Below are positions 1 through 64,000 of a stretch of 64,000 nt of DNA, piece after piece. Source of the stretch: Haloplanus ruber (lineage in GTDB: Archaea; Halobacteriota; Halobacteria; Halobacteriales; Haloferacaceae); the NCBI RefSeq assembly GCF_024494725.1, contig NZ_JANHDK010000001.1, positions 806,001-870,000 of the forward strand. The letters are read 5' to 3'. Position 1 is the first letter of the stretch; each line of letters opens with the position of its first letter. The notes under the pieces were generated by a model. That model saw nothing but the letters and a program-made list of their open reading frames with translations, did not search any database and was not told the DNA's origin. The position numbers and the translations under genes were made by a program.

Positions 1-598
1 GTGGGAGATGCTTGCCGACAAGACGGCCGTCGACGTCGACGACGACGTGTTGGTCTACGGCGCGACAGGTGGCGTCGGTCACGTCGGCGTCCAACTGGCC
101 GACTGGTTCGGGGCGACCGTCACCGCGACGGCGTCGAGCGAGGACAAACGCGCCCTCGCGACGGATCTGGGAGCCGACGCCACGGTCGATTACACCGAAA
201 CCGACGTCGGGGCGTACGTCGACGAGTACACGGACGGCGCCGGCTTCGATGTCGTCTTCGATCCGGTCGGCGACGACCACCTCAACACGGCGTTCGAGGC
301 GGTACGCCCCTACGGAAGCGTCGTGACGACCGAATCGAGCGAGGCAGAGGGTGTCGACCTCTCGCCCATGCACGCCACCTCGCTGGAACTCGGGGTCGTG
401 CTCGTCATCTACCCTGTCCTGGCCGGGCGGGGACAAGCGCGGATCGGCGACGAACTCGAGACGATTGCGACCCTCGTCGATAAGGGCGTCCTCGCCCCAC
501 ACGTCGACGACCGGTATGCGTTCGCGGACGCCGCGGACGCCCACCGCCGCGCCGAAGACGGCGACTTCGTCGGCAAACTTCTGCTCGTCAACGAGTGA
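1..598 (+). CDS. Zinc-type/quinone MDR oxidoreductase, C-terminal part
   Basis: This is the C-terminal ~199 residues of a medium-chain dehydrogenase/reductase. The reading frame is open at the left edge (Trp-Glu precede the first Met at base 8), so the start lies outside the window. A Rossmann nucleotide-binding signature GATGGVG is near residue 20, followed by beta-alpha repeats and a DVVFDPVG segment that is typical of NADPH:quinone reductase-like proteins. The end, DGDFVGKLLLVNE, is the usual C-terminus of the family (GK(I/L)VL). The substrate cannot be told without the catalytic N-terminal half; a quinone or enone reduced with NADPH is the family norm. No partner gene follows within 350 bp. 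Confidence 0.85.
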   Translation, partial: WEMLADKTAVDVDDDVLVYGATGGVGHVGVQLADWFGATVTATASSEDKRALATDLGADATVDYTETDVGAYVDEYTDGAGFDVVFDPVGDDHLNTAFEAVRPYGSVVTTESSEAEGVDLSPMHATSLELGVVLVIYPVLAGRGQARIGDELETIATLVDKGVLAPHVDDRYAFADAADAHRRAEDGDFVGKLLLVNE

Positions 599-953
599 GT
601 GCGTGACCGATCCCCTCTCTCGCTGCCGCGTCCTCCTCGACGCCACTCGTGAACTCGGTTGTCACGTCGTCGTTGCCGGCGAGGGCGACGGTTAGGGGTT
701 CGCCGATTTCGTCCGAGGGGTGTCCGACGGCGAATCTCGCGTCGCCGCGACCGACGAGTCGAGGCAACAAGAGAGTGAGACGCGCCCGTTCTATACGCCA
801 CGGCCGTACGACGACTGTGTCGACGATTTGTGCAGGGTGTCACTATTGATGGTGCCGCCCACGCCCCCCACCGGACCCTACTACTTTGTACGGCGGACGC
901 GATAGTCTGGCACCAGCGTGTCGACGGCGACGACACGCGGAGGATGATTTTCG
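599..953. other. Gene-poor gap, 355 bp
   Basis: I see no convincing gene here. A minus-strand frame from about 770 to 588 has G/C-rich third positions but only a TTG start and no recognisable family, so it could be a remnant or chance. No tRNA or clear hairpin was seen. The last ~60 bp before 954 should carry the promoter of the next gene, but no strong TATA box is evident. Confidence 0.4.
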
Positions 954-1883
954 ATGACAGCCACTGATCGTGCGGAAGGCGTCTTGCTCGGACTCGCGTG
1001 CGGCGACGCGCTCGGTCGTCCGGTCGAGTTCCGATCACCACGGCGTATCGAACGGGAGCACGGACGACTCGACGAGATGGTGGGCGACGGTACCCACCGC
1101 AAACCGCCGGGTACCATCACGGACGACACCGAACTGGCGCTCCGGATCGCCCGCAGTCTCGTCGAGCGAGGTACGTTCGACGGCGCCGACATCGCGGAAC
1201 GGTTCGTCGAGTGGTACCGGAGTGACCCGTTCGACATCGGCGGGCTCACTGCCGACGCCCTCCGACTCATCGACCAGGGACACGCGTGGGACGGCGCCGG
1301 ACAAACCTGCTGGGAGGCGCGGCCGGAAGGACAGAACGCGGGCAACGGCAGCGTCATGCGATGTGGGCCGCACGCGCTCGCGTTCGACGGCGACGAATCC
1401 GCGCTCGTGACTGCGAGTGCGGCTTCCTCTCGGATCACCCACGCCGACCCGCGGTGTACGTACGGCTGTGCCGTGCTGAATCTCACTGTCGCGAACTGTC
1501 TGCACGAGCGCGAACGGCCGCTCGCGGCCGCGCTGGAGACCGTTCGTGTGGACGCTCCAGACGAACTCGTCGACGCACTCGAACCGATCGTTGCGGGGGC
1601 AGAGCCCGAGCCACTCTCGAACAGCGGCTACGTCGTCCACACGCTCCAGACGGCGCTTTACGAGGCACTCACAGCCGATCAGGCCGGTGAAGCGATCATC
1701 GGCGCCGTCAATCGGGGTGGTGACACCGACACGCTCGGTGCCGTCGCCGGCGCTGTCGCGGGCGCTCGGTTCGGCGCGTCGTCACTCCCGCCCGCGTGGC
1801 TCGATGTGGTCGACGAGGTCGGTGAACTTCGTGACCTCGCCGGCGACCTGTTCGAGGGAACGTACACGCCAGTACCGTCCTGA
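954..1883 (+). CDS. ADP-ribosylglycohydrolase (DraG/ARH family)
   Basis: The 309-residue protein has the complete set of ADP-ribosylglycohydrolase signatures: GLACGDALG at 13-21, the Mg-binding TDDTE at 56-60, GNGSVMR near 128-134 and the C-terminal GGDTDT at 255-260. The family uses a two-metal (usually Mg2+) site to hydrolyse N- or O-linked ADP-ribose from proteins or small molecules. Length and motif spacing are normal, so it should be active. It stands alone: a 355-bp gap precedes it and a 383-bp gap follows. The natural substrate is unknown; DraG-type nitrogenase control is unlikely because no nitrogenase genes are nearby. Stress-related removal of ADP-ribose, or ADP-ribosyl nucleoside metabolism, is only an inference. 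Confidence 0.92.
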   Translation: MTATDRAEGVLLGLACGDALGRPVEFRSPRRIEREHGRLDEMVGDGTHRKPPGTITDDTELALRIARSLVERGTFDGADIAERFVEWYRSDPFDIGGLTADALRLIDQGHAWDGAGQTCWEARPEGQNAGNGSVMRCGPHALAFDGDESALVTASAASSRITHADPRCTYGCAVLNLTVANCLHERERPLAAALETVRVDAPDELVDALEPIVAGAEPEPLSNSGYVVHTLQTALYEALTADQAGEAIIGAVNRGGDTDTLGAVAGAVAGARFGASSLPPAWLDVVDEVGELRDLAGDLFEGTYTPVPS

Positions 1884-2266
1884 GCGGCGCTCCAGAACGG
1901 TTGTACCGGTACGCGTGTCGTGGATTCCACGCGCGCTCGACAATTTCTTGACGAAGGCAGGGAACGCGACGAGGAACTGCGAGAGGAGTGATCGGGCTAA
2001 TTCGACTACTCGGAATCGAGCCCACTCCAATCGCCCCGTTACGATCTTTGACCGTCACCCGGCGTGACGGGATTCGATCTCGTCGTGTCGATGCGAGCGG
2101 GTTGACCGATCAGCCCTGTGCGATGGGTCCCAGCTAGGGCCGGGATCACCGTTCGACAGCCGGTCCGTGAGATCCCTCATTTGCAATAGCGCAACGGGAC
2201 AGTGTGGCACCCAAAGTCCTCTCAGGCCACAGAAGGACGATCTCGGTTCCAACTCGTGGGGGGCAA
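1884..2266. other. Gene-poor gap, 383 bp
   Basis: No open frame here has a known family, a good start and haloarchaeal codon use together. The segment separates the ADP-ribosylglycohydrolase from the convergent nuclease cassette and is visibly less G/C-biased than its neighbours, which fits an accessory-region junction. I see no insertion-sequence ends or attachment-site repeats. Confidence 0.4.
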
Positions 2267-2977
2267 CTACGGCGAATCAGTCTCCACAATCGCCTCAGAT
2301 ACCCGATCGAGTACGGCGGGATCACAGGCTTCGTCGACGTGATCGACGTTCCACAAGCCGGAGCGACGGATTTTCTCGCTCGAAGTGTCGTGGCCGAGCC
2401 ACCGAGCGTCTCGGGGATCGATCGGGTCCTCGCCGTAGTTGCTCACGAGCGCGATGACGTTCCGTTCGAGGTACGCCCTGTCGCTATCGGGGCTTGGTTC
2501 GTCGTCGACGTTCACCCAGAGAAAGGGAAGGTCGCGGATGTAGTCGCTGACGCGTCGTTCAAGATCGAGTTCCTCAAGACGGAGATCGCGGCCGGCACTG
2601 CTTCCGTGTCCCCACTGAGGATACTCGTCGTGGAGACCGTGACGTTCGACGAGCGCTTCCCCAACGCGTTCCCGGAAGACGGAGCCTCGATGGTTGCCGC
2701 CATCCTCGTACGTCCCACTCAGCGCGCCACGATGGGTTCGGAGGCGGTTCCACAGCGTCGTACCGCTTCCCTCGGAGACGGCGTGCGTGCCGACGCGCGT
2801 GAGGCGTAGCTGATCGCCGTTCGCTCGGTACTCGCCGTTGGCGAAAAAGAAGTAAACGCCTCGATCCGGCCAGTCCATGTAGCCGTCGCAGTCGCGGAGG
2901 CGGCGTTTCCCGCCAACATGTCGTTCGAGATCGTCGAAGAGCGAATACAGCCGATCAAGGCGTGCGTCCCGATCCAT
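2267..2977 (-). CDS. GIY-YIG-like nuclease protein
   Basis: The 236-residue protein opens with a short helical region and then a GIY-YIG-like core: GVYFFF at 40-45 in place of GIY, RVGTH at 61-65 in place of YIG, a helix WNRLRTHRG at 76-84 with the expected Arg, and a conserved-looking GNHRGSVFR at 94-102. The rest has no domain I can name; it ends with a WLGH...SGLWN segment. GIY-YIG enzymes cut DNA through Tyr/Arg/Glu chemistry. The gene starts 9 bp after the PD-(D/E)XK gene on the same strand, so the two are almost certainly one transcript. Restriction or phage defence is an inference from that pairing. The fold call rests on motif reading only. Confidence 0.6.
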   Translation of the reverse strand: MDRDARLDRLYSLFDDLERHVGGKRRLRDCDGYMDWPDRGVYFFFANGEYRANGDQLRLTRVGTHAVSEGSGTTLWNRLRTHRGALSGTYEDGGNHRGSVFRERVGEALVERHGLHDEYPQWGHGSSAGRDLRLEELDLERRVSDYIRDLPFLWVNVDDEPSPDSDRAYLERNVIALVSNYGEDPIDPRDARWLGHDTSSEKIRRSGLWNVDHVDEACDPAVLDRVSEAIVETDSP

Positions 2978-2986
2978 AGGATGCGT

Positions 2987-4042
2987 CTATTCGGCCCACT
3001 GCAAATCAGCTGGGGTGTACGAGTACTGCTTCAGCCCTTGCTCGTCGCAGTGCGAGGCAAGCTTTCCCGGGGATATCCCCAGATCGTCAAGCTGTCCGGT
3101 GTAGACCACGGCCACCGACTCGTTAGAGTCGTCCGCCCGGGCGATGACAATCGCTTCGTCGGGATCCTCGTGGTTCGCATTGACGACGCGATCACCCGCG
3201 GTGAACGGATTCGTCGCGAAATCCAGATTCGTGTGCTTGTACGTGTACAGCTTGACATCCTGGTCGTCACAGTACGAAGAGAGAAGCGCGGGATCGATGT
3301 CTCGCCAGTCACCGGGACCGGTGTCGAGCGTACTGGGGAATGCGACCCGAACGGCTTCACCGTCTATCGACTGACCGTAGACGCCAGCGTCCTTCTCCGG
3401 AGGAAGCACTTCGACGACGACGGCCACCGACGCCTCCGGATCACCGGATTTGACGACGCGATCACCCGGCGAGAAGGGATTCTGCGGTTTCTGGTTCATG
3501 TGGGCGGTGTTCGGACCCAGATCCATCAGCTCGTTCATCGGACGGGTCGCGAGGTGATCCAGTTTCGTGGGTTCGTCTCCGGCGTACACTTCCTGCGTCG
3601 CGACCTTCGATTCGAGTGTCTCGACGCGCTCCCAGCCGAGCAGAATGAGGCCGTCTTCGTTGTCCCGGTGCCACACCATGACGACGATTTCGTCGTCGGG
3701 ATCCTGTGCGAGCAGTTTCGACGGACGGAACGCAGAGACGTCTCGGGAGGTCTTCACGTCAATCTCATATCCGAACACCTCGAAATCGTAGGCGGAGAAA
3801 CTCTCGGGGTTACACTTGCGGATCGCCGCCTCGTTCTCCCACTCCCACATTTCCACCGGGAGGTACTCCCGACAGAACTGCTCGAACGCGAGTTCGCCGA
3901 GATTCCCACGGCGTTTGGTGGGGATGTTGTCGGCGCCCTGTTTCACGGCTTGGTGGTGCGCGCGCTGGCGGTCGACGCCGTCGGGCGTATAGAGGTACAC
4001 CATGTCGATATCCAAAACGCGGCTGATGAATCTATCGGCCAC
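2987..4042 (-). CDS. PD-(D/E)XK-type endonuclease with two C-terminal repeats
   Basis: The 351-residue protein has an N-terminal restriction-endonuclease-like core: Glu50 in GNLGELAFEQF, Asp86 in AYDFEVFG, and the catalytic strand EIDVKTS with Asp95 and Lys97, followed by a hydrophobic strand DEIVVMVW. The C-terminal half is two copies of one module, at about 188-277 and 278-351. Each starts NPF(S/T)xGDRVV and ends with a CD(D/E)Q..K.Y(T/S)Y segment; the modules are possibly SH3-like. The start chosen is GTG at 4042; ATG at 4003 (residue 14) would keep the whole core. It is the first gene of a two-gene unit with the GIY-YIG-like protein. Metal-dependent DNA cleavage is expected from the motif; target and role are unknown. 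Confidence 0.65.
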   Translation of the reverse strand: MADRFISRVLDIDMVYLYTPDGVDRQRAHHQAVKQGADNIPTKRRGNLGELAFEQFCREYLPVEMWEWENEAAIRKCNPESFSAYDFEVFGYEIDVKTSRDVSAFRPSKLLAQDPDDEIVVMVWHRDNEDGLILLGWERVETLESKVATQEVYAGDEPTKLDHLATRPMNELMDLGPNTAHMNQKPQNPFSPGDRVVKSGDPEASVAVVVEVLPPEKDAGVYGQSIDGEAVRVAFPSTLDTGPGDWRDIDPALLSSYCDDQDVKLYTYKHTNLDFATNPFTAGDRVVNANHEDPDEAIVIARADDSNESVAVVYTGQLDDLGISPGKLASHCDEQGLKQYSYTPADLQWAE

Positions 4043-4242
4043 CCCGATCGCGCACGTTCACGAACAGTAAGAGACGGGCTGTGGTCGTTATGACCCCCCG
4101 TGGGGATCTGGAAGATGTAGCGGTCTCTGATCGCTCCCGTTGAGAGTTCGCTGGGGCGCTGTTGGTGATCGGTCTGCTCCGAGACGGTAACGCTGCTGTG
4201 TCCTTCGCTCTCGTCGCTGGTCGATCCGCGCTCCCCGGATAC

Positions 4243-4591
4243 TCAGAAGCTATTCTGGACGGCATCCATCTTGCACTGGACACAGAGGTCGTCGAAGATA
4301 CAACCGACGTTGTCGTAGGGGCAGACGTGGGCTTCGGTTTCGACCGAGAGGCGACGTTTCTGCTGTCGCCATTCGACCTCCCACGCGTCGATAGACATCT
4401 CGGTAGAGGTGAATACGATCTCGCCCTCGCGGTTTTCGATCTTGGCGACCGTTTCCGGCGTGAGTTCCGCTTTGACGACCGCGATGGCTTCCTCGTAGGA
4501 CTGACAGTCGCGCCGCTCTCGGTCTGTGTCGAGCAAGACGACCGTGATCGCACGGTCAGTCGTCTCGGTCGGGTCGTGGCTCGATGTCACC
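4243..4591 (-). CDS. Small cysteine-rich protein, unknown
   Basis: I do not recognise the family. The frame gives about 115 residues from a GTG at 4591, starting with VTSSHDPTETTDR and a beta strand AITVVLLDT. It ends in a cluster with CPYDNVGC and then CVQC, which could bind a metal. A longer version from 4680 would add a hydrophobic N-terminus (about residues 10-25) that could act as a membrane anchor, so the start is uncertain. Codon use is reasonable and the opposite frames look like shadows. It is on the same strand as the nuclease pair but 200 bp upstream of it, so it may belong to that cassette or stand alone. Confidence 0.5.
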
Positions 4592-4742
4592 GTGTGCAGT
4601 CGGGATTCGGAGAACAATAAGATCACTCCCAGCAGGAACACCAACCGACCAGAGGCGACACCGAGATCGAAAAGAGACATCGAGCGCGACGCGGACAGAC
4701 GTCACGGATAGCTATTACAGTGGAGTGGGTCACTTATCGACG

Positions 4743-5234
4743 ATGCACAAGTTCGCCCCCGCGGCCGAGGACGAACGGATCGTCTTCGGCGCCTGTCGTC
4801 CGAACCACCCGCGACGAGCGCCACCCGACAGTTCGGTCGACGACTGGGTGCGAGACATGCAGAACCGAGACGTCGAGCGCGTCTGCTGTCTGCTCGACGA
4901 GTCACAGCTGAGCGAGTACGACAACCTCCTCGACACCTACGTGACGAGCTTCGGCGCGGATCGCGTGGCTCACGCGCCAATCGAGGATTTCAGCGTCGTC
5001 GACCGAGGGACACTCCACGAGACGATTCTGCCGTTTCTCGACGCGTCGAAAGCCGCCTCGGAGCGCGTCGTCGTCCACTGTTCGGCAGGCTCGGGACGAA
5101 CGGGACACGTACTGGCGCTCTGGCTCGCATACGACCGAGGCTGTAGCGTCGAAGATGCGGTCGCGGAAGTGCGCCGAATGGGACGCCGACCGCTCGAGGC
5201 CGCGAGTAGGGCTGACTTGCGCGCGTTACTGTAG
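4743..5234 (+). CDS. Dual-specificity/tyrosine protein phosphatase
   Basis: The 163-residue protein is a compact DSP/PTP. The phosphate loop is [10 protein letters not shown] at 112-121, with catalytic Cys113 and Arg119 in the CX5R pattern. Asp82, in IEDF, is in the right place to be the general acid. The start at the ATG in 4743 gives the normal length for archaeal single-domain enzymes; the frame is open further upstream but without family-like sequence. These enzymes remove phosphate from Tyr, Ser/Thr or sometimes small phosphorylated molecules. No kinase is adjacent. The next gene (DUF309) lies 118 bp downstream and is probably transcribed separately. Confidence 0.88.
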
Positions 5235-5352
5235 CGGACTGTCGTATCGGGCACGGTCACCCCTCTCAACGGTGAAGTTCGGCAGCCCGCCAACAGCGCT
5301 CACGAGGGGATCGGTCGGTGCGATTAGGTGGCTTGGACTACTATCCGCCGCT

Positions 5353-5847
5353 ATGGACGATCACACCCGAGACGACACTGTGGGTCCCCCAATCTCGGGA
5401 AGCCCCACAGGATGGGACGCCAGCCGGGGGCTGTCCAACGGGTGGGAACACGGCACGCTCCGTCGCGCCGTGGTTCACGGTGTGCGCCTCTACAATGCCG
5501 GTGCCTTCCACGAGGCACACGATTGTTTCGAATCAGAGTGGTACAACTACGGGAGCGGGTCGACCGAGAGCGCGTTTCTCCACGGGATGGTACAGGTCGC
5601 TGCGGGCGCGTACAAACACTTCGACTTCGAGAACGACGACGGCATGCGTTCGCTGTTCGAGACGGCGCTCCAGTACCTCCACGGGGTGCCCGAAGATTAC
5701 TACGGCGTCAGCGTCGACGAGGTTCGGACGACACTACAGGCTGCTCTCGACGACCCGGAGACACTCGATGGCTGGCACATCGAACTCGATGGCAACCGTC
5801 CCGTCGCGATGGACCACGACCGTGAGTTCGCCGAACAGTTGGAGTAA
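5353..5847 (+). CDS. DUF309 family protein
   Basis: The 164-residue protein carries the DUF309 hallmark, an alpha-helical domain with FHEAHDCFE at 52-60 and [13 protein letters not shown] at 77-89. The function of the family is unknown; the conserved His/Glu pattern suggests a metal or phosphate site. The chosen start, MDDHTRDD at 5353, is supported by the decayed copy at 6058-5880, whose similarity begins at exactly the same Met. The first 30 residues, rich in Ser, Pro and Gly, are probably disordered. It lies between the phosphatase and its own inverted pseudogene copy. Confidence 0.82.
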
Positions 5848-5879
5848 CTGTTCGGATTCGTTGGGACATCGGAAAGCAA

Positions 5880-6058
5880 TCTCGAAGCGGTCGTGCGATT
5901 CGTGGAACGTGTCGGCGCTGTAACGGCGGACCGTGGGCGGCCGCGCGACGGAGCGTGCCGTGTTCTCACCCGTTAGACGAGGTACGCACCGCACTCCAGC
6001 CGGTTGGATCACTAGACACCGGCGACCCCACGGCGGACTCACGGGTGTGTTCGTCCAT
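5880..6058 (-). pseudogene. Inverted, truncated copy of the DUF309 gene
   Basis: Read on the minus strand this begins MDEHTRESAVGSPVS and continues ...TGW...SSNG, matching the first 30 residues of the DUF309 protein at 5353. The Trp31 codon (TGG) is TGA here, at 5968-5966. After the stop the match continues (EHGTLRRA, then FHESHD-like sequence in a neighbouring frame) up to the FHEAHDCFE motif and is then lost. About 20 bp around the stop are nearly identical to the parent. It is therefore a 5' fragment, about 180 bp long, in opposite orientation. It looks like a duplication or gene-conversion remnant and should not be functional. Confidence 0.75.
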
Positions 6059-6140
6059 CCCGACCTCAGTCGGGCCACCGGCCCACGGTGGTCCCGAGCG
6101 GACGGAAACGCACTTCAACGCCGGGAACTTGGGACGCACA

Positions 6141-7007
6141 ATGAGGATTCGAGAGTTCGGCGACGACCCCCAGGTGGCGGTCGTCGCGGCGGTCCACGGC
6201 GACGAACCCTGCGGCCCCCGTGCGGTCGACGAACTGCTTTCCGACCCGCCGGCGTTCCGGCGGCCGGTGAAGTTCGTCGTCGCCAACGAGCGTGCCCTGG
6301 ACCGTGACGTGCGGTATCTGGACGACGACCTCAACCGGGCGTTCCCCGGCGACACGAACGCACAGAGCCACGAGCGGCGACTGGCCCCCCGACTGCTGGC
6401 CGAGTTGGAGGGCTGTACGACGCTCGCGCTCCACTCCACACAGTCGTATGCCGATCCCTTTGCCCTGGTTGACACTATCGGTCCGGAGACGGCGGCGCTG
6501 TGTTCCCACCTCCCCGTCGACGCAGTCGTCGAGACGGCCGCGTACGCCGGCGGTCGGCTGATCGACTACCCCGGCATCGTCGAGGTGGAGTGTGGTCTCC
6601 AGTGGTCCGAGACCGCTGCGGCGAACGCCCGACGGCTGATCGAGGCCTTCCTCGCGGCGACGGACGTTCTACCGGAGGAGACGGCACCCGCGGCGCCCGA
6701 TCCCGACGTACCGATCTTCCGTCTCACCGGGCAGGTGCCGAAGGCGCCGGCGGACGAACACGAGGTGTTCGTCGAGAACTTCGAGCGTGTCTCCGCCGGC
6801 GTGCCGTTCGCGGCAGCCGACGGCGACGACCGGGTGGCCGAGGAACCCTTCTATCCCATTCTGATGTCGGCCGAGGGGTACGAGGACGTGTTCGGATACG
6901 CGGGCGAGCGGGTTGGCCGCCTCGCTGACGTCGACGACCCAACGGACGGTCACTCCTCGCGGGAGACGAGTTCGACCAGCGTGAGGTCACGGTCGAGCAT
7001 ACAGTAG
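6141..7007 (+). CDS. Succinylglutamate desuccinylase/aspartoacylase-type deacylase
   Basis: The 288-residue protein belongs to the zinc carboxypeptidase-like AstE/AspA family. Zinc ligands appear as H19xxE22 in AVHGDEPCG and H98 in LALHST; the DDDLNRAFPG motif at 61-70 and the VEVECG segment with a candidate catalytic Glu are also present. The family cleaves N-acyl groups from amino acids such as N-acetylaspartate or N-succinylglutamate; the exact substrate is not visible. The start at the ATG in 6141 is set by homology beginning at once with MRIREFG. The last ~58 bp overlap, tail to tail, the UPF0179 gene on the other strand, so the Ser/Arg-rich C-terminal tail is probably unstructured. Confidence 0.85.
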   Translation: MRIREFGDDPQVAVVAAVHGDEPCGPRAVDELLSDPPAFRRPVKFVVANERALDRDVRYLDDDLNRAFPGDTNAQSHERRLAPRLLAELEGCTTLALHSTQSYADPFALVDTIGPETAALCSHLPVDAVVETAAYAGGRLIDYPGIVEVECGLQWSETAAANARRLIEAFLAATDVLPEETAPAAPDPDVPIFRLTGQVPKAPADEHEVFVENFERVSAGVPFAAADGDDRVAEEPFYPILMSAEGYEDVFGYAGERVGRLADVDDPTDGHSSRETSSTSVRSRSSIQ

Positions 7008-7399
7008 TCGTGTGGCGGGTCGCCGACGACTTCGTCGATGCGGTACTCGACGCCGAGTTCGGCGCCGTCAGGAACACAGTAGGTGTGACTCGGACAGTCG
7101 GTGTACGGACACGACCCCGCCAACTCCGTCTTGCTGCCGGCGTACGCACTCTTCGAGGGCACGTTGGCGGGGATGGGCGCCGGTTCGACCTCGACGGCAC
7201 GGACGCCGCCGTCGTGGACGGCACAGTCGAGGGTCTGTGCGTTCTCGCGAACGCCCGTGATCCGGTAGCGAGTGCCCGGCGAGAGGTCGAGACATTGGCC
7301 GCGGTACGGACAGCCCTCGCAGGCGCTCGACTCGCCGCGGAAGACGAACTCGCGTCCGACCTCCGCGAGGCGCGTTCCGATGAGCGTGACCTCTGACAT
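6950..7399 (-). CDS. UPF0179 family protein
   Basis: The 149-residue protein matches the archaeal UPF0179 family in length and cysteine pattern: CEGCPYRGQC (Cys27, 30, 36), Cys59, CPYTDCPSHTYC (Cys97, 102, 108) and a late Cys. The cysteine sets suggest zinc or Fe-S binding. Its biochemical role is unknown. The ATG at 7399 starts the conserved MSEVTLIGTRLAEVG. Its 3' end overlaps the deacylase gene by 58 bp in a convergent arrangement. The conserved haloarchaeal gene upstream at 7811-7425 is on the same strand 25 bp away, so the two are likely cotranscribed. Confidence 0.88.
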   Translation of the reverse strand: MSEVTLIGTRLAEVGREFVFRGESSACEGCPYRGQCLDLSPGTRYRITGVRENAQTLDCAVHDGGVRAVEVEPAPIPANVPSKSAYAGSKTELAGSCPYTDCPSHTYCVPDGAELGVEYRIDEVVGDPPHDYCMLDRDLTLVELVSREE

Positions 7400-7424
7400 G
7401 TACGGAGGTTCACGGCCCTGTCGG

Positions 7425-7811
7425 TTAAGCCTCGCGACCGAGTAGTTCGTCGAGGCGCTCGAAGTACGCCTCGCGGGGCACCTGATAGGCGTCGCGGTAG
7501 TCGACCTCACCGGCGGCGAACGCCCGGGCGAACTCGACCGCCGTCGCGGTGGCCCCGGCCCGGTCGTCGGCGGATTCGACCCGCGCCTCGACCTCGGGTT
7601 CGAGATACAGCGTGACGGTCCAGCCGTCGCTGTTCCCGCGCCTGCCACCGGGTCGACGCCGGGGCGACCCCGGCGAGAGGTAGACCGTCGGAAGGCAGGG
7701 CGCGGGGAAGGCGTCGGTGTCGAACACGTCGGGGCGGTACGCCAGGATCGCCCGCCCCTCGGCTTCCTCGTGCCAGACCGTCCAGCCGTCGGGGAGCGAG
7801 TCGAAGGTCAC
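7425..7811 (-). CDS. Conserved haloarchaeal protein (DUF5820-like)
   Basis: The 128-residue protein starts at GTG with MTFDSLPDGWTVWHEE and has a RAILAYRPDVFDTDAFPAPC core with alternating strands, then an amphipathic helix containing EFARAFAAGEVDYRD. I recognise it as a family that is common in haloarchaea and has no known function. The middle, an Arg/Gly/Pro-rich stretch near residues 47-60, looks like a linker. It precedes the UPF0179 gene by 25 bp on the same strand, which suggests a shared transcript. No signal peptide or membrane segment is present, so it is likely cytoplasmic. Confidence 0.72.
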   Translation of the reverse strand: MTFDSLPDGWTVWHEEAEGRAILAYRPDVFDTDAFPAPCLPTVYLSPGSPRRRPGGRRGNSDGWTVTLYLEPEVEARVESADDRAGATATAVEFARAFAAGEVDYRDAYQVPREAYFERLDELLGREA

Positions 7812-8191
7812 AGTTCCCCGTTCGTCCCGACGACCCTATAGTTCGTGGTGTCGGTCGAGAAGTCGCTATCGACGACGATTCGGGTCGGTGAGTTCGAGCG
7901 GGTGGATTCGGCGTCCGGCGAACGCGATCCGAGGTGGTGATAGGTGGGTCGTCAGCAAAGTGTCGCCCGGAACACTAACGTCCGGCCTCATCCCTGGCGG
8001 CGTGCCGTGTCGGCCGGCTAACCCTCGTGCCGGGCGGTCGCGGGGTTGGATCGGCTGTGCGACGGACAGCCCGTGTCACGTGCCCGGGTTCGCCGCGCGG
8101 TCATCGCGCCCTAGTGGGCGTGCTCGGGCGGGGACTGAAGGCACGCACTCAACCAGAGACGGCCCAGCGGCTAACCTCTTGTGACACGGCG
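7812..8191. other. Gene-poor gap with nested hairpins, 380 bp
   Basis: There is no supported protein gene. Several inverted repeats cluster between 8053 and 8145: GGCTGT/ACAGCC (8053-8058 with 8066-8071), CGTGCC/GGCACG (8079-8084 with 8140-8145), GCCCG/CGGGC (8082-8086 with 8125-8129), GCGCG/CGCGC (8095-8099 with 8105-8109) and GCCC-TAGT-GGGC (8108-8119). They are partly alternative to each other. This could be a structured RNA, a pair of terminators between the convergent ends, or chance in high-GC DNA. I see no signature of RNase P RNA or 7S RNA. Confidence 0.3.
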
Positions 8192-9565
8192 TCAGTAGAC
8201 GTAGTCGGTCGCGGGGATGTTGACGTAGCCGCCCGACCGAAGGCGTCGCTTCCGCCACCGATAGCCCACGAGCAGTTTGATGGCGTTCCACCCGGCGGCG
8301 AACGTCCGGTCGAACAGCTGATAGCCGTCCTCCGAGGCGAGCATCCGGCTGGCGGTGCGGAAGATGCGGTCCCAGTCGCTCGGGCCGTAGTCCGTGACCA
8401 TGTCGGCCATCGTCACGTTCCGCAGGATTTCGTTCTCGATGGCGTCCTTCCAGGCGTCGTTGTACCGCGAGAGGTCGCCGGAGCCGGCCAACTCGCCCGC
8501 TATCGACCCGGTGCGGACGGCCACGTGGTCGCCACCCTCGTGGAACGCGGAGGTGGTGCCCATCGCGCCGCCGACGACGGCAACCCCCGCCTCGACCGGG
8601 GAGTCGACGGGTCGGGTCGAGGAGATGGGGTAGGTTTCGGTGCCACTGGACTTGCCCCGGTCCTCGACCAGCGGGAAGTCCTCCGGAACGTCGTATTCGT
8701 CGCCGTACTCGTATTCGAGGAGGCGCCGGAGATACTCGCCGCCGCCGGGCACCGTCTCGTCGTCCGGCCGGAGCAGGGCGTACGAGCCGGGATCGGTCAC
8801 GTCGTCCAAGTCGAGACCGATGGGCATCGTGAGTCCGATGCGGGCGACGTCGTCGTCGTTGGGGAAGATCCACGGATAGGCGGTGTGCCCGGGGATATAA
8901 CCCCACCAGAACGTGATGGCGCCCCGAAGGTCCTCGGCGACGGCCGGGGGGAGACGTCGGTGTTCCTGATACGCGATGTGGTTGGCCGTGGTCGTCCCGA
9001 GGCGGTCGGTCACCGGGTAGGGCAGGTAGCGGTCCAGCACGCGGTTGGTGACGGTGCGCTGTGGGCCGTCGGCGAGGATGACGTAGTCGGCGGCCACCGC
9101 GTCGCCGTCGGCCAGCTTGATGGTGTGTCTCGGCGACTCGTCGAGGGTCGTCTCCACGTCGCGGACGGAGACGCCCACGCGGTAGTCGGCGCCCGCGGAC
9201 TCGGCGCGCTCCCGGAGCCAGTCGTCGAAGCGGGCGCGGTGGAAGGTGTAGCCGAAGGCGTCGTACGACGAGTCGATCCCCGTGCTGTGCAGGACACAGG
9301 ACTCCGTCGGCCCGACGAACGCCGCGCGGTCGAGTTGCGACAGCAGGACGTCGTCGGGAAACTCGTCGGGATGGATGCCCATGATGTCGACCCAGTAATC
9401 GAGAATCCCGGCGGCGTCCGTCGAATCCGGCCCGAGTCCGGGCCGGTCGTCGCGGGGGACGCCCTTCTCGAAGACGCGCGCGGACGCGCCGGCCTCGGCC
9501 GCCGCGTGCGCCGCCGCCGATCCGGCTGGCCCGCCGCCGACGACGGCTACGTCGACGTATTCCAT
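8192..9565 (-). CDS. Geranylgeranyl reductase family FAD-dependent oxidoreductase
   Basis: The protein of about 457 residues begins with an FAD-binding Rossmann motif, VAVVGGGPAGSAAA, and keeps the family layout: a DGPQRTV strand, the WWGYIPGHTAYPWIFP stretch, and a second FAD motif near GVAVVGGAMG...HEGGDHVAVRTG. Members reduce geranylgeranyl chains, for example those of archaeal ether lipids or menaquinones, with FAD. The ATG at 9565 is preferred over the GTG at 9571 because GGAGG lies 6 nt before it. The upstream neighbour (9661, plus strand) is divergent. A role in saturating membrane lipid or quinone side chains is likely, but paralogues are common, so the substrate is uncertain. Confidence 0.85.
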   Translation of the reverse strand: MEYVDVAVVGGGPAGSAAAHAAAEAGASARVFEKGVPRDDRPGLGPDSTDAAGILDYWVDIMGIHPDEFPDDVLLSQLDRAAFVGPTESCVLHSTGIDSSYDAFGYTFHRARFDDWLRERAESAGADYRVGVSVRDVETTLDESPRHTIKLADGDAVAADYVILADGPQRTVTNRVLDRYLPYPVTDRLGTTTANHIAYQEHRRLPPAVAEDLRGAITFWWGYIPGHTAYPWIFPNDDDVARIGLTMPIGLDLDDVTDPGSYALLRPDDETVPGGGEYLRRLLEYEYGDEYDVPEDFPLVEDRGKSSGTETYPISSTRPVDSPVEAGVAVVGGAMGTTSAFHEGGDHVAVRTGSIAGELAGSGDLSRYNDAWKDAIENEILRNVTMADMVTDYGPSDWDRIFRTASRMLASEDGYQLFDRTFAAGWNAIKLLVGYRWRKRRLRSGGYVNIPATDYVY

Positions 9566-9660
9566 ACCCACCCTCCGGCGGGCGACTGTATTAAACGCCC
9601 GGAACGCGACGGTCGGTCCGTCCCCGAGGGTCTATAACGGAGGCGCGAGCAACGCCGCCC

Positions 9661-10617
9661 ATGACTGATCCGGACGTCGTCGTCCTGCGGCAGAAGGTCC
9701 ACGGCATGGCACCCGAATCCTACGGCGAGAGGCTCCGCAAGCGCCTCCCCGATCACGAGATTGCCGTTGCCACCACGCCCACGGAGGAACGCGATCTGCT
9801 CGCCCGAGCGCGGGTGGCGACCGGCATCGACTTCGACCCCGCGTGGCTGGAGGATGCTCCGAACCTCGAACTCTTTGCCTGTACCTACGCCGGCACCGGC
9901 CACCTCGACGTGGAGGCGCTGACCGACGCCGGCGTCGCCGTCACCAACGCGGCGGGCGTCCACGGCCCCAACATCTCGGAGTACGTGGTCGGGTCGCTGA
10001 TCGCCCACGAACGCCGATTCCGCCTCGCCCGGGAGCGACAGGAACGCGCCCACTGGGAGGCCTATCCCGTCCGCGAACTTCAGGGGAGCACGGCCGCCGT
10101 CGTCGGTCTCGGCGCCATCGGCTCCGCGCTCGTCGACCGTCTCCACCCCTTCGGCGTCGAGACGATTGGAGTCCGCTACACGCCCGAGAAGGGCGGCCCG
10201 ACCGACGAGGTGGTCGGGTTCGACCGGACTCACGAGGCCCTCGCCCGGGCGGACTACGTGATCCTCGCCTGCCCCCTTACCGACACCACGCGAGGGCTGA
10301 TCGACGCCGACGCCCTGGCATCGATGCGCGCGGACGCACTCCTCGTCAACGTCGCGCGCGGCCCCGTCGTCGACACCGACGCTCTAGTGACGGTGCTCCG
10401 GAACGAGGACATTCGCGGGGCGACACTCGACGTGACTGACCCCGAACCCCTGCCCGCGGACCACCCGCTATGGTCGTTCGACAACGTGCGGATCACGCCA
10501 CACAACGCCGGCAACACGCCGAAATACTACGACCGCCTCGCCGACATTCTCGCCGAAAATCTGCGCCGGATGGAACAGACGGGGGCGGTCGAGGGGCTGG
10601 ACAATCAGGTGGCCTGA
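9661..10617 (+). CDS. D-isomer-specific 2-hydroxyacid dehydrogenase
   Basis: The 318-residue NAD(P)-dependent dehydrogenase has the family's two-domain layout: a catalytic N-terminal half, a Rossmann motif GLGAIGSAL near residue 155, and catalytic residues in NVARGP (Arg), DVTDPEPLP (Glu) and ITPHNAGN (His). It interconverts 2-oxoacids and D-2-hydroxyacids such as glycerate, lactate or phosphoglycerate analogues. No ACT domain is present, so it is not a classical regulated SerA. It is divergent from the geranylgeranyl reductase family gene and convergent with the fumarylacetoacetate hydrolase family gene, so operon context gives no substrate clue. Confidence 0.9.
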   Translation: MTDPDVVVLRQKVHGMAPESYGERLRKRLPDHEIAVATTPTEERDLLARARVATGIDFDPAWLEDAPNLELFACTYAGTGHLDVEALTDAGVAVTNAAGVHGPNISEYVVGSLIAHERRFRLARERQERAHWEAYPVRELQGSTAAVVGLGAIGSALVDRLHPFGVETIGVRYTPEKGGPTDEVVGFDRTHEALARADYVILACPLTDTTRGLIDADALASMRADALLVNVARGPVVDTDALVTVLRNEDIRGATLDVTDPEPLPADHPLWSFDNVRITPHNAGNTPKYYDRLADILAENLRRMEQTGAVEGLDNQVA

Positions 10618-10635
10618 TCTCGGCCAGGGGCGGCG

Positions 10636-11358
10636 TCAGCGCTCTGGCGGCGCGATCTCGTTACGAAGCGTGCCGACGCCCTCGTAGGTGATCTCGACGC
10701 TATCGCCGGGTTCGACGGTGCCCGGGTTGGCCGGGCTGCCGAAGGCGATCACGTCGCCCGGGCGGAGGGTAAACCGCTCGGAGAGGAAGGCGACGATATC
10801 GTAGGGGTCGAACAGCATGAGTTCCGTGTTCGCCTCCTGCCGGCGCTCGCCGCTCACGTCGGTGTGCATGTCGATTCCGTGCGGATCGAGGTCAGTCTCG
10901 ATCCACGGGCCCAGTGGCCCGGAGGCGTCGAAGGCCTTCCGCGCGGTGCGACCCGGCTGATCGAGCGCGTCGAGGTCGTTCATGATCGTATAGCCCTGCA
11001 CCACCTCGGGGACCTCTTCGGGGTCGAGACGGTGACACCGCTCGCCGATGACGGCCGCGAGTTCGCCGGCGTAGGTTACCTCCTCAGAGAACGTTGGGTA
11101 GGGGACCGGCTGGTCGTGGGCGATGACCGAGGCCGGTGGCTTGATGAAGAACGCCGGCTGGTCGGGCACGTCGTACTCCATCTGGTCGAGCGTCTCGGCG
11201 AAGTTCCGCCCGACACAATAGAGTGCCGAGGGATCGCACGGCGGGGCCAAGTGGCCGTCGTCGCCAACGACGAACTCCCCGGCGTCGGTCGTGACGACAC
11301 CGTCCCGGTACTCGCCTTCGTGGATTGCGCCGTCTACCGCGATGCGCGCGCGTCTCAT
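10636..11358 (-). CDS. Fumarylacetoacetate hydrolase (FAH) family protein
   Basis: The 240-residue protein carries the FAH catalytic core: YCVGRNFAE near residue 47, the metal-binding acidic residues in EEVTYAGELAAVIG, then GYTIMNDLDALD, and a late GDVIAFGSPAN. Family members cleave C-C bonds, or hydrate or decarboxylate 2-oxo acids in catabolism of aromatics or sugars, with Mg2+ or Mn2+. The ATG at 11358 gives the usual N-terminus MRRARIAVDG; a longer upstream frame lacks family-like sequence. The gene converges on the hydroxyacid dehydrogenase and is divergent from GluRS. Substrate unknown; acylpyruvase is the commonest activity. Confidence 0.87.
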   Translation of the reverse strand: MRRARIAVDGAIHEGEYRDGVVTTDAGEFVVGDDGHLAPPCDPSALYCVGRNFAETLDQMEYDVPDQPAFFIKPPASVIAHDQPVPYPTFSEEVTYAGELAAVIGERCHRLDPEEVPEVVQGYTIMNDLDALDQPGRTARKAFDASGPLGPWIETDLDPHGIDMHTDVSGERRQEANTELMLFDPYDIVAFLSERFTLRPGDVIAFGSPANPGTVEPGDSVEITYEGVGTLRNEIAPPER

Positions 11359-11522
11359 ACGCTCCCGTCCCGGCCGACCGACAAACCGCTTGTGGAACGC
11401 CGCCGTGGGCGCACCGGTCGGGCCGAAAGCGTTTACTATGTGAATCGGTAACGACTGACGTACCCCTACCCGCGGCCCTCGATCCACGTCAGTTTTTACG
11501 CGCCGGCCGGAACCGAAGGGTA

Positions 11523-13229
11523 ATGGACTCCGAACTGCGCGACCGTGTCGAACGAGCGGCGCGGACGCACGCACTCCTCAACGCGGTGAAATACGAGAGC
11601 GATGCGGATGTGGGCGCGGTCATGGGCCCGCTGATGGGCGAGAACCCCGAATTTCGCGAGCACGCCGACGAAATTCCCGGCGTCATCGGCGGGGTCGTGA
11701 GCGAGGTGAACGGACTCTCGGACGCGGAGCGACGCGACGAACTCGCGACGCTGGCCCCCGAGAAACTGGCCGAGTTAGAGAGCGAAGACGAGGGCGAGGA
11801 GCATCCGCTCCCGGACCTGTCGAACGTCGAAGACGGCGTCGTGATGCGCGCCGCGCCAAACCCGAACGGCCCGTGGCACCTCGGACACGCCCGGATGCCC
11901 GCCGTCATCGGGACGTACAAGGAACGCTACGACGGCCGGTTCATCTGCCGGTTCGACGACACGGACCCCGAGACGAAGCGCCCGGACCTGGAAGCCTACG
12001 ACGCCATCCTCGATGCCATCGACTATCTTGGCTTCGAACCCGATACGGTGCTCCGTGCGAGCGACCGTCTGGAGACCTACTACGACCACGCTCGAGAGCT
12101 GATCGACCGCGGCGGGGCCTACACCTGCTCCTGTCCGGGGGCCGAGTTCTCCGAGTTGAAGAACGCGGGCGAGGCCTGTCCCCACCGCGAGAAAGACCCC
12201 GAGCAGACCCGCGAGGAGTTCGAAGCGATGATCGACGGCGAGTACTCCGCGGGCGAGATGACCCTTCGGGTCCGCACCGATATCACCCACAAGAACCCGG
12301 CGCTCAGGGACTGGGTTGCCTTCCGGATGATCGACCGGCCACACCCCCGCGAGGCGGCCAGCGACTACCGCTGCTGGCCCATGCTCGATTTCCAGTCCGG
12401 CGTCGACGACCACCTCACGGGCGTCACCCACATCATCCGCGGCATCGACCTGCAGGACTCCGCGAAGCGCCAGCGGTTCGTCTACGACTACTTCGACTGG
12501 GAGTACCCCGAGGTCGTCCACTGGGGGCACGTCCAAGTCGACGAGTACGACGTGAGCCTCTCGACGTCGACGATCAAGGAACTGATCGACGAGGGGAAGC
12601 TGGACGGCTGGGACGACCCGCGCGCGCCGACGCTCGCCAGCCTGCGACGTCGGGGGATCCGCGGCCAGGCCATCGTCGACGCGATGATCGAACTCGGCAC
12701 CTCGACGAGCAACGTCGAACTGTCGATGAGCGCGGTGTACGCGAACAACCGCGACCTGATCGACGACGGCGCCGACCGCCACTTCTTCGTCCGCGACGGC
12801 GTCGAGATGGCCGTCGACGGCGGGCCGGACGCGGGCCACCCGCCCGTCCACCCAGAACACGAGGAGCGTGGCCGCCGCGACGTGCCCGTGCCCGGTGCGG
12901 TCCTGGTCGAACCCGCCGACGTTCCCCCGACGGGCGAGCGAGTCTGGCTCAAGGGCTTCGGCTGTGTCCGCCACGTCGACGACGGCTTCACGTACGTCGG
13001 CGACGACATCGCCGCCGTCCGCGAGGAGGACGTACCGGTGATCCACTGGGCGCCCGCCGAGGGCGGCGTCCCCCTCCGACTGCGGACGACCGACGGCGAC
13101 GTGACGGGAGTCGCGGAACCCGCGCTGGCCGACGCCGCCGTCGACGACGTGGTGCAGTTCGAACGCGTCGGCTTCGCTCGGATCGACGCCCTCGGCGACG
13201 AGGCGGTGGCGTACTTCACCCACGAGTAG
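11523..13229 (+). CDS. gltX: Glutamyl-tRNA synthetase, archaeal type
   Basis: The 568-residue class I synthetase charges tRNA-Glu, and in archaea normally also tRNA-Gln, for later amidation. It has an archaeal N-terminal helical extension of about 100 residues, the HIGH box as HLGH at 119-122 in PNPNGPWHLGH, and a KMSKS equivalent SLSTSTIKE near 345-353. A Cys-X-Cys...Cys-X-His set (CSCPG, then CPH) near residues 200-225 suggests a zinc insertion. The C-terminal beta-barrel anticodon domain is present to the end. ATG at 11523 fits the conserved start MDSELRDRVERAA. It stands alone between divergent and convergent neighbours. Confidence 0.95.
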   Translation: MDSELRDRVERAARTHALLNAVKYESDADVGAVMGPLMGENPEFREHADEIPGVIGGVVSEVNGLSDAERRDELATLAPEKLAELESEDEGEEHPLPDLSNVEDGVVMRAAPNPNGPWHLGHARMPAVIGTYKERYDGRFICRFDDTDPETKRPDLEAYDAILDAIDYLGFEPDTVLRASDRLETYYDHARELIDRGGAYTCSCPGAEFSELKNAGEACPHREKDPEQTREEFEAMIDGEYSAGEMTLRVRTDITHKNPALRDWVAFRMIDRPHPREAASDYRCWPMLDFQSGVDDHLTGVTHIIRGIDLQDSAKRQRFVYDYFDWEYPEVVHWGHVQVDEYDVSLSTSTIKELIDEGKLDGWDDPRAPTLASLRRRGIRGQAIVDAMIELGTSTSNVELSMSAVYANNRDLIDDGADRHFFVRDGVEMAVDGGPDAGHPPVHPEHEERGRRDVPVPGAVLVEPADVPPTGERVWLKGFGCVRHVDDGFTYVGDDIAAVREEDVPVIHWAPAEGGVPLRLRTTDGDVTGVAEPALADAAVDDVVQFERVGFARIDALGDEAVAYFTHE

Positions 13230-13268
13230 GCGCTAGCCCACCGGTGACGAGCGGGACCGCCGCCGTCC

Positions 13269-14150
13269 CTACCCGAAGTCGTCGCCGAAATCCGACGCCC
13301 GGAGTTCGCCGGCGACGCGGGTTTCGAAGCGGCGCTCGACGCGCTCCCACGACGGCGACGCCCGGCCGGCGGCGTACTGCAACACACCGACCGGGAAGCG
13401 ATGGGGTTCGTAGTCGACGGCGATTCCGGCCGCGTAGTCGCCCGGCACCGACCGCTCCACGACCGTGTAGTTGCCCCGTTCTTCGGTCGCGCGAGCGACC
13501 GCCGTCAGGTCCACGTCGTCGAGGTGGTCGACGAGCGGATCGGTCGTCATCGCCGCCACGAGCGACGCGACGGTGTCGGCGTCGGCGACGCTCGTGACGA
13601 TCCAGAAGCGCTCCCCGACCGCGGCCGCGTAGCCGCCGTGGGTGAGGTACACCTCGGGGCGGTCGGTGTTGGATTCGGTCCAGCCGTCGGCCCGCATCCC
13701 CGCGACGGCCGTCTCGGCGTCGTAGTCGCCCCGGCCGAGAGTCACGTTCGGCAGCGTCGCCGGCTGAACGTGGACGAGTTCGAACGCGTCGGCGTCGGTG
13801 TGCGCCGGCGGCCCCGAGCCGAGCCACCCCTGTCGGAGTCGCTGTCGGACCGTGTCGTCGTTCACGTCGGCGAGAAGGGGCGCCGCGTCGAGATATCGCG
13901 CCCAGACGGTGGCCCGGTCGGGGGTTTCGGGGTGGGTCGGCGTCCGCGCCAACAGCGCCTCGAATCCGAGGGATTCGTCCGCCGGCAGGCGCGGTGTCGG
14001 CGTCGGCGTCGACGTGGCCGTCGGCGTCCCGGTGGTGGTGGGGGCTCCCGTCACCGGGTCGTCGTCGCCGTCGGCAGAACAACCCGCGAGCGCGAACGCG
14101 CCGGCGACGCCCGCCGTTCGGATGAGTCGTCGTCGAGAGACGCGTGGCAT
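13269..14150 (-). CDS. Tat-exported lipoprotein, unknown function
   Basis: The 293-residue protein starts with a twin-arginine signal SRRRLIRTAG and a lipobox LAGC with the modified cysteine at residue 24. A Thr/Pro-rich linker (residues 38-53) follows, which probably spaces the folded part from the membrane and may be glycosylated. The folded part has no family I recognise; it contains repeated alpha/beta-looking segments such as YLTHGGYAAAVGERFWIVTS. This is the usual form of haloarchaeal cell-surface lipoproteins with unknown ligands. It is convergent with GluRS and divergent from the mevalonate-pathway gene. Confidence 0.75.
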   Translation of the reverse strand: MPRVSRRRLIRTAGVAGAFALAGCSADGDDDPVTGAPTTTGTPTATSTPTPTPRLPADESLGFEALLARTPTHPETPDRATVWARYLDAAPLLADVNDDTVRQRLRQGWLGSGPPAHTDADAFELVHVQPATLPNVTLGRGDYDAETAVAGMRADGWTESNTDRPEVYLTHGGYAAAVGERFWIVTSVADADTVASLVAAMTTDPLVDHLDDVDLTAVARATEERGNYTVVERSVPGDYAAGIAVDYEPHRFPVGVLQYAAGRASPSWERVERRFETRVAGELRASDFGDDFG

Positions 14151-14242
14151 ATCACGCCCTCGGCCCGGCGGCTCTTATACCTGCCCCGCCCGGAGCCGGC
14201 CGTTTCGGGACGTTTATCCGCCCGTCCGACGCCCCTTCGAAC

Positions 14243-15211
14243 ATGAAGGCGACCGCCACGGCCCACCCCATCCAGGGGCTCGTGAAGTATCACGGGATGC
14301 GCGACCCCGAACTCAGACTCCCGTATCACGACAGCATTAGCGTCTGTACGGCGCCCAGCCGGACCACCACCACCGTCGAGTTCGGCGCGACTGACGAGGA
14401 CGTCTACGTCGTCGACGGCGACCCCGTCGAGGGACGGGGCGCCGAGCGGATCGACGCCGTCGTCGACCACGTTCGCGAGCGTGCGGACATCGACGCGCCC
14501 GTCCGCTTAGAGAGCGAGAACTCCTTCCAGTCGAACGTCGGCTTCGGCTCTTCGGCCTCGGGCTTTGCCGCGGCCGCGATGGCGCTCGCCGAGGCAGCCG
14601 ATCTGGACCTCTCTCGTCCCGAAATCTCGACCATCGCTCGCCGTGGCTCCGCGTCGGCCGCCCGCGCCGTCACCGGCGCCTTCTCTCACCTCCGGACGGG
14701 GCTGAACGACGCCGACTGTCGCTCCGAGCGGATCGAGACGGATCTCGAAGATGAGTTGCGGATCGTCGCCGCACTCGTCCCCTCCTACAAGGAGACCGAA
14801 CAGGCTCACGAGGAGGCCGCCGACAGCCACATGTTCCAGGCGCGGATGGCCCACATCCACGGACAGATCGCCGAGATGCGCGACGCGCTCAGCGACGGGC
14901 AGTTCGACCGAACGTTCGAACTCGCGGAACACGACTCCCTGTCGCTGGCGGCGACGACGATGACCGGCCCCGCGGGGTGGGTGTACTGGCAACCCCGAAC
15001 CATCGCGGTGTTCAATACGGTGCGGGCGCTCCGCGACGAGGGCGTTCCCGTCTACTTCTCGACGGACACCGGTGCGAGCGTCTACGTCAACACCACCGCG
15101 GACCACGTCGACCGCGTAGTCTCGGCGGTTGCCGACTGCGGCGTCGAGACCGAGGTGTGGGAGGTCGGCGGTCCCGCGCGGATCCGCCCCGAGGACGACG
15201 CCCTGTTCTAA
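14243..15211 (+). CDS. mvaD: Phosphomevalonate/diphosphomevalonate decarboxylase
   Basis: The 322-residue GHMP-superfamily enzyme matches mevalonate-pathway decarboxylases: SENSFQSNVGFGSSASGFAA is the ATP-binding glycine/serine loop, and GAFSHLRTG and TMTGPAGWVYWQP match conserved segments. It carries out an ATP-driven decarboxylation that yields isopentenyl phosphate or diphosphate for archaeal lipids. In haloarchaea the closely related enzyme acts on mevalonate 5-phosphate, so that is the more likely reaction; the two cannot be separated from sequence by eye. The start ATG at 14243 gives MKATATAHPIQGLVKYHG. Its end overlaps the next, convergent gene by 4 bp. Confidence 0.88.
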   Translation: MKATATAHPIQGLVKYHGMRDPELRLPYHDSISVCTAPSRTTTTVEFGATDEDVYVVDGDPVEGRGAERIDAVVDHVRERADIDAPVRLESENSFQSNVGFGSSASGFAAAAMALAEAADLDLSRPEISTIARRGSASAARAVTGAFSHLRTGLNDADCRSERIETDLEDELRIVAALVPSYKETEQAHEEAADSHMFQARMAHIHGQIAEMRDALSDGQFDRTFELAEHDSLSLAATTMTGPAGWVYWQPRTIAVFNTVRALRDEGVPVYFSTDTGASVYVNTTADHVDRVVSAVADCGVETEVWEVGGPARIRPEDDALF

Positions 15212-15738
15212 CCCTCGACCCACTCGCGTCGGTGGTCGTACTCGCGGTCCACGTCGCCGCGGAGCCACAGAATCGCACTCGACCGGTTGGGTCTCGTCTC
15301 GCCCGGGTGACTCGGATCGCGCGAGCGGTAGTTCAACTCCACCTCCACGCCGTCGGGGTACTCCCGAGCTACGTTGACGGTGTGGTACGCTCGGTCGAAC
15401 CGGCCGGCGGTGGGGGTAACGCGGCTGAAGCCTTCGGGGACGGCCTCGACGGTGAGCGCCCGCCCCTCGTCGGCGGCGGCTCGAATCCCGTCGAGGAGCG
15501 CGCTAAAGTCGGCGACTGCGTCGGTCGGCCCGGTAATGGGGAGGCCGCTCTGTTCCGCAAACTCGTGGGCGGCGGCGAGACCCCGCGGACGCAACGCCGT
15601 CCCGTCGAGCAGTCCCGCCTCGCGGGCCTCCCGGAGCGCCTGCGTCCCTCCCGATAGCTGTGCGTCTAGGACGTGCCGCAGTTCGGTGCGGTCGTGAATC
15701 GAGTGTGCCGTCCAGCAGACGAACCCTTCGACGCCCAT
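15208..15738 (-). CDS. Conserved haloarchaeal protein, unknown
   Basis: About 176 residues, with no family I can name. It starts MGVEGFVCWTAHSIHDRTELRHVLDA, continues with a Gly/Thr stretch and helices, and ends with beta-strand sequence containing VNVAREYPDGVEVELNYR and a DREYDHRREWVEG tail. The Met at 15738 is preferred to an upstream Met at 15762, because a TATA box (15763-15770) sits directly against the upstream one and about 28 nt before the chosen one, which fits a leaderless transcript. No signal peptide or membrane segment is seen. Convergent with the decarboxylase gene. Confidence 0.65.
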   Translation of the reverse strand: MGVEGFVCWTAHSIHDRTELRHVLDAQLSGGTQALREAREAGLLDGTALRPRGLAAAHEFAEQSGLPITGPTDAVADFSALLDGIRAAADEGRALTVEAVPEGFSRVTPTAGRFDRAYHTVNVAREYPDGVEVELNYRSRDPSHPGETRPNRSSAILWLRGDVDREYDHRREWVEG

Positions 15739-15762
15739 TCGTTGGGGGGTCGGCGCGCGCAT

Positions 15763-15770
15763 ACTTATAT
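15763..15770 (-). promoter_or_regulatory. TATA box for the 15738-15208 gene
   Basis: On the minus strand the sequence ATATAAGT lies about 28 nt before the ATG at 15738. This is the standard archaeal spacing for a leaderless transcript and decides the start of the gene. Confidence 0.6.
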
Positions 15771-15844
15771 GGGTCGGCCGAACTGTTCCGGACCCCGCCG
15801 TCCCCGGGCGACCCTTCTTTGCCGTGTGGAGCCAACGGGACGGT

Positions 15845-16981
15845 ATGCGCGTCGTCGTTCTTGGTGCCGGTTACGCCGGCCTGACACTCGCCCGTCGCCT
15901 CGAATCCCGGCTCCCCGAGTCGGTCGAGCTCGTCGTCGTCGACGAGTCCGACACCCACCTCGTCCAGCACGAACTCCACCGGGTCGTCCGCCAGCCGTCG
16001 GTGGCCGACGCCATCACCGTGCCGCTCGAAGACACCCTCTCGCGGGCGACGGTTCGGCCCGCGCGCGTCGAGGGTATCGACCGCGAAGCCCGCCGCGTCC
16101 ACCTAGACGACGGCCACCTCGACTACGACTACGCGGCAGTCTGTCTCGGCGCCGAGACGGCCTTCTACGACATCCCAGGCGTCCACGAACACGGGATTCC
16201 GCTGAAGCGGCTCTCCCACGCCCGCCGCCTCCGCGAGGACTTCCTCGACACCTGCGCGACCGGGGGTCGGGCGGTCGTCGGCGGGGCCGGCCTCTCTGGC
16301 GTGCAGGTAGCGGGCGAACTCGCGGCGCTAGCCGAGGAACGCGACGCCGCCGTCGAGGTGACACTTCTCGAACGGCTAGACTCGGTGGCGCCGGCGTTTC
16401 CCGCGTCGTTTCAGTCGGCCGTCCGGGACGCCCTCGTTGACGCGGGCGTCGCCGTCGAAACCGGCGCCCAAGTGACCGGGGCGAGCGCCGAGGCGGTCGA
16501 GGTCGACGGCCGGACCGTCCCCTACGATACGTTCGTCTGGACCGGCGGCATCTGTGGTCCGGCGGCGCTGGACGGTGACCGGCCCGTCGTGCGAGGTGAC
16601 CTCCGACTCGACGCCCACACCTTCGCCGTGGGCGACGCCGCGAAGGTTGTCGACGCCGACGGCGAGGCCGTCCCCGCAAGCGCCGCGGCCGCGATCCGCG
16701 AGGCGGGAACGGTCGCCACCAACATCGACCGTCTCGTCCAGGCCGCACGCGAGGAGAGCGACCCCCGAGACGCGGGCTTCGAACCCCGACTGGAGCCGTT
16801 CCGGTTCGACGCCCCGGGATGGATCGCCTCCGTCGGCGACGACGCCGTCGCTACGGTCGGCCCGAAGGTGTTCCGGGGGGCCGCCGCACGGGCGATGAAA
16901 GCCACCGTCGGCGCCGGTCACCTCTCCTCGGTCGGAGCGGTCACCCGGGCCGTCGAGTTGGCACGCGAGGAACTGAGCTAA
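15845..16981 (+). CDS. NDH-2-like FAD-dependent pyridine nucleotide oxidoreductase
   Basis: The 378-residue protein has an N-terminal FAD Rossmann motif VVVLGAGYAGLTLA, a central NAD-binding motif VVGGAGLSGVQVAGELA near residue 144, and the FAVGDAA FAD motif near residue 260. Together these define type II NADH dehydrogenase or sulfide:quinone reductase-like enzymes. A candidate role is membrane-peripheral transfer of electrons from NADH to menaquinone. No redox-active CxxC pair is visible, so it is not a disulfide reductase. The start is the ATG at 15845, shortly after a purine-rich stretch. It overlaps the BtpA-family gene tail to tail by 4 bp. Confidence 0.82.
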   Translation: MRVVVLGAGYAGLTLARRLESRLPESVELVVVDESDTHLVQHELHRVVRQPSVADAITVPLEDTLSRATVRPARVEGIDREARRVHLDDGHLDYDYAAVCLGAETAFYDIPGVHEHGIPLKRLSHARRLREDFLDTCATGGRAVVGGAGLSGVQVAGELAALAEERDAAVEVTLLERLDSVAPAFPASFQSAVRDALVDAGVAVETGAQVTGASAEAVEVDGRTVPYDTFVWTGGICGPAALDGDRPVVRGDLRLDAHTFAVGDAAKVVDADGEAVPASAAAAIREAGTVATNIDRLVQAAREESDPRDAGFEPRLEPFRFDAPGWIASVGDDAVATVGPKVFRGAAARAMKATVGAGHLSSVGAVTRAVELAREELS

Positions 16982-17775
16982 TCCGCCGCCGCGAGGAGGT
17001 CCCGGACCCGGTCGGAGTCGACCGGGGCGGTTGTCTCGCCGTCGCGTTTCAGCGCCGTCCCGACGATCACCCCGTCGGCCACGTCGAGGAGGTCGCCGAC
17101 CGTCGCCGGGGTGACGCCGCTGCCGACGTACAGCGGAACGTCGTGGGCAACACACCGCTCAGCGACCGCGTCGAGGCGGGCGTGGTCGACACCCTCGCCC
17201 GTCCGGGGACCGCTGGCGATCACGCCGTCCGCACGCCCCCGTTCGACCAGGTCGTCGACGTCGTCACCCGTCGTGTCGCGGTCGGTGGCCGTCGCGTCGC
17301 CCAAGGACGTCGAGTGTTTCACCGCCGTGTCTGCGAGGATCGACACGTCAGCGTCGAGACGGTCGCGCAGGCGGAGCGTCTCGTGGGCGCGACCCTCGAT
17401 CACGCCCTGGTCGGCGACGCGCGCGCCGGTGTGGACGTTGACGCGGACGAAGTCGGCGCCGGCGGCGGCCGCGACCGACAGCGCCGCGGTCGCGTCGTTG
17501 CGGAGGACGTTCACCCCGACCGGCCGGTCGACCGTCTGAACGACGAGTCGCGTCAGATCGGTCATCGACGCGACGACGTGTCGAGGGACGGTCTCGGGGT
17601 AAAACGGGGCGTCACCGAAGTTCTCGACGAGGAGGGCGTCGACGCCGCCCGCGTCGAGTGCCCGTGCGTCGGCACGCACACGGTCACGAATCGCCGCACG
17701 GTCGCCGTCGAAGCCGGGCGACCCCGGGAGCGGTGGCAGGTGGACCATGCCGACGACGCGTGGGAGGTTGGTCAT
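16978..17775 (-). CDS. btpA: BtpA/SgcQ family TIM-barrel protein
   Basis: The 265-residue protein shows the BtpA family start MTNLPRVVGMVHLPPLPGSPG and a TIM-barrel succession of motifs: ENFGDAPF, GVNVLRND, FVRVNVHTGA, DGVIASGPRTGEG and PLYVGSGVTP, the last being a phosphate-binding style loop. In cyanobacteria BtpA helps stabilise photosystem I, but haloarchaea lack photosystems, so the role here must be different and is unknown. The ATG at 17775 is chosen over a longer upstream frame because homology starts there. It lies head to head with the HalX regulator 100 bp away. Confidence 0.85.
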   Translation of the reverse strand: MTNLPRVVGMVHLPPLPGSPGFDGDRAAIRDRVRADARALDAGGVDALLVENFGDAPFYPETVPRHVVASMTDLTRLVVQTVDRPVGVNVLRNDATAALSVAAAAGADFVRVNVHTGARVADQGVIEGRAHETLRLRDRLDADVSILADTAVKHSTSLGDATATDRDTTGDDVDDLVERGRADGVIASGPRTGEGVDHARLDAVAERCVAHDVPLYVGSGVTPATVGDLLDVADGVIVGTALKRDGETTAPVDSDRVRDLLAAAD

Positions 17776-17874
17776 CACGAACCTGTGCGTACTCGGAGGG
17801 GAAAACACTCCGCCCTGGCCCCACGACAAGGGGGTTTAATTATCGCCGTCCCGGACTAGCGATAGACCGCGAGA

Positions 17875-18471
17875 ATGACCACGAGCGAGGGGGGGACGGT
17901 GCTCATCGTCGACGACGACAGAGACGTCGTTCGCACGTACCGCCGGTATCTAGAGACGTCGTACGATGTCCGTGAGGCGTACGACGGCGAAAGCGCGCTA
18001 TCGCAACTCGACGAGTCGGTGGACGTGGTGTTGCTCGACCGCCGGATGCCCGGCGTCTCCGGTGGGGAGGTGCTCGACCGCATCCGGGACCGTGACCTGG
18101 GGGTGCGGGTGGCGATGGTGACCGCCGTCGACCCCGACTTCGACATCCTCGGGATGGGATTCGACGACTACATCACCAAGCCGACGAGTCACGACGAACT
18201 CAGGGCGACCATCGACGACCTGCTCTCCCTGAGCCAGCACGCCGAGGACGTCCGGAAGTACCACTCACTGCTCGCGAAGCGTGCGGCGCTACGCGATGGG
18301 AAATCGGCACACGAACTCGACCGAAACGAGGCCTTCGCCGACTTAGAGGAGCGGATCGAGTCGCTGCGGAGTACGCTCGAAGCCGAGGCGGCGGACTACA
18401 CCGACGACGCGCGGTTCGTCGCCACCCTCCGGGCCATCGACGACTCGGGCGAGGGGGCCGCCGATGGCTGA
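17875..18471 (+). CDS. HalX-domain response regulator
   Basis: The 198-residue protein begins with a receiver domain: the acidic pair in VDDDRD (13-15), phospho-acceptor Asp55 in VVLLDRRMPG, Thr83 and Lys102 in DYITKPTS. A HalX helical domain follows (about residues 120-190), the haloarchaeal output module of unknown action. It has no obvious DNA-binding domain. Its stop overlaps the start of the RAD55-like gene by 8 bp, so translation is coupled and the two products probably act in one pathway. The nearest histidine kinase in the window is at 35.2 kb, too far away to be assigned as its partner. Confidence 0.93.
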   Translation: MTTSEGGTVLIVDDDRDVVRTYRRYLETSYDVREAYDGESALSQLDESVDVVLLDRRMPGVSGGEVLDRIRDRDLGVRVAMVTAVDPDFDILGMGFDDYITKPTSHDELRATIDDLLSLSQHAEDVRKYHSLLAKRAALRDGKSAHELDRNEAFADLEERIESLRSTLEAEAADYTDDARFVATLRAIDDSGEGAADG

Positions 18472-19123
18472 GGGCGACGCCCAGTCCGAATACCCGCTGG
18501 GTGACGCCCTGCCTATCGACGTCGGCGCGTTCGATCCCGGTATGAACCTGCTCGTCTCCGGCCCCGCGATGTCGGGCAAGCGCCAGGTGGTGTTCGACCT
18601 CCTCGCGCCTGCGGCATCGACCGACCCAATCGTCGTGATGACGACCGACGATCCGGCGCCGCGCATCCACACGGAGTTCGAGGATCGGCAGAGCTGCATC
18701 ACCCCCGAGACGTTCCGTATCGTCGACGCTTCCGGTGCCCCCGGCGACGACGACCCCACGGTCCACCGGGTGAACTCGCCCGCTGACCTCACCGGGATGG
18801 GTGTCGCGTTCACGGAGGCCGTCGAGGCGGTCGGGTCCCCTCCTCGGCTCCGCTTGGGCTTTGTCTCCATCTCGACGCTCCTCCAGTACGTCGACGCCGA
18901 ACGAGCCTTCTCGTTCCTGCACGTGCTCTCCCGGCGGACGAGCGCCGCCGGCTACCTCGGCGTTTACAGTCTCGACCCCACGACCCACGAGGACCGCTTC
19001 GTCAACGTCGTCACCTCCATCTTCGACGCCGTGATCGAACTCCGCGAGGAAGACGGGAACCGCGAGGTTCGTGTCCGTGGCCTGTCCGGTATGGCCCCCG
19101 AGTGGACCGCGTTCCCTTACTGA
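18464..19123 (+). CDS. RAD55/KaiC-like RecA-fold protein (HTR-like)
   Basis: The 219-residue protein has a RecA/KaiC-like layout: a nucleotide-binding-like loop GPAMSGKRQ at 33-41, a strand DPIVVMTTDDPAP, a Walker B-like strand GFVSISTLLQYV, and C-terminal strands with FDAVIELREEDGNREVRVRGL. The Walker A is atypical (GKR instead of GKT/S), so ATP hydrolysis is doubtful. Haloarchaea have many such single-domain proteins associated with transducers and response regulators. The 8-bp overlap with the HalX regulator indicates coupled expression. It is followed convergently by the hydantoinase genes with a 7-bp tail overlap. Confidence 0.75.
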   Translation: MAEGDAQSEYPLGDALPIDVGAFDPGMNLLVSGPAMSGKRQVVFDLLAPAASTDPIVVMTTDDPAPRIHTEFEDRQSCITPETFRIVDASGAPGDDDPTVHRVNSPADLTGMGVAFTEAVEAVGSPPRLRLGFVSISTLLQYVDAERAFSFLHVLSRRTSAAGYLGVYSLDPTTHEDRFVNVVTSIFDAVIELREEDGNREVRVRGLSGMAPEWTAFPY

Positions 19124-20820
19124 TCGTCGCGCTCGGCGGCGGTGTCGGGGTCGATGTCGTACACCTCGCTGGCTCGCGCCGCGGACACCTTCCCCAGACG
19201 TAGGTCGCGAGCCACGGCCTCCGGGTCGCGGTCCGCCGGGTCGCCGTAGCCGCCGCCGCCCGGCGTCCGGAGACACACCACGTCGCCGGCGTCGAGGGCG
19301 TGAGTCGACTTAGCCGGAATAGCGACGGACTCGCCGTCCCGGTGGAGTCGGTCCGCGCCGGCGTCGCCGGCGTCGCCGCCAGCGATCCCGTAGGGTCGGT
19401 GGTGCCGCCGGTCGGCAAGGAGGCTGAACGCCACGCCATCGGTGAGCACTTCGATGTCGCGCCGGAGGCCGAGACCACCGCGGAACTCGCCGCTGCCCCC
19501 CGAGTCCGGGCGGTAGGCGTAGCGGCGCACACGGAGCGGGTAGACGGTTTCGAGCACCTCCGCCGGCGTGTTGAGCGTGTTGCTCATGTGGGCGTGGACG
19601 CCGTCCATGCCGTCGGCGCCGGCCCGACCGCCGTAGCCGCCGCCGACCGTCTCGTAGAACGCGAAGGGTTCGCCCGTCCGGTCGGCCCCGCCGAAGGTGA
19701 CGCTGTTCATCGTCCCCTGAGCGGCGGCGACGGAGCGCTCCGGCGCCTCGGTCCCGAACGCCCCGAGGAGGGCGTCGGTCACCCGCTGTGAGACTTCGAG
19801 GTTTCCGCCGACGACGGCTGCGGGCGGCGTCGCGTTGACGACCGTCCCCTCGGGGGCACGGATCTCGACCGGTCGATACGTTCCCGCGTTCGGCGGCACG
19901 TCGGGATCGGTGACACAGCGCACCGCGTAGTACGTCGCCGACGCCGTCACCGCGAGGGGGGCGTTGATCGCACCCGCGACCTGGTCGCTCGTCCCCGCGA
20001 AGTCGACGACGAGTTCGTCGCCGTCGACGGTCACCGAGACGGCGATCCGAAGATCCGTGTGCCCCTGACCGTCGTCGTCGAGGTAATCCTCGAATGTGAC
20101 AGTGCCGTCCGGGAGCGCGTCGATTTCGGCGCGCATCCGGCGTTCGGCGTAGGCCTTTATCTCCGCCGTCGCCGCGCGGAACGTATCGAGGCCGTGGCGC
20201 TCGGTCACCTCGCGGACCCGTTCGACGGCCGTCCGGTTGGCCGCCCGCTGGGCGCGGAAGTCGCCCCGTCGCTCGTCGGGCGTCCGCACGTTCGTCAGGA
20301 GCAGGTCGAAGACGTCCGCGACGGGGTCGCCGCCGTCGTAGAGTTTCACGGGCGGGACGCGGAGGCCCTCCTGATAGATCTCCGTCGAATCGGCGGCGAC
20401 GCTGCCCGCCTGTCCCCCACCCACGTCGGCGTGGTGAGCGCGGTTGGCCGCGACGGCGACCAGTTCGTCGTCGACGAAGATCGGTGTCACGAGCGTCATA
20501 TCGGGCAGGTGGGCGCCGCCGTGGAACGGGTCGTTCAGGAGAATGGCGTCGCCATCCTGCAGTTCGTCGGGCGGGAACGCCTCGACCGCCGCCGCCACCG
20601 AGTACGGCATCGCGCCGAGGTGAACCGGGATGTTCTCCGCCTGGCTGATCATCTCGGCGACCCCGTCGGTCAGGTCGAACAGCGCACACGAGCAGTCGCG
20701 GCGGTCCTTGATGTTCGGCGAGTAACTCGTCCGGACGAGCGTCGCGTTCATCTCCTCGGCGACGGCGACACAGGCGTTACGGAGGACCTCCAGGGTCACC
20801 GGATCGACCGCCTCGCTCAT
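19117..20820 (-). CDS. hyuB: Hydantoinase B / 5-oxoprolinase subunit B
   Basis: The 567-residue protein is a standard HyuB: MSEAVDPVTLEVLRN at the start, then NIKDRRDCSCALFD, LNDPFHGGAHLPD, RAHHADVGG, the GGAINAPLAV-like segment, TMNSVTFGG, GGGYGGRAG and a GGGGYGDPADRDPE tail. With HyuA it forms an ATP-dependent amidohydrolase that opens hydantoins, N-methylhydantoin or 5-oxoproline. The Met at 20820 is the true start: the ATGA at 20817-20820 overlaps the hyuA stop, and a longer open frame upstream is antisense and other-frame sequence of hyuA. The pair is one operon; the substrate is not decided by sequence. Confidence 0.93.
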   Translation of the reverse strand: MSEAVDPVTLEVLRNACVAVAEEMNATLVRTSYSPNIKDRRDCSCALFDLTDGVAEMISQAENIPVHLGAMPYSVAAAVEAFPPDELQDGDAILLNDPFHGGAHLPDMTLVTPIFVDDELVAVAANRAHHADVGGGQAGSVAADSTEIYQEGLRVPPVKLYDGGDPVADVFDLLLTNVRTPDERRGDFRAQRAANRTAVERVREVTERHGLDTFRAATAEIKAYAERRMRAEIDALPDGTVTFEDYLDDDGQGHTDLRIAVSVTVDGDELVVDFAGTSDQVAGAINAPLAVTASATYYAVRCVTDPDVPPNAGTYRPVEIRAPEGTVVNATPPAAVVGGNLEVSQRVTDALLGAFGTEAPERSVAAAQGTMNSVTFGGADRTGEPFAFYETVGGGYGGRAGADGMDGVHAHMSNTLNTPAEVLETVYPLRVRRYAYRPDSGGSGEFRGGLGLRRDIEVLTDGVAFSLLADRRHHRPYGIAGGDAGDAGADRLHRDGESVAIPAKSTHALDAGDVVCLRTPGGGGYGDPADRDPEAVARDLRLGKVSAARASEVYDIDPDTAAERDDQ

Positions 20821-22850
20821 GGCTCGATCACCACGTTTCCCAGGTCGTCGACGCTCGCTGCCGCCCCCGGCGGGACGACGACGGTGCTTTCCGTCCCCTC
20901 GATCACCGCCGGGCCGTCGAGTGCGGCACCCGGTCCGAGCGCCGCACGGTCGAAGACCGGCGTCTCGTGGGTCGCCCCGTCGAAGGAGGCGGTGCGGGTC
21001 GCCTGCGGGGCCGGCGTACCCGTCACCTCGTCGGCCATCGAGAGCGGAGGCGGATCGACGACGCCCCGCGAGCGAAGGCGAAGGGTGACGAGTTCGACTG
21101 GTTCGTCGGGGGAGGCGTGGCCGTATCGGCGCTCGTGGCGCTCGTGGAAGCGATCCTCGACGGTCGCGAGTGCCGCGTCGTCCAGTGGGCCGTCCGGGAG
21201 CGGAACCCGGAGGTCGAAGGACTGGCCGCGGTATCGCAGGTCGACAGCGCGTTCGAACCGCCGGCGTTCCGGGGGGTAGCCCTCGTCGGCGAGACGGTCC
21301 CGGCGCTCGTCCGCGAGCGCCTCGAAGCGCTCGGTGAGTGCCGCGGGGTCGACCGCGTCCCACGGCCGGACCGCCGAGACGCCGTCCTCGTAGACCACGT
21401 CGCTGATGAGGAGGCCAAGCGCGGAGAGAACGCCGGCCGAGCGGGGGACGACGACCTGCGGTACGTCGAGTTCGGCGGCGAGTTCCGCGGCGTGGAGCGG
21501 CCCGGCACCGCCGTAGGCGACGAGGGAGAAATCGCGGGGGTCGTGGCCGCGCTCGACGGAGACGACGCGCAGCGCCCGTTCCATGTTCGCGTTGGCGACG
21601 TCGAGAATCCCCTGTGCGGCCGCGTCGGCGCTCAGATCGAGGGGGTCTGCGATTCGCTCCCGGACCGCCTCGCGGACGGTCGCCTCGTCTGCGCTCTCCG
21701 CGAAGAAGGCACCGGGGTCGATCCGGCCGAGCAGGAGGTGGGCGTCGGTGACCGTCGGCTCGGTCCCGCCGCGGCCATAACAGATCGGGCCGGGGTCGGC
21801 GCCGGCCGACCGGGGACCGACGCGCAGGCTTCCCCCCTCGTCGACCCACGCGACCGAGCCGCCGCCCGCGCCGATGGTGTGTACGTCGACCATCGGGACG
21901 TTGACCGGATACTCGCCGACCGATCCCTCCGTCGAGACGACGGGGTCGCCGTCCCGGACCAGCGACACGTCACACGAGGTGCCGCCCATGTCCATCGTGA
22001 GGACGTCGTCGAACCCGGCGGCACCCGCGACGTGGGCGGCGCCGCGGACGCCCGCGGCCGGCCCCGAGAGGAGCGTATTCACGGGACGCTCTCGCGCCGC
22101 GGCCGCCGAGGCGACCCCGCCGTTTGACTGCATCACCTGCATCGCCGCGGGAACGCCGGCCGAGGCGATACCCTCCTCCAAGCGCCCCAGATATCGGTTC
22201 ATCACCGGCTTGAGCGCGGCGTTGATCGTCGTCGCCAGCGTGCGCTCGTACTCTCGGATCTCGGGCAAGACGTCACTGGACAGCGACAGTTCGGCGTCGA
22301 CGCCCGCCTCGCGGAGGCGTGCCGCCATCCGCCGCTCGTGGACGTCGTCCTCGAAGGCAAAGAGGAAGGCGACGGCGACGCTCTCGACGTCGGCGTCGGC
22401 GACGGCATGGGCTACCTCGCGGGCGGCGTCCTCGTCGAGGGGTTCGACGACCTCGCCCCGGTGATCGAGGCGTTCGGGCACCTCGAAGCGCCGGTCCCGG
22501 TCGACGACCGGTGACGGCTTCTCGGCGCGCAGGTCGTAGAGGTCGGGGCGGGTCTGTCGACCAATCTCGACCGCGTCGCGGAACCCTGCGGTCGTCACGA
22601 GCGCCGTCTCGGCCCACTCGCGTTCGAGGAGGGCGTTCGTGGCGACGGTCGTTCCGTGGGCAAAGAACTCGACTGTGGCCGGGTCGAGATTGGCCGCCTC
22701 GCCCGCGGCGTCGACCCCGTCGAGAACGCCCCGGTCCGGGGCGTCGGGCGTCGACGGTACCTTCAGCGTCGCGAGTCCGTCGGCGTCGGCGACGACCACG
22801 TCCGTGAAGGTGCCGCCGACGTCGACCCCGACACGTGTGTCGGTTTCCAT
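20817..22850 (-). CDS. hyuA: Hydantoinase A / 5-oxoprolinase subunit A
   Basis: The 677-residue ASKHA-fold protein starts METDTRVGVDVGGTFTDVVV, an ATP phosphate-loop signature, and carries FFAHGTTVATNALLER, the DVLTMDMGGTSCDVSLV motif of the second phosphate loop, and GAGGGSVAWVD. It supplies the ATP-dependent activating half of the HyuAB enzyme. The start at 22850 removes an unrelated upstream extension. The gene is directly followed by hyuB with a 4-bp overlap and lies head to head with the YlbF-type gene about 100 bp away. It may salvage 5-oxoproline or pyrimidine-derived hydantoins. Confidence 0.93.
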   Translation of the reverse strand: METDTRVGVDVGGTFTDVVVADADGLATLKVPSTPDAPDRGVLDGVDAAGEAANLDPATVEFFAHGTTVATNALLEREWAETALVTTAGFRDAVEIGRQTRPDLYDLRAEKPSPVVDRDRRFEVPERLDHRGEVVEPLDEDAAREVAHAVADADVESVAVAFLFAFEDDVHERRMAARLREAGVDAELSLSSDVLPEIREYERTLATTINAALKPVMNRYLGRLEEGIASAGVPAAMQVMQSNGGVASAAAARERPVNTLLSGPAAGVRGAAHVAGAAGFDDVLTMDMGGTSCDVSLVRDGDPVVSTEGSVGEYPVNVPMVDVHTIGAGGGSVAWVDEGGSLRVGPRSAGADPGPICYGRGGTEPTVTDAHLLLGRIDPGAFFAESADEATVREAVRERIADPLDLSADAAAQGILDVANANMERALRVVSVERGHDPRDFSLVAYGGAGPLHAAELAAELDVPQVVVPRSAGVLSALGLLISDVVYEDGVSAVRPWDAVDPAALTERFEALADERRDRLADEGYPPERRRFERAVDLRYRGQSFDLRVPLPDGPLDDAALATVEDRFHERHERRYGHASPDEPVELVTLRLRSRGVVDPPPLSMADEVTGTPAPQATRTASFDGATHETPVFDRAALGPGAALDGPAVIEGTESTVVVPPGAAASVDDLGNVVIEP

Positions 22851-22954
22851 ACCGGGGGCAGGGAGGGGTGGCAGATAAACCTCCGGCCGGCTCCCGACCC
22901 AGTTGCGGAGGGCGGGGGCGGCAAATTGAAACGCCGGGAGCCGCAAGGGGAGAT

Positions 22955-23329
22955 ATGAGCACGACAACGAGTCGGCTGGAGGATCTGGGCTCGGAACTCG
23001 GCGAAGCCATCGCGGACTCACCCGCCTACGAGCGCTTCGCGGAGGCGAAAGCCGCCGTCGAGGACGACCCGGACGCACAAGAGCGGATCGCCGAGGTCGA
23101 ACGCCTCCGCGACGAGTTCGTCACGGCCCGCGAGGCCGGCGAGGCGAGCCAGGAACACGTCGCAAAACTCCAGCAGGCACAGAACGACCTCCACTCGCTG
23201 CCGGTGATGGAGGAGTACCTGAACGCCCAAGAGGCGCTCCAGAGCCAACTCGAAGCGGTCAACCGCGCAATCTCCGAGCCACTCGCCGTCGACTTCGGCG
23301 GCGAGGCCGGCGGCTGCTGTCACGACTGA
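22955..23329 (+). CDS. YlbF/YmcA family protein
   Basis: The 124-residue all-helical protein matches the YlbF/YmcA (DUF964) family, with DSPAYERFAEAKAAVEDDP, a long charged helix, and the LQQAQNDLHSLPVMEEYLNAQ segment. In Bacillus, YlbF, YmcA and YaaT form a complex that affects RNase Y and sporulation or biofilm control; in archaea the role is unknown. The tail ends in GGCCHD, and such a cysteine pair could bind an Fe-S cluster, as reported for the Bacillus complex. The ATG at 22955 follows an AGGGGAGA ribosome-binding-like stretch. It is head to head with hyuA. Confidence 0.85.
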   Translation: MSTTTSRLEDLGSELGEAIADSPAYERFAEAKAAVEDDPDAQERIAEVERLRDEFVTAREAGEASQEHVAKLQQAQNDLHSLPVMEEYLNAQEALQSQLEAVNRAISEPLAVDFGGEAGGCCHD

Positions 23330-23483
23330 TACGGGGTATCCCGAATCGTTACCGGTGGGTCGCCGAGATGCTCCGACGAACCACCAGAAAACAGTTCCCG
23401 TCATTCGTGGAACACCATCGAGACGGCTGTGTGACCCGTTTTCACCCCGACGTTCAAATCCGGTGGGGCGTCCACCCCCCGCC

Positions 23484-24131
23484 ATGCTCGCCATCGCCGG
23501 AGGCAAGAGCGGAGTGGGAAAGACGACGACGGCCCTCGGCCTGGCCGCGGCGCTCGACCCGCCGGTCGTCGCGGCCGACGCCGACGCCGATATGCCGAAC
23601 CTGCACGCGCTCGCCGGCGTCGACCGTGAGCCGACGCTCGCGGCCGTCGACGACCGTGGCGTGGGAGGCGTCGCACGGACGGGATCCGACGAGCCGGGGG
23701 TTGGCGTCCTGCCTGCGCCCCACGTCGGCGACGCCGGCGCCGACCCGGACGCACTCGCCCGGGCGCTCGACAGGGTGGCCGCGGCCGACCGGCCGGCGCT
23801 CGTGGACTGCCCCGGCGGCGCCGGCCCGGATGCCGCCGCCCCGCTCCGGGCCGCGGACGCGACGCTCCTCGTCACGACGCTCTGTGCGCCAGCGCTCCGG
23901 GACGCCGTCAAGACGGCCGCGATGGCCCGGACCCTCGGCGCCCCGGTGTGTGGGGTCGTGTTGACCCGCACACGCTCGGCCCCCGACGCGGTGACCGACC
24001 TCCTCGACTGTCCGGTGGCCGCGTCGGTGCCCCCGGCTGACCCGCCAATCCTCGACGACGAGCGGGTACGACGCGCCTACCGACGCCTCGCGATGCAGTT
24101 GGGAGAAGACCTATTAGCGTCCCAAGCGTGA
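23484..24131 (+). CDS. MinD/ParA-like P-loop ATPase
   Basis: The 215-residue protein has a deviant Walker A, GGKSGVGKTTT at 6-16, with the signature Lys8 of the MinD/ParA class and catalytic Lys13. It also has switch I-like DADADMPNLH, the DCPGGAGPDA switch II region and the late VVLTRTR segment. It probably dimerises on ATP and positions or switches a partner. It is short and lacks a clear membrane-targeting C-terminal helix. The next gene starts 9 bp later and is a RecA-fold protein, so the two are very likely cotranscribed. The cargo is unknown. Confidence 0.85.
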   Translation: MLAIAGGKSGVGKTTTALGLAAALDPPVVAADADADMPNLHALAGVDREPTLAAVDDRGVGGVARTGSDEPGVGVLPAPHVGDAGADPDALARALDRVAAADRPALVDCPGGAGPDAAAPLRAADATLLVTTLCAPALRDAVKTAAMARTLGAPVCGVVLTRTRSAPDAVTDLLDCPVAASVPPADPPILDDERVRRAYRRLAMQLGEDLLASQA

Positions 24132-24140
24132 TATCGAACA

Positions 24141-24764
24141 ATGGCCAAGCGTCTGCCAACGGGGATTTCGGTCCTCGACAGACAGCTCGACGGGGGGATT
24201 CCGCCGGGGAGCATCCTCCTGCTGAGCGCCGATCCGGCCAGCCAGTCTGAGTCGCTACTGTACGAGATTGCGGCCGCGCGGGGGACGCTGTACGTGACGA
24301 CGATCCGTTCGGAACAGGCGGTGCGTGACGCCATCGAGCGCTACCGCGGCGGCGTCGACCGCCTGTCGGTCCGTGACGCTGGCGACTACCCACCCATCGA
24401 CAACGCGACCCGCCTCGTGAAGGACCTCCCCGAGAGTGCCAACCTCCTCATCGACGTCGTTGATCCCCTCGAAGACGCCGAGCCGACCCGGTATCGGCGC
24501 TTTCTTAACGAACTCCAGACCCACATGGTCAACACGGGATCGATTGCGGTGTTACATGCAATGCACGGCGACGACACGCCCAACCGGTCGCTCACGGAAC
24601 ATATGGCGGACGTGGTGTTCGACCTCCGGACGGACACCAGCGGCTCACAGATCGTCAACCGACTCGCCGTCCCCAAGTTCCGCGGCGGGAGCGCCCTAGA
24701 GGAGACTATCAAGCTGAAACTCACCGACGGCGTCACTATCGACACCAGCCGCGACATCGCCTGA
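24141..24764 (+). CDS. RecA-fold (RAD55-like) protein with degenerate Walker A
   Basis: The 207-residue protein begins like KaiC/RadA proteins (LPTGISVLDRQLDGGIPPGSILLLSA), but where GESGTGKS should stand it reads DPASQSES (31-38), with no GKT/S. A Walker B-like strand ANLLIDVVDPLE is present, as is the late VVFDLRTD strand with VNRLAVPKFRGG. The protein probably keeps the fold but not normal ATP binding, so a scaffolding or regulatory part is likely. It starts 9 bp after the MinD-like ATPase gene, which suggests the two work as a pair. Convergent with the FKBP gene. Confidence 0.78.
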   Translation: MAKRLPTGISVLDRQLDGGIPPGSILLLSADPASQSESLLYEIAAARGTLYVTTIRSEQAVRDAIERYRGGVDRLSVRDAGDYPPIDNATRLVKDLPESANLLIDVVDPLEDAEPTRYRRFLNELQTHMVNTGSIAVLHAMHGDDTPNRSLTEHMADVVFDLRTDTSGSQIVNRLAVPKFRGGSALEETIKLKLTDGVTIDTSRDIA

Positions 24765-24807
24765 CGGGTCACCGACGACCCGTCGGCTCGAAGAACGGAG
24801 AAGCGTG

Positions 24808-25809
24808 TTACTCTTCGAGGTCGACGTCGTCTTCGAGTTCTTCGACGATTTCGTCGGCGTCAACGTCGACATCCTCGAGGGCTTCCTCGACGTCGGCGCC
24901 GCCGGCGCCACCCATACCGCCCATCATGCCGCCCATACCGCCCATCATGCCGCCGGAGCCGTCGATGGTCTCCTGGACGATGACGCGGTCCAGGTCGAGA
25001 CGGTCCATGATCTGCTGAGCGATCTGCTGTTTCTGGAAGAGCCACTGCTGGTTCATCGTCATCGTCGGCGTGGCTTCGACGTACAGCGTCTCTTTCTCGG
25101 CGGTCTGGGTCTCGGTCTCGTACTCGGGGTCCTCGTCGTCGTCGCTCTCGACTTCGACTTGAACCTCTTCCTCGACTTCGTCGGTTTCGATCCAGACCTC
25201 GGGCGCTTGATCGAGGTACATGCCGAGCAGACCCTGGGCCTGTTCCGCGGGGTCGTCGACGACGTCGAGCACCTCGTACTCGTATTCGAGGTCCTCGCCG
25301 GCGAGCGGGTGGTTGAAGTCGACACGGGCGCGGCCGCCGATGATCGTCTCGACGTGGCCCTGTTCTCCGTCGACGGTGACGTGAGCGCCGGGGTAGCGGT
25401 CGTCCTCGTCGATCTTCTCGGCGCTGACGGTCCGCACGTCGTCGGGGTCGAACTCGCCGAAGGCCTCGACGGCGTCGACCGCGACGGTGCTCTCGTCGCC
25501 GACGTCACTGCCGATCAGGTCGTCGTCGACGGCCTGGAAGACGTGTCCCGCGCCGATAACGACGGTTCGGGGCTCGAACTCGTGGCCCTCCTCGTCGATG
25601 CCGGCCTCCTCGGCCACCTCCTGACTGGTCGTGTCGACGACCTGGTCGTCGTCCGTGGTTCGGATGGTGTAGTCGAGACGGACGAAGTCACCGTCCTGCA
25701 GGCCGGACGCCGCCTCGGTCTCGGACTCAGTTGCAGTCTCCGCGTCGGGGTCATCGGCCGTGTCGGCGTCTACCGGCTCGTCGGCCGATTCGGCCTGTTC
25801 GTCACTCAT
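24808..25809 (-). CDS. slyD: FKBP-type peptidyl-prolyl isomerase (SlyD-like)
   Basis: The 333-residue protein starts with an acidic, Glu/Asp/Thr-rich tail (residues 1-38), then an FKBP core: DFVRLDYTIRT, GHEFEPRTVVIGAGHVFQAVDDDL and the SlyD-like inserted flap domain with VDFNHPLAGEDLEYEYEVLDV. The C-terminal part has a region rich in acidic residues and a GGMMGGMGGMMGGMGG repeat near residue 290. FKBPs speed cis-trans prolyl isomerisation and SlyD types also act as chaperones. The Met repeat might bind metal, but that is inference. The chosen start is the ATG at 25809. Divergent from the CYTH gene. Confidence 0.9.
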   Translation of the reverse strand: MSDEQAESADEPVDADTADDPDAETATESETEAASGLQDGDFVRLDYTIRTTDDDQVVDTTSQEVAEEAGIDEEGHEFEPRTVVIGAGHVFQAVDDDLIGSDVGDESTVAVDAVEAFGEFDPDDVRTVSAEKIDEDDRYPGAHVTVDGEQGHVETIIGGRARVDFNHPLAGEDLEYEYEVLDVVDDPAEQAQGLLGMYLDQAPEVWIETDEVEEEVQVEVESDDDEDPEYETETQTAEKETLYVEATPTMTMNQQWLFQKQQIAQQIMDRLDLDRVIVQETIDGSGGMMGGMGGMMGGMGGAGGADVEEALEDVDVDADEIVEELEDDVDLEE

Positions 25810-25923
25810 ACCACCCACAACTCCCGTGCGACCCTTAAGAATCACGTTTCCCGTCCGACGTGAGTGGCGGCGCCGCGATCACCGATAGCGGGCTTTTTCG
25901 GCCCGGCTCCCGACGGATGGGGT

Positions 25924-26472
25924 ATGTACGAAGTCGAGTTGAAGGTGCGGGCATCCCACGAGGCGGTCCGCGAGCGACTGTCGGCGCTCGACGCCGAACA
26001 CGTCGGGCGCGTCCAACAGGTGGACACCTACTACGACGCCCCCCACCGCGACTTCGGCGAAACCGACGAGGCGCTTCGGATCCGGCGGGAGGAGGCCGAC
26101 GACGACTCGGCGACCCGGATCACGTACAAGGGGCCACTCGTCGAGGCGGCCTCGAAGACCCGCCGGGAGGTGGAGACGGGCGTCGCCGACGCCGACCGGA
26201 TGGCCGAGGTTCTCGACGCCCTCGGCTTCTCGCCCGCGGCCGTCGTCGAGAAGGACCGCGACCGATACCGGCTCGACGGCTACACGGTGACGCTGGATAC
26301 GGTCGGCGACCTTGGCGAGTTCGTCGAAATCGAACGCGAGGCGACGGAAGCGGACGTTGAGGCGGTCCGTGAGGGCGCCGCCGCTCACCTCCGTGACCTA
26401 ACCCTCGACCCGGACGACCAGATCCGGACGTCGTATCTCGGCCTCCTGTTGGACGCAGAAAATTCTCAGTAG
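25924..26472 (+). CDS. cyaB: CYTH-domain protein (class IV adenylate cyclase-like)
   Basis: The 182-residue protein has the CYTH tunnel signature ExExK as E3-V-E5-L-K7, then charged strands with ALRIRRE and TRITYKGP, KTRREVE, DRYRLDGYTVTLDTV and GEFVEIERE. The family includes class IV adenylate cyclases and thiamine-triphosphatase-like enzymes that hold triphosphates with Mg2+ inside a beta tunnel. Which one applies here cannot be told; a cyclase assignment is by custom. The ATG at 25924 matches the conserved start MYEVELKVR. Its stop codon lies inside the palindrome that precedes the SAM synthetase gene. Confidence 0.87.
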   Translation: MYEVELKVRASHEAVRERLSALDAEHVGRVQQVDTYYDAPHRDFGETDEALRIRREEADDDSATRITYKGPLVEAASKTRREVETGVADADRMAEVLDALGFSPAAVVEKDRDRYRLDGYTVTLDTVGDLGEFVEIEREATEADVEAVREGAAAHLRDLTLDPDDQIRTSYLGLLLDAENSQ

Positions 26473-26481
26473 TAATACTAC
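26469..26481. promoter_or_regulatory. 13-bp palindrome, possible operator
   Basis: GTAGT-AAT-ACTAC is a perfect inverted repeat that overlaps the end of the CYTH gene. It lies about 25 bp upstream of the TATA-like element of the SAM synthetase gene, where a regulator could bind. No regulator is assigned; the function is inference. Confidence 0.35.
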
Positions 26482-26501
26482 GGAGTCGAAAGGTTTCCGC
26501 A

Positions 26502-26534
26502 AGTTATAGCACCCGGCGGCGACAACTGCCGCCG
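26502..26534 (+). promoter_or_regulatory. SAM synthetase promoter with hairpin at the start
   Basis: AGTTATAGC at about 26502-26510 looks like a TATA box 25-30 nt before the ATG at 26535. Between them CGGCGGC (26514-26520) and GCCGCCG (26528-26534) can form a 7-bp stem with a 7-nt loop that abuts the ATG. It could act as an operator at the transcription start or as a leader hairpin if transcription starts earlier. Confidence 0.4.
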
Positions 26535-27755
26535 ATGAGCGACCGGAACATTCGAATTGAGTCCAGCGACCGGCGTGCGGTCGAGGACCAGGAGGTGGAG
26601 ATCGTCGAGCGGAAAGGGATCGGCCACCCCGACTCCCTCTGTGACGGGATCGCCGAACACGTCTCGCGTGCGCTGTCGAACCTCTATCTCGACCGCGTGG
26701 GGGAAGTGCTTCACTACAACACCGACGAGACGCAGTTGGCCGCGGGCAACGCCGCGCCGGCGTTCGGCGGCGGTGAGGTGGTCGAACCGATCTACATCCT
26801 GATCGTGGGGCGGGCGACCCGAGAGTACGAGGCGCCGGACGGCACCGAGTACACCCTCCCCGTCGATACGGCGGCGCTGTCTGCGGCCCGCGAATATCTG
26901 AACGAGGTCGTCCCCGAACTCGACTTCGGCACCGACGTGATCGTCGACGTGCGCCTCGGGGAAGGGAGCGGCGACCTCCAGACCGTCTTCGGGGAGGAGG
27001 GGGCAGCCGTCCCGATGGCCAACGACACGAGTTTCGGCGTCGGCCACGCACCACTGACCGAAACCGAGCGGATCGTCCGCGACGCCGAGGAGCATCTCAA
27101 CGGCCCCTACGCGGCCGAGAATCCGGAACTCGGCCCGGACGTGAAGATCATGGGCAAACGCGAGGGCGATCACATCGACCTGACGGTGGCCGCGGCGATG
27201 ATCGACCGGCACCTCCCGGACATGGCGGCCTACCGCGACGCCGTCGACAAGGTTCGCGAGGCTGTCACGGACCTCGCGGAGGCCCGCACCGACCGGAGTG
27301 TCGCCGTCGAGGTGAACACCGCCGACGACTACGACGAGGGGTCGATCTACCTCACCACGACCGGCACCAGCGCCGAACAGGGCGACGACGGCTCCGTCGG
27401 CCGCGGCAACCGCGCCAACGGCCTCATCACCCCCAATCGTCCCATGAGCATGGAGGCCACCAGCGGCAAGAACCCCGTCAACCACATCGGAAAGATCTAC
27501 AACCTCCTCAGCACGCGCATCGCGGAGTCGGTCGTCGACGAGGTGCCCGGCATCCGCGAGTTCCGGGTGCGCCTGCTCTCACAGATTGGCCGCCCCATCG
27601 ACCAACCGCACGTCGCCGACGTCTTCGTCGTCACCGAGGACGACGTCGCACTCTCGGACATCGAGGCCGACATCGAGACCATCGCCGACCGGGAGCTCGC
27701 CGACGTGACCGACGTGACCCGCTCGGTCATCGAGGGCGAACTCCGGACGTTCTGA
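26535..27755 (+). CDS. mat: S-adenosylmethionine synthetase, archaeal type
   Basis: The 406-residue enzyme makes S-adenosylmethionine from ATP and methionine and is the archaeal MAT, which is very different from bacterial MetK. It has the archaeal signature [15 protein letters not shown] near residues 25-39, then [15 protein letters not shown], the [22 protein letters not shown] core and [25 protein letters not shown]. Length is normal. A palindrome and a start-site hairpin lie just upstream, which may be regulatory. The thiI gene follows 58 bp downstream on the same strand; a shared transcript is possible but not shown. Confidence 0.95.
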
Positions 27756-27813
27756 ACGCCGGTCCGACGCGACCGGACCGAACACCCTAGTATCCTGGCC
27801 GCCTACGCTGACC

Positions 27814-29001
27814 GTGACCGTGGACGAGCGTGACACCGTCACCGACGGGAACGACCCCGCGGACGCCGTCCTCGTGAGCTTTGGCGAACTCTCGACGAAA
27901 AGTAGCGAGGTGCGGGCGAAGATGACCCGTCGCCTCCGGGACAACCTCGCCGCCCTCCTCGCGGACCGGGACGTCAAGGCGACGGTCGAGCAGACCTGGG
28001 CACGGCTCGTCGTCGACACCCCCGACCCCGGACGCGCCGCCCGCGTCGCCGCCGACGCGCCGGGTGTCGTCTGGGCCCGACCGGTGGCGACCCGTCCTGC
28101 AGACGCCGACGCCATCGGCGACGCACTCGCCACCCTGGCGCGTGCCACGTCGCCGCCCGACACCTACGCCGTCCGCGCCCGGTGTGTCGGCGACGGCGAC
28201 TGCTCCAGTCGCGACATCGAGCGCGACGGCGGACGGATCGTTGGCGCCGTCACCGACGCGACGGTCGACCTCGACGACCCCGACCGGACGTACCACGTCG
28301 AGGTGCGGAACGGTCGTGCCCACGTCGCCGCTCGAAGTGTCGCAGGCCCCGGCGGGTTGCCCGTCGGGACGCAGGCGCCGCTCGTTGCGCTCGTCAGCGG
28401 CGGCCACGACTCCCCCGTCGCGGCCTACGAGGCGATGCGCCGCGGCTCCCCGGTCTACCCCCTCTACGTCCGTCTCGGGGACTACGGCGGCCCCGATCAC
28501 GAGGCCCGCGCCACGGCGACCGCCGACCGCCTCGCGTCGTACGCCCCCAACGTCGACTGTCGGCTCCGGATCGTCCCCGGGGGGTCGGTCGTCGAACGGC
28601 TGGCCGCCGAGGTGGCGGACACCCGGATGCTCTCCTGGCGGCGCGCGATCCTGCGGATGGCAGCGGTCGTCGTGGAGCGTACCGACGCGGCCGGGGTCGT
28701 CACCGGCGAGGCCATCGGGCAGAAGTCGAGTCAGACCGCGGCGAATCTCGCGGTCACCGACGCGGCGGTCGACGTCCCGGTCCACCGGCCGTTGCTCACC
28801 CGCGATAAGGAGGCGATCATCGAGCAGGCACGCGCCATCGGCACCGACGAGCACTCGTCGATACCGGTGGGCTGTGAACGGCTCGCTCCCGACACCCCCG
28901 CGACGGGGGCGACTCTCGATACCGTCGAGGCGGCCGAACCGGACGACCTGCTCGCCGACGCCGCGGCGGCCGTCGACGACCTGTGGATCGTCGACGGGTG
29001 A
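27814..29001 (+). CDS. thiI: tRNA 4-thiouridine/thiamine sulfurtransferase ThiI
   Basis: The 395-residue protein has the ThiI layout: an N-terminal ferredoxin-like domain (VSFGELSTKSSEVRAKM), a THUMP RNA-binding domain with the DLDDPDRTYHVEV strand, and a PP-loop ATP pyrophosphatase motif SGGHDSP near residue 196, followed by TGEAIGQKSSQTAANL. It adenylates U8 of tRNA before sulfur insertion. There is no C-terminal rhodanese domain, as usual in archaea, so sulfur must come from another donor. The start is a GTG at 27814; a GTG at 27820 is equally possible. The DUF5804-like gene follows 43 bp later. Confidence 0.92.
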   Translation: MTVDERDTVTDGNDPADAVLVSFGELSTKSSEVRAKMTRRLRDNLAALLADRDVKATVEQTWARLVVDTPDPGRAARVAADAPGVVWARPVATRPADADAIGDALATLARATSPPDTYAVRARCVGDGDCSSRDIERDGGRIVGAVTDATVDLDDPDRTYHVEVRNGRAHVAARSVAGPGGLPVGTQAPLVALVSGGHDSPVAAYEAMRRGSPVYPLYVRLGDYGGPDHEARATATADRLASYAPNVDCRLRIVPGGSVVERLAAEVADTRMLSWRRAILRMAAVVVERTDAAGVVTGEAIGQKSSQTAANLAVTDAAVDVPVHRPLLTRDKEAIIEQARAIGTDEHSSIPVGCERLAPDTPATGATLDTVEAAEPDDLLADAAAAVDDLWIVDG

Positions 29002-29044
29002 GCCCGTCGCAACCAATTTAGTCCCGCCCGCCGACCACACGACC

Positions 29045-29497
29045 GTGACGCAGGTCTGCCTCGTCGGGGACGCGGACGTCGACCTCCGATACGAACTGCT
29101 CTCGCGGGAGACGTCGCGGGCGGCACTCGCCACCTACGACCTCCACGAACCGTTCGCCAACTCGGTCGCCGTCGACACCGTCAGCCTCGGGGCCGCCGTC
29201 TCGCTTCTGAACGATCTGAACTGGTATCTCGTCCGCTTTGCCGACTGCGCGCTGGTCCGGGAGCCAAGCGTCTCGACCGACGAGTGGCTCTCCCGTGACC
29301 TCGCGACGGCCGTCCGCGACGAGAACGTCGACCCCGCCGACACCGACACGTTCCTCCGCGTCTACGGCCTCGACGGCGACACGCTCGTCGAGCCAATGTA
29401 CGCCACCCGCACCGACGGGCGCGTCCCGGAGTACGACCTCCGGCCGCTCGACGACACCGTCGTCGTCCGCGTGACCGAGGCCGAGTTCGGCGGTTAG
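29045..29497 (+). CDS. Conserved haloarchaeal protein (DUF5804-like)
   Basis: The 150-residue protein begins with GTG at 29045 (MTQVCLVGDADVDLRYELLSRE). It has two similar-looking alpha/beta segments and a tail RPLDDTVVVRVTEAEFGG. The family is widespread in haloarchaea and unnamed. A TATA-like AATTTAG about 30 nt upstream of the GTG supports this short start; the frame is open further upstream but there it runs over thiI in the wrong frame. It overlaps the cysteine synthase gene by 4 bp, tail to tail. No membrane segments. Confidence 0.75.
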   Translation: MTQVCLVGDADVDLRYELLSRETSRAALATYDLHEPFANSVAVDTVSLGAAVSLLNDLNWYLVRFADCALVREPSVSTDEWLSRDLATAVRDENVDPADTDTFLRVYGLDGDTLVEPMYATRTDGRVPEYDLRPLDDTVVVRVTEAEFGG

Positions 29498-30381
29498 TCG
29501 AACATTCCGGTCGACATGTAGCGCTCGCCGCTGTCCCAGAACACCGTGACCACGAACGGGTCCGCGACGTCGAGGCGTTCGGCAACCCGTTTCGCGCCGA
29601 GACTGGACGCACCACTCGACTGGCCGACCAGAACCCCCTCCTCGCGCGCGAGGCGTCGACACTCGTCTTCGGCGGCCGCCAGCGATACGTCCTCCACGTC
29701 GTCGAGGAGGTCCACGTCGACGTTCTCGGCGACGAACCCCGGCCCCATCCCCTGGAACTCGTCGGCACCGGGGTCGCCACTCAGGAATCGGTTGGTGTCC
29801 GGCTGGACGCCCACGACCGTCATCTCGGGAAACGCCTCTTTCAGACGCCGGCCAGTTCCGGAGATGGTGCCGCCGGTGCCGACCCCACAGACCAGCGCGT
29901 CGATCCGACGGTCCGTCTGCTCTAAGATCTCTTTGCCCGTCGTTCGGTAGTGAGACTCGGGGTTCGCGGGGTTCTCGAACTGCTGCATCTGGACCATCCC
30001 CTCGGCCGCCAGTTCGTCGGCCAGCGTCCTTGCGGCGTCCATCTCGCCGTCGACGAGGTGAACCTCGGCGCCGTACGCCTTCATGATCGCACGGCGCTCC
30101 GGCGACTTCGAGGACGGCATCACGATGTGGACATCGTATCCCTTGGCGGCGCCGACGACGGCGAGACCGATGCCCGTGTTGCCGCTCGTGGGTTCGACGA
30201 TGGTGTCGCCGGGTTCGAGTTCGCCCCGCTCCTCCGCGGCCTCGACCATCGCCATCGCCGGGCGGTCTTTCGCCGACCCGCCCGGGTTCTTCGACTCGAT
30301 TTTCGCCGCCACGGTCGTCCCCGGTGGGGAGTCGATCCGCACCAGAGGCGAGCCGATGGCGTCGAGGACGCTATCGTACAT
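29494..30381 (-). CDS. cysK: Cysteine synthase (PLP-dependent)
   Basis: The 295-residue fold-type II PLP enzyme makes cysteine from O-acetylserine or O-phosphoserine and sulfide. The PLP lysine is Lys38 in NPGGSAKDRPA; the substrate loop EPTSGNTGIG and the phosphate-binding GVGTGGTISGTGR are present, as is the late GVLVGQSSGAS segment. The ATG at 30381 is chosen; a GTG six bases earlier is possible. Sulfur-related thiI lies close by, although on the other strand. Which acceptor is used cannot be told; cystathionine beta-synthase-like activity is less likely because there are no CBS domains. Confidence 0.92.
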   Translation of the reverse strand: MYDSVLDAIGSPLVRIDSPPGTTVAAKIESKNPGGSAKDRPAMAMVEAAEERGELEPGDTIVEPTSGNTGIGLAVVGAAKGYDVHIVMPSSKSPERRAIMKAYGAEVHLVDGEMDAARTLADELAAEGMVQMQQFENPANPESHYRTTGKEILEQTDRRIDALVCGVGTGGTISGTGRRLKEAFPEMTVVGVQPDTNRFLSGDPGADEFQGMGPGFVAENVDVDLLDDVEDVSLAAAEDECRRLAREEGVLVGQSSGASSLGAKRVAERLDVADPFVVTVFWDSGERYMSTGMFD

Positions 30382-30429
30382 ACGCACTCGGTTCGAGGCC
30401 GCCGCCTAAATCGATGATGGAACCGGGTC

Positions 30430-32475
30430 TTACAGTCGGGACAGAATTCGCTCCTCGAAGGCCGCGGGATCGAGCGTCTCGACATCCTCCGCATCGGCCT
30501 GCTCGCGCTTTCGTTGGCCGGGGTTCTCCCCGACCACGAGGTAGTCCGTCGCGCCGCTGACCGACGACGTGACGTTCGCGCCGTGGGTTTCGAGCAGGTT
30601 CGACAGCTCCGACCGGGTGTAGCCCGGGAGACTCCCCGTGAACACGAGGGTCAGGCCGTCGAGTTCGTCACCCCCCTCGTCAGCGGGGGATTCCGGTCCC
30701 ACCGCCTCGGCCAGTCGGTCGACCGTCTCCACGTTCGCCGGCGACTCGAAGAAGGCGGTCACGGCCTCAGCCACCTCCGGCCCCACGTCCTCGACGGCCT
30801 GGAGGTCCTCGGCGTTCGCGTTTTTCAGGTCCGACAGGTCGAACGCCGCCGCGAGCGCCCGCGCCCGCTCGGTCCCGACGTGTCGAATCCCGAGAGCGTA
30901 GAGGAAAGAGCCGAGGTCGGCCCCCTCGCTCGCCGCCAGTTCGTCGCGGAGGTTCGCCGCCGACCGCTCGCCCCACCCGTCGAGGGCCGCAAGGTCGTCG
31001 ACATCGAGGGTGTAGAGATCCGCGAGCGACTCGACCAGTCCCGCCTCGACCAGTCGGTCGGCGGCCGCCTCTCCTACCCCCTCGATATCCATCGCGTCCC
31101 GCGAGCAGAAGTGTTGGAGGCGCCGCCGAAGCTGTGCCGGACACGAGGCGTTCGTACAGTAGTGGTGCTCGCCCTCGCGGGCGACCGGGCCGTCACAGAC
31201 GGGGCAGGTCTCGGGCATGGCGAAGCTCTCGCTGTCGTTCTCGTCGTCCGCGACCACCTCTGACACCTCGGGGATGACGTCGCCGGCACGCTCGACGCGA
31301 ACGGTTGCGCCCGCGTGGACCCCGAGGTCGCGGATCTGTGCGGCGTTGTGAAGCGTCGCGCGGCTGATCGTGACCCCTTGGAGGTCGACGGGATCGAGCA
31401 GGGCGACGGGCGTTAGCTTCCCCGTCCGCCCCACCTGGACGACGATTCTCTCCACGGTCGTCTCGCCGGTTCGCGCGGGGAACTTGTAGGCGAAGGCCCA
31501 CCGCGGGTGGCGGGCGGTCGACCCCAGTTGCTCGCGCTTCCCGACGTCGTCGACCTTGGCAACGACGCCGTCGATCTCGTATTCGAGGTCCTCGCGGGCC
31601 GCCATGAGGCGGTCGCGGTAGTCGAGCACCGCTTCGACGTCCTCGACGAGCGTCGTCTCGTCGTTCACCCGAAAGCCCAGTTCGCGGAGGAGGTCGAACG
31701 CCTCGCGCTGGCTGGTGATCGTCGCCGACGTCTCGATCACGTCGTAGAAGAAGACATCGAGCGGGCGGTCCGCGACCGTCGAGGGGTCGAGCAGTCGAAC
31801 CGTCCCGGCCGCCGCGTTCCGTGGGTTGGCGAAGGGGTCGTCGCCGCGCTCGATCCGCCGCTGATTCAGCGTTTGAAAGCCCGAGCGGGGCATGTAGACC
31901 TCGCCCCGAACGGCCAGGAAGTCGGGCGCGTCCCGCAGGCGCAGGGGGACGCTTCCGACCGTCCGGAGGTTCGCGGAGACGTCCTCGCCCTCCTCGCCGT
32001 CGCCACGGGTGACTGCACGGTCGAAGACGCCGTCCTCGTACACCACCTCGACGGAGAAGCCGTCGAACTTCGGCTCCGCCGAGTAGGTCACGTCGCCGAC
32101 GGCCTCCCGGATACGACGGTCGAACTCGCGAATCTCGGCGGCGTCACCGGAGGACTGCAGACTCAGGAGCGGGGCGACGTGTTCGACCGTCTCCAGTTCG
32201 TCGAGCGGGGCGCCCCCCACCCGACGGGTCGGCGAGTGTTCGTCGTCGAGGTCGAACGCCGCCTCCAAGTCGTCCAGGCGGTCGAACAGTGCGTCGTAGG
32301 TTCGGTCGGCGATTACGGGGTCGTTCGCCACGTAGTAGCGGTAGTTGTGGTATTCGATCGCTGCCCTGAGCCGCCGGGCCTGTTCGCGGGCCGTCGCCGC
32401 GTCGAGGTCGTCGACCGGCGCGAACGACGTGTCCGGGTCGCGTACGTACGGGTTGTCCGCTGGTTCCTCGACCAT
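30430..32475 (-). CDS. ligA: NAD+-dependent DNA ligase
   Basis: The 681-residue protein is a full bacterial-type LigA: domain Ia with YHNYRYYV, an adenylation domain with KxDG lysine Lys136 (EPKFDGFS), an OB domain with RVERAGDVIPEV, a four-cysteine zinc finger CPVC...CTNASC, a helix-hairpin-helix region (DIEGVGEAAADRL) and a C-terminal BRCT domain with LVFTGSLPGYTR. It seals nicks using NAD+. Most archaea use only an ATP ligase; LigA is known in haloarchaea and is thought to have come from bacteria. The ATG at 32475 is used; a GTG shortly upstream is possible. It is head to head with a thioredoxin gene. Confidence 0.95.
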   Translation of the reverse strand: MVEEPADNPYVRDPDTSFAPVDDLDAATAREQARRLRAAIEYHNYRYYVANDPVIADRTYDALFDRLDDLEAAFDLDDEHSPTRRVGGAPLDELETVEHVAPLLSLQSSGDAAEIREFDRRIREAVGDVTYSAEPKFDGFSVEVVYEDGVFDRAVTRGDGEEGEDVSANLRTVGSVPLRLRDAPDFLAVRGEVYMPRSGFQTLNQRRIERGDDPFANPRNAAAGTVRLLDPSTVADRPLDVFFYDVIETSATITSQREAFDLLRELGFRVNDETTLVEDVEAVLDYRDRLMAAREDLEYEIDGVVAKVDDVGKREQLGSTARHPRWAFAYKFPARTGETTVERIVVQVGRTGKLTPVALLDPVDLQGVTISRATLHNAAQIRDLGVHAGATVRVERAGDVIPEVSEVVADDENDSESFAMPETCPVCDGPVAREGEHHYCTNASCPAQLRRRLQHFCSRDAMDIEGVGEAAADRLVEAGLVESLADLYTLDVDDLAALDGWGERSAANLRDELAASEGADLGSFLYALGIRHVGTERARALAAAFDLSDLKNANAEDLQAVEDVGPEVAEAVTAFFESPANVETVDRLAEAVGPESPADEGGDELDGLTLVFTGSLPGYTRSELSNLLETHGANVTSSVSGATDYLVVGENPGQRKREQADAEDVETLDPAAFEERILSRL

Positions 32476-32590
32476 CTCGCTGTCCACACACGGGGCTGCC
32501 GGATACGAATAGCCGGCGACTCGCGGCGGCCGGCGACGGGTGGATGCCCGGAGCGTCGGCGTTAAGCCCGTGGACGCGGTAACGCCGCAC

Positions 32591-32968
32591 ATGACGGCGA
32601 CACTGGAGACGATGGAGCCGACCGGAACCTGGGAGGGTGACAACGAGGTACTGGCGGCGCTCGGCCGCAAGGGACTCTCCTACAAGGTGTGGGGCGCAGA
32701 CTGGTGTGGCGACTGTCAGGGGCAGTTGCCGACCTTCGCGGCCGCCCTCGACGCCGCGGGCGTCCCCGACGAGCGGATCGACCGGTATCCCGTCGACGAC
32801 GACAAGGACGGCGAGGGCGTCGACGCCTACGGAATCGAGTACATCCCGACGGTCGTCGTCGAGCGGGCGGGCGAGGAGGTCACCCGGTTCGTCGAGGAGG
32901 AACCGGAACCCATCGCGGAGTACCTCGCGGGGCGGATCGCCGAGCGCGACGAGCGGGCGCAGGCCTAA
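32591..32968 (+). CDS. Thioredoxin-family protein
   Basis: The 125-residue protein has a thioredoxin fold with active site WCGDC (Cys39 and Cys42) and the late cis-proline segment EYIPTVVVERAG. The CGDC site differs from the classical CGPC and resembles bacterial thioredoxin-like oxidoreductases of the YbbN/TlpA side-branch, so redox potential may differ. There is no signal peptide, so it is cytoplasmic. It overlaps the YyaL-type gene tail to tail by 4 bp; that protein also has a thioredoxin-like domain, but the two are transcribed in opposite directions. Confidence 0.88.
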   Translation: MTATLETMEPTGTWEGDNEVLAALGRKGLSYKVWGADWCGDCQGQLPTFAAALDAAGVPDERIDRYPVDDDKDGEGVDAYGIEYIPTVVVERAGEEVTRFVEEEPEPIAEYLAGRIAERDERAQA

Positions 32969-35121
32969 TCGAGCCAGGAGAGCGCCGCGTCGAGGTCCGT
33001 TTTTGGCGGCGAGCAGGTGAAATCGCGGCAGGCGTACGCCGTTGGCTCGCCGTCGACGGCGTCACGGTTCGCCCAGATCGGCGGTGCCTCGTCGAGGCCG
33101 AGCGTCGCCAGCCAGTCGTCGAGAGCGCCGTCGTCGGCCGGCCGGGGGGCGATCACGCCCGTCGGCAGCGGCGTCTCGGCGAGCGTCTCCCGCCACGCCG
33201 TCGGCAGGTCGTCGGCCGCGAGCGTCAACTCGACCGGGCCGCGGGCATGAGCGTCGGCCGCGAGGACGAGCGAGGCGTGTTCGAGTGGGCTGCCCCGGAT
33301 CCGGTCGGCGTGGGTCGACAGGAGGCGCTCGGTAATCGCCGCGAAGTCTTCCTCGGGGGCGAAGGGGTCGAGTTGCTCGAAGAGGGCGGCCGCGACGCCG
33401 AGACTCGACGGTGTCGACTGATCGTTCAGTTCCTGGGGGCGGGTCACCAGCCCTTCGCCGTCGGCGGGCGTGTAGTAGAGCGTCCCCGCGTCCGCGTCCC
33501 AGAACGCCGTGCGGACGACGCGGGCGAGTTCGAGCGCGAAGGCAAGGTGGTCGACCTCACCGGTCACCTGATAGCAGTCGAAGGCGCCCTTCGCGAGGAA
33601 GGCGTAGTCGTCGAGGTAGCCCTCGACAGCGACGTCGCCGTCCTTGTAGCGCCGGGAGAGGCGCTTGGCGTCGGCGTCCCAGAGGTGCTCGCGAACGAAG
33701 GCGAGCGCGTCGGTGGCGGTACCCGCAAGCGCCGGATCGAGAACGCGCGCCCCAGCCGCGACGGCGGAGATGGCGAGGCCGTTCCACCCCGCCAACACCT
33801 TCTCGTCGCGGGCGGGCCGGGGGCGCTCCGCACGGGCCTCGAAGACCCGACTCCGCGCGGCCATCAGGGCGCGCTCGACTGTTTCGGTGGACAGGTCGTA
33901 CGACTCCGCGAGGCTGGCGTAGCTCGTCGCCGCCGTGAGCACCGTCGTGCCACCCTCGAAGTTGCCACCGGACGCGACGCCGTAGCGGTCACAGAACAGG
34001 TCCGCAGCCGTCTCGGCGTCGACCCCGTCGACGTCCAGTTCGGCGAGCGCGTCGTGGACTTCCTCGGGAGTCCAGACGTAGAACGCTCCTTCGGCGTCCT
34101 CGGCGTCCTCGTCGTCGACCCGCGACGCAGGCGGGCGACTCTGGGCGTCGAGCGTGCTGTAGAATCCGCCGTCCGGATGTCGGAGTTCTCGTTCGAGGAA
34201 GGCGACCGTCTCGGCGGCGACACGGGCGTAGCGATCCGACCCCGTCACCTGGGCGGCCAGCAGGGATACCCGCGGGAGTTCCGCGTTGTCGTAGAGCATC
34301 TTCTCGAAGTGAGGGACGGTCCACTCGCGGTCGGTGGCGTAGCGGTGGAATCCGCCGCCGACGTGGTCGTAGAGGCCGCCGGTTGCCATGGCGTCCAGCG
34401 CCTCGATGGCCACCTCGCGGGCCGCCTCGTCGCCGTCGAGGGTCGCCGCCCTGAGCAGGAGGTCGAGTCTGCGGGGCTGGGGGAACTTCGGCCCACCGGA
34501 GCCAAAGCCGCCGTGTTCGCGGTCCGCGCTTCGGATCGCCGCCGCCGTCGCCGAGGCCAGAAGATCAGACTCCGGGGGGTCGCCCGGCGACTCCGGTGTC
34601 GACTCCAGTTCGTCGGTGATAGCCGCCGTCCACTGATCGGCGCGGTTCTCGATTTCCTCGCGGTCCTCCCGCCAGGACCGGGAGATGTCTTCGAGCAACT
34701 GGTTGAATCCGGGACGGCCACGCTGTGGCTCCCGCGGAAAGTACGTCCCGACGTAGAAGGGCTTGCCCTCGGGGGTGAGAAAGACCGAGAGCGGCCACCC
34801 GCCGCCACCCGAAACCAGTTGACAGATGGTCTGGTAGACGCTATCGAGGTCCGGGCGTTCCTCGCGGTCGACCTTGATCGGGACGAAGTGCTCGTTGAGC
34901 GCCGACGCGACCGCCTCGTCCTGAAAGCTCTCTGCCTCCATGACGTGACACCAGTGACAGGCGGAGTAGCCGACCGAGAGGAAGATGGGCACGTCGTGCT
35001 CTCGAGCGGCCGAGAGCGCCGTCTCGTCCCACGGCTGCCAGTGTACCGGGTTGTCGGCGTGTTGTTCGAGATACGGGCTGGCCTCCTCGTCGAGGCGGTT
35101 CCGACGCGTCGGCATCGTCAT
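32965..35121 (-). CDS. DUF255/YyaL thioredoxin-domain protein
   Basis: The 718-residue protein is a member of the YyaL/spermatogenesis-associated 20 family. The N-terminus has NRLDEEASPYLEQHADNPVHW, then a thioredoxin-like domain with SACHWCHVMEAESF (a CxxC as Cys-His-Trp-Cys) and GGWPLSVFLTP. A long alpha/alpha six-hairpin domain fills the rest, with GGLYDHVGGGFHRY, VPHFEKMLYDNA and KVLAGWNGL. The alpha/alpha barrel resembles glycoside epimerases, but the reaction is unknown. The ATG at 35121 gives MTMPTRRNRLDEE, the usual family start. Length and motifs are complete. Confidence 0.9.
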   Translation of the reverse strand: MTMPTRRNRLDEEASPYLEQHADNPVHWQPWDETALSAAREHDVPIFLSVGYSACHWCHVMEAESFQDEAVASALNEHFVPIKVDREERPDLDSVYQTICQLVSGGGGWPLSVFLTPEGKPFYVGTYFPREPQRGRPGFNQLLEDISRSWREDREEIENRADQWTAAITDELESTPESPGDPPESDLLASATAAAIRSADREHGGFGSGGPKFPQPRRLDLLLRAATLDGDEAAREVAIEALDAMATGGLYDHVGGGFHRYATDREWTVPHFEKMLYDNAELPRVSLLAAQVTGSDRYARVAAETVAFLERELRHPDGGFYSTLDAQSRPPASRVDDEDAEDAEGAFYVWTPEEVHDALAELDVDGVDAETAADLFCDRYGVASGGNFEGGTTVLTAATSYASLAESYDLSTETVERALMAARSRVFEARAERPRPARDEKVLAGWNGLAISAVAAGARVLDPALAGTATDALAFVREHLWDADAKRLSRRYKDGDVAVEGYLDDYAFLAKGAFDCYQVTGEVDHLAFALELARVVRTAFWDADAGTLYYTPADGEGLVTRPQELNDQSTPSSLGVAAALFEQLDPFAPEEDFAAITERLLSTHADRIRGSPLEHASLVLAADAHARGPVELTLAADDLPTAWRETLAETPLPTGVIAPRPADDGALDDWLATLGLDEAPPIWANRDAVDGEPTAYACRDFTCSPPKTDLDAALSWLD

Positions 35122-35237
35122 GCGCGGTCGTTGGATGCCCAGACGGGTAAACCCAACAGAACCGACCGCGCCGGTCGGGTCGCCGCTGGCTATCGAACAC
35201 AGGTAACCATTTTGTAGGTGGTCTCCGATGCGGTGGT

Positions 35238-36317
35238 ATGGATGTCGCGGCGTGGGAACGACGGATCGCCGTCCACGCGCCGTCACTCATCGTCATTCTC
35301 GCACTCGCTGTCGCCGTCGTCTCGGTAGCCAACTTCCTCTCCGATGTCGGACAGTTGGGAGTCAGTCTCGGCCCCGTTCTCTCGCTTGCCCTCTGTCTCT
35401 CGCTGTCGGCCGGCCTGTTCTGGTTGGGTCGCTGGCTCTCTGGGAGTGACCTCCCCGTGGCGGACACGTGGTCGGTCGTCCGGTGGTGTCTCGTGGGGAT
35501 GGCTGTCTTCGTCGCCCTGTCCTCGCTGACGGTCGGGATCCGACTCCTAGAGGGACGGGCCGTCGGTGAGGCGATGTTCGGCGTCATCGTCGTCGGCGCG
35601 GGCGGCGGCATCGGCGGTGGCGTAGTCGGCATCTACTACGCCCGGGCGAAGCGCTCGGCTCAGGAGGCCGACCACCGCCGGGACGCCCTCGTCTTCCTGA
35701 ACAGCCACCTCCGACACAACGCGCTGAACGCGACGCAGGTGATCCAGGGATACACCGGACTGCTCGCCGAGCAAACCGAGGGGACCGAGGAGTACCTCGA
35801 CCCCATCGAGCGGCGGAGCGACGCCATCGCGGCGCTGATCGAGGACGTGAAGCGGCTGTCAGACGTCTTCGCCGGGGAGCAGGAGCCGGCGCCGATGGAT
35901 ATCTCGACGAGCATCCTGCGGGTCGCCGAGGATATCAGGGCGGCGTATCCGGCGGCGACCGTCGAGGTGGACGTAGACCCGGAGCTGTACGTACTGGCGA
36001 CCGACGCCGTCTCGGCGGTGTTCACGAACCTCCTCCGCAACGCGGTCCAGCACCACGACGGCTCGGAGCCGACGGTGTGGGTTACCGCCGAGCGCCGAGA
36101 GCGGACCGTCCGCGTGTTCGTCACCGACGACGGCCCGGGAATCCGCGACGACGTGAAAGCCCACCTGTTCGAGTCGGCCATCGAATCCGGCGAGGGGCGG
36201 GGCATCGCGCTCGTCAAGACGCTGTTGAACCACTACGACGGTGACATCGAGGTGCGTGACAACGACCCTCGCGGAACCGAAGTCGTCGTCGAACTCCGGC
36301 GACCGCCGGCGCGCTGA
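35238..36317 (+). CDS. Membrane histidine kinase
   Basis: The 359-residue sensor kinase has about four hydrophobic segments at 15-35, 44-65, 83-104 and 112-134, then a cytoplasmic kinase. The phospho-acceptor is likely His160 in HLRHNALN, in the haloarchaeal DHp style; ATP-binding boxes follow as NLLRNAVQH (N), DDGPGI (G1) and GRGIALVKTLL (G2). There is no PAS or GAF domain, so the sensed signal probably acts through the membrane part. No response regulator is adjacent; it is followed 30 bp later by an aldo/keto reductase on the same strand. The partner is unknown. Confidence 0.9.
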   Translation: MDVAAWERRIAVHAPSLIVILALAVAVVSVANFLSDVGQLGVSLGPVLSLALCLSLSAGLFWLGRWLSGSDLPVADTWSVVRWCLVGMAVFVALSSLTVGIRLLEGRAVGEAMFGVIVVGAGGGIGGGVVGIYYARAKRSAQEADHRRDALVFLNSHLRHNALNATQVIQGYTGLLAEQTEGTEEYLDPIERRSDAIAALIEDVKRLSDVFAGEQEPAPMDISTSILRVAEDIRAAYPAATVEVDVDPELYVLATDAVSAVFTNLLRNAVQHHDGSEPTVWVTAERRERTVRVFVTDDGPGIRDDVKAHLFESAIESGEGRGIALVKTLLNHYDGDIEVRDNDPRGTEVVVELRRPPAR

Positions 36318-36347
36318 TTATATCCCGCCAGCGGGTCAACGGAGCGT

Positions 36348-37193
36348 ATGCGATCACTCGACGACACCGGCGGAACGTTCGCCATCGGCGGCGAAGACGC
36401 GGTCAACCGCCTCGGCCTGGGTGCGATGCGCATCACCGGCGAGGGCGTCCTCGGACCCCCGGAGGACACCGCCGCGGCCCGGCGCGTTCTCGACCGGGCG
36501 GCCGAACTCGGCGTCGACCTCGTCGACACCGCGGACGCGTACGGCCCAGGGACCAGCGAGCGTCTGCTCCGTGAGGCCGGGACGCCAGACGACGCCTTCG
36601 TCGCCACCAAGGGTGGCTTGCTTCGCTCGCCCGACGGCGACTGGCTCCGTCACGGCGACCCCGAGTACCTCCGGAACGCCGCGCTGTGTAGCCGCGACCG
36701 CCTCGGCGTCGAGACGATCGACCTGTACCAGTACCACGCACCCGACCCCGACGTGTCCATCGAGGCGTCGATGCAGGCACTCGCCGACCTCAAGGACCGT
36801 GGCCTGATCCGTCACGTCGGCGTCAGCAACGTCTCCGTCGACCAACTGGAACGCGCTCGCGACGTCGTCGAGGTAGCGACCGTGCAAAACGAGTACAGCG
36901 TCGCCGACCGCACCCACGACGACGTCCTCGACGTCTGCGAGGCGAACGACATCGGGTTCCTACCCTACTTCCCGCTCGGGGGCGGCGACCTCGGGGCGAA
37001 AGCCGACGCTCTCGACGCCGTGGCCGAGGCCCACGACGCGACGCCGCGACAGGTCGCACTGGCGTGGCTGCTCGACCGCTCGCCGGTGGTCCTCCCCATC
37101 CCCGGAACGTCGAGTGTCACACACCTAGAGGAGAACGTCGCCGCGGCCACACTCGACCTCGCAGACGACGAGATGCGGCGCCTGTCCGCCTAG
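36348..37193 (+). CDS. Aldo/keto reductase
   Basis: The 281-residue (beta/alpha)8 barrel has the AKR catalytic set: Asp and Tyr in DTADAYGPG, Lys in VATKGG and His in YQYHAPD. Late segments GFLPYFPLGGG and VLPIPGTSSVTHL bind NAD(P)H. It reduces aldehydes or ketones; the substrate is not visible. The gene begins 30 bp after the histidine kinase gene, with TATA-like TTATATC in between, so it may have its own promoter. Length and motif order are normal for the family. Confidence 0.9.
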   Translation: MRSLDDTGGTFAIGGEDAVNRLGLGAMRITGEGVLGPPEDTAAARRVLDRAAELGVDLVDTADAYGPGTSERLLREAGTPDDAFVATKGGLLRSPDGDWLRHGDPEYLRNAALCSRDRLGVETIDLYQYHAPDPDVSIEASMQALADLKDRGLIRHVGVSNVSVDQLERARDVVEVATVQNEYSVADRTHDDVLDVCEANDIGFLPYFPLGGGDLGAKADALDAVAEAHDATPRQVALAWLLDRSPVVLPIPGTSSVTHLEENVAAATLDLADDEMRRLSA

Positions 37194-37383
37194 GTGGGGC
37201 CGAGAGTCACAGGCGGTTGCCGGCGTCGGCTACTGGCCGCCGACTCGCCCGGTGCCTTCGGGCTGGCTGCCGTCGCGGCTGTGGGTGTCGACCACGACGG
37301 CGGCGTTTTGCGACCCCTCGTGGTCGGTCTCGGTGAACGCGTGACCGAGCCATCCGCTAAATAACCCCCCGGCGAGCGGACGC

Positions 37384-38172
37384 TCAGGACGGCTGCTCCG
37401 GGAGGCGTGTCAGGGCCGGTTGGTAGTCGGTGACGAGCGTCTCGACGATGGCGTCGACGGTGTCGGATTCGAAGGTCCAGAAGCCGGTGTACCGTCCGTT
37501 GTCGTCCTCGCGTGCGAGCAAGGCGCCGTCGTCGTCGTCTTCGGGACCACGGTACGCGACGAACCAGTAGTCGCCGACGCTCGCATCGGCTTCGTCGGCG
37601 TAGGCGGCCACACCGCTCCAGTCCGATGGCGTCCAGTCGCGTCGCCCGTAGACCGTCGTTTCCACCCCGCATCCGGAGAGCTTCCGGTATCGCGACCACA
37701 GCGCCGGATCGTCACGCAGGAGAGAGAAGCGCTGAATCCCCGCGTGGAGTTCCCCGACTCCACGACGCCACGCGCGGGTCTCGAGCAGGTGCGAGACACA
37801 GGCCAGCGCGAGTTTCCCCTCGGCGGACAGTGAGTAGACGTTGCCGTCGAGTCGAGCGAGAAAGCCCTCGACGGCGGCGTTCTGGTCGCCCACGATGTCC
37901 GAATCGGGACCGATGTCGCCGTCGAGAGAGTCATAGAGGTACTCGTGGAGTTCGGCGACGCCGATAGAGCCGAGGTAGTCGTCGCCGTCGGTGAGCACCA
38001 GAAACGCGTCGGGAAGCGCGGAGACGGAGACGTGCTCCGTTTCGAGGTCGAACCGGTCGAAGTACTCGACAATATCGTCGACCTTCGAGTCGACCCCAGC
38101 ACCATTCACGACGGCGATGCGTCGTCGATGGCACTCCAGTTCGTCGATGAACCGCTGGAGGGAACGTGGCAC
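37384..38172 (-). CDS. DICT sensory-domain protein
   Basis: The 262-residue protein resembles haloarchaeal DICT-domain proteins: a helical N-terminus SLQRFIDELECHRRRIAVVNG, strands with DAFLVLTDGDDYLG, a central region GVGELHAGIQRFSLL and a C-terminal alpha/beta part with TTVYGRRDW and DYWFVAYRGPEDDDDG. DICT domains are predicted light- or signal-sensing modules linked to cyclases and kinases. The GTG at 38172 is chosen because TATA-like CGTATTAG at 38214-38207 puts the transcript start near 38184; starts further upstream would precede it. No output domain is fused. Confidence 0.65.
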   Translation of the reverse strand: MPRSLQRFIDELECHRRRIAVVNGAGVDSKVDDIVEYFDRFDLETEHVSVSALPDAFLVLTDGDDYLGSIGVAELHEYLYDSLDGDIGPDSDIVGDQNAAVEGFLARLDGNVYSLSAEGKLALACVSHLLETRAWRRGVGELHAGIQRFSLLRDDPALWSRYRKLSGCGVETTVYGRRDWTPSDWSGVAAYADEADASVGDYWFVAYRGPEDDDDGALLAREDDNGRYTGFWTFESDTVDAIVETLVTDYQPALTRLPEQPS

Positions 38173-38232
38173 TGTGTACCCTTGCACCCCGTTTGTCGGC
38201 AACCCACTAATACGCTCGGGCAGCGGATCCGG

Positions 38233-38475
38233 CTATCCGAGAAACGTCGCCAGAAAGAGCAGGGCGAACCCGAGGGAGAGACAGAACCCGCCGACCCGAC
38301 CGATCCAGGTGTGTTCTCGGACCTCCGTGCGATTTCCCTCGATCCGGTAGTCCTGGAACTCCTCGTTGTACTCGACGTAGCTCGGCATCTGGAAGAACTC
38401 CACGAACACCAGCGCGCCGCCGAGTGCGCCGAGGGCCGATCCGAGCAGTCTGAGTGCGTTCGCGACGGCTACCAT
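38233..38475 (-). CDS. Small membrane protein, two TM segments
   Basis: The 80-residue protein starts MVAVANALRLLGSALGALGGALVFVEF, a hydrophobic helix, followed by a hydrophilic loop with PSYVEYNEEFQDYRIEGNRT and a second hydrophobic helix near residues 60-80 ending AFALLFLATFLG-like. I do not recognise the family. It is probably an integral membrane protein of unknown role. The ATG at 38475 is preferred over upstream GTGs because it starts at the first helix. It lies head to head with the phospholipase D-like gene 48 bp away. Confidence 0.6.
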   Translation of the reverse strand: MVAVANALRLLGSALGALGGALVFVEFFQMPSYVEYNEEFQDYRIEGNRTEVREHTWIGRVGGFCLSLGFALLFLATFLG

Positions 38476-38523
38476 GCCCGGACGGGCGACTGACGGGGAC
38501 AAAAATCCTCCGAAGCTTCATAC

Positions 38524-40170
38524 GTGAACACGGGACCAGGGCCGGCCGTGCCCCATTCACGTTTCGATCCGTGGCCCGTGCTCGCCGCCGTGTTCGCCCT
38601 CGGTGTGGCGGCGACGGTTGCGGCGCCAGTGACCGCCGCCACCACTCCCACGCCGCCGGCCATCGTCGGCGCCGTCCCCAACCCGGCCGTGGACGGCGAT
38701 ACCGGCGAGTTCGTCGTCGTGGCCGTCCCGAAAGCGGCCGCGAACTGGACGCTGAGCGACGGCGAGACGACCGTGTCGCTCCCGACCGATCCGGCCGAGC
38801 GCCCGGGGACACGGTTCGCCGTCGGAGACGATCCGAACGCGACGCGACGGCTGGCCGAGGTGCCGGTCCTCGGCGTCTCCCGGCTGTCGCTCTCTAACGC
38901 CGGCGAACGGCTCACGCTCCGTCGCGACGGGGCCGTCGTCGCACGCCTCGACTACCGGGACGCCCCCGAAGGGGAGCGACTCGTCGTCGAGGGTGACGGC
39001 CGCCGGTGGCGTCCCGTCGGGTTCGAGCCACGCGCGGTCCGAACTCACGGCACCGCGAGAGTTCGTGGGTTCCTCCTCCCGGACAGCCCCGAGGTCCCCC
39101 TCGATACGCTCCGTGGGGCCGAGCGTCGACTCCTGCTCGCGGGCTATACGTTCACCAGCGAGCGAGTTGCCGACGCGCTCGTTGCCGCCGCCGAGCGCGG
39201 GGTCAGGGTCCGCGTCCTCGTCGACGCCGATCCGGTCGGCGGCCGCTCCGCGCGTGGGGCCGCGGCCCTCGACCGACTCGCCAACGCGGGAATCGAGGTG
39301 TCGGTTCTCGGCGGGCCTCACGCCCGCTTCGAATACCACCACCCGAAGTACGCCGTCGTCGACGACCGTGCGCTCGTACTGTCGGAAAACTGGAAGCCGG
39401 CCGGGGTCGGCGGCCGGAGCAGCCGGGGATGGGGTGTCGTCGTCGACTCCCGGTCGGTCGCGGACGATCTGGCCGGTCTCTTCCGGAACGACGCGAGTGG
39501 GCGGGACGCGATTCCCTGGCGGCGCCACCGGCGGGGGAAACGGTTCGACGCGGGGGCGGCAGCCAACGGAACCTATCCGTCACGGATCGACCCGCTGACG
39601 GCGACCGGCCGCGTCCGCGTTCTCACCGCACCGGGAAACGCCGAGTCGGCGGTCGTGAGGATGATTGACGACGCCGACGACCGGGTGGACGTGATCCAGC
39701 CGAGCATCGGCCGCCGCGACGGGCCGCTGCTGCGAGCGACGGTGCGGGCCGCCGAGCGTGGCGTCCGGGTGCGGGTCCTGCTCTCCGGGGCGTGGTACGT
39801 CGCCGAGGAGAACGACGCCTTGGTCGACTGGCTGAACGGCATCGCCGAGCGGCGCGACCTGCCGCTCACGGCACGACTCGCCGAGCCTCGCGGACGGTAC
39901 GAGAAGGTCCACGCCAAGGGCGTCGTCGCGGACGACACGGTGATCGTCGGAAGCCTGAACTGGAACGCAAACGCCGTCGCGGACAACCGCGAGGTGGCGG
40001 TGGCCGTCCGGAGCGACGACCTGGCGACGCACTTCCGCGAGGCCTTCGCGGCCGACTGGGCGGGGGACACAGGGCGGACAACGTGGGTGCTCGCGGCCGG
40101 CGCGCTCGCGGCGCTGCTCGTCGCCATCGTGATCGCGAGAAAGACGGTTCGGTTCGGGGACCGGCGGTGA
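38524..40170 (+). CDS. Membrane-anchored phospholipase D-superfamily protein
   Basis: The 548-residue protein starts at GTG, with an N-terminal hydrophobic signal (about residues 18-38, PWPVLAAVFALGVAATV). An extracellular domain with beta-sandwich (lamin-tail-like) character follows, to about residue 150. Two PLD catalytic motifs come next: HHPKYAVVDDRALVLSENW and VHAKGVVADDTVIVGSLNW (HxK...D...N). A C-terminal hydrophobic helix (about 520-542) and basic tail anchor it. Two HKD sites in one chain form a complete active site, so it is likely a surface nuclease or phospholipase. Substrate is inference only. Confidence 0.87.
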   Translation: MNTGPGPAVPHSRFDPWPVLAAVFALGVAATVAAPVTAATTPTPPAIVGAVPNPAVDGDTGEFVVVAVPKAAANWTLSDGETTVSLPTDPAERPGTRFAVGDDPNATRRLAEVPVLGVSRLSLSNAGERLTLRRDGAVVARLDYRDAPEGERLVVEGDGRRWRPVGFEPRAVRTHGTARVRGFLLPDSPEVPLDTLRGAERRLLLAGYTFTSERVADALVAAAERGVRVRVLVDADPVGGRSARGAAALDRLANAGIEVSVLGGPHARFEYHHPKYAVVDDRALVLSENWKPAGVGGRSSRGWGVVVDSRSVADDLAGLFRNDASGRDAIPWRRHRRGKRFDAGAAANGTYPSRIDPLTATGRVRVLTAPGNAESAVVRMIDDADDRVDVIQPSIGRRDGPLLRATVRAAERGVRVRVLLSGAWYVAEENDALVDWLNGIAERRDLPLTARLAEPRGRYEKVHAKGVVADDTVIVGSLNWNANAVADNREVAVAVRSDDLATHFREAFAADWAGDTGRTTWVLAAGALAALLVAIVIARKTVRFGDRR

Positions 40171-40186
40171 GTGACGCCCGGGCCGC

Positions 40187-42094
40187 TCAGGGATCGAGTG
40201 TCGTCGCGCTCGACAGCGCCTCGTCGAGTTCCGCGTCGGCCATCTTCTCGACGAGCGCGTCGATTACCTCGCTTCGCATGCCCTTCACGAACTTGATCGA
40301 CCCGACGACGAGGTGACCGCCGCCGGAGACGCCGCCGCCGACGACCTCCTCGTCGAGTTCGGCCACCATCTCGGGGATGTCGAGGCGGACACCGTCCGAG
40401 CGAAGCACGGCGAAGTCGGGACCGTAGCCGATAGTGATGACGGGATCGCCCGTCTCCTCGACCTTCCGGTCGTGAAGGTTGCCGGTGGTCTTGCCTGGCG
40501 CGGGGTAGGTGAACCGGTAGGCGAAGTCGTCGAGGTCGACCCGGTACAGGTGGGCGTCGTTGTCCAGTCGTTCGTGCTCGACGTGCGGGTCGAGCGCGGC
40601 GAGTTGGCGGTCGATGTCGCGCTCGGCCCGGTCGGCGAGAAAGTCGACGAGTTCCGCGTGCCGGCGCTCGTCGTCACAATCGACGTTCAGAACGTCGCTG
40701 ACGAGTGTCTCGCCCTCGCTGTATCGGAGCCAGTGGGCGGCGTAATCGAGCGCCTCGCCGATACGGACGAGATCCGTGCGGTCGTAGCCCGCCTCGCCGG
40801 CTAGGTCGACGAAGGCGTCCATCGCTTCGGCCTTCGACCGGTCAGAGAGTCCCGCAACCGCGGGGACGTGCCGGAGTTCGTCGGTCATCTCCGGGTCGAT
40901 CATCCGCGCGAGTTCGACACACATCATCCCCGTGGTGATGCGGTAATCCTCGCCGTGGAGGTAGGGGTTGACGTGGGCGTCGAGAAGGTCCTCGACGGCC
41001 TCGGGATCGGGGTGGTGGTGGTCGACGACGGCGATGGGGACATCGTAGTGGGCGAGGTTCTCGTAGGCGGGGACGTCCTCCTCGGTGCTGCCGTTGTCGA
41101 GCATGAGCAAGAGCGGAAGCTTCTGCCCGTGGCGCTCGCGGCCTTCGAGCGCGAAGTTGAGGTCGCGGGTGACGTCTTCCATCTCGTAGAACGGCGCCTT
41201 GCTCGGGAGGCGCTTGATGAGGTGTCGGGAGGCGTCCTCGTCGTCGTGGACGGCGGCGATGAAGCGTTCGAGCGCCACCTGGACCGGGAGCGAGGCACAC
41301 ATGCCGTCGCCGTCGGCGTGGTGGCGAACCCTGATCGGCCGTCCTTCGAGGACGGTCCGTCGGAGCCGTCGGGCGAGGGATTCGAGGCCGGGACGGAGCT
41401 TCTCGAACTCGGCCCACTCGACGAGCGGCTCGACGTCGTGGGGGTCCGCGCGCTCGGCCAAGCCGGCGTCGACGGCTTCGTGGACCTGTTCGGCGGCCGA
41501 CCCGTTCAGTCGGGCGAGCGACTCGACCTCGATCTGTGGGCTCCCCTCGTGTTCCTCGACCGTGCCCGAGATACGGACGGCGTCGTCGAGTTCCACGTCG
41601 GGGTGGGCGCGGACGCCCGCCTCCTCGAAGGCCGTGCAGGCGACGATGCCGGTCGCGTCACAGCAACGGAAGACGGTCGGGCCAGCGGTCTGTTTGACCT
41701 GGATGATCCGCCCCTCGATGGTGACCGTCTCACCGACCGAAAGCTCCGCGGCTCGCGTGATCGTCGGCTGGTGGTCGACGGCGACGGTGCGGTAGTCGTC
41801 GAGGTCGGCCTCCGCGAAGGCGACGTCGCCGTCGTCACGGATCTCGTCGAGTTCGACGAGTAGTCGGTCGCCGACGTCGTAGTCGCCATCGAGGTTCGAC
41901 TCGTGGACGAGACCCGAAACCTCGTCCGAGACGTCGACGAAGATTCCGTAGGCGACGACGCCGTTGACGACGGCGTGATAGTACTCGCCGACGTCTACGT
42001 CCTCGGCCGTGCAGTCGGGTGCGAGATCGTAGACGACGGGGCGGGACTCGCCCCGGGTGTCGGTGCCGGAATCCCCGGCATTCCCAGCTGTCAT
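40187..42094 (-). CDS. recJ: RecJ-like DHH exonuclease/phosphoesterase with S1 and OB domains
   Basis: The 635-residue protein has an N-terminal S1 RNA-binding-type domain (VVNGVVAYGIFVDVSDEVSGLVHESNL), an OB-fold segment (VTIEGRIIQVKQTAGPTVFRC), and a DHH core with HHADGDG, LLMLDNGS and VDHHHPDP as metal-binding motifs, then a DHHA1-type tail with GYGPDFAVLRSDG and GGGHLVVG. Archaeal RecJ-like proteins degrade single-stranded DNA or RNA and some associate with GINS at replication forks. It appears intact. The ATG at 42094 precedes the S1 domain; longer upstream frames are antisense to the start of the divergent ribL region. Confidence 0.9.
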   Translation of the reverse strand: MTAGNAGDSGTDTRGESRPVVYDLAPDCTAEDVDVGEYYHAVVNGVVAYGIFVDVSDEVSGLVHESNLDGDYDVGDRLLVELDEIRDDGDVAFAEADLDDYRTVAVDHQPTITRAAELSVGETVTIEGRIIQVKQTAGPTVFRCCDATGIVACTAFEEAGVRAHPDVELDDAVRISGTVEEHEGSPQIEVESLARLNGSAAEQVHEAVDAGLAERADPHDVEPLVEWAEFEKLRPGLESLARRLRRTVLEGRPIRVRHHADGDGMCASLPVQVALERFIAAVHDDEDASRHLIKRLPSKAPFYEMEDVTRDLNFALEGRERHGQKLPLLLMLDNGSTEEDVPAYENLAHYDVPIAVVDHHHPDPEAVEDLLDAHVNPYLHGEDYRITTGMMCVELARMIDPEMTDELRHVPAVAGLSDRSKAEAMDAFVDLAGEAGYDRTDLVRIGEALDYAAHWLRYSEGETLVSDVLNVDCDDERRHAELVDFLADRAERDIDRQLAALDPHVEHERLDNDAHLYRVDLDDFAYRFTYPAPGKTTGNLHDRKVEETGDPVITIGYGPDFAVLRSDGVRLDIPEMVAELDEEVVGGGVSGGGHLVVGSIKFVKGMRSEVIDALVEKMADAELDEALSSATTLDP

Positions 42095-42314
42095 ATCACT
42101 GTGTGATCGGTGCCCGAAGTTAAGCCTTGCAGAATACGTCCGTGCTGGGACCGCCGCGCTCGCGTCGTCGTCGGGCATCCGGAACGCTTAGAAGGCGACG
42201 CCACCGAGCCGTAGCTATGCGGTGTCTCGGGATGGAATCCGTCGACCGAACCGCCGAACCCTCCATGGCGGACACGCCCGAACGCCCACGGTGGGGAGGC
42301 GTCGACTGCGACCC

Positions 42315-42740
42315 ATGACCGCCGTCGTCGCCCAGGGCACCTTCGATATCCTCCATCCCGGTCACGTCCACTATCTCTCCGACGCCGCCGCGATGGGTGA
42401 TCGACTGCACGTCATCGTCGCGCGCGGAGAGAACGTCACCCACAAGCCGAAGCCGATCCTGTCGGACGGCCAGCGTCGCCGGATGGTCGCGGCGCTCGAC
42501 GTCGTCGACGAGGCCCATCTCGGTCATCCAGAGGACATCTTCGTCCCGATCGAACGTATCGACCCCGACGTCATCGTCCTCGGTTACGATCAACATCACG
42601 ACGAGGAACACCTCCAGTCGGCTCTTCGGTCACGAGGTATCGACTGTCGGGTGGACCGGGCGTCGGCACGCGACGCGCCCGCGGAGGAACTATCCTCGAC
42701 CGGGCACATCGTCGATCGGATCGTCGAGCGTCGGAGTTAG
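42315..42740 (+). CDS. ribL: Archaeal FAD synthetase
   Basis: The 141-residue nucleotidyltransferase makes FAD from FMN and ATP or CTP. It has [14 protein letters not shown] with the HxGH motif, an adjacent [18 protein letters not shown] segment, and the late ISSTSGHIV-like motif seen as [11 protein letters not shown]. This matches RibL of methanogens rather than the bacterial fused RibF. The ATG at 42315 is the obvious start ([11 protein letters not shown]). It is a single gene; a divergent promoter region separates it from recJ and it converges on coxB. Confidence 0.88.
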
Positions 42741-42775
42741 AAAGCGCCGTCGGGACGGCTGTTCGGGACGCGTAC

Positions 42776-43579
42776 CTACGCGAGGACCGGCGCCTGAGCG
42801 ACCGATTCGTCGTGTGCGCTGACGACTTCGTCGGTCTCCTCGGGTTCGAGGTCCCCGGAGGAATCGCTCTGTTGTTCTTCGACGAACTGCTGGTACTCGT
42901 CCTGAGAGACGACCTGAATCTCGAAGTACATCTGGGAGTGGGCGACGCCGCAGAACTCGGCGCAGTAGCCCTGGTAGGTGCCTTCCTCCAGCGGCACGGT
43001 CTTGATGACGTTCGATTGACCGGGCATGGCGTCCTGTTTCAGTCCCATCTGCGGGACGTGGAAGGCGTGTAATACGTCACTAGATGTGATATTGAAGTAG
43101 ACGTCTTGCCCGGCTGGAACCACGATGGTGGGCGACGTACTGGAAAGCGAGACGTCTTCCTGGGGGTAGCTTGCGCGCCAGCCCCACTGGAAGGCCTCCA
43201 TATGGACGAGGACGTCACCCTGGTCCGAGGCAATCTCTTCTTGGCCACCTTCGAAGGTGACGTTCTCGTTGGCGAGGACGCCGTAGGAGGCGACGCCGAC
43301 GAACAGTAGGATGATGGCAGTGGCGACGGTCCACGTGATCTCCAGCCGACGGTTCTCCTCGGTCGGGGACGCCTCGTCGGCGTTCTTGAACCGATACACC
43401 GTGTAGATGAGAATGCCCTCCACCAGAAGCGTGATCGGGACGCCGATCAGCAGGAGCTTCTGGTTCAGGTTGTTGATGAGTTCTGCGGACACCGAACTCT
43501 GGGCCGCGACTGGATCGGCGGCGAGGGAGAGAGCGACCGCCGACAGCAGCGACGCCAGCAGGAGGCGCGACCGTTTCAT
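42776..43579 (-). CDS. coxB: Cytochrome c oxidase subunit II
   Basis: The 267-residue subunit has an N-terminal signal-like hydrophobic stretch (residues 1-26), two transmembrane helices (about 41-62 and 80-103), and an extracellular cupredoxin domain carrying the CuA site: HAFHVPQMGL and CAEFCGVAHSQM give His, two Cys, His and Met ligands. It accepts electrons for the haem-copper oxidase. Subunit I is not in the window. The haem o synthase gene starts 140 bp away on the opposite strand, which fits co-regulation from the shared intergenic region. The C-terminal tail is acidic and probably flexible. Confidence 0.94.
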   Translation of the reverse strand: MKRSRLLLASLLSAVALSLAADPVAAQSSVSAELINNLNQKLLLIGVPITLLVEGILIYTVYRFKNADEASPTEENRRLEITWTVATAIILLFVGVASYGVLANENVTFEGGQEEIASDQGDVLVHMEAFQWGWRASYPQEDVSLSSTSPTIVVPAGQDVYFNITSSDVLHAFHVPQMGLKQDAMPGQSNVIKTVPLEEGTYQGYCAEFCGVAHSQMYFEIQVVSQDEYQQFVEEQQSDSSGDLEPEETDEVVSAHDESVAQAPVLA

Positions 43580-43606
43580 GCTCTATCGGTCGTTAGAATC
43601 ACCCCC

Positions 43607-43613
43607 GTAAATA
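43607..43613 (-). promoter_or_regulatory. TATA box of coxB
   Basis: On the minus strand TATTTAC lies about 30 nt before the coxB ATG at 43579, the spacing of a leaderless haloarchaeal promoter. Confidence 0.55.
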
Positions 43614-43718
43614 CCTACTGATAGGGCGGATCGGACGGCATCGAAGTACCAACCGGCGGGTGAGAAAAAGCGGGGCGCCTAAATAGGCGGATTACCAAGT
43701 TTCGGCAGTGATGGACAC

Positions 43719-45125
43719 GTGGTACGAGACGTGACCGACCGCGTCCCGGGGCTGCTCGCGGCGAGCGCGATGGGCGTGTATCTGCTCGTGCTCGTCGGGA
43801 CGACAGTCGCCGTCACGGACGCCGCGGCAACCTGTGGCGCATGGCCGGCGTGTGGTGACGGAACAGCGCTCCCGACGACTGCCGCCGGAGCGCTAGTGAT
43901 CGGCCACCGTCTCGCCGCCGTCGGCGTCGGCTTGCTCGTCCTCCTGGCCGGCGTCGCCGCGTGGCGCGGGAACCGGAGCCGTCGTGTCCGAGCCGCTCTC
44001 GGCGTTTCGATGTGTTGTTACCCCGTTCAGGCCGCCCTCGGAGCTGTCGTCGCCACGAACGGGCCAACCGCCGTCCTCTCGGCCGCCCACCTGCTCGTGG
44101 GCGTCGTCATCTTCGGGGGGCTGGTCGCCGCCCTCGCCTGGACGCTCGAGGCGGACACCGGCGACCCGTCGGACGACCCCGTAACCGACCCGGAGGATCT
44201 CTCTATGCCCGAAGCGCCGGCCGACCCCGAGTCGCCGACACTGCCGGAGGAGCCGGTGGCTCGCGTTCGGGCGGTCGCCGGCGCGTATTTCCGGCTCACG
44301 AAGCCACGGCTGATGTGGCTGCTCTGTCTCGTCGCCTCGGCGGGGATGGCACTCGCTGCCGGCCCGACGCTCGAACCGCGGACGGTGGTTCTGACCCTGC
44401 TCGGCGGCGTCCTCTCTATCGGCGCCAGCGGGACGTTCAACCACGTCCTCGAGCGGGACGTCGACCGACGCATGAACCGCACCAGCGACCGACCCATCGC
44501 GACCGACGTCGTGTCGGTGCGCAACGCACTGATCTTCGCCGGTCTGCTGACCGTCGGCTCGCTCGTCTCGTTTGCCGCAGTCAACCCGCTCGTGGCCGTC
44601 CTCGGCCTCCTCGCTATCGTCTTCTACAGCGTGATCTACACGCTGATTCTGAAGCCCAACACCGTCCAGAACACGGTCATCGGCGGCGCGGCCGGCGCGC
44701 TCCCGGCGCTGATCGGCTGGGCGGCGGTCACGGGATCGGTCGGGCTGGGCGGCCTCGTGCTCGCGACGGTCATCTTCCTGTGGACGCCCGCGCACTTCTA
44801 CAACCTCGCGCTGGCGTACAAGGACGACTACGCTCGCGGCGGGTTCCCGATGATGCCCGTCGTCCGAGGGGAGACCGAGACCCGAAAGCACATCCTCTGG
44901 TGGCTGGCGGCGACACTGGTCGGCGCGGGCGTGCTGGCAACGTGGGAGCCGCTGGGCTGGATCTATGTCCTCACCACCGTCGTACTGGGGGCGGCGTTCC
45001 TCTGGGCGGTCGTACGGCTACACGTCGACCGCACCGAGTCCGCGGCGTTCCGGGCGTTCCACGCCTCGAACGCCTACCTCGGCGCGCTGTTACTCGCAGT
45101 CGTCGTCGACACGCTGGCGCTCTGA
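43719..45125 (+). CDS. ctaB: Haem o synthase with fused CtaA-like N-terminus
   Basis: The 468-residue protein is a fusion. Residues 1-150 have four hydrophobic segments with CGAWPACGDG, GHRLAAVGVGLL and SAAHLLVG, which resemble haem A synthase (CtaA/COX15). A 40-residue Asp/Pro-rich linker follows. Residues 180-468 are a UbiA-type prenyltransferase with YFRLTKPRLM, NHVLERDVDRRMNRTSDRP (the Mg-diphosphate DxxxD) and DDYARGGFPMMP. It should farnesylate haem B to haem O and perhaps oxidise it to haem A for the terminal oxidase. The start is GTG at 43719, or GTG at 43731. It is divergent from coxB. Confidence 0.88.
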   Translation: MVRDVTDRVPGLLAASAMGVYLLVLVGTTVAVTDAAATCGAWPACGDGTALPTTAAGALVIGHRLAAVGVGLLVLLAGVAAWRGNRSRRVRAALGVSMCCYPVQAALGAVVATNGPTAVLSAAHLLVGVVIFGGLVAALAWTLEADTGDPSDDPVTDPEDLSMPEAPADPESPTLPEEPVARVRAVAGAYFRLTKPRLMWLLCLVASAGMALAAGPTLEPRTVVLTLLGGVLSIGASGTFNHVLERDVDRRMNRTSDRPIATDVVSVRNALIFAGLLTVGSLVSFAAVNPLVAVLGLLAIVFYSVIYTLILKPNTVQNTVIGGAAGALPALIGWAAVTGSVGLGGLVLATVIFLWTPAHFYNLALAYKDDYARGGFPMMPVVRGETETRKHILWWLAATLVGAGVLATWEPLGWIYVLTTVVLGAAFLWAVVRLHVDRTESAAFRAFHASNAYLGALLLAVVVDTLAL

Positions 45126-45171
45126 CTCACCAAGGGTAAAGGGTAAGCCGGTGGCCGTTGCCAACGGGTGT

Positions 45172-46326
45172 ATGGAGAACGTAGCGATCATCGGCGCGTC
45201 GATGACGCAGTTCGGCCAGCGGGACGGCTGGGTCCTCGACTTGCTTTCGGAGGCCGGAACAGCGTGTCTCGACGACGCTGGTGTCTCACCGGATGTGATC
45301 GATCACCTCTATGTCTCGAACATGGCAAGCGGTGAGTTTGAGGGACAGACGGGCATCATGAACGCCGTCGCTCACGACCTGGCGGCGATGCCCGCCTACA
45401 CCGCCCGTATCGATCAGACGAGTTCGAGCGGCGGGGCCGGAGTCAAACACGCCTGGCAGTCGGTCGCCAGCGGCGCCAGCGACATGACCCTGCTCGTCGG
45501 CGCAGAGAAGATGACTCACCGGACCACCCCGGAGGCGACGGACGTTATCGCCTCCATCACCCACCCGATGGAGTACAAACACGGCGTGACGCTGCCGAGT
45601 TTCGCCGGCCTCACCGCGCGGCTCTACCTCGATACGTACGATGCCCCACGCGAGAGCCTCGGCAAAGTGGCGGTGAAGAACCACCGCCACGGCGTCCACA
45701 ACGAACACGCCCAGTTCCAGAAGGAGGTCGACCTGGAGACGGTCCTGGAGTCACCGATGGTCGCTGATCCGCTCCGACTCTACGACTTCTGTCCCATCAC
45801 CGACGGGAGCGCGGCGCTCATGTTCTGTCCCGAGTCGGTCGCGAAGGAGTACACCGACGACTACGTACTCGTCCCTGGCGTCGGCGGCGCGACGGACACC
45901 CACGTCGTCCACGAGCGTGCGGACCCGACGACGATGCGTGGCGTCGTCGAGTCAAGCAACATCGCCTACGACATGGCGGACCTCGGACCCGAGGACGTCG
46001 ACGTCGCTGAACTCCACGACATGTTCACCATCCTCGAATTTCTCCAGAGCGAGGATCTCGGCTTCTTCGAGAAAGGCGAGGGCTGGAAGGCAGTCGAGGA
46101 GGGCCGCACCGAGATGGGCGGCGACCTCCCGATCAACCCCTCGGGCGGCCTGAAGTCGAAGGGCCACCCGCTCGGCGCGAGCGGCGTCGCCCAGGTGTAC
46201 GAAATCTACGAACAACTGCTCGGCGAGGCCGGCAAGCGGCAGGTCGACGACGCCGACACCGGGTTGGCGTGTAACGTCGGCGGCTTTGGCAACTGCGTCA
46301 TCACCACCCTCATGGAGGCAGTCTAA
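45172..46326 (+). CDS. Thiolase-superfamily acetyl-CoA acyltransferase
   Basis: The 384-residue protein has the non-degradative archaeal thiolase layout: VAIIGASMTQFGQ at the start, the TSSSGGAGVKHAW segment in the catalytic Cys region (the usual Cys is Ser/Ser-Gly here, as in SCP2-type thiolases), then EMHD-like ELHDMFT, SGGLKSKGHPLGASG with catalytic His, and the terminal CNVGGFGNC with a late Cys. Such proteins condense acetyl-CoA and usually need the DUF35 protein encoded next. The stop overlaps the start of that gene (TAATG). Acetoacetyl-CoA for mevalonate or PHA is the likely product. Confidence 0.85.
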   Translation: MENVAIIGASMTQFGQRDGWVLDLLSEAGTACLDDAGVSPDVIDHLYVSNMASGEFEGQTGIMNAVAHDLAAMPAYTARIDQTSSSGGAGVKHAWQSVASGASDMTLLVGAEKMTHRTTPEATDVIASITHPMEYKHGVTLPSFAGLTARLYLDTYDAPRESLGKVAVKNHRHGVHNEHAQFQKEVDLETVLESPMVADPLRLYDFCPITDGSAALMFCPESVAKEYTDDYVLVPGVGGATDTHVVHERADPTTMRGVVESSNIAYDMADLGPEDVDVAELHDMFTILEFLQSEDLGFFEKGEGWKAVEEGRTEMGGDLPINPSGGLKSKGHPLGASGVAQVYEIYEQLLGEAGKRQVDDADTGLACNVGGFGNCVITTLMEAV

Positions 46327-46682
46327 TGATGGAAGCGTATCAGTATCCCGACGGCAGCATCACCTACCCGGGCCACCCCATCGGTCCCGGCGGCGAGGAA
46401 CCGGTCGATACGGTCGATCTCAGCGAGTACACCGCCGAGGTCGTCACGTGGACGACGAGTATGGCCGCCCCACCGGGCGTCCGGGAGCCGAACACCCTCG
46501 CCATCGTCGAGTTCGACGTGGACGGTGAACCAGTTCGCGCACTCGGCGGCGTGACGACCGACGACATCGACATCGGCGACGAGGTGCGCCCGGTGTACGT
46601 CGAGGAACTCCGAGAACCCGGTGCCGGCATCCGCGAACCGGAGAGTCAAGACTGGGACGGCTACCGGTTCGAACCAGTCTAA
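46326..46682 (+). CDS. DUF35 OB-fold thiolase partner
   Basis: The 118-residue protein is a DUF35 acyl-CoA-binding OB-fold protein: the OB strands EVVTWTTSMAAPPGVREPNTLAIVEF and DDIDIGDEVRPVYVEEL are clear. The N-terminal zinc ribbon seen in many members is missing its cysteines (PDGSITYPGHP). Its start overlaps the stop of the thiolase, which strongly supports a joint complex; in archaea the pair channels acetoacetyl-CoA to HMG-CoA synthase. No HMG-CoA synthase is nearby in the window. Confidence 0.85.
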   Translation: MMEAYQYPDGSITYPGHPIGPGGEEPVDTVDLSEYTAEVVTWTTSMAAPPGVREPNTLAIVEFDVDGEPVRALGGVTTDDIDIGDEVRPVYVEELREPGAGIREPESQDWDGYRFEPV

Positions 46683-46705
46683 CGTCGGCCGTTTCCCGCC
46701 ACAGT

Positions 46706-47194
46706 ATGCCCTCCTTCCGGACGAAACGCGGACGGTGTCACCTCGACGACGGTCGCCTGCACCTGGAATCCAGCCTACGCGGCCAGTTTCGACGCTATCG
46801 TGAGGGGAACCGACTCCTGTTTTATACCGCCGTTGCTGGCGTCCTCGCGGGTATCGGCTTCGTCGTCGGCAAACTGTTGGCCGGCGACCTGCGAACGCTC
46901 CTCCTCGTCGGCGCGATTGCCGTTCTCGTCGTCGGGGTCGCACGCGCGAGCAACTATTTACGGGGATTCACGACGGCCGACGAGGTTCCGCTGGCGGCCA
47001 TCGAGTACGTCCGACCGGTGCGGGGAACGAAGGGGCTGACCCGGCCGCGGTTCGTCATCGTGTACGCCACCGACGGCAACACGCGGCGACGGTACGTGAT
47101 GATGCCGTCGCTGTGGCTGTCGTACGGCGAGGCGGAGTTTCAGCGCGCGACCGAGATGTTCCGCGATGCGGGTCTCACGATCCGCGAGGACTGA
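46706..47194 (+). CDS. Membrane protein, two TM segments, unknown
   Basis: The 162-residue protein starts MPSFRTKRGRCHLDDG and has two hydrophobic segments (about residues 38-58 and 62-82: LLFYTAVAGVLAGIGFVVG and TLLLVGAIAVLVVGVAR), then a soluble C-terminal part with TRPRFVIVYATDG and LWLSYGEAEFQRATEMFRDAGL. The layout, a short soluble head, a TM hairpin and a PH-like beta domain, is common in haloarchaeal unnamed proteins. It is 23 bp after the DUF35 gene on the same strand, so it may share its transcript. Convergent with phaJ by a 2-bp gap. Confidence 0.65.
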   Translation: MPSFRTKRGRCHLDDGRLHLESSLRGQFRRYREGNRLLFYTAVAGVLAGIGFVVGKLLAGDLRTLLLVGAIAVLVVGVARASNYLRGFTTADEVPLAAIEYVRPVRGTKGLTRPRFVIVYATDGNTRRRYVMMPSLWLSYGEAEFQRATEMFRDAGLTIRED

Positions 47195-47196
47195 AC

Positions 47197-47829
47197 TTAC
47201 TCGTCGGGCGCGTCGTCGATGAGGACGATGGCTTCGCCGTCGATGACGGTTTCACCGTCCTCGTCCTCGACGACGGTGGTGAGCCGATAACGGCCGTCGC
47301 CGAGATCCTCGACGACCTCACAGATGGCGGTTACCGTCTCGTCTACGTCGACCGGACCGAGGAACTGCAGATCCTGCGAGAGGTAGATCGTCAGTCCGGG
47401 GAGTCGGGCCAGCGCGGCGCTGATGAGTCCGGAGACGAGCGTCCCGTGGACGATGCGCCGGCCGAAGCGGGTCTGCTCGGCGAAGTCGTCGTCGAGGTGG
47501 AGGCGGTTCGTGTCGCCGCTCGCGTCGGCGAACTCGCCAATCTCGCGCTCGGTCAACTGTTTCGAAAAGCGGATGCGGTCGCCGACGCTGACGATGCCGT
47601 CGCCGTCGTCGGCGTGTTCGAACGTCCAGTCGGACTTCGAGTACGTCACGCCGGGTGTCACCGGCGGCTGACGGTCGGACTCGTCCGCCTCGCCGTTGGC
47701 CGTGAGCATCGCCCGGTTGGCCGCCATCATGCTGCTGTAGAAGTGCTCGACGCTGTTCGAGAAGTGTTTGCCTGATTCTACCCACGCGTCCGTGAGACTA
47801 CCTATCGGGGTCTGTGATCGTTCCTGCAT
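47197..47829 (-). CDS. phaJ: MaoC-type (R)-enoyl-CoA hydratase
   Basis: The 210-residue protein has an N-terminal tail of about 65 residues (MQERSQTPIGSLTDAW and a helical region), then a MaoC hot-dog domain whose hydratase 2 motif is GDTNRLHLDDDFAEQTRFGRRIVHG with the Asp/His pair. It turns trans-2-enoyl-CoA into (R)-3-hydroxyacyl-CoA, the monomer for PHA. It is divergent from phaRPEC, with a shared control region of about 150 bp. PhaJ in a PHA locus is a known arrangement in haloarchaea. The ATG at 47829 lies about 32 nt after a TATA-like CTTTAA. Confidence 0.88.
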   Translation of the reverse strand: MQERSQTPIGSLTDAWVESGKHFSNSVEHFYSSMMAANRAMLTANGEADESDRQPPVTPGVTYSKSDWTFEHADDGDGIVSVGDRIRFSKQLTEREIGEFADASGDTNRLHLDDDFAEQTRFGRRIVHGTLVSGLISAALARLPGLTIYLSQDLQFLGPVDVDETVTAICEVVEDLGDGRYRLTTVVEDEDGETVIDGEAIVLIDDAPDE

Positions 47830-47860
47830 CGTGTATCTCTCTGTTGTTGGTGCTGGCCGG

Positions 47861-47866
47861 TTAAAG
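47861..47866 (-). promoter_or_regulatory. TATA-like element for phaJ
   Basis: CTTTAA on the minus strand, about 32 nt before the phaJ ATG. It is a probable promoter core. Confidence 0.45.
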
Positions 47867-47918
47867 ACTGGTCGCTTTTCTCGCCGGGTACACCCGGTCG
47901 AAACCATGCGACGTCTTT

Positions 47919-47936
47919 GAGTGGTATAGAGTGGTA
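47919..47936 (+). promoter_or_regulatory. Direct repeat GAGTGGTA x2, candidate PhaR operator
   Basis: GAGTGGTA occurs at 47919-47926 and again at 47929-47936, with a period of 10 bp, that is, one helical turn. It lies 8-34 bp upstream of the putative phaR TATA (47945-47953), in the divergent region. This is a good place for a DNA-binding regulator such as PhaR, but binding is inference. Confidence 0.4.
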
Positions 47937-47944
47937 ACGAAAGT

Positions 47945-47953
47945 AAAGCTTAT
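47945..47953 (+). promoter_or_regulatory. TATA-like element for phaR
   Basis: AAAGCTTAT lies about 33 nt before the ATG of phaR, with the usual spacing for the phaRPEC promoter. Confidence 0.45.
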
Positions 47954-47982
47954 GCCTGTGGCCGGCGTGGAGTGTAACAAGG

Positions 47983-48297
47983 ATGACGCGAGACGAGGAC
48001 GATGGGTCGCCGTCGTGGCCCCCGATGCCGTTCGCCCAGGGGTTTCAGGACGCCAGCGAAGAGGCAGTCGAACAACAGATGCAGCTGTTCAAACAGTTCA
48101 TGTCGGGCGGTGCCGGGAGCGGGTTCGACGGGTTCTCGCAACTGAGCGCGATGAGCATGGGCACGGCGATGTTCAAGACCCGCGTACAAAGCGGGGGTCG
48201 CATCAGCATTCCCGATGCCGAGCGCGAGACGCTCGACATCGAGGACGGCGACATCGTCCAGACGATCGTCATCCCCGTCAAACGAAACTCCGAGTGA
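47983..48297 (+). CDS. phaR: PHA synthesis regulator PhaR (AbrB-like)
   Basis: The 104-residue protein has a helical N-terminal part (PFAQGFQDASEEAVEQQMQLFKQFMSG, probably for granule or PhaP contact) and a C-terminal AbrB/SpoVT-type beta domain (about 62-104) with SGGRISIPDAERETLDIEDGDIVQTIVIP. In haloarchaea PhaR both binds granules and represses the pha genes. It is first in phaR-phaP-phaE-phaC and only 6 bp ahead of phaP. A direct repeat upstream (47919-47936) could be its operator. Confidence 0.85.
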   Translation: MTRDEDDGSPSWPPMPFAQGFQDASEEAVEQQMQLFKQFMSGGAGSGFDGFSQLSAMSMGTAMFKTRVQSGGRISIPDAERETLDIEDGDIVQTIVIPVKRNSE

Positions 48298-48303
48298 AAT
48301 CCA

Positions 48304-48774
48304 ATGAGTACTACCAACCCCCTCAGTTCAGCGTTCCAGCTGCAACGTACGATGATCGAACAGACCCGCCGCGCCGCCGAGACCGGCGTCGACGCACAGC
48401 GCTCCGCGATGGAGACCTGGTTCGGCTCCTTCGAGTCGGCCAAGTCGGCCCAGAAAAGCGGCGTGACGCTTTCGAAGACGGCCGTCGAGGCCTACCTCGA
48501 CGGGCTGAAGTCCGTCTACCCCGAGGATTCCGTTGCGGAACTCGAAGCGGCCGTCGACGAGCAGTTCGAGGCCGTCGACGAGATCCACGAGGACGCCTGG
48601 CAGTCCTTCGTTCAGGGCCTCGACGAGGCCGAAGCGACCTACGACGAGATGACCGAGATGCAACTCGAACTGCTCGCTGACGGCTTCGACGCCGTCGAGC
48701 AGGTCCAGGCCGAGGCCGAGGAGACGACCGAAGAAGCCGTCGCCTCCGCCGAGGAACTGACAGAGTCCGCGTAA
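48304..48774 (+). CDS. phaP: PHA granule phasin PhaP
   Basis: The 156-residue, all-helical, acidic protein lies between phaR and phaE. It has the amphipathic helices of phasins (LQRTMIEQTRRAAETGVDAQRSAMETW, then WQSFVQGLDEAEATYDEM) and an acidic Ala/Glu tail. Phasins coat the surface of polyester granules, control their size and can recruit other proteins. The identification rests on context plus the helical, repeat-free composition; length matches haloarchaeal PhaP. It begins 6 bp after phaR. Confidence 0.85.
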   Translation: MSTTNPLSSAFQLQRTMIEQTRRAAETGVDAQRSAMETWFGSFESAKSAQKSGVTLSKTAVEAYLDGLKSVYPEDSVAELEAAVDEQFEAVDEIHEDAWQSFVQGLDEAEATYDEMTEMQLELLADGFDAVEQVQAEAEETTEEAVASAEELTESA

Positions 48775-48813
48775 CCGCAGCCTATTCCACCCCGAACCCC
48801 CTATTTCAATACG

Positions 48814-49356
48814 ATGACCAACGATGCCAGCGGGACGTTCGACGGACAGATGGACGCATTCCTCGAACGCATGACCGAGACGTATATGAACGCCCTCGAC
48901 CGGAACCTCGACGCCCAGTCGGCGTTTCTCGAATCCTGGATGGATTCGATGGAGGACAACCTCTCCGAGGAGCGGATTCAGGAGGGCTACGAGGGCTCGA
49001 TGCGCGCCTACGAGGCGTGGATGGACGCCGCGGAAACCTCCTTCGAGCGCATGGGCGCGGCCTTCGACGGCGAGGACGTCGAGGCGGAGGAGTTCCGCGA
49101 CATCTGGCTCTCCTCGGCCAACGAGGCGTTCAAGGAGATGATGACGACGACGGCCTTCGCCGCGGCGACGGGCCAGACCGTCGAAGAGGCGATGAACATG
49201 CGACAGAATATCGACGAGGCGTCCGAGGAGACGCTTCACGCCCTCAACTTTGCGACGGTCGGCGACGTGCGTGAGGTTGGTGAACGGCTCGTCGAACTGG
49301 AGCGCCGACAACACTCCATCGAACAGAAGCTGGATCGGTTGCTCGACGAACAATGA
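48814..49356 (+). CDS. phaE: PHA synthase subunit PhaE
   Basis: The 180-residue helical protein is the PhaE partner of the class III synthase: a helical N-terminal part ([20 protein letters not shown]), a central [23 protein letters not shown] and the late [39 protein letters not shown] coiled coil. Haloarchaeal PhaE is smaller than the bacterial one, and this length fits. Its stop overlaps the start of phaC by 4 bp (ATGA), so the two are translated together as a complex. Confidence 0.88.
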
Positions 49357-50726
49357 ACCCCTTCACATTCCCGTTGGACGCGCAGCGCGACCTCTGGGAG
49401 CGCGCGGCCGAGGACGCGTCGTCGGTCGGTGCCATCCCCGACGGACTGGAGACGATGGCGGAAGTAGAGGTCGGCGAGACGCCGAGTGAGGTGGTCTACC
49501 GCGAGAACAAGCTCGAACTCCACCGCTACGAGCCGCTGGTGCCTGAGGAGGAGCGCCACGACGTGCCCATCCTGTTCGTCTACGCGCTCATCAACCGCCC
49601 GTACATTCTCGACCTCCAGTCGGATCGGAGCGTGATCCGGCGGATGCTCGAAGCCGGCTTCGACGTCTACATGATCGACTGGGGCGAACCCTCCGAACTC
49701 GACACCGCCCTGTCGCTGAACGACTACGTGAACCGCTACATCGACAACTGCGTCGACGAGGTGCGAGAGCGCTCCGACCAGGACGCGATCAACGTCCTCG
49801 GCTACTGCATGGGCGGGACGATGAGCGTGATGTACGCGTCGCTTCACCCCGAGAAAGTCCGCAATCTCGGCCTGATGGCCGCCGGTCTCTGTTTCGACGG
49901 CACCGGTGGCATCCTCGAGATGTGGGGCGACGAGGAGTTTTTCAGCCCGGGCGCTATCGTCGACACCTTCGGCAATGTGCCCGCCGAGTTCCTCGACGTC
50001 GGCTTCGCGCTGATGGACCCTGTCCACAACTACGTCACGAAGTACGGCAACCTCTACGACAACATCGACGACGAGGACTTCGTGAAGAACTTCGCCCGGA
50101 TGGAGCGGTGGCTCAACGACCCCATCGACGTCGCTGGAGCCGCCTACCGGGAGTTCCTCGAGGACATCTACCAAGACAACAAGCTCTACCGTAACGAACT
50201 CGAACTGAACGGGGAGCAGGTCGACCTCGGGAACATCACCATGCCCGTGTTGCAGGTGATCGGCGAGTACGATCACCTCATCCCGCCGGAGGCGAGCAAG
50301 CCCTTCAACGAGACGGTCGCCAGCGACGACACCGAGATCATGGAGTTCTCGACCGGTCACATCGGGCTCTCCGTGTCGAGTTCCACCCACGAACACCTCT
50401 GGCCGGACGTAGCCGAGTGGTTCGCCGAGCGCTCGGTCACGACGGAGGAGTCCGCTCCCGAAGTCGCCGACGAACCGCCCACGGCCGACACCCCCGACGC
50501 CGCCGTCGCCGAGGACGTGGAGACGACGGAGGCAGACGTCGCGGGCACCGACCTGCAGGAACTCGGCGGTATCGGCCCGGCGTACGCGGAACGCCTGACG
50601 GCCGCGGGCGTCACCTCCGTGGAGACGCTCGCCGACGCCGAACCCGCCACGCTCTCCGCCGACACCGACATCGACGAAGGCCGCATCCGACGGTGGATCG
50701 ACGCGGCGAGCGAACACACGTCGTAG
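49353..50726 (+). CDS. phaC: Class III PHA synthase PhaC with HhH tail
   Basis: The 457-residue alpha/beta hydrolase polymerises (R)-3-hydroxyacyl-CoA. The catalytic triad is Cys152 in GYCMGG (a lipase-like box with Cys for Ser), Asp307 in GEYDHLIP and His336 in STGHIGL. After about residue 365 comes an acidic, Ala/Thr/Glu/Asp-rich linker and then a helix-hairpin-helix-like module (about 400-457) with [20 protein letters not shown] and a second hairpin-like half. A C-terminal extension is known for haloarchaeal PhaC, but the HhH form is notable because such modules usually bind DNA. phaE precedes it with a 4-bp overlap. Confidence 0.92.
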
Positions 50727-50769
50727 GCCGTCTCCCGCCTGCCGACGACCTATCTTCTCTCGATGTTTC

Positions 50770-50898
50770 TCGCCCCACGTCGGATTGTACCGATTGTTTG
50801 TATGCGATTGATGTATTAACACATATTATCAGTTTTGACGATATGATGAATATGTTGGAAGCACTTATTACTTAGAAAGAGAACATTTCGGGTAGATC
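50770..50898. promoter_or_regulatory. AT-rich block upstream of the small wHTH gene
   Basis: The sequence between the phaC stop and the 50899 gene is strikingly AT-rich (TATTAACACATATTATCAGTTTTGACGATATG and similar), unlike the rest of the window. It holds an apparent TATA (CTTATTACT, 50865-50873) about 28 nt before the ATG at 50899. A 10-codon frame MMNMLEALIT ends in it, probably by chance. It is a promoter and perhaps an operator region. Confidence 0.5.
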
Positions 50899-51150
50899 AT
50901 GAGCACGACGCAGAATACCGCTCGAACGGCCGTTCCAACCCTCGACAGCTTCGACGTTCCCGACGACCTCACCGCGACCGACTCCAAGTTGGTGTACCTC
51001 TTTGTCACCGTCTCCGACGGCGTCACCGTCGACGACCTCCAGTCGACGCTCGACATGCGGAAGATCAGCCTCTTTCCGGTCCTCGACACCCTCACGGATC
51101 GGGGCCTGATCGACCGCGTCGATGACGAGTACGTCAGTTCGGCGTCGTAG
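50899..51150 (+). CDS. Small winged-helix DNA-binding protein
   Basis: The 83-residue protein has a disordered N-terminus (MSTTQNTARTAVPTLDSFDVP) and a winged-helix core: DSKLVYLFVTVSDGVTVDDLQSTLDMRKISLFPVLDTLTDRGLIDRVDDEYVS, in which the DDLQS...DMRKISLFPVLDTL part is the recognition helix region and the end is the wing. It resembles TrmB-like haloarchaeal regulators. The promoter block upstream is unusually AT-rich, which suggests autoregulation. It follows the PHA operon and might control it, but no evidence links the two. Confidence 0.75.
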   Translation: MSTTQNTARTAVPTLDSFDVPDDLTATDSKLVYLFVTVSDGVTVDDLQSTLDMRKISLFPVLDTLTDRGLIDRVDDEYVSSAS

Positions 51151-51152
51151 GC

Positions 51153-51869
51153 CTACTCCTCAGCGTCGTCGGCCCCGTCGTCCTCCAGTGATTCCTTTAT
51201 CGAGGCCAGTTCCGCGTCGACGTCGACATCCACGTCAGCCGACTCGTCTGTGACGTCCCCGTCGTCTTCCTCACGGACGTCGATAGCGACGCCCCGTTCG
51301 TCGGCCGCCGACTCGGACCGATCCCGCTGCTCTGGCTCTGGCCCCCGCTCCCTGTCGCGCTCTGCCCCCCGCTCCTCGTCGATGGACGCCAGTCGCTCGT
51401 CGATGTCGGCCGTCAGCGACCGGGCGTCCGCGACGACCGACGCTGCCGCCGACTCCTCGGGGAGGTCCGCGCCGGTGAGCGCCGCACGGAGATCAGCGAG
51501 TGTCTCCCGGAGCGTCGCCGTGTCGGGTGCCTCCGACGCCCCCAGACGGTCCCGAATCCGATCCTCGGTCGGTCCCGGCCCGGCGAGTCGAAGCACCGCT
51601 CGAAGTAGTTCGAGCGACTGAACCGTGGCTTCGAGCACAGCGACGAGTGTGGGGATGGTGTACTGCTCGGTGAACCGAATGATCTCGCCGGGCGTCGGCG
51701 GCCGGCGGGGTGGCAACACGCTCTCACGACGCCCACGGCGTTCCCCCGCTCCCCCGCCGCGCACGTCGTCCTCGACGGCCGACCGGAGATCAGTAAGTGT
51801 CTCTTCCAACTCCGCGAGCAGCACCGCGAGCTCCTCCGTCTCGTCCGGGGTCTCGTCGTCGCGACTCAT
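51153..51869 (-). CDS. Haloarchaeal acidic helical protein, unknown
   Basis: The 238-residue protein has an N-terminal coiled-coil-like helix (TEELAVLLAELEETLTDLRSAVEDD), a basic Arg/Gly linker, a PPTPGEIIRFTEQYTIPTLVAVLEATVQSLELLRAVLRLAG helical core, and a very acidic tail with many Asp/Glu (RDRERGPEPEQRDRSE, EDDGDVTDESADVDVDVDAELASIKES). I know this as a conserved haloarchaeal family of unknown function. It is convergent with the wHTH gene (3 bp apart), so the two are not one operon. It has no membrane segment longer than ~18 residues. Confidence 0.65.
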   Translation of the reverse strand: MSRDDETPDETEELAVLLAELEETLTDLRSAVEDDVRGGGAGERRGRRESVLPPRRPPTPGEIIRFTEQYTIPTLVAVLEATVQSLELLRAVLRLAGPGPTEDRIRDRLGASEAPDTATLRETLADLRAALTGADLPEESAAASVVADARSLTADIDERLASIDEERGAERDRERGPEPEQRDRSESAADERGVAIDVREEDDGDVTDESADVDVDVDAELASIKESLEDDGADDAEE

Positions 51870-51899
51870 ACCGTCACTTGCGCCCGAAGGCGCATATAG

Positions 51900-52844
51900 T
51901 TAGTCGCGCCGGCGGACGACAGCCGCGGCCGCCAAGAGAGCGGCGACGGCGACAGCGAGGCCGAACCCGTCACCGGCCGACTCGGTAGCTGTCGGCGTCG
52001 CAGTCGTGGTCGGTGTCGCGGTGGCGGTAGGTTCGGGTGTCGCCGTCGGAGTCGGCGTGGAGGTGACGGTCGGCGTCGGCGTCGCGGTGGCTGTCGGTGT
52101 CGGCGTCGGGGTGGGGGTAGCGGTCGGCGTCGGCGTCGCGGTGGCTGTCGGGGTCGGCGTAGAGCTGGCCGTCGCGGTGGCCGTGGAGCCGCCGGCGACG
52201 GTCACCTCGACAGTTCGGGACCCGTCCTCGATATCGCTCCCCTCGACGGTGATGCGGTACGTCCCCGACACCGCCTCGCTCGTGTCGATGGTGATCGTCT
52301 CGCCACTGGTGGTGATCGAACGGCTACCCGCGAGGTCGACGTCGTCCGGGCTCTGCACTGTGACGTCGAGTCGGTCGGCTTCAGCGAAGTTGTACTCGGC
52401 CATGATTCGCACCTCTTCGAAGTCGCTGGCGGGGACCGTTTTCCCGGCGATGTCGACGCCGCGCTCGTTGCGCACCTCGAAGTCGGTGACGCGGGGGCGT
52501 ACGACTCGGAGGTCGGCCTGATCGTCGCTGTCGGCGTCCGCGTCGTACGATCCGGAGTCGATGCCGTCGAAGTTCGCGTCCCCGGCGAAAACAGAGAAGG
52601 CGCCGTCTCCGCTGGTGGCGACGAACGTCTTTTCGCCGGTGCCGAGCGTTCCGCCGCCAGTGAGTTGGATCGACGAGATGTCGAGCGACTCGCTAACGTA
52701 GACGGTCACGGGGGCCGACGTATCGGACGGTGCGTCGCGTGGCTCCTCGACGCCGGCAACGAGGCCGACGCTCCCGACGAGAAGGAGGGCGACGAGCGAA
52801 CAGGCGATGATCGTCCGACTCCTGGAGGGCAACTCTGATCGCAT
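51900..52844 (-). CDS. Secreted surface protein with Thr/Pro stalk and PGF-CTERM-like anchor
   Basis: The 314-residue protein has an N-terminal signal (SRTIIACSLVALLLVGSVGLVAG), a beta-rich extracellular domain with GDANFDGIDSGSYDADAD (a calcium-like Asp loop), an Ig-like part (VTVQSPDDVDLAGSRSITTS, GTYRITVEG), a long Thr/Pro repeat stalk (about residues 220-290, likely O-glycosylated), and a C-terminal GDGFGLAVAVAALLAAAAVV helix followed by RRRD. This resembles PGF-CTERM tails that an archaeosortase (ArtA) removes and replaces with a lipid. The function is probably surface display; the ligand is unknown. Confidence 0.75.
   Translation of the reverse strand: MRSELPSRSRTIIACSLVALLLVGSVGLVAGVEEPRDAPSDTSAPVTVYVSESLDISSIQLTGGGTLGTGEKTFVATSGDGAFSVFAGDANFDGIDSGSYDADADSDDQADLRVVRPRVTDFEVRNERGVDIAGKTVPASDFEEVRIMAEYNFAEADRLDVTVQSPDDVDLAGSRSITTSGETITIDTSEAVSGTYRITVEGSDIEDGSRTVEVTVAGGSTATATASSTPTPTATATPTPTATPTPTPTPTATATPTPTVTSTPTPTATPEPTATATPTTTATPTATESAGDGFGLAVAVAALLAAAAVVRRRD
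52000..52185 (-). repeat. GC-rich codon-level repeat encoding Thr-Pro stalk
   Basis: The segment is made of near-identical 6- and 12-nt units (GTCGGCGTCGGC on the plus strand) that encode PT and TAT motifs in the stalk of the surface protein. It is a coding repeat rather than a CRISPR array or intergenic repeat. Confidence 0.6.
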
Positions 52845-52973
52845 ACGGTCGCAGTACGGGGCCGGGACTAATGGATCTTGTCGAGTCGATTCGACTCCTC
52901 GCCTCGGCCCGGTCCGGATCGGCCACCGCCTTGCCGGGAATGGAAACGCTCTTTTGAGAGTCACACGGAGTGT

Positions 52974-54206
52974 ATGCGTATGACCGACGGGGACGACGAG
53001 ACCGACCTACCGGCCGAGACCCTCGACTCCCGCCTCGATGCGGCCGCCGAGGACCTCGACGCCGCCGAGACCGAGACCGACCTCGACGCGGTCGAGGAAG
53101 CGCTGGACGGGATCGCCGAGGATCTCGACGCTGCCGACCTCCCGGAACCGGAAGAAGAGGACGAGGCCGGTCCCCGCGAGGAACTCGAAACGCACCTCGA
53201 CGACCTCCAAGACGACCTCGCGGAGGCCCGCGGCCCCTACGCGAGCGACGTCGTCGACGAGACCGAGAACGCGACGGCGACGCTCACTGACACCGAGTGG
53301 ACCGCAGACGGCGAGGACGAGGCCGCCACAGCCGTCGCCGACTTCGTCGACGAGGTAGCCGAGATTCTCTCGGTCGACCTCGACGGCGACGACGCCGACG
53401 CCCTCGATGCGGTGACCGACGCCGTCGGCGGCGCCGGCCTCGACGCCGACGACGACGCGGAGACCATCGCGGCGCTGTTGGAGGCGACCGACGACCTCGC
53501 CGCCGGCCTCGACGACGCGGAGGAGTGGGACGACCTCGAAACCCACGAACAGCTCCGCGCACAGGGATTCTACGACGTCCTCGGACACTACAAGGATTTC
53601 CCGCCCGAGTGGGCGGCGCTCAAGGGGTGGGAACAGCAGGGCAACGTCGAGATGGTGTTGCTCGCGCTCGATAGCTTCCAGTCGGAGTTCATGGAGCGTC
53701 ACTGCCTCGAAGCGATCACGCGAATGAACGACGACGGGGCCTTCGACGCGATGAACCAGCGGGCGGGCAAGCGCGACAAACCTGGCATCAAGGCCCTGGG
53801 CAAGATGGCTGCCGAGGACGCCGTCGAGACACTGCTCGAGTACGTCGACGCCGACTCCGATCCCGGTCTCCAGAAGGTGACGTTCAAGGCGCTCGGCGAG
53901 ATCGGCAGCGAGGAAGCCACCGGACCCATCGCGAACAAACTCGCCGCGGACAACGATCAGATCCGACCCTACGCCGCCCGTGCGCTCGGCCTCATCGGCG
54001 ATACGCGGGCCATCGACCCCCTCGGCGACGTCCTTGCCGATGACGGGGACGACGAGGTCCGCGCCGCGGCCGCGTGGGCCCTGCGACAGATCGGCACCGA
54101 ACGCGCCCTCGACGCCGCCGCCGAGTACGTCGACGACCGCGCCTATCTCGTCCAGCATGAAGCCGAACAGGCCGCCGACGCGCTGGCGGTCGAACAGCCA
54201 GCCTGA
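52974..54206 (+). CDS. HEAT-repeat protein with long acidic N-terminus
   Basis: The 410-residue protein has a very acidic N-terminal half (about 1-180: LDAAAEDLDAAETETDLDAVEEALDG and similar). The C-terminal half has four to five PBS-lyase/HEAT repeats, with ALGKMAAEDAVETLLEYVD, KALGEIGSEEATGPIANKLA, ARALGLIGDTRAIDPLGDVLAD and AAAWALRQIGTERALDAAAEYV. HEAT repeats bind other proteins. The ATG at 52974 or 52980 (MTDGDDE) is the start. Acidic composition is normal for halophiles but this is extreme. Partners are unknown. Confidence 0.82.
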   Translation: MRMTDGDDETDLPAETLDSRLDAAAEDLDAAETETDLDAVEEALDGIAEDLDAADLPEPEEEDEAGPREELETHLDDLQDDLAEARGPYASDVVDETENATATLTDTEWTADGEDEAATAVADFVDEVAEILSVDLDGDDADALDAVTDAVGGAGLDADDDAETIAALLEATDDLAAGLDDAEEWDDLETHEQLRAQGFYDVLGHYKDFPPEWAALKGWEQQGNVEMVLLALDSFQSEFMERHCLEAITRMNDDGAFDAMNQRAGKRDKPGIKALGKMAAEDAVETLLEYVDADSDPGLQKVTFKALGEIGSEEATGPIANKLAADNDQIRPYAARALGLIGDTRAIDPLGDVLADDGDDEVRAAAAWALRQIGTERALDAAAEYVDDRAYLVQHEAEQAADALAVEQPA

Positions 54207-54243
54207 TCCCAACGCTCACCCCGCTCCCCGTCTTTTCGTCCCT

Positions 54244-54621
54244 ATGCCCACCGAACAGAACGCCCTCGGGACCGACCTCGAACCCTGTAGCACCGACCCC
54301 GAGACCGGCTACCTCCGGGACGGCTGTTGTCACCATCTCGACGAGGACCGCGGGCGCCACGAAATCTGTGCCGTGATGACCGAGGCATTCCTCGAGTTCT
54401 CGAAGGCGCGCGGCAACGACCTGATCACGCCCCGCCCCCAGCTTGACTTTCCCGGCCTCGACCCCGGCGACCGGTGGTGTGTCTGTCTGGGTCGCTGGGT
54501 GGAAGCCGCCGACGAAGGCGTCGCCCCGCCGGTCGTCCTCGAAGCGACCAGCGAGGCCGTGCTGGAGACGGTCCCGTTCTCGACGCTGCTAGAACACGAG
54601 TACGAGGCGGACTCGGAGTAA
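54244..54621 (+). CDS. DUF2237 family protein
   Basis: The 125-residue protein matches the DUF2237 family: ALGTDLEPCSTDPETGYLRDGCCHH, then HEICAVMTEAFLEFSKARGNDL, PQLDFPGLDPGDRWCVCLGRWVEA and VVLEATSEAVLETVPFSTLLEHE. The conserved cysteines (PCS, GCCHH, CVC) suggest metal or redox chemistry. Function is unknown. The ATG at 54244 gives the family start; it follows 37 bp after the HEAT-repeat gene on the same strand. It is convergent with the importer operon. Confidence 0.85.
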   Translation: MPTEQNALGTDLEPCSTDPETGYLRDGCCHHLDEDRGRHEICAVMTEAFLEFSKARGNDLITPRPQLDFPGLDPGDRWCVCLGRWVEAADEGVAPPVVLEATSEAVLETVPFSTLLEHEYEADSE

Positions 54622-54625
54622 CCGC

Positions 54626-55594
54626 CTATCGGTGGATGCAGTCCACCAGATGCCCCCGGTCACCCTCGAACGGCTTCAGCCCCATTTCGGCCGTCTCGCA
54701 CTCCGCCGTCGCCTCCGGACACCGTGGCACGAACGGACAGCCCCGGTCGTCGACGTCTATTGGGTCGGGCATGTTGCCTTCGAGCACGATCCGGTCACGG
54801 TCGACCGCCGGGTCGGGGACGGGGTTCGCCGACAGCAACGCCTGCGTGTAGGGATGCTGCGGGTCCTCGAAGATGTCGTCGACGTCGCCGTACTCAACGA
54901 TGCGCCCGAGATACATCACGCCAATGGTATCGCTGATCTTCCGGGCGATGCCCAGATTGTGCGTGACGTAGACGAGACCCAGTCCGAACTCCTCTTGCAG
55001 GTCCATCAGCCGGTTCAGGATCTGTGCCTGCACCGAGACGTCGAGCCCCGAGACCGGCTCGTCGGCCACCAACAGCGACGGCTCCACCGCGAGCGCACGG
55101 GCGATGGCGATGCGCTGTTTCTGCCCGCCGCTGAACGCCGACGGCTCTTGGTACTTCTCGGCGGGCGAGATGCCAACTCGTTCGAGTAGGTCGTCGACGC
55201 GGGCGTCGACCTCCTCCGGGGGGACCACGTCGTGGAACCGGATCGCCTCCGCGATAGCCTCCCCGACGGACATCTTGGGGTTGAGCGTGTCCTGCTGGTC
55301 CTGGTAGATGAGCTGTGCTTCGCCGCGAAGCGCCCGTTTCGAGTACATCTCGATATCCTGCCCTTTGAACCGGACCTTTCCCGCGGTCGGTTGCTGATGT
55401 CTGAGCGCTGAGAGGATCGCGGTGCTTTTGCCACAGCCTGACTCGCCGACGAGGGTGAACGCCTCGCCCGCGTCGACGCTGAAGTCGATTCCGTCGACGG
55501 CTTTCAGCGTCCGGGTTTCGCCGAGCAGCCCGCTCAGAAACCCCGAATCGACCGTGAAGTGTTTCTTCAGGCCGTCCACGTCGAGGAGGGTCAT
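54626..55594 (-). CDS. dppF: Peptide ABC transporter ATPase (OppF/DppF type)
   Basis: The 322-residue ATPase has Walker A GESGCGKST, the Q-loop, the ABC signature SGGQKQR, Walker B LLVADEPVSGLD and the H-loop THNLG. The oligopeptide/dipeptide C-terminal extension (about 245-322) carries the CPFVPRCP cysteines of the Opp/Dpp subgroup, which may bind an Fe-S cluster. It powers a five-gene importer with the DppD gene, whose stop overlaps this ATG by 4 bp. It is last in the operon, which reads from 60262 down to 54626. Confidence 0.94.
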   Translation of the reverse strand: MTLLDVDGLKKHFTVDSGFLSGLLGETRTLKAVDGIDFSVDAGEAFTLVGESGCGKSTAILSALRHQQPTAGKVRFKGQDIEMYSKRALRGEAQLIYQDQQDTLNPKMSVGEAIAEAIRFHDVVPPEEVDARVDDLLERVGISPAEKYQEPSAFSGGQKQRIAIARALAVEPSLLVADEPVSGLDVSVQAQILNRLMDLQEEFGLGLVYVTHNLGIARKISDTIGVMYLGRIVEYGDVDDIFEDPQHPYTQALLSANPVPDPAVDRDRIVLEGNMPDPIDVDDRGCPFVPRCPEATAECETAEMGLKPFEGDRGHLVDCIHR

Positions 55595-56676
55595 CGGTCG
55601 CCCTCCCCGGTCGGCTTCCCGCCGTCGGTCTGCGAATCCGCGAGCGTCGCGCTCGGGTTGGCATCGGCATCGGGCGCGCTCGGCGAGGCCGGGCGAGTCG
55701 GCTTCCCCTCGTGGAGGACACACTTCGACAGCCACGCCGAGTCCCCGCCGACCTCGTAGTACGGCGGCCGCCCGGTTCGACAGGCCTCCATCGCCTCCGG
55801 ACACCGCTCCTGAAAGACACAGCCGTCCGGAAGATCCTGTAGGTCGGGCGGTGATCCCTCGATGGTGTCGAACCGCGGCGCGGTGTCGAGGTGGCTGGGA
55901 ACGGTTCGGAGCAGCGCCTCCGTGTACGGATGTTTCGGGTCGTCGAAGACGGCGTCGACGCGACCGTACTCGACCACGTTGCCGGCGTACATGACGGCCA
56001 TCGAATCGCAGGTTTCGGCCACGACGCCCATGTCGTGAGTCACCCACACCATCGACAGACCGAGATCCTCCTGGAGTTCGGTCAGCAGGTCGATGATCTG
56101 GGCTTGGATGGTCACGTCGAGCGCCGAGGTCGGCTCGTCGGCGAGGAGGAGTTCGGGCTCGCAGGCCAGTGCCATCGCGATGCAGACGCGCTGGGCCATC
56201 CCACCGCTGAACTCGTGGGGGTACGACTCGGCTCGTTCCTCCGGCGACGGGATGCCGAGACGGCCGAGGAGTTCGTACACGCGTTCCCACTGTGCCTCCG
56301 AACTGAGATCCGTATGGGCGGCCAACACGTCGGTGATCTGGTCGCCGACGGTGTAGGCCGGGTTGAGGTGCGCCGTCGGCTCCTGGAAGACGAAGCTGAT
56401 CTCGTTGCCCCGCAGTTCGCGGAGCGCCGCGTCCGACATCGTCGTCAGGTCGCGGTCACGGTACTCGATGCGACCGTCGACGATTTCACCGGGGTCCTCG
56501 ATCAGCCCCATCACCGAGCGCAGGAGCGTCGACTTGCCCGACCCGGACTCGCCGACGATCCCAAGCACTTCGCCCTCCTCGAGGGTAAAGGAGTTGTCGT
56601 CGACGGCTTTGACCGGCCCGTCGGCGGTTTTGAAATGCGTGCTGAGGTGTTCGACGTTGAGCAGAGGGGCGCTCAT
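55591..56676 (-). CDS. dppD: Peptide ABC transporter ATPase (OppD/DppD type)
   Basis: The 361-residue ATPase shows Walker A GESGSGKST, the signature SGGMAQRV, Walker B LLLADEPTSALD and the H-loop THDMG. The Opp/Dpp C-terminal extension with CVFQERCPEA is followed by a Pro/Ser/Asp-rich tail of about 35 residues, which is longer than usual and probably disordered. It forms the heterodimeric motor with DppF. Overlaps of 4 bp at both ends (55591-55594 and 56673-56676) show one transcript. Confidence 0.94.
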   Translation of the reverse strand: MSAPLLNVEHLSTHFKTADGPVKAVDDNSFTLEEGEVLGIVGESGSGKSTLLRSVMGLIEDPGEIVDGRIEYRDRDLTTMSDAALRELRGNEISFVFQEPTAHLNPAYTVGDQITDVLAAHTDLSSEAQWERVYELLGRLGIPSPEERAESYPHEFSGGMAQRVCIAMALACEPELLLADEPTSALDVTIQAQIIDLLTELQEDLGLSMVWVTHDMGVVAETCDSMAVMYAGNVVEYGRVDAVFDDPKHPYTEALLRTVPSHLDTAPRFDTIEGSPPDLQDLPDGCVFQERCPEAMEACRTGRPPYYEVGGDSAWLSKCVLHEGKPTRPASPSAPDADANPSATLADSQTDGGKPTGEGDR

Positions 56677-57584
56677 TCGACCACCTCATCGTAGTCCTCG
56701 CCGTAGAGGAGCGTTTCGCGCAGGCCCATGCCGAGTAAGTTGAACCCCAGCACGGCGATGGCGATGGCGAGCGTCGGGAAGACAATCGGCCACGGCGTCA
56801 CGAGGATGTACTCCCGGGCGGCGTTGGCCATCGCACCCCACGAGGGTTTGGGTGGCTGGATGCCGAGTCCGAGGAAGCTCAGTGTCGCCACGTCGATGAG
56901 CGCGTACGCCACGTCCGTCGTCCCGAGGACGACGATTGGCGGCACCGAGTTGGGAAGGATGTGTTTCAGCATGACGCGCTTGCTGTCGTATCCCAGCCCT
57001 TCGGCGGCTTGGACGTACGTCTCCTCCCGGATCGACAGCGCCGACGACCGCACCGTCCGCGACATCATCGGGATGTAGACGATGCCGATGGCTAACATCG
57101 CGTTCCAGATGTTGATGCCGAACGTGGTGACGATGACCATCGCGAGCAAGAGCGGTGGAAGCGACACCAGAACGTCGAGCCCGCGCATCACCGTCTCGTC
57201 GACTTTGCCCCTGTAGTAGCCCGCGACGAGGCCGAGACTCACGCCGACGACGGTTTCGAGCGTCACCACCACGACGGCGATGGCGATGGCGTAGCGCGTC
57301 CCGAAGATGATCCGGGAGAGGATATCCCGTCCGGTGTTGTCGGTGCCGAAGGGATGGTCCGCACTCGGCGGGGCGAGGGTGTTGTCGAGTTGCTGTGCGC
57401 TCGGTTCGTAGGGCGCCAGCACCGGCGCGAACACGGCCACGAAGACGAGACTGAGCACGATGCAAAAGCCCACCAGCGAGAGTGAGTTCGCGCTGACGAT
57501 TCGCCACACTCTGGTCGCGCCGGCAACGGCGCGCGACTGTCGGGGCCGTTCGGTGACGGTCGCGTCCGCCGACTCTTGACTCAT
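56673..57584 (-). CDS. dppC: Peptide ABC permease (OppC/DppC type)
   Basis: The 303-residue permease has an N-terminal TM segment followed by HPFGTDNTGRDILSRIIFGTR, the DppC hallmark, and five further TM segments. The EAA loop, with EGLGYDSKRVMLKHILPNSVPPIVV, docks to the ATPases. The tail IFPTLAIAIAVLGFNLLGMGLRETL is typical. It forms the membrane pore with DppB. The stop overlaps dppD by 4 bp; the start lies 39 bp after the dppB stop. Confidence 0.93.
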   Translation of the reverse strand: MSQESADATVTERPRQSRAVAGATRVWRIVSANSLSLVGFCIVLSLVFVAVFAPVLAPYEPSAQQLDNTLAPPSADHPFGTDNTGRDILSRIIFGTRYAIAIAVVVVTLETVVGVSLGLVAGYYRGKVDETVMRGLDVLVSLPPLLLAMVIVTTFGINIWNAMLAIGIVYIPMMSRTVRSSALSIREETYVQAAEGLGYDSKRVMLKHILPNSVPPIVVLGTTDVAYALIDVATLSFLGLGIQPPKPSWGAMANAAREYILVTPWPIVFPTLAIAIAVLGFNLLGMGLRETLLYGEDYDEVVE

Positions 57585-57623
57585 CCCAACCTCCGCTGCG
57601 AGTAGGTGCTCCGATGGCTCATG

Positions 57624-58592
57624 TTAGGGTTGTCCTCCGATGGCGACTCGTGGGTCGATCTTCGTGTAGAGGAAGTCCACGACGATGTTCGAGATCACGA
57701 ACACCACCGCGGTGATGATCGTCCCCGCGAGAACGACGGGGGCGTCCTGTGCTTGCACGGCGTGGATGATGAGTCGGCCGAGTCCGCCCATGCCGAACAC
57801 GTACTCGACGACCATGGCATAGACGATGAGAAACCCGATCCACAGCCCCGACACCGTCAGAACCGGCGCGAGTGCGTTGATCGCCGCATGCTTGACCACC
57901 ACCTTCCGGGTCGGGAGACCCATCGCGACACAGGTCTCCATGTAGTCCTTTTCGAGGACGTCCCGCATCCCGGACCGCATCATCCGGAACATCAGGGCGC
58001 CGATCATCCCGCCCAACAGCAGCGACGGGACGAACAGATGCGTCAGGCGGCCGATTACGCCAGAGCCAGCGCCACTAGACGGTATCACGTTTATGTGAAA
58101 CGAGAAAGCCAGAATGGCCAGCACGCCGCTGACAAACACCGGGACGCTAACGCCGACGATGGCGACGACGGTCAGCAGTCGATCCAGCGAAGAGCCGTGT
58201 TTGTACCCGGCGACGATTCCGGTCGGAATCGACATGAGTGTCGCCAACACCATACTCAGGGTCACGATCTGTGCCGTGATGGCCCACCGGTCGGCGATGA
58301 GCGTCGCGACCGGGCGCTGCTGGGCGAACGAGTAGCCTAGATCGCCCGTGACGACGTCCCGAAGCCAGAGGAGATACTGGACGTACCACGGTTCGTTGAG
58401 ATTGTACTGTTCGACGACGGTCCGACGCATCTCCTCGGTAACCACGCCGCCGGACAGCAGGATGTCGGCGGGCGACCCGGGGGCGATCTGGAGCAGGACG
58501 AAGACGAGAAACGTCACTGCCCAGACGATGAACACGCCGGCCCCGAGTCGCTTGAGTAGATAGCCGAGCGTTCGACCTGATACCATCGTCAC
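57624..58592 (-). CDS. dppB: Peptide ABC permease (OppB/DppB type)
   Basis: The 322-residue permease starts at GTG 58592, or at ATG 58586, with RTLGYLLKRLGAGVFIVWAVTFLVFVLLQIAPGSP, the DppB start. A periplasm-side domain with YLLWLRDVVTGDLGYS follows, then five TM helices with the EAA region (AMGLPTRKVVVKHAAINALAPVL). The GTGA at 58589-58592 overlaps the binding-protein stop, which supports the GTG. This overlap argues for coupled translation of the importer parts. Confidence 0.92.
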   Translation of the reverse strand: MTMVSGRTLGYLLKRLGAGVFIVWAVTFLVFVLLQIAPGSPADILLSGGVVTEEMRRTVVEQYNLNEPWYVQYLLWLRDVVTGDLGYSFAQQRPVATLIADRWAITAQIVTLSMVLATLMSIPTGIVAGYKHGSSLDRLLTVVAIVGVSVPVFVSGVLAILAFSFHINVIPSSGAGSGVIGRLTHLFVPSLLLGGMIGALMFRMMRSGMRDVLEKDYMETCVAMGLPTRKVVVKHAAINALAPVLTVSGLWIGFLIVYAMVVEYVFGMGGLGRLIIHAVQAQDAPVVLAGTIITAVVFVISNIVVDFLYTKIDPRVAIGGQP

Positions 58593-60262
58593 TCGGAGAT
58601 GTACATGTCACGCAGGAAGGTGGTGAAGTACGTGACGAACGCGGGGACCTGTCCGTTGTAGCCCTCGAATTTCGTGTTGAACGCCTTGGTCGTGTCGGGG
58701 TGGAAGACCCAGATACCCGGGGCCTCGTCGACGACCATCTGGTTGGCCTGCTTGGCGTACTGGGCGCGCTGCTCGGTGTCGAGGGTCGTCTTGAACTGCT
58801 GCAGAAGCTGGTCGACCTCCTCGTTCTGGTAGCCGAACCAGTTGTTGCTCGGGGGGAGTTGCTCCGAGTCGAACAGCGGCCGGATGATGGCGTCCGGCGA
58901 CGGGTAATCGGAGGCCCAGAGCGTCATCTGCATGTCCGGTCGCGCGGAGAAGTCCTCCTCGCCCCAGATGGTGTCGACGTACGTGGAATACGACACCTTG
59001 TCGACGCTCACGTCGATCCCCACTTCGCTGAGGTACTGCTGGATCGCGACCGCTGGCTTCTGCCGGACCGTGTCCTGTGGCGTCATCAGCGTCGCTTCGA
59101 ACCGCGGGCTTCCAGTGAACCCGGCGTCGTCGAGTAGTTGTCTGGCCGCCTCCGGATCGTACGGGAAGCCGTCGTACTCCAGGTCGTCGGGCGTGACGTG
59201 CCCCATCATGCCTTCCGGCAGCATACTGGTGGCGTGGGAGCCGTACTCGCCGACGGTGCTCTCGGTGATGGCCTGTGTGTCGACGGCGTAACTCGTCGCG
59301 CGCCGCACCTCGACGTTGCTGAAGGGGCCCTCCATGCAGTTGAACGCCAGGTGACTCGTCTGGAAGGACGTCGCCGTGTGCAGTTCGACGTCGTCGATCT
59401 GGTCGAGCACCGACAGCTGGTCGATTGGGATGTCGTTGGTCCCGCCGAACTCACCGTTCTGCATCCCGGTGATCCGCGAGGTGCCGTTGGGGACGACTTG
59501 GAACATCGCCTCGTCGAGGTACGGGAGGTCGCCGTCCCAGTAGTCGTCGTGCCGACTGATGCGCACGTAGTTTCCGCTCTGCCACTCCTCGAGTTGGAAC
59601 GGCCCGGCACCGATCGGGTCCTGTGCGAGGTCGGTCCCCATCTCCTCGATAGCCGACTTCGGCGCGACGGACCACGCGGTCGTCGCAGGGACGTACTTGA
59701 ACGAGGCGTCGACCTCGCTCATGTTCACCTGTACGGTGTAGTCGTCGACCTTCTCGAAGTTGTCGACGGCGCCGAACATCCACGCGAGCGGTGACTTCGC
59801 TTCGTCCCGGAGCGTGAGGTTCGCGCTCGCGATGACGTCGTCGGCGGTCATCTCGCTCCCGTCGTGGAAGGTCACGCCCTCGCGAAGTTCGTAGACGTAC
59901 GTCGTGTCGTCGGGGGCTTCCCAGCTCTCGGCGAGCGCCGGCTGAAGCTCCATGTCCGGTTCGCTGTACTCCAACAGGCTGTCCCAGATTTGCGTCGTGA
60001 GGTTGTTCGTGACGGTGTCGTAGGACTGCCAATACGAGAGGTTGGTCGGCGACCCACCGAGCGCGAACGTCATGCTCCCGCCGTGTTTGCCGCTGCTCGA
60101 ACCGCCGCTCGACCCGTCGCTACTGCTGGACTCCGCTCCGCCATCGCCGCTCTCGTCGTCGCCACCCGTACAGCCAGCGAGTGTCGTCGTCCCCGCCGCT
60201 ACCGACAGCATCTTCAACACCCGACGCCTCCCAGATTCGTGAACGTTTCCTGTATCGGTCAT
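58589..60262 (-). CDS. dppA: ABC substrate-binding lipoprotein, family 5
   Basis: The 557-residue protein starts with a twin-arginine signal (GRRRVLKMLSVAAGT) and lipobox LAGC with Cys31, then a Ser/Gly linker (about 40-60) and a family 5 binding fold: YDTVTNNLTTQIWDSLLEYSEPDMEL, the REGVTFHDGSEMTADDV segment, a late RRATSYAVDTQAI and the C-terminal EEVDQLLQQFKTT. It is the extracellular receptor for a peptide- or amide-like ligand. It is first in the importer operon and its promoter lies in the divergent region with the formamidase gene. Confidence 0.94.
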   Translation of the reverse strand: MTDTGNVHESGRRRVLKMLSVAAGTTTLAGCTGGDDESGDGGAESSSSDGSSGGSSSGKHGGSMTFALGGSPTNLSYWQSYDTVTNNLTTQIWDSLLEYSEPDMELQPALAESWEAPDDTTYVYELREGVTFHDGSEMTADDVIASANLTLRDEAKSPLAWMFGAVDNFEKVDDYTVQVNMSEVDASFKYVPATTAWSVAPKSAIEEMGTDLAQDPIGAGPFQLEEWQSGNYVRISRHDDYWDGDLPYLDEAMFQVVPNGTSRITGMQNGEFGGTNDIPIDQLSVLDQIDDVELHTATSFQTSHLAFNCMEGPFSNVEVRRATSYAVDTQAITESTVGEYGSHATSMLPEGMMGHVTPDDLEYDGFPYDPEAARQLLDDAGFTGSPRFEATLMTPQDTVRQKPAVAIQQYLSEVGIDVSVDKVSYSTYVDTIWGEEDFSARPDMQMTLWASDYPSPDAIIRPLFDSEQLPPSNNWFGYQNEEVDQLLQQFKTTLDTEQRAQYAKQANQMVVDEAPGIWVFHPDTTKAFNTKFEGYNGQVPAFVTYFTTFLRDMYISE

Positions 60263-60367
60263 TTACAGCCACAATCAACTACTGTTGGTGTATAAAGATT
60301 GTTGTTCGTCCATCATTATCGGAACTTAGTGTATTAATTACTGATCGAGCGAAACGGAGGGACTGCG
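60263..60367. promoter_or_regulatory. Divergent promoter region, importer and amidase
   Basis: This 105-bp AT-rich intergenic region faces both ways. On the minus strand CTTTATACA at about 60290-60298 is 30 nt before the binding-protein ATG. On the plus strand a GTATTAATT element near 60331-60339 lies about 30 nt before the formamidase ATG, and a GGAGGGA is 7 nt before that ATG. A shared control of both units is likely. Confidence 0.55.
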
Positions 60368-61357
60368 ATGAAAACCGTCACCAAGGAAGAGTCCGGTGTC
60401 TTCGAATTCGGGCGCGATATGGACCCTGTCGTTACCGTCGAACAGGGGGAGAGTTTCAACGTCGAGATCTGGGACTCGTTCAAAGGCGAACTCTTCGACC
60501 ACGGAATGGGCGAGTTCGACGCGTCCGACGTACCGACAATGAACACGCCGCCGCCGGCGTTCGACGCCAATCCGGTCAGCGGCCCGATCCACGTCGAGGG
60601 TGTCGAAGCCGGCGACACGATTGCCGTCCACGTCGAACGCATCGAACCCGAGCGTGGGTACACCACCACGCTGGAGGGCTTCGGCAACCTCGCCGGCAAG
60701 GAAGGGTGGGAGGGGTGCAAGCACAACGAGGCCCACGAGGTCGACCTCGAACCCGGACCCAGCGGCACGACGGCCGACGGGACGGGCCGCTTGGAACTCG
60801 GTGGGCACGAGTGGGAGTGGGACCTCAACCCCCACATCGGGACCATCGCCTCGGCGCCCGGTCGGACCGTTCAGGACCCCCTCACGACGCAGGGACCGTG
60901 GGGCGGGAATATGGACGTTCGTGACCTCGGGCAGGGGAGTACGGTCTGTCTCAGCACGTACAACGACGGTGGACTCCTCTTCGTCGGCGACGTCCACGCC
61001 TCACAGAGCGACTCGGAGTACACCGGGTTCGCCGTCGAGGCACTGGCTGAAGTCACGCTCAGCGTCGAAGTCGTCGATCACGAGGTCCCCGGCGTCTTCC
61101 GTATCGAGGACGACGACTCGATCATCCACGTCGACTCCGCAAAAAACGCCGGCCATCCCTACGCCGCGCTCGACAACTGCTTCGAAGCGATGATCACCGA
61201 ACTGATCGAAGAACACGGCTTCGGTGCCCGGGAGGCGTACGTCCAGATGAGCGTCAATCCGAACGTCACCGTGCGTACCTACCAGTTCGTCCAGCCCGGC
61301 TACTTCACGTTCGGCGTCAAACTGGACAAGGAGTTGCTCGATCAGGCGACGGCGTAG
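60368..61357 (+). CDS. fmdA: Acetamidase/formamidase family protein
   Basis: The 329-residue protein matches the acetamidase/formamidase family with GPIHVEGVEAGDTIAVHV, PHIGTIASAPG, GPWGGNMDVRDLGQGSTV and VGDVHASQSDSEYTG, which contain the Asp/His/Glu metal and catalytic positions. It hydrolyses short amides such as formamide or acetamide to acid and ammonia. It is divergent from the ABC importer, so the imported molecule may be its substrate or a related amide, though this is inferred. A strong GGAGGGA ribosome-binding site precedes the ATG. Confidence 0.9.
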   Translation: MKTVTKEESGVFEFGRDMDPVVTVEQGESFNVEIWDSFKGELFDHGMGEFDASDVPTMNTPPPAFDANPVSGPIHVEGVEAGDTIAVHVERIEPERGYTTTLEGFGNLAGKEGWEGCKHNEAHEVDLEPGPSGTTADGTGRLELGGHEWEWDLNPHIGTIASAPGRTVQDPLTTQGPWGGNMDVRDLGQGSTVCLSTYNDGGLLFVGDVHASQSDSEYTGFAVEALAEVTLSVEVVDHEVPGVFRIEDDDSIIHVDSAKNAGHPYAALDNCFEAMITELIEEHGFGAREAYVQMSVNPNVTVRTYQFVQPGYFTFGVKLDKELLDQATA

Positions 61358-61366
61358 TCCGACCGT

Positions 61367-61978
61367 TCACTCCACGCGCGGATACGACTGCGCGCCACCC
61401 GTCGACTTCCGGCCCACGAGCGTCGCCACCGCCTGTGTCCGCCCCGCCTCGTCGAGCCGTCGCCGCTCCCGGTACTCCAGAATCGTCAGATCGAGACACG
61501 CACGGAGCAGGTCGTTCGACCGGTATCGGTAGCGGTCGCTCGACGGGCCGATGTCGATGTCGTCGCTCGACCGCAGGTGGTGTTCGTAGACCAGCACCCC
61601 GCCCGGCGCGAGCGCCTCCTTGATCTCGGGGAGATGCTCTAGGGCGGCGAAGAAACTCACCGTGATCACGTCGTAGGCCGCGGGCTCGAAGGCGTAGTCG
61701 GCGATGTCGCTCCGAATCCAGTTCACGTCGACCCCCTCGGCGTCGGCGGCGCGGCGCGCCTGGTCGAGCGCCTCGTCGGAGACATCGACGGCGTCGACCT
61801 CGTACCCTTGTCGGGCGAGAAATCGGCCGTTCCGGCCCGTCCCCGTCGCCACGTCGAGCGCACGACCCGTCGGGAACGCGTCGATCAGGCGTTCGAGCGC
61901 GGGGATCGGATGATCGGGCAGGTCGAACTCCGCGTCCGTGCTGTACTTCTCGTTCCAGCGCTCGCGGTCGTCGGTCAC
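61367..61978 (-). CDS. Class I SAM-dependent methyltransferase
   Basis: The 203-residue protein has a methyltransferase core: ALDVATGTGRNGRFLA (motif I), VDAVDVSDEALDQAR, WIRSDIADYAF, and YDVITVSFFAALEHLPEIKEALAPGGVLVYEHH (motif IV and post-motif). It resembles Tellurite-resistance/TehB-like methyltransferases. The chosen start is GTG at 61978 (MTDDRERWNEKY), which begins the usual NEKY motif; a longer frame overlaps the promoter of the divergent DMT gene. The methyl acceptor is unknown. It is convergent with the formamidase gene, 9 bp away. Confidence 0.85.
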   Translation of the reverse strand: MTDDRERWNEKYSTDAEFDLPDHPIPALERLIDAFPTGRALDVATGTGRNGRFLARQGYEVDAVDVSDEALDQARRAADAEGVDVNWIRSDIADYAFEPAAYDVITVSFFAALEHLPEIKEALAPGGVLVYEHHLRSSDDIDIGPSSDRYRYRSNDLLRACLDLTILEYRERRRLDEAGRTQAVATLVGRKSTGGAQSYPRVE

Positions 61979-62074
61979 AACCGAACGAAGCCGTCGCAGG
62001 GGTAAGTTCCCGTCGCCGCGTCGTCGAGGGATCGACACACCCATAGCCGCCGACAAACGAAGGGGAACGTACAC

Positions 62075-63025
62075 GTGTCAGTCGGTCGCTACCGAAACGC
62101 CGGGCTGTTCGTCCTCCTCGGAGGGCTGTTCGGCTGTTCGTTCGTCGCGATTAAGGCCGGACTGGCGGCGGTTCCACCCCTCTTTTTCGCCGCCCTCCGG
62201 TTCGACGTCGCCGCACCGATCCTGATCGCTTACGCCGCGTGGCGCTTCGCGGCGTGGTATCCGCAGAGCCGCGCCGACATCGTGGCCATCGCCGTCGGCG
62301 CGGCGACCATCGTCGCCGCGAACAACGGCCTGCTCTTTCTCGGCCAGCGGACCATCACACCCGCCGCCGCGTCGGTGATGTACGGCCTCAACCCCATTCT
62401 CTCGCCGGCGGTCGCGTTCCTGGTGCTCGGCCAGCGCCTCGACCTCCGGGGGGTCGTCGGCATCCTCCTCGGACTGCTCGGCGTCGTCGTCATCGTCCAG
62501 CCGTCACCCGAGACGCTCAGCTCAGGGTCGACACTCGGGCAACTGTACGTCCTCGCCGCCGCCGCGGTCATCGCACTCGGAAGCGTCCTCATGCGCCGCA
62601 TCGACGCCACGATGGCCAGTATCCCGCTGACCGCCTGGGCGATGGGTCTCGGCGCCGCCCTCCTCCACCTGTGGAGCGTCGCCGCCGGCGAAACGGCAGC
62701 CGCGGTCCGGACGACGCCGACGACGACCCTCGCGCTCGCGGTGCTGGTCGTTGCTATTCCGTCGACGGCGGCAGCCTACCCCATCTACTTCACGCTCATC
62801 AGACGCATCGGTCCCGTCCGCACGAATCTGGTGGCGTACGTCGTCCCCATCGTCGCCGCGCTCACCGGGTGGCTCCTCCTCGACGAACCGGTGACGCTCG
62901 CGACGGCCGTCGGCTTCTGTGTCGTCGTCGCCGGCGTCTGCCTCCTCGAACGCCAGGTCGTCGCCGCCGAACTCGCGCGGGTCGCTCGACTGGTCGAGCG
63001 GATCGGGCCGCAGAACGAGGGCTGA
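62075..63025 (+). CDS. EamA/DMT-family transporter
   Basis: The 316-residue membrane protein has ten predicted TM segments arranged as two EamA repeats (GLFGCSFVAIKAGLAAVPPLFFAALRF, then GSVLMRRIDATMASIPLTAWAMG). DMT exporters pump amino acids, nucleotide sugars or drugs; the substrate cannot be told. The GTG at 62075 is the start, with no long leader. It is divergent from the methyltransferase gene. A short GCCCG/CGGGC inverted repeat (63081-63085 with 63093-63097) downstream could be a weak terminator. Confidence 0.88.
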   Translation: MSVGRYRNAGLFVLLGGLFGCSFVAIKAGLAAVPPLFFAALRFDVAAPILIAYAAWRFAAWYPQSRADIVAIAVGAATIVAANNGLLFLGQRTITPAAASVMYGLNPILSPAVAFLVLGQRLDLRGVVGILLGLLGVVVIVQPSPETLSSGSTLGQLYVLAAAAVIALGSVLMRRIDATMASIPLTAWAMGLGAALLHLWSVAAGETAAAVRTTPTTTLALAVLVVAIPSTAAAYPIYFTLIRRIGPVRTNLVAYVVPIVAALTGWLLLDEPVTLATAVGFCVVVAGVCLLERQVVAAELARVARLVERIGPQNEG

Positions 63026-63154
63026 GTGCGCGCAGACGCGCTGGCTCTGAGATTACGAATCCCGACGAGTGGATCGAAAAGCCCGAACGAAGCGGGCCGA
63101 TTCAGATACCGGCCGTATAGGGTAGATTATCCGAGTGCAACTCCGCGATAGAGT

Positions 63155-63298
63155 ATGAAGTCTCCATGCATTCGAGAGTGTACGCTAGCCGGCGGGAGGT
63201 GTCCTGCGTGTGGTCGCACCCGTAGCGAGATCATCAACTGGGCAAGCATGACCGAGGAAGAGCGACGAGAGGTTATGGAGCGACTGGACGACGAGTAA
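63155..63298 (+). CDS. DUF1289 family small zinc protein
   Basis: A 47-residue gene that is easily missed. The product reads MKSPCIRECTLAGGRCPACGRTRSEI at the front (quoted here in part) and ends in a helix with TEEERREVMERLDDE. The four cysteines (Cys5, Cys9, Cys16, Cys19) and the INWASM step match DUF1289, a small zinc-binding family common in proteobacteria. A TATA-like ATTATC lies 27 nt before the ATG. Function unknown. Start and stop are clean, and the position between DMT and a broken regulator gives no clue. Confidence 0.75.
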   Translation: MKSPCIRECTLAGGRCPACGRTRSEIINWASMTEEERREVMERLDDE

Positions 63299-63391
63299 AC
63301 GGGCCGGAGTGAGGGCGCGGTATTACGTCGAACTGGTTCGAGCGCCTTCCCGCCGATAGGAATTCAGTTTCGCTGATCGCGCGCCGACTGG

Positions 63392-63636
63392 ATGCGCCCC
63401 GTCGACAAGCGCATCGTGGAGACTATGCGGGATGAGGGGAACCTCACTCCCCAGGCTCTCGATGAAACGTTCGGCGTCACGGCCGCCAACCATGCGAGTA
63501 ACCGCCTCTCGAAACTCGCAAACACGGCCTCGTCGAGCGGATAGGAACCGGTCTCTACCGCCTCACGGACGACGGGCACGCCTTCCTCAACGAGGCCCTC
63601 GACGCGGCCGAACTCTCCCCCAGCGATACCGACTGA
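63392..63636 (+). pseudogene. Winged-helix regulator broken by a one-base frameshift
   Basis: From the ATG at 63392 the frame gives MRPVDKRIVETMRDEGNLTP...ASNRLSKLAN and stops at a TAG after 50 codons. Shifting by one base at about 63519-63522 restores the expected continuation, KHGLVERIGTGLYRLTDDGHAFL...DTD, to TGA at 63634-63636. The intact product would be about 81 residues, of the haloarchaeal PhiH1 repressor-like winged-helix type. The loss looks like one A missing in CTCGCAAACACG; a sequencing error is possible. It runs into the Orc1 fragment on the other strand. Confidence 0.75.
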
Positions 63637-63712
63637 CATCTGCTACGCCCTCGCGGTGCATCAACTGCTGGGGAAGGTGATCGTCGTCGAAGACGCGGGG
63701 GTCGGTAATCAT
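63587..63712 (-). pseudogene. Truncated Orc1/Cdc6 initiator, N-terminal fragment
   Basis: On the minus strand MITDPRVFDDDHLPQQLMHREGVA is the typical N-terminus of haloarchaeal Orc1/Cdc6 (VFDDD..P..L.HRE). The match ends after about 25 residues, before the AAA+ domain, and the frame goes on as basic nonsense to a TGA at 63589-63587. The break lies where the winged-helix gene is read on the plus strand. The promoter element (63735-63747) is kept. It is a remnant of a complete gene cut by recombination, and no origin repeats are visible nearby. Confidence 0.65.
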
Positions 63713-63734
63713 GCCGCTCGAATCTGATGGGGAG

Positions 63735-63747
63735 TAAATATATAAAA
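63735..63747 (-). promoter_or_regulatory. TATA box of the Orc1/Cdc6 remnant
   Basis: TTTATATATTTAC on the minus strand, about 28 nt before the ATG at 63712. It is the strongest TATA-like element in the window and could still fire. Confidence 0.6.
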
Positions 63748-63767
63748 ACCGAGCCGATTTCCGGGGG

Positions 63768-64000
63768 CTACTCCATCTCGAAGCGCACCGTCGCCCCGTC
63801 GTTGTCGCCGAATGGCTCGACCACGAACGTCACGTCGGTATCATATTCGACGGCAAAGTAGATGCGGTAGTGTTCACCTTCGTTTGGCTCAATTGTCGTC
63901 CGCTCGGGCATAACACGCCGGTCGCGTTCATCAACCTCTTTCTCGCGCATGGCTTCACTATCTGGGGCGTGCTGGACGCCGCTGAAGTCCTCGAATGACC
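63768..64000 (-). CDS. Unknown protein, probably partial at the right edge
   Basis: On the minus strand an open frame runs from the window edge to the TGA-like end at 63768. It includes SFEDFSGVQHAPDSEAM, then RTTIEPNEGEHYRIYFAVEYDTDVTFVVEPFGDNDGATVRFEME. Codon use is coding-like through the edge, so the start may lie outside; ATG at 63950 or 63911 is an alternative. The end looks like a beta-rich domain. I do not recognise the family. Confidence 0.45.
   Translation of the reverse strand, partial: SFEDFSGVQHAPDSEAMREKEVDERDRRVMPERTTIEPNEGEHYRIYFAVEYDTDVTFVVEPFGDNDGATVRFEME

Follow-up and report, generated by a model that had tools for sequence, protein, structure and literature searches.

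Do two adjacent genes of Haloplanus ruber, which appear to encode nucleases of different folds, form one defence module, and if so, of what kind? The genes lie in a 64-kb stretch of this genome (64,000 nucleotides, hereafter the window). The initial annotation, made from the sequence alone, had paired a PD-(D/E)XK protein with a GIY-YIG-like protein and suggested a restriction or anti-phage module that it did not recognize. We refer to the genes as P1 and P2. Both open reading frames are found where that annotation had placed them, next to each other on the minus strand with a 9-bp gap. The features that the argument needs are as follows.

954..1883, plus strand: ADP-ribosylglycohydrolase gene (PF03747, E 2.2e-74), left flank, outside the cassette
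2086..4164, no strand: variable cargo segment (hotspot) between conserved flanks, which are colinear in congener G370 around a different interior
2267..2977, minus strand: P1 gene, 236 aa, predicted divergent GIY-YIG-fold nuclease, PADLOC PDC-M57B (PDLC04714 match, model and structural matches)
2987..4003, minus strand: P2 gene, 338 aa, predicted PD-(D/E)XK-type nuclease with two C-terminal repeats, phrog_18072 (phrog match, 17-homologue alignment)
2990..3214, minus strand: P2 C-terminal repeat 2, aa 264-338, absent from short homologues (homologue alignment, profile-profile match)
3215..3487, minus strand: P2 C-terminal repeat 1, aa 173-263, possibly SH3/KOW/Tudor-like (profile-profile match to repeat 2)
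3659..4003, minus strand: P2 nuclease core, aa 1-115, with E37, D73, D82 and K84 (residue invariance)
4026..4033, minus strand: TATA-like element (AGATTCAT) upstream of the P2 start (A/T-rich at the matching position in 20 homologues)
4243..4590, minus strand: small Cys-containing protein gene, right flank, outside the cassette (orthologue in G370, L238:12630-12980)

The pair occupies a cargo hotspot

Positions 785-2085 and 4165-7595 of the window are colinear in the congener G370, where the interior is instead ~6.8 kb of other, nuclease-like cargo: its genes encode one PDDEXK_4-like and one DUF4268-like protein and a third that matches DUF5787 weakly. The G370 orthologue of the ADP-ribosylglycohydrolase is 88% identical and stands beside this different cargo. 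Because they are colinear in G370 around a replaced interior, the ADP-ribosylglycohydrolase and Cys genes are flanks of the hotspot, and we rejected both as members of the system. The G+C content is 0.60-0.62 at 2-5 kb against ~0.68 in most of the remaining window, which bears out the less G/C-biased stretch described earlier. The genes on either side of the pair are metabolic, phosphatase or of unknown function; there is no methyltransferase among these neighbours, as the initial annotation had also observed, and no integrase gene stands beside the pair. By gene content, the pair is thus not a type II restriction-modification system.

Two further observations concern the surroundings of the hotspot. 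The adjoining gene at 4743-5234 (plus strand) encodes a DSP/PTPase-type phosphatase (Tc-R-P, E 1.3e-9) that resembles the phosphatase domains of polymorphic-toxin and “Swiss Army Knife” proteins. A DUF309 gene at 5353-5847 (plus strand) is followed by a degenerate inverted partial copy of itself at ~5860-6080 (minus strand), and this partial copy is present in G370 too.

P1 belongs to the PDC-M57B family

The module is not without a recognizable part. A PADLOC profile search matched PDC-M57B (PDLC04714) over aa 1-232 of the 236 residues of P1 (E 2.9e-74). PDC-M57 is a phage-defence candidate of PADLOC-DB in which component A is a DUF6884 (PF21818) protein and component B, covered by profiles PDLC04714/04713, is the P1 family; our literature search found no validation of PDC-M57 and no paper describing it by name. 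Neither P1 nor P2 has a usable match in Pfam or NCBIfam, and sequence-profile matches of both to the PDB stayed at chance level.

The AlphaFold2 model of P1, built from an alignment of 55 homologues, has a pLDDT of 94.9. Plain Foldseek found zero significant matches to it in the PDB and BFVD, and a second-look aligner returned nine solved entries with Z >= 2, all nine of them GIY-YIG nucleases. The best of these, the N-terminal domain of UvrC, has a middling Z of 5.1 over 83 residues at 2.6 A; Eco29kI gave Z 4.2 (106 residues, 3.5 A) and Hpy188I gave Z 2.2. Across the 55 archaeal and bacterial homologues, the motifs GVY, RVG and R78xxxH82 and a late Glu are invariant or nearly so, with G40, Y42, G63, R78 and H82 never varying and E171 varying rarely. 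P1 thus has the fold, the GVY motif, the Arg and the late Glu of GIY-YIG endonucleases such as UvrC, Eco29kI and Hpy188I, and an R-xxx-H spacing like that of Eco29kI. It differs from them in lacking a sequence-level match to solved members, in its extra helices and conserved C-terminal W-L-G ... SGLWN segment and in reading RVG for YIG, with Arg where the motif has Tyr, and for this last reason we call it a divergent GIY-YIG-fold protein and not a canonical member. Motifs and model together strongly support the prediction that this PDC-M57B family member is a nuclease with the GIY-YIG fold, and the GIY-YIG-like core that had been proposed from the letters alone holds up on both.

Within the order, 83 of the 392 genomes have a P1 homologue, and bacteria from several phyla have one as well; the phage records searched had none. 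The Haloplanus ruber genome also contains a relic, a P1 fragment at L105 (C1 near 315 kb).

P2 carries a predicted PD-(D/E)XK active site and a duplicated C-terminal domain

The initial annotation began P2 at GTG 4042. An alignment of 17 homologues moves the start to ATG 4003 or GTG 4000, and the 13 codons ahead of ATG 4003 are not conserved as protein. In the resulting 338-aa frame, the residues first numbered E50, D86, D95 and K97 become E37, D73, D82 and K84. In 20 homologues, the start is preceded at ~30 nt by an A/T-rich, TATA-like element, a putative P2 promoter whose spacing would fit a leaderless haloarchaeal transcript.

P2 is a full-length member of phrog_18072 (E 3.7e-173), a family listed without function. 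The four residues are invariant in the 17 close homologues and again in relatives of 24-35% identity (profile E 8.8e-14 to 2.5e-17), which share the N-terminal domain only; Pfam has no match for P2 or for these distant relatives, and the viral contigs that we searched yielded no P2 relatives. The order and spacing of E ... D ... DxK are those of Mrr-type PD-(D/E)XK nucleases, and P2 differs from that group in having a tandem C-terminal domain of its own. What had been called a PD-(D/E)XK core therefore stands as far as its catalytic residues are concerned; for the fold, the single-sequence AlphaFold model had a pLDDT of 33.9 and was discarded.

The C-terminus consists of two copies of one domain (profile-profile E 2e-28), of which short forms of the protein carry one. 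SH3-barrel families (SPT5 KOW, UBE2O SH3-B and Tudor) scored below threshold against it, so that a reader role for the repeats is a suggestion only. As judged from sequence conservation, there is strong support for a PD-(D/E)XK-type active site joined to a duplicated C-terminal domain in P2. We know of no activity for any member of either the P1 or the P2 family.

P2 is a widespread haloarchaeal accessory gene, with matches in 113 of the 392 genomes of the order, and is also found on plasmids; roughly 80 of its haloarchaeal homologues are near full-length. It adjoins genes for an Mrr-type endonuclease and a D12 adenine methylase in Halorubrum, NucS-type, restriction endonuclease and BrxL genes in Halomontanus, and E2/UBC and ThiF genes in Salinigranum; elsewhere its neighbours include a DUF7387 gene (HicB-like in our reading), PIN-type genes and integrases. 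The defence-type contexts that the initial annotation had anticipated are thus seen for relatives of P2 and, as described below, of P1. In the pleolipovirus Halfgib1, the P2 relative HfxHg1_080 (73% identical over aa 15-276 in the numbering from GTG 4042) is separated by 119 bp from the C5-cytosine methyltransferase gene that precedes it and is followed by a SIR2-TPR gene. It has a single C-terminal repeat and a methyltransferase neighbour; the copy in the window has two repeats and, as its neighbour, P1. We considered a conserved pairing of P2 with methyltransferases and rejected it, since among the loci examined it is confined to Halfgib1-type elements.

Disrupted copies of P2 also occur. 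In one relic in the Haloplanus ruber genome (L104, C1 near 94 kb), a deletion has joined a P2 fragment to what remains of a DUF7387/HicB-like gene, and inserts split P2 near aa 180-196 (again in the numbering from GTG 4042) in two other genomes (L106 in G291, L107 in G220), the G291 insert encoding a transposase-like protein.

DUF6884 and the neighbourhoods of P1

The DUF6884 protein that constitutes PDC-M57A has ~141 aa, and its gene is found directly upstream of P1 in many haloarchaea and on a Deinococcus plasmid. We compared 91 P1 loci from genome and viral contigs. A strong DUF6884 neighbour on the same strand is present in 30, and two encode DUF6884 and P1 as a single fusion protein (Geobacter L197, Planctomycetota L205). 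DUF6884 is adjacent on the opposite strand in two loci, weaker relatives neighbour P1 in 17, a copy lies <=5 kb away in six, and the DUF6884 profile finds none near P1 in 34. DUF6884 is related to YaaA and has CxxxK and LSAxxG motifs, and its member YfjM has been reported among DNA lesion interactors (PMC11701544). In our searches, DUF6884 members also gave weak scores against DpdC of the 7-deazaguanine DNA system.

A QueC gene, scoring above the curated cut-off, precedes both DUF6884-GIY-YIG fusions (Geobacter, L197:4874-8984; Planctomycetota, L205:4909-6777), an arrangement that looks like a single operon. In Geobacter, genes for a ThsA-like SIR2 protein and a nucleoside-deoxyribosyltransferase-like protein come after the fusion. 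Four haloarchaeal loci (L085, L090, L141 and L144) have a GmrSD-type protein closely following P1, with both GmrSD domains confirmed in L085, and three of the four have a DUF6884-like gene upstream on the opposite strand.

In the window, the DUF6884 profile has zero matches over the whole 64 kb, and P2, which is unrelated in sequence, takes the place of A beside P1. The pair is therefore not a complete PDC-M57 system. The sole PF21818 match of the Haloplanus ruber genome is far off at C1:1385745, in another cluster (L239, C1:1380000-1392000). That cluster also encodes a GHKL ATPase, a large HNH-repeat protein and two TGT proteins, one of 414 aa that is TGT/DpdA-like and one of 668 aa that carries an ArcS-type DUF5591 domain. 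It may be a haloarchaeal island for 7-deazaguanine DNA modification or defence.

How the pair came together

A view of the pair as a general two-component system is not supported. We surveyed the 392 genomes of the order by six-frame searches (codon-model gene calls missed low-GC accessory genes) and found both P1 and P2 in 25, against 23.9 expected (p 0.43). Co-occurrence at chance level means that neither gene generally needs the other, and a conserved pairing across the order is rejected, the genes being distributed independently. Homologues that never occur together had been named in advance as evidence against a joint module; order-wide the picture comes close to that, and adjacency is found in three genomes: Haloplanus ruber, the congener G367 and the uncultured archaeon A07HB70, in which a contig end cuts P2 and the C-terminus of P1 appears frameshifted. 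The three P2-linked P1 proteins form one clade (support 100/99).

Homology between the window and G367 is limited to 2300-4039, i.e. to the genes themselves. The pair thus sits at different loci in the two genomes, which argues that P1 and P2 moved together. Both genes have a dN/dS of ~0.10 against G367, so both are real and under purifying selection. G370 shares the P2 locus of G367, at 91% nucleotide identity up to a gap and 93% beyond it. The gap is exactly the 803 bp that hold P1 in G367, and G370 keeps P2 without an adjacent P1. Since many genomes have P2 without an adjacent P1, the simplest account is a single insertion of P1 behind P2, the alternative being a loss in G370.

A proposed cassette of two nucleases and its alternatives

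Our best reading is that P1 and P2 form a recently assembled, restriction-like cassette under purifying selection. More specifically, we consider it an even call whether the two nucleases make up a compact, mobile cassette of defence type in which P2 stands in for the DUF6884 partner of P1. If so, then a P1 from a largely DUF6884-linked family would most simply have entered in a single insertion directly behind a resident P2 gene, and the two would now be expressed as one operon. The P2 repeats would read a feature of the DNA, as the DUF6884 partner of P1 would elsewhere, and both proteins, as metal-dependent nucleases, would then cut incoming viral or plasmid DNA. An anti-virus role is in this sense what we infer. 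Like the type IV restriction systems GmrSD and Mrr, the pair has no methyltransferase beside it; relatives of P1 adjoin GmrSD, QueC and DpdC-like DUF6884 genes and relatives of P2 adjoin Mrr-type nucleases, although neither window protein matches GmrSD or Mrr in Pfam. Because there is no methyltransferase beside the pair and P1 relatives sit with DUF6884, GmrSD and QueC, a type IV-like target that depends on modification or lesions is likelier than a classic type II site, and the cassette may possibly act in a modification-dependent manner. Several findings weigh against this reading: the chance-level co-occurrence across the order, the low-confidence model of P2, the absence of significant plain Foldseek matches and of the YIG tyrosine in P1, the lack of a known activity in either family and the apparent frameshift in the P1 of A07HB70.

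The main rival, somewhat unlikely in our view though a serious contender, is that two independent defence nucleases simply lie side by side in a hotspot and were co-inherited in one small clade with no joint mechanism. Their independent distribution over 392 genomes, an adjacency restricted to three genomes of one clade, the P2 of G370 that stands alone and the hotspot itself are all what this would predict. However, a 9-bp spacing on a shared strand, the joint movement of the two genes to different loci and the selection acting on each of them speak against it.

A bolder extension of the cassette reading, which we judge unlikely, would make PDC-M57 itself a nuclease triggered by modification or lesions, in which DUF6884 reads or flips a base and the GIY-YIG protein cuts, possibly with a link to 7-deazaguanine chemistry as the QueC neighbour and the similarity to DpdC might suggest. 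The window cassette would then be a re-wired version, an undescribed two-nuclease module in which a tandem reader-like PD-(D/E)XK nuclease replaces DUF6884.

The methyltransferase neighbour in Halfgib1 could instead mean that the cassette is the remnant of a type II-like system whose methyltransferase has been lost, P2 being its restriction enzyme and P1 a later passenger. We find this improbable, given that the pairing is limited to Halfgib1-type elements among the loci examined, that more than 100 genomes have P2 in other contexts and that purifying selection speaks against a remnant.

A role in DNA repair, with P1 as a UvrC-like lesion nuclease and the pair serving genome maintenance, would agree with the place of the UvrC domain among the best structural relatives of P1 and with the lesion interactor YfjM in DUF6884 (PMC11701544), yet the patchy presence of P1 (83/392 genomes), its broken copies in several genomes and its plasmid and defence-gene neighbourhoods are not the pattern of housekeeping repair, and we regard this role as quite improbable. 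Least probable, by a small margin, is that the genes serve a mobile element, in integration or in competition with other elements, and not host defence: P2 is carried by a pleolipovirus and by plasmids and does occur near integrases, but many of its copies are surrounded by defence-type genes of the host and show no clear element, and no integrase gene accompanies the copy in the window.

Implications

These results turn an anonymous hypothetical gene pair into a testable defence cassette and give phrog_18072, an orphan family of haloarchaea, a link to a PD-(D/E)XK-type active site. The PDC-M57 candidate gains a predicted GIY-YIG fold, a distribution across domains and natural fusions of its two components, and its QueC and GmrSD context points to modified or damaged DNA as the target. 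The loci of G367 and G370, alike save for P1, offer a natural experiment on cooperation between the two genes.
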